Source: Salisapilia sapeloensis
Taxonomy: Eukaryota; Oomycota; Peronosporomycetes; Peronosporales; Salisapiliaceae
Direction: 5' to 3'
Length of the DNA: 20,617 bases
Assembly: GCA_023334545.1 (NCBI GenBank)
Contig: JAADVB010000295.1
Coordinates: 1-20,617, forward strand
Position 1 is the first letter of the stretch, and each line of letters opens with the position of its first letter. The position numbers and the translations under genes are program-made. A model generated the notes under the pieces. That model was not told the DNA's origin, did not search any database, and saw nothing but the letters and a program-made list of their open reading frames with translations. Of the stretch, positions 1 through 20,617 are shown piece after piece.

Positions 1-357
1 AAAGATTGAGGGTGGGGACGGCGCAAGCGCTCGTCCCCGCTACCAAAAATTCTACTGTGGAGTTACCACGAAGGGCACTCCTGAGCCATTACAGCGCCGG
101 GGTGCAAGGGGCCTGCTCCGGCTCATGCCAACTGCCTCATTGAGCACAGTCGGGCACCAGTCAGGTAAGTATGATTTGATATTGGATAGGATTGGTGTAA
201 TATATAGTTTGAATGTGTTCGAGGGGGTCAGAGCGTGGTTTTGGACAAAAAACCTTTAGAGATTATGCTTTTATTATATTTCACGAGGAACACAGCACGA
301 AAATGACAAACTGTAAAATGCATTGAGACGCAAGCAACACGGTGTCGTGCCCATGTC
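1..357. other. Left-edge region, no assignable gene
   Basis: Bases 1-164 are GC-richer than the AT-rich stretch after them. The frame starting at base 2 on the + strand is open to a TAG at 257-259, and a textbook splice donor (CAG|GTAAGTAT) sits at 162-172. In a neighbouring frame, about 92-164, the translation contains Cys/His-bearing text (GCKGPAPAHANC). This could be the 3' end of a + strand gene entering from the left and convergent with the enzyme that ends at 358, but the good-looking stretches are in different frames and I recognise no family. Bases 165-357 are AT-rich 3' flank of the next gene. Confidence 0.2.
270..275 (-). terminator. Poly(A) signal of the acyl ligase/oxoamine synthase gene
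   Basis: AATAAA on the - strand, about 83 nt past the stop codon at 358, inside an AT-rich stretch. It is the only canonical signal I found in this 3' flank. Confidence 0.4.
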
Positions 358-3300
358 TTAGTTCCTACGACCCTTCCGCTTTCCCTTCTTTGCCTCAACC
401 TTTGTCCAGCCTTCGTCCGCAGGCTGCTTCTTGACGGACTTCTTGCTCTTCTTTTTGCTGGGCGTCTCGACAGGGCTGAGCGCCACCTCGGTGCCTTTTA
501 CATACTGCGTCAGCTTCTTGACAGCTTGCTCCAACTGTTGCCTCTCGTGCAAAACACTAATGAAGAAGCGCAGACGACATTTGCCTTCCTCCACTGCCGG
601 ATGGACGATGGGCTTCACGTTTACGTTCGCCTCTTTGCTTAAAAACTTGGATGCCTGCGCGGTCGCGATCGTACTTCCAAGCACGACGACAATCACAGGC
701 GCTCCTCGTTCTGTGCGTTCACCAATGGGCAGTCCGTTCGCCACACACAAGTCGTAAAAGTAGGACGCCTTGTCCTGCAGTTGCTCCGTCCTCTTGCCAC
801 CCTCCGATTGCATGAGCTCGAGGGACCGGAGCGCGGCGGCCGCGTGCGCCGGACTGAGGCCGACACTGAACACGAATCCACCAGCACAGTGCTTGAGGTA
901 GGAGGCCAGGGCCTTGCTACCGAGAATGAAGCCTCCAACAGAGCCCAGGGCCTTGCTCATCGTTCCCATGCGGACGTCCACGTCTGCCGGATCGCACCCA
1001 AAGTGCTCGACAAGTCCTCTGCCAGTCTTGCCCATGGTGCCGAACGAGTGGGCTTCATCCAGGAAGAGCATTGCCTTGTATTTTTTCTTGAGTTCAATGA
1101 CCTGCGGCAGGTGGACGACGTCGCCGTCCATGGAATACACGCTTTCCACAACTATCAGGACGCGACGGTATTTGAGTCGGAGGGAGCTCAGCATGCGCTC
1201 CAGCGCCTTCATGTCGTTGTGTGGGAACGGCTGAACAGTCGCGCCACTCAGCTTTTGGCCCGAGACGCAAGAGTTGTGGTTGAGCGCATCACATAGAATC
1301 AAGTCCTGGGGACCCACCAGCGCTTCCAACGTCGCCACATTCGCTACCCATCCGCCAACAAATAGTGTCGCTGCTTCGCTCCGGAAGAAACTGCACAGCT
1401 CTCTCTCCAGCGCTTCGTTCACGAGCGTCTGGCCGACGATGGGAGAGGAGCTCATGGTGGATCCGTACTCGTCCACGGCGTCCTGCATCGCCTTGTGCAC
1501 TCTCTTGTCGGATGCATGACCGAGGTAGTTGTACGTGTTAAAGTTCACCTGTTGCCTCTTTTCTTCCGTCAAGGATTCCAAGAACGGCACGTGCAGTCCA
1601 GCGTCGCTAAACTCCTTCATCTGCTGCTGGAGGTACTGCACCTCTGGGAAGGATTTAATGTCAAAAGTGCTCGCATCCACTTCCTCCAGACTGCCTACTT
1701 GCAAGTCGCTCTCGCGCGTCTCTCCAACTTCCACATCGCCAGTGGGAAGACCAGGCGCATGCGCAAGAGCCTCTGGAGTCTCGAACTGGAAGAAAGCGGC
1801 GGGAGGCACGACGCATCCGAGGAATTCGCCCAGCTCCGAGCTCAGTCCGACGAGAGCCACCGAATCGAGTCCAAAGGAAGACCAGCTAGCGTCCGAAGAA
1901 ACTTTCTGGCCGACCTCTTGCTCCAGACGCTCTAGCAACCACTGCAAGATCTGCTCTGGGCTCTTCTCGCCCTCCTCCGCTTTAGCCTTCACAACTTTTT
2001 TCGGAACAGTAGCCTCCACTGACTTGACTGTAGGCTTGTAAACCAATAAAGACTTGAGTTGTCCGTCCTCATACTGCAGCTTAGCGGCACTGCGTTGGAT
2101 CTTGCCACTCGTCGTCTTCGGAATGCCTCTCTGTGGCAGCAAGACCAACGCCTCGCACTTCAGTTGATGCTCACGCAACACTGCACCAGCTACTTGTTGC
2201 GCCACACTCTCTAGATCCGATAGACCGTGACGCACTTCAGCAGCCACTACCAGCACCTCTTCCCCATTCCTTTCGACGCTAAAAGCAGCAGAGCATCCCG
2301 GCCGCATGCCCTCATGAGCATTCTCGACGGTGGCTTCCACGTCCTGCGGCGCAATGTTCCTGCCTCGAACGATAATCAGGTCCTTCAGCCTGCCCGTCAC
2401 GAACAGCTCGTCCTTCCTCAGGAAGCCCAAGTCTCCCGTGCGAAGGTACTCTTGTCCGTTCAGTTCGGCGTGGAACGCCTCCTTAGTTTGCTCTGGACGT
2501 TGCCAGTAGCCTTGTGCGACCGACGGGCCGGACACCCAGATCTCTCCCACCTCGTTCTCCCCCATGGCGCGTCCGTCCCGAACAATCTTCACTTGGAACG
2601 TCGGCGCCGCCTTGCCACAGCTGACGAGCGTCATGCCGTGTCCGTCAATAGCTTTCCTCTGCTTCTCCAACTGTTCCTTGCTAACGTCCAGAATCGTCAC
2701 TTCCTTGCGCACCATCGGGTCTTGGCCAGTGCACACGAGCGTCACTTCCGCTAGGCCGTAGCCAGTGTTAAAGGTCTTGGGGTCGAAGCCGCTCTTTCTG
2801 AATTTGCTCGTGAAAGCGTCTAGACTCTCCCGTCGGATCGGCTCCGCAGCACAAATGGCCTGTTTGAGGCAGCGCAAGTCCATCTTCTCTGCCTTCTCGT
2901 CCGTCGTCTTACGAGCCGCCAAAGCATATCCAAAGTTGGGCGCACAGATGTGCGTCGCCTGGTACGCATCGACGATCCGCATCCACATGCCAGGGTCCTT
3001 GATGAAACTGATGGGCGACATGCTGACGCAGCGAGCTTGGTTGACACACGGCATGATGATGAAACCGACGAGTCCCATGTCGTGGTAAGACGGCAGCCAG
3101 CTCACGAGCGTATCGTCCTTGATGATGCTGTCCCACGTGCGCAGCTGGGCTCGGATGTTGCCATGACTGATCATTATAGCCTTCGGGGCAGCAGTACTGC
3201 CGGACGAGTACTGAAAGAAGGCCAAGTCAGAGCTTTCCAACGCCACTTCCTCAAATTTGTCCTCCAGTCCACTGGCGAGTGCGTCCGTCGAGACCCAAGT

Positions 3301-3936
3301 CACTCCTTCCGGCCAGTTGCTAGTCTTACTCAGCGTCAAGTAGGCTTTGGCCGTCGCCAGTTGGCTCGCCACCTGATACGACCGACACGTCAAGACGCAC
3401 TTGGCACCAGAATCTTCGACCAGTCTCGTGAACTTTGGAAGGTCTTTTGCCAATGTGCCTGGGTACGGAGGGTAGACGGGCACAGCCACTGCGCCAGCGT
3501 AGAGACAGCCCCAGAAGGCCAGGGCAAAGTCAAGTCCAGGAGGGTAGCACAGAGCCACACGATCGCCCTTTTGGATACCGTGTTTTTTCTGCAGACACGC
3601 TGCCACGCGTCTCGCGGCAGCATCCACTTCCGCAAACGAGTAGCTCGTGTCCTCTTTTCCTGCGTCATTCAGAAAAGTGTAGGCGAGCTGTTCGCCAGCA
3701 GCACTCGCAGCCACATTCTTGAGCTCCTGAATGACAGACGTAAAGTCCTCCTTCTTTCCCTTCTTCTTTGCCTTTTTCCCCTTCTTGCCAGTCTTTTTGG
3801 CCTGCGTCACCGGGCGCTCCTTCCGGCATCCGTGGTAGACGCCGGCAGCCATGGCCGAAGCGGAGACGACGGAGGCTGCCGTGATGACTCCTTCGTAGGA
3901 GAGCTGTCCCACGACGTCAGTGATGAGGGAGGACAT
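358..3936 (-). CDS. Fatty acyl-AMP ligase / acyl carrier protein / serine-palmitoyltransferase-like fusion enzyme
   Basis: Single-exon, 1192 residues. Order: a hydrophobic N-terminal segment (about 16-35), a Lys-rich linker (47-62), an adenylating domain (about 68-620), a carrier domain (about 660-725), a PLP-dependent alpha-oxoamine synthase (about 795-1147) and a second Lys-rich tail (1160-1192). Adenylation motifs seen: P-loop YSSGSTAAPK (243-252), WLPSYHDMGL (280-289), GYGLAE (392-397), TGDLG (500-504), GRLKDLIIVRGRN and the catalytic Lys612 in PKTTSGK. The YHDMGL and APNFGYALAARK blocks are typical of fatty acyl-AMP ligases rather than acyl-CoA ligases. The carrier has FGLDSVAL with phosphopantetheine Ser692. 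The PLP domain has TYNYLG, His887, LDEAHS (Asp960, His963) and PLP Lys995 in MSKALGSVGG, resembling serine palmitoyltransferase. Known for the families: FAAL activates free fatty acid and loads it onto the carrier; oxoamine synthases condense acyl thioesters with an amino acid. Inferred: membrane-anchored synthesis of a 3-ketosphinganine-like product. The amino-acid substrate is unknown. Confidence 0.9.
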   Translation of the reverse strand: MSSLITDVVGQLSYEGVITAASVVSASAMAAGVYHGCRKERPVTQAKKTGKKGKKAKKKGKKEDFTSVIQELKNVAASAAGEQLAYTFLNDAGKEDTSYSFAEVDAAARRVAACLQKKHGIQKGDRVALCYPPGLDFALAFWGCLYAGAVAVPVYPPYPGTLAKDLPKFTRLVEDSGAKCVLTCRSYQVASQLATAKAYLTLSKTSNWPEGVTWVSTDALASGLEDKFEEVALESSDLAFFQYSSGSTAAPKAIMISHGNIRAQLRTWDSIIKDDTLVSWLPSYHDMGLVGFIIMPCVNQARCVSMSPISFIKDPGMWMRIVDAYQATHICAPNFGYALAARKTTDEKAEKMDLRCLKQAICAAEPIRRESLDAFTSKFRKSGFDPKTFNTGYGLAEVTLVCTGQDPMVRKEVTILDVSKEQLEKQRKAIDGHGMTLVSCGKAAPTFQVKIVRDGRAMGENEVGEIWVSGPSVAQGYWQRPEQTKEAFHAELNGQEYLRTGDLGFLRKDELFVTGRLKDLIIVRGRNIAPQDVEATVENAHEGMRPGCSAAFSVERNGEEVLVVAAEVRHGLSDLESVAQQVAGAVLREHQLKCEALVLLPQRGIPKTTSGKIQRSAAKLQYEDGQLKSLLVYKPTVKSVEATVPKKVVKAKAEEGEKSPEQILQWLLERLEQEVGQKVSSDASWSSFGLDSVALVGLSSELGEFLGCVVPPAAFFQFETPEALAHAPGLPTGDVEVGETRESDLQVGSLEEVDASTFDIKSFPEVQYLQQQMKEFSDAGLHVPFLESLTEEKRQQVNFNTYNYLGHASDKRVHKAMQDAVDEYGSTMSSSPIVGQTLVNEALERELCSFFRSEAATLFVGGWVANVATLEALVGPQDLILCDALNHNSCVSGQKLSGATVQPFPHNDMKALERMLSSLRLKYRRVLIVVESVYSMDGDVVHLPQVIELKKKYKAMLFLDEAHSFGTMGKTGRGLVEHFGCDPADVDVRMGTMSKALGSVGGFILGSKALASYLKHCAGGFVFSVGLSPAHAAAALRSLELMQSEGGKRTEQLQDKASYFYDLCVANGLPIGERTERGAPVIVVVLGSTIATAQASKFLSKEANVNVKPIVHPAVEEGKCRLRFFISVLHERQQLEQAVKKLTQYVKGTEVALSPVETPSKKKSKKSVKKQPADEGWTKVEAKKGKRKGRRN

Positions 3937-4091
3937 GAGAAATGGATGACTTGGTCGCTGCGGCTCCGATGGTGATGTGCCAACGGGTGATATCAGATAC
4001 TTTCTCTATAGAGTGCCATATGACTACCACCTGAGGACAGCAGATGCAGGTTACTATTAATTACTCTATCTACCTACGGACGGATACTAGG

Positions 4092-5921
4092 CTATCGCTT
4101 GAACAACCGACTAAACTGTGGCCCGGTCGACTTCCCGGGTGCCTTTGCGCTCATAAAAGTACTACCAGGACGATTAAAGCTATCTGTGCGCTGAGGAATA
4201 ACAGGCAGATGATTCGTGTGGTAATCGCCCGAGCGAGGAACGCTTTTACCCCTCGTCGCGACTGATTCCGCTTTCTTGTAGATAGCCGGAAGCTTTGTGC
4301 CTCGATTACCAATTTGCATACTCATCTGAGATGCTCCCACACTTAAAGCTGCTCGTGCCTGCACCGGCGGCTTGCTCACGCCAGCTCGTGACGGGGCCGT
4401 TGTATTGTCTCGACCACCTCCTAAGGTTCTGCCATTACTCAAACCACGTCCATGTACTGGCGCTGGACCTCGTGGAGCTCGATTACTAGGCCGTCGTTGT
4501 GTATTTTGTCCAAACCCTGCACGCATATTCACCGTCGTTGGAGCTCTTCGCACGGCCTCCGTCCGGCGTCCAAATTCCTTCTTCATCGTATCAAACTTTT
4601 GCATGCCAATGTTCGAATGAGGAATCTTTCTTCCGGAAGCGGCACCTACTGCAGGAGCACGCACCATCGGCTTCGTAACGTTCCTTCTCGTATTTGTCGA
4701 CGCGGCCGGCCCGGTCGAGGTTCCCACTCGGCTAGCCCCTGTCGGCCTCGCTGCATTCGCACGTTTGACACCAGAGGGTGTGTTCATTGCATTCGTCCTT
4801 CGCTGGACTGCTGCTTGGCGCTTCTTTGCCATCCAATTCTTCACAACGAGGTCTTGCTTTTGTTTCTCCATCTCCTCCTGCTTCGCTTTCTCTTTCTTCA
4901 AGTACAATCGCTTCTCACGCTCCGTCATTCGACGAAGTTGCTTCTGCTTACTTTCTGGTACAGACGTCAAAAAGGTTCCGTTCGGTCCTCTTGTTCTCGG
5001 AGCTGGCACTCGTCGGTTATTGGTGGCAGGTGCTTTACTTCGCACTTTGCTCACAGAGTACACTGTCTGCGATGGTCGCTGGTGCGCACCGATGGTCTTT
5101 CGCTTGTCGAATCTGACAGTATCCTTGGCCGTCGATGGCGCTCGTTCGGTAAAGTCTGTGCTTTCAAGCTGTCGAATACGTTTCTCCAATTCCATTAGTC
5201 TGTCTAGACTAGAGATGACAGTCTTTGGGTCCATGGCCTCTCGCATGCTAGCGCTTCGATACAGTGCTGGATCGTTCTCTTTATTCTTATCTACACTCTT
5301 CTCTTTAGCGTCCTTGGGCGGTAAGGAACTCGATCGTTGCCTCGAATTGAGCTCCTGAAGACCCTGCTTGAATCGAAATCGTCGCAAGTGCATTTCTTCT
5401 CGCTGAGCCAACTGCCCCTTGAGCTTTTGCAACTGCTGGATCTGACGCTCGGCACTCACTTCCATCCGTTCTTCCTTTTCTTTTTCCTTTTGCTGAAATT
5501 CCTGGAAAAATGCAGAGTTGACGTTCAAAGGCTTGAGCTGTTCATCCTCTACAATCTGCTGGATGCGCTGTGTCTGCTGCAACTTGTCGTTTCGTATCGT
5601 CACTTGCGCTATTTGCGAGTCCTCGGTCTTTGTCCGATTCGTCTTGATAATCGCTGCCTTTAAAGCTGCTTCATTCGCTAACTTGTGCCACTGGAGAAGC
5701 TTCATCTCCTGTTGCAACTCCTCTAGCTGGTTCAGGGGCTTCTGGTAACCTCGCGGCGGCTTCCCTGGGATGAGACTCGCCTGAGCGCTATCTTGCGCAG
5801 GGTTCCCATCAGCAGACGTTTGGATGGGAAGATCAGTCTCTTGGTTTTCCTCTTTGTCCGCCGCTTGCTCATACAGATGCAGCTCCTTGACCCAGTTCGA
5901 AAATTCGGACGCGACCGCCAT
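4092..5921 (-). CDS. Basic coiled-coil protein of unknown function
   Basis: Single-exon, 609 residues; I do not recognise the family. The N-terminal 60 residues are acidic and polar. Heptad-like, charged helical stretches lie at about 63-82, 100-190, 236-256 and 325-375, with a Lys/Glu-rich block EREKRLYLKKEKAKQEE at 334-350. From about 380 to the end the protein is strongly basic (Arg/Lys), rich in Gly, Ala, Pro and Thr, and probably disordered. There are several basophilic-kinase-type Ser sites (RQRSSS, YRSAS, RRPS) and a KEN tripeptide at 214-216. No signal peptide or membrane segment is seen. This composition is common in microtubule- or centrosome-associated proteins, but that is only a guess. 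It lies between two other - strand genes, 155 bp from the one on its left and 182 bp from the one on its right. Confidence 0.75.
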   Translation of the reverse strand: MAVASEFSNWVKELHLYEQAADKEENQETDLPIQTSADGNPAQDSAQASLIPGKPPRGYQKPLNQLEELQQEMKLLQWHKLANEAALKAAIIKTNRTKTEDSQIAQVTIRNDKLQQTQRIQQIVEDEQLKPLNVNSAFFQEFQQKEKEKEERMEVSAERQIQQLQKLKGQLAQREEMHLRRFRFKQGLQELNSRQRSSSLPPKDAKEKSVDKNKENDPALYRSASMREAMDPKTVISSLDRLMELEKRIRQLESTDFTERAPSTAKDTVRFDKRKTIGAHQRPSQTVYSVSKVRSKAPATNNRRVPAPRTRGPNGTFLTSVPESKQKQLRRMTEREKRLYLKKEKAKQEEMEKQKQDLVVKNWMAKKRQAAVQRRTNAMNTPSGVKRANAARPTGASRVGTSTGPAASTNTRRNVTKPMVRAPAVGAASGRKIPHSNIGMQKFDTMKKEFGRRTEAVRRAPTTVNMRAGFGQNTQRRPSNRAPRGPAPVHGRGLSNGRTLGGGRDNTTAPSRAGVSKPPVQARAALSVGASQMSMQIGNRGTKLPAIYKKAESVATRGKSVPRSGDYHTNHLPVIPQRTDSFNRPGSTFMSAKAPGKSTGPQFSRLFKR

Positions 5922-6068
5922 TCGTATCGGGGAAGGCTGAATTCGACTTGTCTCCTCGTCGGACCAAAGGACACAAATCTATTTTTGATCTTGAACAACT
6001 ACTTCACGTGCTTATACGACTGCGCGTTGCTGCAAAGAAGATTTAGGAAAGTTACCAACGAAAAGTGG

Positions 6069-6074
6069 TTTATT
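6069..6074 (-). terminator. Poly(A) signal of the sugar transporter
   Basis: AATAAA on the - strand about 30 nt beyond the transporter stop codon at 6104-6106, a typical distance for a eukaryotic 3' end. Confidence 0.5.
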
Positions 6075-6103
6075 TTCTCTCCTACGTTATCCTCACTTCT
6101 CAC

Positions 6104-7870
6104 CTACTGCATGTGCTTCATGTCGGAAGTGATCTCGTCGATCGTCTTGCCCTTCGTCTCCGGCACATATCGGATCATAAAGAGCAGCGCTGCGATCAAG
6201 ATGGCAGCAAACGGCATGAACACGAGCTCGTTCAGCGCAGACTGGAGACTGGGGAAGACGAGGCCGACGAGGAAACTGCAAATCCAATTCACCATCGTCG
6301 CGATGCTCATGGCCGTCGGGCGAGGTGCAGCCGGGAACATCTCGGCCACGATGAGCCACGGGATGGGACCGAGGCCGATCTCAAAGAACCATACAAAGCA
6401 CATGACGCCGCCGACGCTGACTAGGTTGGCGAATGGTAGCAGTTTAAACAATCCAAGTGTCAGGACGATGCAAGAGACGATCATCCCTCCAGCAGAATAC
6501 ATGAGCAGAGGTCGACGTCCGGCCGTGTCCATCAGTCCGAGAGCGACACCCGTCGAGATGACATTAATCGTACCGACGAGACATGTGCCGACGAGAGGGT
6601 TGGCCAGTCCGACGTTGCTAAAGAACATGTTGGCGTAGAACATGACTGCGTTGATACCACTGAGCTGCTGCGCCATTTGCAATACAACGCCGACGACGAG
6701 AGGGAAACGGATGCTCTTGTCCTTGAGCACAGTCATAATACCAACGTCCGACCCGGTCTCGTTATCGTCTGCAGAGCAGATGCTGTCAATCTCTTCGTAC
6801 ACGTCGTTAGACCCTCGGAGACTGCGCAGCACTTCGGCAGCTTCTTTCGGCTGGTTCTGAGTCAACAGCCAACGCGGACTCTCCACCAACAGTGTCGAAA
6901 GGGCGATTTGAATGAGACCAGGCACGGCAGTGAAGCCAAGGAGGAATCTCCATCCAGGCTGGGCCAGTCCTTCGCTCGGAGCAGAGAAGCCGAACGCTAG
7001 CAGATCGGCGATCAAGATACCCGTGACCATGGCGAACTGGTATCCTGTGCCGAGAGCACCTCGCAAGTTTGGAGGAGCCAGCTCACCAAGGTACAGAGGG
7101 ACGATGACACTGACAGTGCCAGACGCAAAGCCGACGAGGAATCGCCCGACGGAGAGCATGGCCATGTTGAGCGCACCGCCCATGAGGCAGCCAGCAATGA
7201 TGAAGAGCAATGCGTCTGCCAACAACGCCTTCTTACGTCCTAGAACTGTACTGACTTTGCCAGCTGAGAGGGAGCCCAACGGACCTCCAATGGCAAAGAT
7301 CGATACACAGACTGCCCACTCGAGGTCCGAGTGTCCTGGGAAGACGAGATTGGCATCCACCGCACCTGTGACACCCGTATTGAAGCCGAATTGGAAGGCA
7401 GAGATGAGGGCCACCAGACACGACAAGAGCAGCGGCCATGTGTACCCCGGCTCAGGGAACTCGTCCGGCTCTCCAAGCAGAGGCTGCTCCTCTCCTCTCT
7501 ACATGTCGTCCGTTAGTACGCTGGATTCGTATAACGTTACTTTAATATATTCCTACCTTGACGAGGTCGGTGAACGAACCCCAGGAACTTCTGCTTTTCA
7601 GATTCGAGTAGCTACGCTCGCGCTGGAAGGACTGCCGGCGCATACCGGCGAGTGCCATGAAAGGCAGCTCCTGGTAGAGCCTCTTCTGCTCCTCGACTGC
7701 ATTGCATGAGGTCAGCTAGATGGCATGTCGACTAAAAATGTAGTGGTCGCACCATAAAAGTAGAGATTTTGGGCCGTATTCGATCGCTTTTTGAGCCCCT
7801 CCTGCTCCTTGATCTGGGCCCAGGACCCGTACTGGGTCCCGATCGCGACGTCACTCTTGCTTGGCTTCAT
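6104..7870 (-). CDS. Sugar (glucose/hexose) transporter, major facilitator superfamily, 3 exons
   Basis: Exons 7753-7870, 7557-7696 and 6104-7498; introns of 56 nt (7697-7752) and 58 nt (7499-7556), each GT...AG, with CTGAC and TACTAAC branch sites. The joined protein is 550 residues. Its transmembrane core begins near residue 108 and carries sugar-porter signatures: GRKK (173-176), GRFLVGFASG followed by PLYLGELAPP, VESPRWLL (291-298), QQLSGINAV (363-371, with the QLS triplet of glucose-preferring GLUTs), GRRPLL, GPIPWLIVAEMFP (463-475) and PETKGKT (532-538). Twelve hydrophobic helices are expected. The ~107-residue cytosolic N-terminus is Arg/Ser-rich (RRQSFQRERSYS) and has an acidic dileucine EEQPLL (89-94). 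The ATG at 7868-7870 was chosen because it gives an open frame that joins in phase through both introns. The gene is head-to-head with the amino acid permease. Substrate preference is inferred. Confidence 0.88.
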
Positions 7871-8401
7871 CTCTCTCTAGTACGGTAGACGAGTTCGAAA
7901 GTGTCAAAACGCTCGTCGCGGCAGAAGACAGCGCGATAATTTGTGCTCGCGACTGAAGATGAAAGATCGTGCATCGTAACGGTTCATCATACTTACTCCA
8001 AGTGTGCGACGTGCGCCATACGTTCTCGCTGATGGAGGTATCTTCAGAGGTTGCTGGACGCTCGGCAGGTCGACCGAAGGTGCGTGAGGAAACCTAGAGG
8101 AAAGTGACCGGAAGGTGGACCTGGGTGTTATCGAGCACAAAAGGCAGTGCCACATCGGAGCAATTCACACTGGCAAAGTGACAAGACAGCATCTGCATTT
8201 CCACTACGACAAGCGTATTTACTACCAAGTCCCCCGAAGGCATTACTGGTACTCAACATCTCTTGCCACTCCTACTTCAATCCGCGTGCACATGCATATA
8301 CACTGAACGAGCTGTTCTTAACTTGATCTTATCCGTAGTCACCTCGTCGTCATCTTAGACTAGTCGTCCAAGTCTAGCCAGCTCTTTCCGAAGGAATAAG
8401 C
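7871..8401. promoter_or_regulatory. Divergent intergenic region between sugar transporter and amino acid permease
   Basis: The 531 bp separate two start codons pointing away from each other, so it must hold both promoters and both 5' leaders. On the + strand CCACTCCT at 8266-8273 fits the oomycete initiator pattern YCAYTYYY, 129 bp upstream of the permease ATG. No convincing match lies close to the sugar transporter start. Short open frames on both strands in this stretch have no recognisable features. Confidence 0.45.
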
Positions 8402-10347
8402 ATGACACTACGGTCGCTCTTTGCGCAGGCCTTTTGGACCAAGCCGTTGCCATCGCCTGCATCCACTGGGGCCGAACACGAAGCACATCCCGGTGCAAAG
8501 CTCAATTTCATCGATGTCCTGTTGATGGGCATCGGTGGCACAGTCGGCACAGGTGTCTTTGCCACTTCTGGCAAAATTGCGGCCTTGTATGCAGGTACGT
8601 CTACCTTGTCATCTCCTGATATCTCATAAAGACAATATGACTAAAGCCGTTTTTCTCCATAGGACCGGCAGCCATCCTTAGTTGGCTCTTGTCTGGCCTC
8701 GGATGCCTGCTATCAGGCTTAGCTTTCATGGAACTATCTGCCCAAATTCCTTCTACAGGCTCTTCTTACGCCTACGCGTATCATGCACTGGGGGAGTTTC
8801 CAGCGCTCGTCGCAGGCTTCCTCCTTACCCTCGAGTACGGCGTGTCAAGTGCAGGAGGTGCTCGAGCGTGGAGTCAAAAGCTGCAGACTTTCCTAGTCTC
8901 TCACATAGGTGTTAATCTGCCGTCAGCTTTGCGGACAATCGAGCCGTCGAATGATGGGGTGGACTGCTTTGCCGGTCTCTTGTTGCTGGCATGCGTGCTC
9001 ATCAACCTGTGTGGACTCCAGGCTGGGAAAATTGTGGTTAATTCAGTGACGCTGACTAAAATTGGCGTCGTGCTCTTTGTCATCATCGGGGGTGTTGTCA
9101 ACTTTGACGCGTCCAACTTGACGCCTTTCCTTCCACCCGGAGTCTCGGAAGTGCCAAGTGCAATCCCAATGAACACGACTGACAGTTTAGACACTTCAGA
9201 AACAGTGTACGGCTGGCCAGGGGTCGTCCTAGGTGCTAGCGCCAGCTTTTACGGCTACATTGGCTTCGATGAAATCTGCTGCATGGCGTCCGAGGTGAAA
9301 GATGCACGGAAGACCGTACCTCAAGCCGTCTTCGGCACCATCATTGGCACCATGCTTCTTTCTACTATGGCCACCTTCGCACTCGTTGGCATGCAGTCCT
9401 TTCGAGAGATTGACGTCGAAGAGTCGTTCGGATCTGCCTTTGAGGCAAATGGGTGGCACGTCGCAGGCACCATCGTCAACATCGGTGAACTGCTTACGAT
9501 GCCCATCACGACCTTCATCGGGTTCTTGGCACAGCCTCGAGTGTGTAAAGCTATGGCGCAAGACGGCCTTCTTCCCAGCATCTTTATGAAGCCTGGGTGG
9601 AATGGAGACGAGCCTGTCTATAGCATCCTACTCAGTGGCATTGCCGTCATCCTCATCGCACTCTTCGTCCCGTTCGGTCTGCTCTGGAGCTGCATTTCTC
9701 TTGGCATCCTCGTCGCGTTTGTGCTTACTAACTGCTCTGTGATGGTGCTCCGACTGGACAAGGTGGAGCGAGCAAGTCCAGGCCGGGGTGCCAGCAGAGG
9801 AAAGAAACTACTGATGGCCTACCTCGTCTGTTCCTTCATTGCTGCCTTCCACGTCCACCATCAAATGATGAAGAGTGACAATGCTATATCTCCTTTCGAC
9901 GAGTACATGGTGTCTCTCATCGGCAGTATCATCACCGTCGTCTTCTCTGCAGCATCAATTGGTCTTGTCTTCGTGCTGTCTTGTGAAGGCAGTGTCGAGG
10001 CCAAAAGTAAAGAGATCGAGTTGGCTGTCAAAGAAAAGTCATCCCCACAAGAAGACACACCGTCGGAAGAGAAAGAGGAGAGCGGTGCGATGGTCGAAAA
10101 CTATTCGATTTCTGACTCTACTCCAGTTTCCGATACTGGCTTCCGAGCGCCGTTCGGACCGTGGCCGCCATGTCTAGCCATCTTCATCAACTGGCTACTG
10201 ATCGCCCAACTGAGCTCTACGGCAGCTCTGATGATCGGCTGCTGGATGTTCGTCGCCTTCCTTCTCTACGCTGCGTACGGAAGTCGGAACAGCCTCGCAA
10301 AGCAGCAGCTAGCGTACCACAAACTGGATGCTCCGTCTGTCCATTAA
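8402..10347 (+). CDS. Amino acid permease, APC superfamily, cationic amino acid transporter (CAT)-like, 2 exons
   Basis: Exons 8402-8594 and 8663-10347; intron 8595-8662 (68 nt, donor GTACGT, acceptor CATAG), phase 1, restoring Gly65. The joined protein is 625 residues. Helix 1 carries the substrate-binding glycine motif GIGGTVGTGVF (43-53). The helix-6 region has YIGFDEICCMASEVKDARK, matching the CAT/SLC7 pattern where a GFDE block precedes the acidic-basic loop. About 12-14 hydrophobic segments follow, with a Lys/Glu/Ser-rich hydrophilic loop late in the protein between two hydrophobic blocks, as in CAT transporters. Known for the family: H+- or facilitated transport of basic or other amino acids at plasma or vacuolar membranes. 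The substrate cannot be read here. It shares its upstream region with the divergent sugar transporter. Confidence 0.87.
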
Positions 10348-10373
10348 TCAACGTCTAACAAGGTCAATTCGCA

Positions 10374-10379
10374 AATAAA
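10374..10379 (+). terminator. Poly(A) signal of the amino acid permease
   Basis: AATAAA on the + strand 27 nt after the permease stop codon. Confidence 0.5.
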
Positions 10380-10511
10380 AAACATCCAAAGTCAAAACTG
10401 TGTTTCTCCTTGTTTCCCTAGTGGCATCGAGCTTCTCCATCGCAGCGTCGCCATCCAGAGAACTATTAATCAGAAAAGTAGGCTGTGCACAAGAATCTTC
10501 GCCCGCAACAT

Positions 10512-13500
10512 CTACAGATCCACTTCCTTGCCACGGGAGCTCTGATGCGCATACCCCGACTGCGCTGGTGTCACGTACGACTGGTGATTCGACATGGGCG
10601 TGCGTTCCTCCTCCATGATAGCCATGCTGCCATTCTCCCGCTTTTCCAGCGTAAAGTAGCTCTCGTCGCCGTGACGAGCAGCATAGGGGTCACGCGCACT
10701 CGGTCGTGTCGAGGTGTCGCTGTCTGGAACCCGTCCCTGGGCCATGTCAATCTCCTTACTCGTGTACCCTTCCTTCTTGAGCTTCCACGTGCGGTAGAAG
10801 ATGTACACTTGACGGATCATAAGCGCCAGAAGCACGAGCGCCTGGAGTCCGACGACAGCAAAGCCAACGCCTTCGCGGAGGTCGACTGGGATGCTGTCAC
10901 TAAAGCTCATGGCGGACGAGGCGAGGAAGACGGTTAAGAAGAGCGCCGAGATCTTGATGACGCTCACAAACGTAGATGTTCGGTGGACGAACCGAGTCGG
11001 GTACGGCTGCTTGGTCTCCATGTAGAAGAGGAAGGCGAGGTTCAACGCGATGAGGACGACGATCTGCCAGATGCCATTCACCCACACGAGACCGGTCGTG
11101 ACTCCAGACAAGAGCGCCAAGAGTAGCTTCGGGGCGAAGAAGAAGCGTCCTTCGAACTTGTACTGGTCGTATAGAGGTCCGTACTTTGCGTGCACTGGTT
11201 TGTCAAAGTGGTCGGCCGTGCCCAAGTCCCGCAGCTGGTCCTCATGCTTGCGAACAATGTACACTCCATAGCAGATCGTACCGACGCTGCCAAAGAGGAA
11301 ACAGATGATGGACAGGAAGAGCGAGGCATCGATCTGGTTGTGGTCGATGCAGTAGCAGAACTGGTACGTGGCCGTCACTCCGATGGCGTACTCGGACAGG
11401 ATTAGAATCATCATGAGCACACCCACCGCCTTGTCTCGCCACTTCTTGGCAAAGGCAGCAAAGTCCGACACGAACGGCGCAGCACAGAGCAGCAGTAGAC
11501 CGTAGGCAACGCCAAGAGCCGCGATGAGAACCAGGACACCGGCCGCCGTCAAGTAAAAGAGCATATCTTCTCTCACGCCGATGATCTTGGCGTACTTTTC
11601 CATTCCCTGGACTTCAGTCACCTCTTCACTGCCAGAGGACCCAGAGTCACTGTCTGCTAGTCGACGACGATTGGCCTCGGCAGCTGACCCGTTCTCTTCC
11701 GTGTACGTGATGTTCTTAAAGTTCTCCTGGAACCACTCCCAGTTCTTGAGGAAGCCAAAGGTCGAAGCACTGTAGTACTTGCCCATTTCGTCCATCAGTC
11801 GAGGACGTCGGTCCAGGTTCATCTGCGTCATCATCACACCAAACTGACAGAACTCGGCCGTCATGAGCGCAGTGCCAGGTGCAGCAGCAAGACTGGTACC
11901 GGCAGCACTGGCCACACCCATGGCGCCAGAGATAGCGACGGAAGAGATAGCGGCCGTGCCACCCACGTAGGCCGTACCGATGGCTGTCTTGTCCAACTCG
12001 GTCTTCTTCGTACCGTCGGCCCAGTGGTTGTGGTCCTCCAGACCCTTGTTCTCCGGCACTGTGAAGGCACTGTACTCGGCGTTGTTCGTGTTGCCGTTCT
12101 TGGACTCATCGTCTCTGGACAGCATGTTTGAGCACTGGCACTCAGAGAACGTTCCGTCGCCCTTATAGGCGCACTCTTGGTTGGACTTGAAGTTCAGGTC
12201 AGTAAATGGCTGCTTCACGATGCCCGTCGTGTCTTCCGAAGCAGAAAGGAGAGACAGGAGATCCAGCCCTTCATAGATAGAAGAGTCAAAGCCGTCGTCA
12301 GAAGCGTAGTCCCACGTGCCAGTACTGTTGTCGCACGCAGGGAAGCGGCAAAGAGACATGCAGACGCTCATATCCGTGACGTACATACCGCTGTGGACGC
12401 CAGAGTACACGAGGCACTCGGACATACTCGCAGCCTCCTCTGCATCCAACGGGTTTCCGTTGCACGTGAGACCGAGGTTGTTCCAGGCGCTGTAGAATTT
12501 CGCGTCACAAGAGAACTCGATCGCTTCGGACGAGCTGTCGTCGACAGCCACGCTTCCGCCAGCCGATTCAGATGCGTCAAAAGGCAAAGACCCGACGAGG
12601 TTTCCGACAGCCGAAGAGACACCGTCCGTGGTGTTTTTGACAGTCGAAGCAACTCCTTCCGTGGTATTCTTGACAGTCGAAGCAACCCCGTCCGTAGTGT
12701 TCTTAAGAGCCGAAGGGACTTTAGCAACAGTATCCGAAACACCTCCTACGGTAGAGGCTGCAGTTGACGCCACGGCGTCCGTAGCATCTGTCGCGCCATC
12801 CACCACACTACCGACCGTGTCTGTCGTGTCTTTCAAGACATTGCCAGTGACTTCATCCAGCAAGAGATGGCGTAGACGTCGACCGTCACCTGAACCAGAG
12901 ATAGAATTCGTACCGCCAGCACTATCACTCGACTCTTCTTTTCCAGAGTCGGAAGACGTAGGTTTCGATTGCGATGAAGACTTCGAGTCTGCGGATGGAG
13001 CAGGCGAGGCCGTCGTAGGCGCAGGACTCGTCTTTTTCGGAGGCGCCGTGATGGACCCAGACGAACCATTGTCGGTACTTTTGCTGTCTTCTTTCTTGCT
13101 GTCTTCCTTTTTGCTGTCTTCGTTCTTACTGTCGTCCTTCTTGCTATCGTCCTTGCTATCATCCTTGCCATCGTCCTTGCTGTCATCCTTACTGTCATCG
13201 TTGCTATCGCTCAAACTGCTGCCACGCTTCTTGCTATCATCCTTTTGGTCGATAGTCACATCCCCACTGCTGGTGCTCGAGTCCATCGAAGCAGAGTCGA
13301 GACCGGCAGACATGTCCATGCTGAAAGAGCCAGATGAGCCGTATGCGCTGGAACCATCCATTGAAGAGAGACCAGAGGCAGAGCCTGCGTAGGAGCCTTT
13401 GGATTTGTCACCCTTCTTGGTCGCGTAGACGTTGGAAGCAGTCGGCATCGAATACTTGAACGTGCATGTCGTTCCTCCAGTGGAACCACCTGCAACGCCA

Positions 13501-13769
13501 GCCATGGACCCAGCAGCACTAGCGATAGAACCAGCGGCACCAGCGACGGATCCAACGTCACCAGCATCGACATGCAGTGGGTTACCATTGGCATGGTCAT
13601 CGGCCTTTGGATGGAGAGGAACCCCATTGGCATGGTCGGGCGTAGTGGATGCAGAGGAGTCTGCAGCGGGTGTTAAGTTAGTAGTGTCAGTCCGCTGACC
13701 AGTCGCGAATGATGAGGAAGACGCGACGACAGCTAGTGCGACCGCGAGAAGCTTCCCCGTCACGCGCAT
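10512..13769 (-). CDS. Large secretory-pathway membrane protein with TRP/FLC-like polytopic C-terminus and repeat-rich ectodomain
   Basis: Single-exon, 1085 residues. Residues 1-24 form a signal peptide (a basic start, then an Ala/Val/Leu core ending near FATG). Residues 25-295 are Ser/Thr/Gly/Asp-rich, with a DDSK/KEDSK repeat (191-230). An 11-residue repeat lies at 356-388. A Cys-containing region spans about 420-650 (Cys421, 436, 452, 470, 474, 479, 533, 544, 546, 641). About eight hydrophobic segments follow from 736 to 995, then a polar cytosolic tail with a YFTLEKRENG stretch. The loop AKYGPLYDQYKFEGRFFFAP (861-880) recalls the fungal TRP-like/flavin-carrier (FLC, Pkd2) family, in which an ML-like luminal domain precedes a TRP-like membrane domain. 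That match is by eye and moderate. Known members act in Ca2+ handling, cell-wall integrity and FAD transport; none of these can be confirmed here. An alternative is a lineage-specific surface protein. Confidence 0.72.
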   Translation of the reverse strand: MRVTGKLLAVALAVVASSSSFATGQRTDTTNLTPAADSSASTTPDHANGVPLHPKADDHANGNPLHVDAGDVGSVAGAAGSIASAAGSMAGVAGGSTGGTTCTFKYSMPTASNVYATKKGDKSKGSYAGSASGLSSMDGSSAYGSSGSFSMDMSAGLDSASMDSSTSSGDVTIDQKDDSKKRGSSLSDSNDDSKDDSKDDGKDDSKDDSKKDDSKNEDSKKEDSKKEDSKSTDNGSSGSITAPPKKTSPAPTTASPAPSADSKSSSQSKPTSSDSGKEESSDSAGGTNSISGSGDGRRLRHLLLDEVTGNVLKDTTDTVGSVVDGATDATDAVASTAASTVGGVSDTVAKVPSALKNTTDGVASTVKNTTEGVASTVKNTTDGVSSAVGNLVGSLPFDASESAGGSVAVDDSSSEAIEFSCDAKFYSAWNNLGLTCNGNPLDAEEAASMSECLVYSGVHSGMYVTDMSVCMSLCRFPACDNSTGTWDYASDDGFDSSIYEGLDLLSLLSASEDTTGIVKQPFTDLNFKSNQECAYKGDGTFSECQCSNMLSRDDESKNGNTNNAEYSAFTVPENKGLEDHNHWADGTKKTELDKTAIGTAYVGGTAAISSVAISGAMGVASAAGTSLAAAPGTALMTAEFCQFGVMMTQMNLDRRPRLMDEMGKYYSASTFGFLKNWEWFQENFKNITYTEENGSAAEANRRRLADSDSGSSGSEEVTEVQGMEKYAKIIGVREDMLFYLTAAGVLVLIAALGVAYGLLLLCAAPFVSDFAAFAKKWRDKAVGVLMMILILSEYAIGVTATYQFCYCIDHNQIDASLFLSIICFLFGSVGTICYGVYIVRKHEDQLRDLGTADHFDKPVHAKYGPLYDQYKFEGRFFFAPKLLLALLSGVTTGLVWVNGIWQIVVLIALNLAFLFYMETKQPYPTRFVHRTSTFVSVIKISALFLTVFLASSAMSFSDSIPVDLREGVGFAVVGLQALVLLALMIRQVYIFYRTWKLKKEGYTSKEIDMAQGRVPDSDTSTRPSARDPYAARHGDESYFTLEKRENGSMAIMEEERTPMSNHQSYVTPAQSGYAHQSSRGKEVDL
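12606..12704 (-). repeat. Three tandem 33-bp units encoding an 11-residue repeat
   Basis: Three adjacent 33-bp units encode KNTTDGVASTV, KNTTEGVASTV and KNTTDGVSSAV (residues 356-388). Each unit supplies an N-x-T glycosylation sequon. The DNA units are still close to each other, suggesting recent in-frame duplication. Confidence 0.8.
13080..13199 (-). repeat. Degenerate 12-15-bp repeat encoding DDSK/KEDSK tract
   Basis: Residues 191-230 are almost entirely DDSK, DDGK, KDDSK, NEDSK and KEDSK units. On the + strand this appears as alternating TTGCTGTC(A/T)TCCTT-like blocks. The tract is highly charged, hydrophilic and probably extended, in the ectodomain just after the Ser/Gly-rich N-terminus. 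Confidence 0.8.
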
Positions 13770-14259
13770 ATTTCTCTCGGTGCGGAAGCGTAAATACGAC
13801 TAGAACCAAGGACAAGTATATCGCCTTGTACTGAGCACAAGGGAGTGAAAAGTGGATAGCCAGACGCTTGGCGTTTGGGTGTCTGTCGTAAGCGTGGTGG
13901 AAGAGCAAAGGGTGGCAAAGAAGCCAGCGCTGAGTTGGAAAAACTAATCCACCCAATCAACGTCTGTCACTTCCATTGCAATCGAACGACGACGTCCCTT
14001 TTTGTGTGCCCCCATCCATACCTAGCTTCGTTACACATATCTTTTGTGAAAATTTGGGACAGCTACTTTAACTTCCATCGTCAGCCAGCTTCGTAATTCC
14101 GCACGAAAACTGCAGCCATTTCGGCCAAATGTTTTTGCGTCTCGTTACGTAACTTTACTGGCAAAGTCTATGACGACAAGTGCGACAGCACGACACTTGA
14201 GATCGGCATACTTGACGAGCACGAAAAGCTCGACGATGCGATGCAAGCTCAACACGTTT
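13770..14259. other. Intergenic region, promoter of TRP/FLC-like gene plus an unassigned coding-like patch
   Basis: The left end is the 5' flank of the TRP/FLC-like gene. On the + strand 13967-13974 is another initiator-like TCACTTCC, followed at about 14097-14262 by an open stretch with coding-like text (KVYDDKCDSTTLEIGILDEH) and no in-frame start. The antisense frame is equally open, so the patch cannot be assigned. Otherwise I see nothing. Confidence 0.3.
13841..13848 (-). promoter_or_regulatory. Candidate oomycete initiator for the TRP/FLC-like gene
   Basis: TCACTCCC on the - strand matches YCAYTYYY and lies 72-79 nt upstream of the ATG at 13769, a plausible start-site distance. The motif is short, and a chance match within 100 nt is not rare. 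Confidence 0.25.
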
Positions 14260-15006
14260 TTAGCCAGTACGGAAGCCGAGTGCAAAGCCGACCGCAAATC
14301 CGCTACCGGCTGGCAGGCTGAATTCCAGAACGCGCATGACGCGTTCGTAGAGTTCGTCCAGGTCCTTGGCGTCCGTTACGCCATCCTACATGTCAACTTC
14401 AAGTCAGCTTCAACAAAACGGGAGCCGACTATGCTGACGTACATGATTCAGGTCGAGCCATTCCATGATGTCTCGCTCCATCTTCTGGTAGTCCACCTCA
14501 ATGTAGCCATTGTACGCAGCCGTCTGCATCCCGATGAAGATGCCACCGACAGCGATGGCGCCAACCTTAGACAATTTGCGAAGCGTAAAGCCAGAGCAAG
14601 CGCCCATGATAAAGCCCCACGAGAGCTGACCACCAGCACCAGACTTGAGCAGGTCGTTTACATATTGCTGGACGTTGTCAAAGCCGTCTGGCATGGACTT
14701 TTGTAGTGACTGTAGCGACGAGATGCCCTTTTCCTGTAACTTTTTCTTCAGCTGGTCCATCAGTTCGTGAATCTCCGGATCGTCCTGCGGGTTTTCATTA
14801 CTCTTCTTCTTTTCCTCTGCTCTCGCCGGTGGGTATGCCACCAAAGATGCGGATACGACTATACTGGATCCAATGATGAATGCTGGCTTTGCCATAGGGA
14901 GTACAATTGTCCCCTCCGACTGTGGCTTTGCATGAAAAGATCTCGTGTTAACAGTGCGCAGCGGCAAGCGTAGTCGGTGGGGGGAGAGCACTCTTCCGAG
15001 CATCAT
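14260..15006 (-). CDS. FUN14 domain-containing protein, mitochondrial, 2 exons
   Basis: Exons 14443-15006 and 14260-14385; the 57-nt intron (14386-14442) has donor GTACGT, a GCTGAC branch site and acceptor TAG, phase 0. The joined protein is 229 residues. The N-terminus MMLGRVLSPHRLRLPLRTVN is Arg-rich and amphipathic, like a mitochondrial presequence. A hydrophobic segment follows at 41-58, and a charged helix near 64-95. The FUN14 core is seen as WGFIMGACSGFTLRKLSKVG (130-149), AVGGIFIGMQTAAYNGYIEVDY (152-173, written here only as key residues G154, G155, Q161, Y165, G167, Y168), and the last helix EFSLPAGSGFAVGFALGF from exon 2. Without exon 2 the family's third membrane segment would be missing, which supports the splice. 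Known relatives (FUNDC1) are mitochondrial membrane mitophagy receptors. Its start is 109 bp from the divergent RING-Tubby gene. Confidence 0.88.
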
Positions 15007-15090
15007 TTTTTTCTATCGGTTCAGCTACTACCGTATCTCAGAAAACCTTATTCAGTCGACAGTGTTCCATTAAATTCGTTTTGTACCGAG

Positions 15091-15098
15091 AAGAGTGA
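15091..15098 (-). promoter_or_regulatory. Candidate oomycete initiator for the FUN14 gene
   Basis: TCACTCTT on the - strand fits YCAYTYYY and lies 85-92 nt upstream of the FUN14 start. It is only 18 nt from the divergent RING-Tubby start, so the two leaders would nearly abut. Confidence 0.27.
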
Positions 15099-15115
15099 GA
15101 AAAACGCAAAGCGAG

Positions 15116-16537
15116 ATGGAGTCGACGACGAATGGAGCTACTGCTGCTGCGAACACACCTAGTCTGTTGCGCCGATACGAAGAGTCTTTAACGAGAGCCA
15201 TCTCCCCTCGGTCCACACGCGGCCTGTCAGATGCAAACGCGCCCTTGGCGTCTCCGTCTGGACCTCGAAGCTCCGCGACGGCAGCCCAGGACCCATCTTT
15301 GGCTGTTCGCCCCATGTCCCCTCGAGCCGTCTTGAACTCTCCTCGGAATTTCGATGAGGTCGACCCGCAATCCTTTCCTTTTCTCCATAGGCGAAATCGA
15401 AATCAATTAAAATCCGAGAACAAAGATCAGGACGAATATGAAGAAAAACTCCCGGCTTCGGATCAAGACGCACAGGTGCAGCTAGAAGACGTCGACACGA
15501 CCAACACTGGTGCAGACAAGGGGGACGACTATGGAGAAGGTTGTCTCATTTGCATGGACGAATTCACAGAACGGAGGAAAGCCTATCCACTGCCGTGTAC
15601 GAGCAACTGCGTCGGTGCCTACGTCCACTACCGATGCATCATGGCATGGCTGGGACAGAGCGGAAGCTGTCCGCTCTGCCGAGGTCTGTGCGATCCGCTC
15701 GTGCTAGAACCTCTGGAGCGACTGGAGCTGGACGATATTCACAAAGTGGCCTTGCAGCCAGTGCCTCTGGACGCCGGTATCATCCGCTGCTATGTGAAGC
15801 AGGTGTACCGAGGTTTGTTCAAACAGTACTCATACGAACTGTATATGCAGGGTCAGTTAGGGACGCAGGAGGAAGACCGGTTTCTCCTGACGGCCAAGCG
15901 CCAAGTCCGGTCCAACATGACTGCCAACTACACCATCTACACGGACCGAGAAGGCTCCGAGGATAGTCGTATTGGTCGCATGGGCTCCAACTTCCTAGGC
16001 ACGTGCTTCACAATGTACGACAACGGCCGAGATCCGCAGAAATTAGCCAAGGTCCAGGACGCCATTTGCTCGGAAGACGTCGCGCAGAACGTGCTTCAAA
16101 TTCGAGAAGAGCTCGGATGCGTCACGTACGAGCCCAACCGGACGAGTGTCGGACCGCGGAAGATGCGCGTCGTGATTCCAGACGTGGACGAGAGCGGAGG
16201 TGCGTCCAAGGTCGTTCGGCCCATGAGTCGGCAGGACCGACTCGCCAGTCGACTTGCCAACAACGAAATGAAGGACCTCATGCGCTTTGCCAATCGGGAG
16301 CCTGTCTTCCGTGAAGACCTGGGCGCCTACTGCCTCGACTTTGGCGGTCGCGTGTCAATGGCGAGCGTCAAGAACTTCCAGCTGATCCACACCGAGGACC
16401 CTTCCATGGGCAACGTCCTCCAATTTGGCCGAGTTGCGGACGACACGTTCACCATGGACTTCCAGTGGCCGCTCTCTCCCTTCCAGGCCTTTGCGATCTG
16501 CCTCTCGAGCTGCGACACGAAGCTCGCGTGCGTCTAG
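15116..16537 (+). CDS. RING-type zinc finger fused to a Tubby C-terminal domain, putative E3 ubiquitin ligase
   Basis: Single-exon, 473 residues; the ATG at 15116 was chosen over an upstream in-frame GTG. Residues 1-135 are polar and probably disordered, with several SPR motifs. Residues 143-188 are a C4HC3 zinc finger: Cys143, Cys146, Cys161, Cys165, His171, Cys174, Cys185, Cys188. This is RING-CH-like in ligand order, although the third and fourth Cys are three residues apart. A Tubby domain runs from about 221 to 473: FLLTAKRQVRSNMTANYTIY (256-275), GRMGSNFLGTCFTMYDNG (287-304), SVKNFQLIH (417-425), LQFGRVADDTFTMDF (435-449) and the terminal block PLSPFQAFAICLSSCDTKLA. Basic residues 261-265 occupy the position where Tubby proteins bind PI(4,5)P2. 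Known: such zinc fingers recruit E2 enzymes and Tubby domains bind phosphoinositide membranes. Inferred: a membrane-tethered ubiquitin ligase. Confidence 0.9.
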   Translation: MESTTNGATAAANTPSLLRRYEESLTRAISPRSTRGLSDANAPLASPSGPRSSATAAQDPSLAVRPMSPRAVLNSPRNFDEVDPQSFPFLHRRNRNQLKSENKDQDEYEEKLPASDQDAQVQLEDVDTTNTGADKGDDYGEGCLICMDEFTERRKAYPLPCTSNCVGAYVHYRCIMAWLGQSGSCPLCRGLCDPLVLEPLERLELDDIHKVALQPVPLDAGIIRCYVKQVYRGLFKQYSYELYMQGQLGTQEEDRFLLTAKRQVRSNMTANYTIYTDREGSEDSRIGRMGSNFLGTCFTMYDNGRDPQKLAKVQDAICSEDVAQNVLQIREELGCVTYEPNRTSVGPRKMRVVIPDVDESGGASKVVRPMSRQDRLASRLANNEMKDLMRFANREPVFREDLGAYCLDFGGRVSMASVKNFQLIHTEDPSMGNVLQFGRVADDTFTMDFQWPLSPFQAFAICLSSCDTKLACV

Positions 16538-16622
16538 GCGTGTTTCTTTCGCGACGAAATACTAATGTCTTATATTTCTTTCTCTTTTCTTTTGGCTACA
16601 CCCTACACTAGTCGCACGAACA

Positions 16623-17585
16623 ATGACGGTACTCCTGCCGGCGTCCGTAGCTGACGCCAATTGGTTTCTCCTGGCCTCAACGGTCCCTCTTCTTCTTTCC
16701 TTCTTGTTACTACGATGGTGGTCTCGATCCAAGCGCAATAGAGGCAACGGGCGGATCGTCGTATGGATCCTGATACTCCTCTTTTGGCTACTCATCCTGC
16801 TCGGCGTGGGGCTCGAGGCGTACCACGCCAACGACTGTCCGAACAGCACATCCTTTCACTCGGAGACCAAGTCGGTCGCCAAGTTCCTCCTGGGTTTCCT
16901 CAACGCACGTGACTTGCCCTACTGGATTACCTTTGGCGACTTGCTCTTCGTACTGCGACAGCAGACGGAGATCCCAGCAAAAGACTCGGACGCAGACGTT
17001 GCCATGCTAGATCAGGATTTCTTCCGAACCTTTTCAGATGTATACACGTTTGCAAGAGAATTGCAGCAGTATAGCAACACGCCAGTCAATGTCCAATACC
17101 GAAGTAACCGCAGTATGATCCAAGTGTACGGTCCAACTGGCGACTGGGGACCGCACATTGACTTGTGGCTCTTCAACTTGGAAAAGGACAACGTGTCCGA
17201 TGCACTCGCTGTCGTACACATGGATCGCACGATCCGAGCCCACCGTTTACCACACGACCAAGTCTTTCCTCTGACGACTGCATCTACTGCGTTTGAGGAT
17301 GGACCAGTAAAGATACCATTCAACGCTTCTTTCGTCGCTGAACAAGAGTACGGCAGCAACTTTATGACGCCAGTGATGACGCGACTCGAGTGCATCGAAA
17401 ACGTGTACAACGGGTTTACTTTCTACAATAATTTTGCTCTCGGCTTCCTCTACGCGTCTTCCTGGGTCCTACTCAGCTGTGCCTTGACCGTCAGCGTCGT
17501 CCTTAAGTTGCCAAAGCAGAGTCAAGCGACCATGCTGAACGGCCACAAGTACGCCATGCTACCGACGAAGCAGTCGAAAGACTAA
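16623..17585 (+). CDS. LicD/fukutin-like nucleotidyl- or phosphotransferase, membrane-anchored
   Basis: Single-exon, 320 residues. Two N-terminal hydrophobic segments (about 14-32 and 44-65) and one C-terminal (about 269-295) flank a soluble domain. The core has WITFGDLLFVLRQ (101-113) followed by IPAKDSDADVAML (117-129), matching the LicD pattern 'G-x-LL-x-x-R ... IP-x-D-x-D-x-D' with metal-binding Asp121, Asp123 and Asp125. A second block is HIDLWLF (178-184), then VFPLTTASTAFEDGPVKIP. Four N-glycosylation sequons (Asn74, 162, 190, 234) lie between the membrane segments, consistent with a lumenal active site in the Golgi/ER (inference). Known relatives (LicD, FKTN/FKRP, MNN4) transfer phosphocholine, ribitol phosphate or mannose phosphate onto glycans. 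The donor here is unknown. The gene starts 85 bp after the RING-Tubby stop, on the same strand. Confidence 0.8.
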   Translation: MTVLLPASVADANWFLLASTVPLLLSFLLLRWWSRSKRNRGNGRIVVWILILLFWLLILLGVGLEAYHANDCPNSTSFHSETKSVAKFLLGFLNARDLPYWITFGDLLFVLRQQTEIPAKDSDADVAMLDQDFFRTFSDVYTFARELQQYSNTPVNVQYRSNRSMIQVYGPTGDWGPHIDLWLFNLEKDNVSDALAVVHMDRTIRAHRLPHDQVFPLTTASTAFEDGPVKIPFNASFVAEQEYGSNFMTPVMTRLECIENVYNGFTFYNNFALGFLYASSWVLLSCALTVSVVLKLPKQSQATMLNGHKYAMLPTKQSKD

Positions 17586-17628
17586 ACACGAGAACTAGGA
17601 CGGAAGTTTGTCGTAATACTATTCTTTT

Positions 17629-18404
17629 CTAATCGCTTAGTAGCTTTTGGATCGACAATGGATCCATGGCCTGGAACTCGTCCGTGTGGATGAGCGAGTC
17701 GTGCTCCATGCGGTCAATGTAGAGGACGCCTTCCAGGTGGTCCATCTCGTGCTGGAAGATCCGAGCCTTGAAGTCCACCATGGTCTCTTCCTCCGTGTCT
17801 CCCTTGTCATTCTGGTACTTGACCTGGATCTCCGTCGGCCGCTGGACTACCGCCATGTACCCAGGGACGCTGAGACACCCTTCAAAGTCCTTTGCCGTCT
17901 CTTCACTTGCGCCCACAATTTCCGGGTTGAAGATGGGCTTGTAACGGAAAGACTTGGCGATCTCCTCTTCCGAAGGCATCTCGCTCTCGTCATCAAAGTC
18001 GTCGGCCTCGGGCGGGTTATCCAACACTAAAAAACAACGCAAGTTCTCTCCGAGCTGTGGAGCTGCAATGCCAACCCCTGCACTCGCTCGCTAGAAGGCT
18101 GTTAAGCATGTCGCTTTACCTCGATTGCATATAAGTACGTACGACTTGCTTCTCCAGCGCTTGCACCAGGTTCTTGACGGACGCAGCCGACGTGTCCTCC
18201 ACCGGCTTGCTCACCCGTCGAAGAGCTGCAAAATACGGGTTTCCTAAGTATCAACTAGTATACTTATCCTTAAGTATGCTTCGTACCGGGGTTGCCCAGT
18301 AGAGCCAAGGCCAATCGCTTCGCTGGTTCTTGCCTCATTTGTCTGTCAAGAAGTTGCTGGCCATCTCGACGTTGCATTCGTTGAAAATCAAGTCTTTCAG
18401 TCAT
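17629..18404 (-). CDS. PDF: Peptide deformylase (PDF1A type), organellar, 3 exons
   Basis: Exons 18287-18404, 18139-18225 and 17629-18077; introns of 61 nt each (18226-18286, 18078-18138), phase 1 at both joins. The joined protein is 217 residues. Motif 1 is VGIAAPQLG (70-78), which spans up to the second splice join. Motif 2 is EGCLS (134-138, metal ligand Cys136). Motif 3 is QHEMDH (177-182, ligands His178 and His182, catalytic Glu179). An acidic insert (90-108) between motifs 1 and 2 resembles the longer loop of PDF1A enzymes. Known: PDF removes the formyl group from nascent mitochondrial (or plastid) proteins. The N-terminus modelled here is not a clear presequence; an additional 5' exon at 18486-18546 is possible (see findings). 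The donor at the second intron was chosen by phase among two overlapping GTAC sites, so residue 69 is uncertain. The gene is head-to-head with HOP2. Confidence 0.87.
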
Positions 18405-18503
18405 TCCATTGGCTATTATACTAGATGTTGTAGTTGTAATCTCTTTATATTAGATCAACTTAGTCGTTACAAATGTATTCCTCACAGGCAACTTTAACGG
18501 GAC

Positions 18504-18512
18504 TTTCCCGCC
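18504..18512 (+). promoter_or_regulatory. E2F-like site upstream of HOP2
   Basis: TTTCCCGCC matches the E2F/DP core (TTTSSCGC) exactly and lies 33-41 nt before the HOP2 ATG, in the 140-bp divergent region shared with the deformylase. This placement suits an S-phase or meiotic gene, but it is a single short match. Confidence 0.35.
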
Positions 18513-18544
18513 AACCTAAAGTTTGCACTTGAAGCCGACGCAGC

Positions 18545-19727
18545 ATGGCATCGGACGACGACGACTTTTCACTCGCGTCAGACGAGGAGGTGGAGGAGGA
18601 GGAGGAAGTTGTATCGTCTTCCAACCCACCTTCGGATGATGACGACTTTGTCAGCGACGACGAAATCACGACACCCAAGAAAGCCGCCAAGACGCCACCC
18701 AAGAAGCAGAAAGCAAGCCCATCGAAGAAACGCGGTATCCAGTCGACTGCAACTCGAGACGCAGACCAGGACGCAGTCGCGCCACCGACGAAGCAGGCCA
18801 AGCCATCACCCAAGAAAGCTACCAAGAGCACGCCCAAGAAGGCTGCCAAAAGCACACCTCCTGCTGCCAAATGCGCATCGTCTACTGTGAAGCAGACAGC
18901 AACGCTGCCTCCCTCCGAGGCCAAGAGGAAAGCTCCCGCTGCATCTCCACCAGCAACAGCTACCACAGAAGCTACTACCAAGAAAACAGTCTCGGCAGAT
19001 GACGCTAAGAAGCTCGTTCTAGAGTACATGCAGCAGGCGAATCGTCCGTATAGCGCAGTGAACGTCTGGGAGAACCTGCACAAGTCGATCCCCAAGCCGA
19101 CGATCACCAAGATACTGGACACGCTCACGCAGAGGTACCTTTGCTATCCTTTTTCCATTATCACTCAGTGCTAAGGCCAAAACAGAGGTGACTTAAAGAG
19201 TAAGACGTATGGCAAGTCGGTCATCTACTTTCTCAACCAGGACAAACTGGACGTCATGACCAAGGCTGAGATGGACGGACTATCGAACAAGATACAGGAG
19301 GAAGAGGGTAACGTGGAGGCGATCGAGTCGGAGCTGAAGAAGAAGACGAGTGAGCTGAATCGGTTGCGGACGCAGCTGTCGGAGGAAGAGCTCGAGAAAC
19401 GGTTGGAGGCGGCAGGAACGAAAGCCGAGGAGCTCCAAGTAAAGCTCCAGTCGCTCCAAGATCCGAGTCGGAAGCCCATTTCACCCAACCGGAAGGCCAA
19501 GCTGAAGAAGCAGTTCGACAAGTACAAGGTACGTTTAATGCAGGGTGAAAAGGATACAGAATGTAACAGACTGTGTGCAGAAAGCGTGGGTCGAGCGGAA
19601 GCGGTTGATGACGGACGCCATAGACACGATCGCCGACGGAATGGAGAAGAAGCCAAAAGCGGTGCAAGACATGCTCGAGCTAGAGACAGACGCCTCAGCT
19701 GGTGTCAAGACCATGCCTTGTATTTAG
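18545..19727 (+). CDS. HOP2: HOP2/PSMC3IP meiotic recombination factor with histone-H1-like N-terminal extension, 3 exons
   Basis: Exons 18545-19134, 19186-19528 and 19581-19727; introns of 51 nt (19135-19185) and 52 nt (19529-19580). The joined protein is 359 residues. Residues 1-40 are acidic, with two DDDDF clusters. Residues 41-150 are Lys/Pro/Ala/Ser-rich with SPKK and TPKK motifs like histone H1 tails. The TBPIP/Hop2 winged helix starts near 151: LVLEYMQQANRPYSAVNVWE (158-177), a recognition helix, then a wing with YGKSVIYFLNQD (205-216). A long coiled coil follows (about 220-300), then the C-terminal WVERKRLMTDAI (314-325) and the KPKAVQDMLELETD block, the family's C-terminal helices. 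Known: HOP2 pairs with MND1 and stimulates DMC1/RAD51 strand invasion in meiosis. Both splices restore family-conserved text across the joins. Human PSMC3IP is about 217 residues; the excess is the N-terminal tail. Confidence 0.9.
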
Positions 19728-19752
19728 ACCAGACGAAGAACGCCAATGGTGC

Positions 19753-20105
19753 TTATGCGAACGCTCTCTTTCGCCTCTCCTCTATCTCTCTCTTCTTCTT
19801 TTCCTAGTTACAGAATGTATTCTTTAATATGTACCAGCCACACCATGATAATGATCCATACCTTCATGCACTCCTTGTAGCGATCAAAGTGAGCTTGGCA
19901 CGCATCCGGACGACCTTCATGGTCTGCAAGCAAAAGTTATACGACAGGCAGGTGGCATTGGACGAAAGGATGAACGCACCGAGCAGGCAGCGCAGTGACT
20001 CTTTCTGAAGCTTGGCGCATTCCTGTCTTGTTCATTAGCTGTAGCATGTGCACGATGGATAAACCGTCTACGTACGCCCGCATCAAACTTGGTCGGTGCC
20101 GTCAT
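19753..20105 (-). CDS. Twin CX9C (CHCH) mitochondrial intermembrane-space protein, COX23/CHCHD7-like, 4 small exons
   Basis: Exons 20076-20105, 19980-20022, 19862-19923 and 19753-19803; introns of 53, 56 and 58 nt with donors GTACGT, GTGCGT and GTATGG and acceptors CAG, CAG and TAG. The joined protein is 61 residues. It has Cys12-x9-Cys22 (CAKLQKESLRC) and Cys33-x9-Cys43 (CQAHFDRYKEC), the paired helices of a CHCH fold, then a charged tail EKKKREIEERRKRAFA. Known: twin-CX9C proteins are imported and oxidised by MIA40, and most serve respiratory-complex assembly, COX23/CHCHD7 among them. The subtype is inferred from the spacing and the CLLDHEGRPDAC-like linker. The two CX9C halves are split by an intron but join in phase. 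The last exon is the least certain: if intron 3 is not removed, the frame reads into a stop 17 codons later. The stop is 25 bp from the convergent HOP2 stop. Confidence 0.78.
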
Positions 20106-20200
20106 TTACTTCTGCTTGCTTTGCGTCGGCAGGAAGGTTTGGATCTCGAAAAGATGTACAGATCACCACAGATACTTTCTGTCTTGTACTCATACTTCAC

Positions 20201-20206
20201 TTTATT
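20201..20206 (-). terminator. Possible poly(A) signal of the GT71 gene
   Basis: AATAAA on the - strand 12-17 nt after the stop at 20218. This is closer than usual, so it may be coincidental. Confidence 0.3.
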
Positions 20207-20217
20207 TTTACAGGCAC

Positions 20218-20617
20218 CTAAACAAGTAGGTTGGCGGCCTCAGTAGCGTATCGAAGGAGACTACTCTCTAGGTCTTCATAAGGCGCCTCTGTCGTGTTAA
20301 AGTACTCGGAAGCCATGTCCAAGTTCCCCACGCACCGATCGACCTTCACCGGTCGTCTTATCTCTCCAGCCATGTCCGTCCGGTAATACTTTCGCACCAC
20401 ATCGTACTCGGTCCCGCCATTAAACTGCTGTATATGAGTCCACGCAAGCTTCCCTTGCGCATCCTCTCCCTTCCCGGTTACTTTTTTTGAATTTCGGTGA
20501 AAGAAGACAGGGTTTCCATCCATATCATGTTGCACCATGGTCATGCCACAGTATTGGTCGCGCCGTGACTTGGCTCCTTTCCAACGCATAAATCCGGCCG
20601 TCCCGGGAGGATATGGG
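20218..20617 (-). CDS. Alpha-mannosyltransferase, GT71 (MNN1/MNN2) family, C-terminal part only
   Basis: The frame is open to the right edge, so the 5' part is missing; 132 residues are visible. The start of the visible part, PYPPGTAGF, then YCGMTMVQHDMDGNPVFFHR, matches the C-terminal region of the MNN1/MNN2-type mannosyltransferases (Mannosyl_trans3), where a 'CG-x-x-M-x-Q-x-D-x-x-G-x-P-x-F-x-HRN' pattern is typical. The remaining ~90 residues are divergent. Known: these type II Golgi enzymes extend N- or O-linked mannans with GDP-mannose. An internal Met at 20587-20589 is not likely to be the true start, because conserved text precedes it. The active-site DxD would lie upstream, outside the window. 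The twin-CX9C gene lies 112 bp further along the same strand. Confidence 0.75.
   Translation of the reverse strand, partial: PYPPGTAGFMRWKGAKSRRDQYCGMTMVQHDMDGNPVFFHRNSKKVTGKGEDAQGKLAWTHIQQFNGGTEYDVVRKYYRTDMAGEIRRPVKVDRCVGNLDMASEYFNTTEAPYEDLESSLLRYATEAANLLV

Follow-up and report, generated by a model that had tools for sequence, protein, structure and literature searches.

A single-chain fatty acyl-AMP ligase, carrier and oxoamine synthase of oomycetes, a putative self-loading enzyme for a sphingoid-like base

Could one oomycete protein activate a free carboxylic acid, carry it and condense it with an amino acid? The question is raised by a gene in the window analysed here, a stretch of 20,617 nucleotides from Salisapilia sapeloensis (contig JAADVB010000295.1, assembly GCA_023334545.1). 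A sequence-only reading had described one uninterrupted 1192-residue frame with a fatty acyl-AMP ligase (FAAL), a carrier with Ser692 and a PLP domain with Lys995, and both the minus-strand ORF and Pfam confirmed it. A single, unbroken ATG frame of 1192 amino acids runs along the minus strand at 3936..358, where plus-strand translation gives stops. The entire gene (358..3936, minus strand) encodes a hydrophobic N-terminal stretch, a FAAL, a carrier, an alpha-oxoamine synthase (AOS) and a basic tail, with Pfam matches to AMP-binding (residues 82-478, 4.6e-67), AMP-dom_DIP2-like (519-628), PP-binding (PF00550, 665-726, 8e-9) and Aminotran_1_2 (PF00155, 795-1142, 3.6e-47), all four exceeding the curated cut-offs. 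By Pfam, genes nearby on the contig are of eukaryotic appearance (TRP-like, FUN14, Tubby and Hop2), and contamination was excluded as the source of the gene on this ground.

The homologue set consisted of the best 120 of 6703 matches, comprising 48 oomycete-grade and 72 further rows; 31 of the 48 bear an oomycete species name and the rest are nameless. Since the architecture of three domain types is complete in 44 of the 48 (P0030, P0043 and P0047 lack one domain type, P0048 two), the arrangement is not accidental and a joined gene model is unlikely, and together with the one frame found here this led us to exclude an artefactual join. Partial oomycete gene models, namely P0241 (carrier and AOS), P0243, P0244 and P0246 (AOS alone) and P0043 and P0047 (no AOS), are likely caused by fragmentary models. 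Downy mildews (Peronospora, Hyaloperonospora) are among the matches listed, and named eukaryotes outside the oomycetes supplied no counterpart in the best 120 of 6703. The three domain types are also complete in each of the other 72 matches listed; where these bear an organism name, it is bacterial.

The FAAL domain (residues 68-628; 2053..3735, minus strand) was assigned from Pfam, solved relatives and fold matches. The closest solved relatives of the N-terminal half by sequence are FAALs, and the top 29 matches in the fold comparison are all FAALs, FadD23 and FadD32 among them. According to the accessible part of PMC8460268, FAALs are marked by bulky residues that plug the CoA pocket (W224, M231 and F279 in EcFAAL) and by a FAAL-specific helix. 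In the alignment, W280, M287 and F335 of the oomycete protein take the places of these three plug residues, and residues 307-315 (2992..3018, minus strand) are equivalent to the helix at EcFAAL R251-P259, with a helix at 308-313 in the structure model. A FAAL-specific insertion is also present at residues of about 404-440 (2617..2727, minus strand); helix and insertion are both gapped in E. coli FadD, the insertion mostly so. On these signatures and fold matches we rejected an acyl-CoA ligase identity; a FAAL would be expected to charge holo-ACP and to refuse CoA. An acyl-CoA ligase half combined with a missing carrier domain, which would speak against the sequence-only reading, was looked for, and FAAL signatures and PF00550 were found. 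Residues of the FAAL domain that are unique to oomycetes include C331, G336, C362, C391 and G392.

The carrier domain (residues 665-726; 1759..1944, minus strand) carries its phosphopantetheine site, Ser692 (codon 1861..1863, minus strand), in the motif GLDSV, as D691-S692-V. The serine is invariant in 52 aligned sequences, supporting a true carrier as first read. It is followed by the PLP-dependent AOS domain (residues 790-1150; 487..1569, minus strand), recognized by PF00155 and by its nearest solved relatives, which are serine palmitoyltransferases (SPTs), human SPTLC2 being the best. The Schiff-base lysine, Lys995 (codon 952..954, minus strand), sits in MGTMSK and is conserved in 52/52 oomycete and 182/182 bacterial rows. 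H887, D960 and H963 are likewise present in all 52 oomycete rows, and R1123 in 49, the other three being gapped there. The AOS fold and its PLP residues (His, Asp, His, Lys, Arg) are thus in place, in agreement with the claim of an intact synthase.

This domain has oomycete-only features. Position 832, in the substrate loop at residues 826-835 (1432..1461, minus strand), is Pro in 52/52 oomycete rows versus Arg in 182/182 bacterial rows, and alignments place a one-residue deletion after Val834; Arg989 is also confined to oomycetes, bacterial fusions having mostly Trp. Rows P0250, P0263 and P0283 were omitted from these alignments and from those with BioFs, and residues 829-835 have a pLDDT below 50 in the structure model. 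Such changes in an otherwise conserved loop would fit a protein whose FAAL-carrier half works for another partner while the AOS half, in the manner of LCB1, lacks activity or has a regulatory role. We consider this very improbable, as the PLP lysine and catalytic residues are retained in the fusion, whereas the organism's own LCB1 has lost its lysine. Because of the oomycete-only changes in the AOS loop and the FAAL pocket, the substrates of an active synthase need not be palmitate and serine and may differ from a fatty acid and serine.

For such an active enzyme, a self-loading mechanism is likely. The FAAL domain would adenylate a free carboxylic acid at the expense of ATP and load the acyl onto the phosphopantetheine of Ser692, and the carrier would present the resulting thioester to the AOS. 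There, an amino acid bound as its PLP aldimine would condense with the thioester, with loss of CO2, to leave an alpha-amino ketone. A long-chain fatty acid would be the most likely substrate, and a sphingoid-like base the most likely product. This reaction sequence, the chain length and the amino acid, as well as the membrane topology described below, are what we infer rather than what was observed. On balance, we lean towards a single-chain, CoA-independent, self-loading oxoamine synthase whose most likely product is a sphingoid-like base made apart from LCB1/LCB2.

A normal SPT beside the fusion had been anticipated, and both LCB1 and LCB2 were indeed found in the S. sapeloensis genome, together with a TSC10-like gene resembling ketosphinganine reductases, ceramide synthase-like TLC-domain genes and PPTase matches. 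Because of the SPT, reductase-like and ceramide synthase-like genes, the fusion is predicted to be an additional oxoamine synthase beside the canonical SPT. The own LCB2 groups with SPTLC2, apart from the fusion AOS, and the LCB2 of Phytophthora ramorum falls with conventional LCB2 in the accessible part of PMC5519370. If the sphingoid reading is true, oomycetes have a second sphingoid-type lipid route that bypasses CoA; branched sphingoid bases of oomycetes are sensed by plants, as stated in the accessible portions of PMC13030833 and PMC12656609.

The ends of the protein bear on its location. Residues 1-35 (3832..3936, minus strand) form a hydrophobic stretch followed by a lysine-rich segment. 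The Kyte-Doolittle maximum in the first 80 residues (19-residue window) is 1.52 in the S. sapeloensis protein. Of the 43 oomycete rows examined, 41 lie in the range 1.33-2.29, with P0037 (1.28) and P0042 (0.81) below it. Seven of eight bacterial fusions score 0.44-0.89; P0050, the remaining one, has 1.84 inside its FAAL domain, and the seven bacterial fusion rows that were aligned show no N-terminal extension. The stretch has low pLDDT in the structure model. It is likely a signal anchor that would leave the catalytic domains in the cytosol, so that the protein is probably membrane-held and cytosol-facing. The lysine-rich C-terminal tail (residues 1160-1192; 361..459, minus strand) is variable across oomycetes.

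Bacterial homologues colinear with the oomycete protein share 37-42 percent identity with it, bearing out the remark that the domain order recalls bacterial modules. Their gene context revealed no recurrent pathway neighbour: among 14 loci, a putative porin family recurs in three and other families in two, and the family scan covered 20 neighbours. Several loci join the same parts differently. A Limnothrix protein (L018) has the order FAAL-ACP-AOS with an AOS grouping with bacterial SPT, and an SDR gene comes after it. TSC10 is the best solved relative of this SDR only narrowly (101.4 versus 101.2 bits for hydroxyacyl-CoA dehydrogenase) and none of the 25 listed NCBIfam models is over cut-off, so it is not firmly a ketosphinganine reductase. 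In a planctomycete copy (L134), FAAL-ACP is joined to yet another AOS type. The Ectobacillus locus L070 encodes a PPTase, a FAAL, a PKS whose terminal domain is an AOS of the oomycete-fusion clade, and an epimerase-family protein; the AOS of L119, a 2586-residue frame, falls in this clade too. In E. coli BL21 (L113), FAAL, epimerase-family protein, ACP and spt are separate neighbouring genes. These arrangements and the trees suggest that FAAL-ACP was linked to an AOS on more than one occasion in evolution.

We examined the origin of the fusion by separate domain trees, which were of a quick kind with SH-aLRT support only; the groups compared in AU tests were defined once a tree had been inspected. 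The first AOS and FAAL trees were built without duplicate rows and partial frames (L001, L089, L090, L093, L098, L099 and either L114 or L017), and with bacterial P rows thinned to every fourth or sixth. In three trees, oomycete AOSs and bacterial carrier-linked AOSs form one clade with support of 99 (bacterial side 95, 88 and 83), which human SPTLC2 and the own LCB2 join at 93, 92 and 95, with bacterial SPTs further out. The fusion AOS thus does not group with the characterised SPTs and is apart from the BL21 SPT. In the FAAL tree, the one AasR included sits on a long branch whose position is uncertain, and later trees were built without it. Row P0250 was placed oddly among the oomycetes in one AOS tree and may be a faulty sequence. 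As for the carriers, 42 of 45 oomycete ones score higher against a bacterial-fusion profile than against a stramenopile profile.

One explanation, which we regard as rather unlikely, is that an oomycete ancestor acquired a complete FAAL-ACP-AOS gene from a bacterium and that fast change in the FAAL masks the kinship. The colinear homologues at the identity given above, the AOS clade and the carrier scores all fit such a whole-gene transfer. The FAAL domains, however, branch with FAALs of stramenopiles and FAAL-carrier proteins of planctomycetes, separately from bacterial FAALs. With groups chosen after the tree was seen, AU tests rejected FAAL monophyly with planctomycete-type fusions (p 0.016) and with the other bacterial fusion type (p 0.049) but did not reject it with stramenopile FAALs (p 0.41). 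The second FAAL tree was built without E. coli AasR and with roughly half of the FAAL rows, BACF_P0067 was omitted from the group in the planctomycete-type test, and five more rows were omitted in the test of the other type. The domain trees suggest a chimera, in which AOS and carrier would be bacterial-like and the FAAL compatible with stramenopile FAALs. The likeness to bacterial modules stands for domain order, whereas the trees argue against a simple transfer of the whole gene.

A different product would be expected if the fusion were the oomycete KAPA synthase, adenylating free pimelate, loading it onto the carrier and condensing it with L-alanine to 8-amino-7-oxononanoate, a reading that we think improbable. 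The role is possible because BioB (363 bits versus a cut-off of 225) and BioD plus BioA (one 782-residue frame, the BioA pieces being under the family cut-off) are present and no BioF over the TIGR00858 cut-off was found in this assembly. In that search of one assembly, ALAS (323.9) and the fusion (323.6) scored best, followed by KBL and the LCBs, all under the cut-off, while the same assembly did yield each of the other families sought (PPTase, ketosphinganine reductase-like SDR, TLC domain). Bacterial genomes with the fusion own a separate BioF (over the cut-off in four of five, 399 bits in the fifth). No NCBIfam AOS family is over cut-off for the oomycete protein, whose top score, for bioF, is 323.4-323.6 of the 426.45 bits needed. 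Presence in downy mildews would fit a vitamin step, but fatty acids are the known FAAL substrates.

The stretches NDYL and RPP(T/S)V occur in 12/12 aligned BioFs, whereas the oomycete protein reads TYNYLG and IVHPAV. The equivalent of position 832 is Pro in two planctomycete BioFs and that of 989 is Arg in three, which would favour KAPA synthesis; the match is weak, because 832 is Arg in seven of the twelve BioFs and 989 is Arg in only three. As BioF states, Pro832 and Arg989 had looked strong with four BioFs and became weaker with twelve. In the AOS tree including BioFs (without BACF_L134, AOS_L120 and three N rows), the fusion AOS is apart from BioF and a single clade is rejected (AU p 6e-5), a penalty inflated because the BioFs themselves are not monophyletic in that tree. 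The word biotin is absent from the accessible main text of the oomycete papers PMC6747730, PMC6493774, PMC3130010 and PMC4594904. Were the KAPA reading true, it would explain the start of oomycete biotin synthesis, whose first committed enzyme was not recognised as a BioF in this assembly; the fusion would then, though we doubt it, replace both BioF and a separate pimelate-activating enzyme, having been put together out of a FAAL and an AOS of the bacterial lipid type. We retain the sphingoid-like base as the most likely product.

No description of a FAAL-ACP-SPT/AOS fusion was found in the open-licence literature, as far as partial listings cover it. In their accessible parts, PMC11837247, on FAALs, does not mention oxoamine or sphingo terms, PMC8460268 describes eukaryotic FAAL-like proteins without such a fusion, and PMC8895605 and PMC11765627 yielded nothing on it by term search; one listed paper, on Fum16, matched oxoamine synthase together with acyl-AMP ligase.

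Among known systems, the uncharacterised bacterial FAAL-ACP-AOS proteins, mostly of Planctomycetota and some acidobacterial, have the same domains in the same order; they differ by Arg832, mostly Trp989, another FAAL branch and, in the examined ones, the lack of an N-terminal anchor. BioF, which accepts a pimeloyl thioester, belongs to the same AOS family, but the fusion lacks the BioF stretches and groups elsewhere. Fum8 and PigH are PKS- or carrier-terminal oxoamine synthases; such enzymes, including that of Ectobacillus L070 in the same AOS clade, are likewise carrier-fed, but the fusion has no ketosynthase or chain extension. The LCB1/LCB2 SPT, a heterodimer in eukaryotes, shares the AOS fold and the SPTLC2-like YNYLG motif. 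According to the accessible part of PMC9386255, eukaryotic SPT uses acyl-CoA and AasR loads AcpR for SPT. The AasR/AcpR/SPT system of Rhodobacteria (Caulobacter, E. coli BL21) resembles the fusion in having a FAAL-type acyl-ACP synthetase, a dedicated carrier and an AOS, but consists of three proteins, whereas the oomycete protein links all three in a single chain that also bears a hydrophobic stretch at its N-terminus. By analogy, this chain would do alone what AasR, AcpR and SPT do together.

The sequence-only reading had described an uninterrupted 1192-residue frame with Ser692 in a carrier and Lys995 in a PLP domain; translation of the window reproduced this frame, 1192 codons without a stop at 3936..358 on the minus strand, with both residues in place. 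Above the curated Pfam cut-offs, this minus-strand product contains an AMP-binding domain (residues 82-478), a DIP2-like C-terminal part of AMP-binding (519-628), a carrier domain (665-726) and an aminotransferase I/II domain (795-1142), and its AlphaFold model has a mean pLDDT of 78.8 and a pTM of 0.53. The other contig genes around it have a eukaryotic look by Pfam, and its closest named homologues are oomycete proteins, mostly 55-62 percent identical among the 120 matches listed of 6703, which marks the DNA as oomycete. Within these 120, rows P0001-P0048 form an oomycete grade, in which 31 of the 48 are named as oomycete species (Phytophthora, Pythium, Globisporangium, Peronospora, Hyaloperonospora, Achlya, Aphanomyces, Saprolegnia, Thraustotheca and others); all three domain types occur in 44 of the 48. 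The remaining rows, P0049-P0120, are 37-42 percent identical to the window protein and all 72 have the three domain types; the organisms named there are planctomycetes or Pyrinomonadaceae. The fusion is a real enzyme-coding gene retained in many oomycetes.

At least 586 stretches of the genome collection encode a relative of the fusion; among the best 80 retained, 14 matched both of its halves; Planctomycetota supply 13 of these and the cyanobacterium Limnothrix the last. When 294 genomes of the phylum of genome G002 were sampled, full-length matches were found, among those listed, in five (G002, G123, G207, G276 and G169, the last as two pieces within one frame), and the listed match in G222 ends near a contig end. 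Also among the matches listed are Planctomycetota frames of about 1090-1150 residues (L140-L143, from G125, G053, G091 and G028) that align at 31-32 percent over window-protein residues ~437-1159 and are perhaps another ligase-carrier-AOS family.

A hydrophobic start, mostly followed by basic residues, was found in 41 of the 43 oomycete rows examined (maximum 1.33-2.29), the exceptions being P0037 and P0042. Seven of eight bacterial fusions examined stay below 0.9, and P0050 reaches 1.84 but only within its FAAL domain. By the positive-inside rule, the fusion would have a cytosolic orientation like that of SPT.

Elsewhere in the window, on the plus strand, a single 480-aa frame (15095-16537) combines a RING finger with a Tubby domain. 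A 320-aa protein (16623-17585) has no Pfam match; by eye, its middle resembles a LicD/fukutin-type transferase. A Hop2-like gene (18545-19807) apparently lies in two frames, probably separated by an intron, the first with a winged-helix match and the second with a coiled-coil look by eye.

The assignment of the N-terminal half to the FAAL type was borne out on several lines. Its closest relatives in a PDB sequence search are FAALs, and fold matches 1-29 of the AlphaFold model are all FAALs, the olefin synthase FAAL of Synechococcus ranking first; the earliest AOS-type match, Sphingobacterium SPT, ranks 46th. An excerpt of PMC8460268 names W224, M231 and F279, together with R251-P259, as the EcFAAL residues plugging the CoA pocket; its numbering fits, at one offset, the E. 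coli BL21 gene adjoining acpR and spt. These residues align with W280, M287 and F335 and with residues 307-315 of the window protein, and FadD lacks this FAAL helix and insertion. At ten FAAL positions fixed at ≥90 percent, the oomycete state (45 rows) is shared neither by the bacterial fusions (72 rows) nor by the set retrieved with the second oomycete FAAL (116 rows); these positions include C331, G336, C362, C391 and G392, with Thr at 391 in the window protein itself. They lie in motifs that usually line the acyl pocket, so the acid substrate may be something other than plain C16 or C18.

In the carrier, Ser692 is invariant across 52 aligned sequences, and two phosphopantetheinyl-transferase matches in the own genome exceed the cut-off, one within a 4128-residue frame. 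For the AOS half, human SPTLC2 and Sphingobacterium SPT are the best PDB relatives, and H887, D960, H963 and K995 are present in all 52 oomycete and all 182 bacterial rows. The two groups differ at position 832 (Pro in 52/52 oomycete versus Arg in 182/182 bacterial rows) and at 989 (Arg in 50/52 versus Trp in 171/182). Arg also occupies the 832 equivalent in SPTLC2, two bacterial SPTs, KBL and ALAS, and the own-genome LCB2 has Asn. Alignments place a one-residue deletion directly after Val834 in the oomycete AOS, where the substrate loop (829-835) is poorly predicted (pLDDT <50); the aligned LCB1 loop contains the cysteine at which mutation of human SPTLC1 makes SPT accept alanine and glycine. 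With these oomycete-only active-site changes, read from alignments, the substrates of the fusion may be other than a fatty acid and serine.

A normal SPT had been expected beside the fusion, and the same genome indeed encodes LCB2 (L003) and an LCB1 without the PLP lysine (L006). Motif and tree identified the latter, as well as ALAS (L005), KBL (L004) and LCB2-like C-terminal pieces at the starts of contigs C231 and C132 (L007, L008); because of these pieces, there seem to be several LCB2 copies. An SDR (L147) has ketodihydrosphingosine reductase TSC10 as its best solved relative (1.2e-31 versus 2.9e-16 for the next), and the genome also contains ceramide-synthase-type TLC-domain genes. The fusion therefore comes on top of a standard start of sphingolipid synthesis. 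For Phytophthora ramorum, an excerpt of PMC5519370 likewise describes LCB2 as conventional. A second FAAL-carrier protein (L002; contig C90, 1396-3312, minus strand, 639 aa in frame) has relatives in oomycetes and other stramenopiles, e.g. Pseudo-nitzschia, Chrysoparadoxa and Pinguiococcus; its C-terminal CGCIAC resembles a lipidation signal.

Since bioF is the top-scoring NCBIfam AOS family for the fusion (323 bits, under the cut-off of 426), we looked for biotin genes in the genome. BioB was found, as were BioD and BioA sharing a single frame of 782 residues (contig C343, 5989-8142; Pfam AAA_26 and Aminotran_3), the BioA pieces scoring under the BioA cut-off. No BioF exceeded the cut-off in the assembly, the best matches being ALAS and the fusion, which is thus the only AOS seen there without an assigned job, spare LCB2-like copies aside. 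The fusion might then be the oomycete KAPA synthase in place of BioF, but we consider this unlikely: a single clade of fusion AOS and BioF is rejected (AU p 6e-5, though BioFs themselves are not one clade), stretches present in 12/12 aligned BioFs are missing from the fusion, and bacterial genomes with the fusion have their own BioF (four of five over the cut-off, the fifth at 399 bits). The word biotin is absent from the main texts of the oomycete papers PMC6747730, PMC6493774, PMC3130010 and PMC4594904.

The sequence-only reading had proposed separate trees to place each domain with bacteria or stramenopiles, and the answer is divided. In all three quick AOS trees (82, 56 and 56 rows), oomycete AOSs form one clade (support 99) nested in a larger one (99) with bacterial FAAL-ACP-AOS, ACP-AOS, PKS-terminal and some carrier-less forms, the bacterial side having supports of 95, 88 and 83; the own-genome LCB2 pairs with human SPTLC2. 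Of the AOS proteins lacking a FAAL match, 61 rows have at least 80 residues upstream of the AOS, and a carrier motif stands there in 38 of them. Oomycete carriers are closer to the bacterial-fusion than to the stramenopile profile in 42/45 rows (31.9 versus 11.3 bits for the window carrier). In equally quick trees, the FAALs of the oomycete fusions stand apart from those of bacterial fusions; they side with stramenopile FAALs, with the FAAL-carrier protein that oomycetes themselves possess and with a FAAL-carrier family of planctomycetes. For groups named after the tree, AU tests rejected a FAAL clade with planctomycete-type fusions (p 0.016), did not reject one with stramenopile FAALs (p 0.41) and were borderline for the second bacterial type (p 0.049). 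The simplest reading of these quick trees, with groups named post hoc, would be a chimera of a stramenopile-type FAAL and a bacterial carrier-AOS.

In Limnothrix, a FAAL-ACP-AOS protein with an SPT-type AOS is followed by an SDR, a second FAAL, a FAD-binding protein and a glycosyltransferase (L018, 9911-19559), possibly a cyanobacterial sphingolipid-like cluster. Its SDR has TSC10 as best solved relative by only 101.4 versus 101.2 bits, reached no NCBIfam cut-off among 25 models shown, and best matches L147 in the oomycete genome. In Ectobacillus panaciterrae (L070, 8356-17597), a thioesterase, PPTase, FAAL and epimerase-family protein accompany a PKS whose C-terminal AOS belongs to the fusion's AOS clade. 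By analogy, contexts of this kind point to lipid-derived amino ketones, though they do not prove them; neighbour genes scanned at planctomycete fusion loci gave no comparable context. Three Planctomycetota proteins (L107, L108, L109) join a FAAL and carrier to a C-terminal part resembling, by eye, thioester reductase. We consider self-loading by the fusion very probable, and a sphingoid-like product is the favoured reading at slightly better than even chances, though unproven. Our confidence in the combined explanation, a self-loading AOS most likely making a sphingoid-like product, is moderate; the narrow lead of TSC10 among the relatives of the Limnothrix reductase makes that locus weak support. 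In Caulobacter, as an excerpt of PMC9386255 describes, SPT is supplied by a special ACP that is charged by an equally special acyl-ACP synthetase, and in BL21 the synthetase (a fatty acyl-AMP ligase in RefSeq), ACP and spt genes lie side by side. Compared with these known acyl-ACP-fed oxoamine synthases, the fusion is a one-chain variant with oomycete-only active-site changes.
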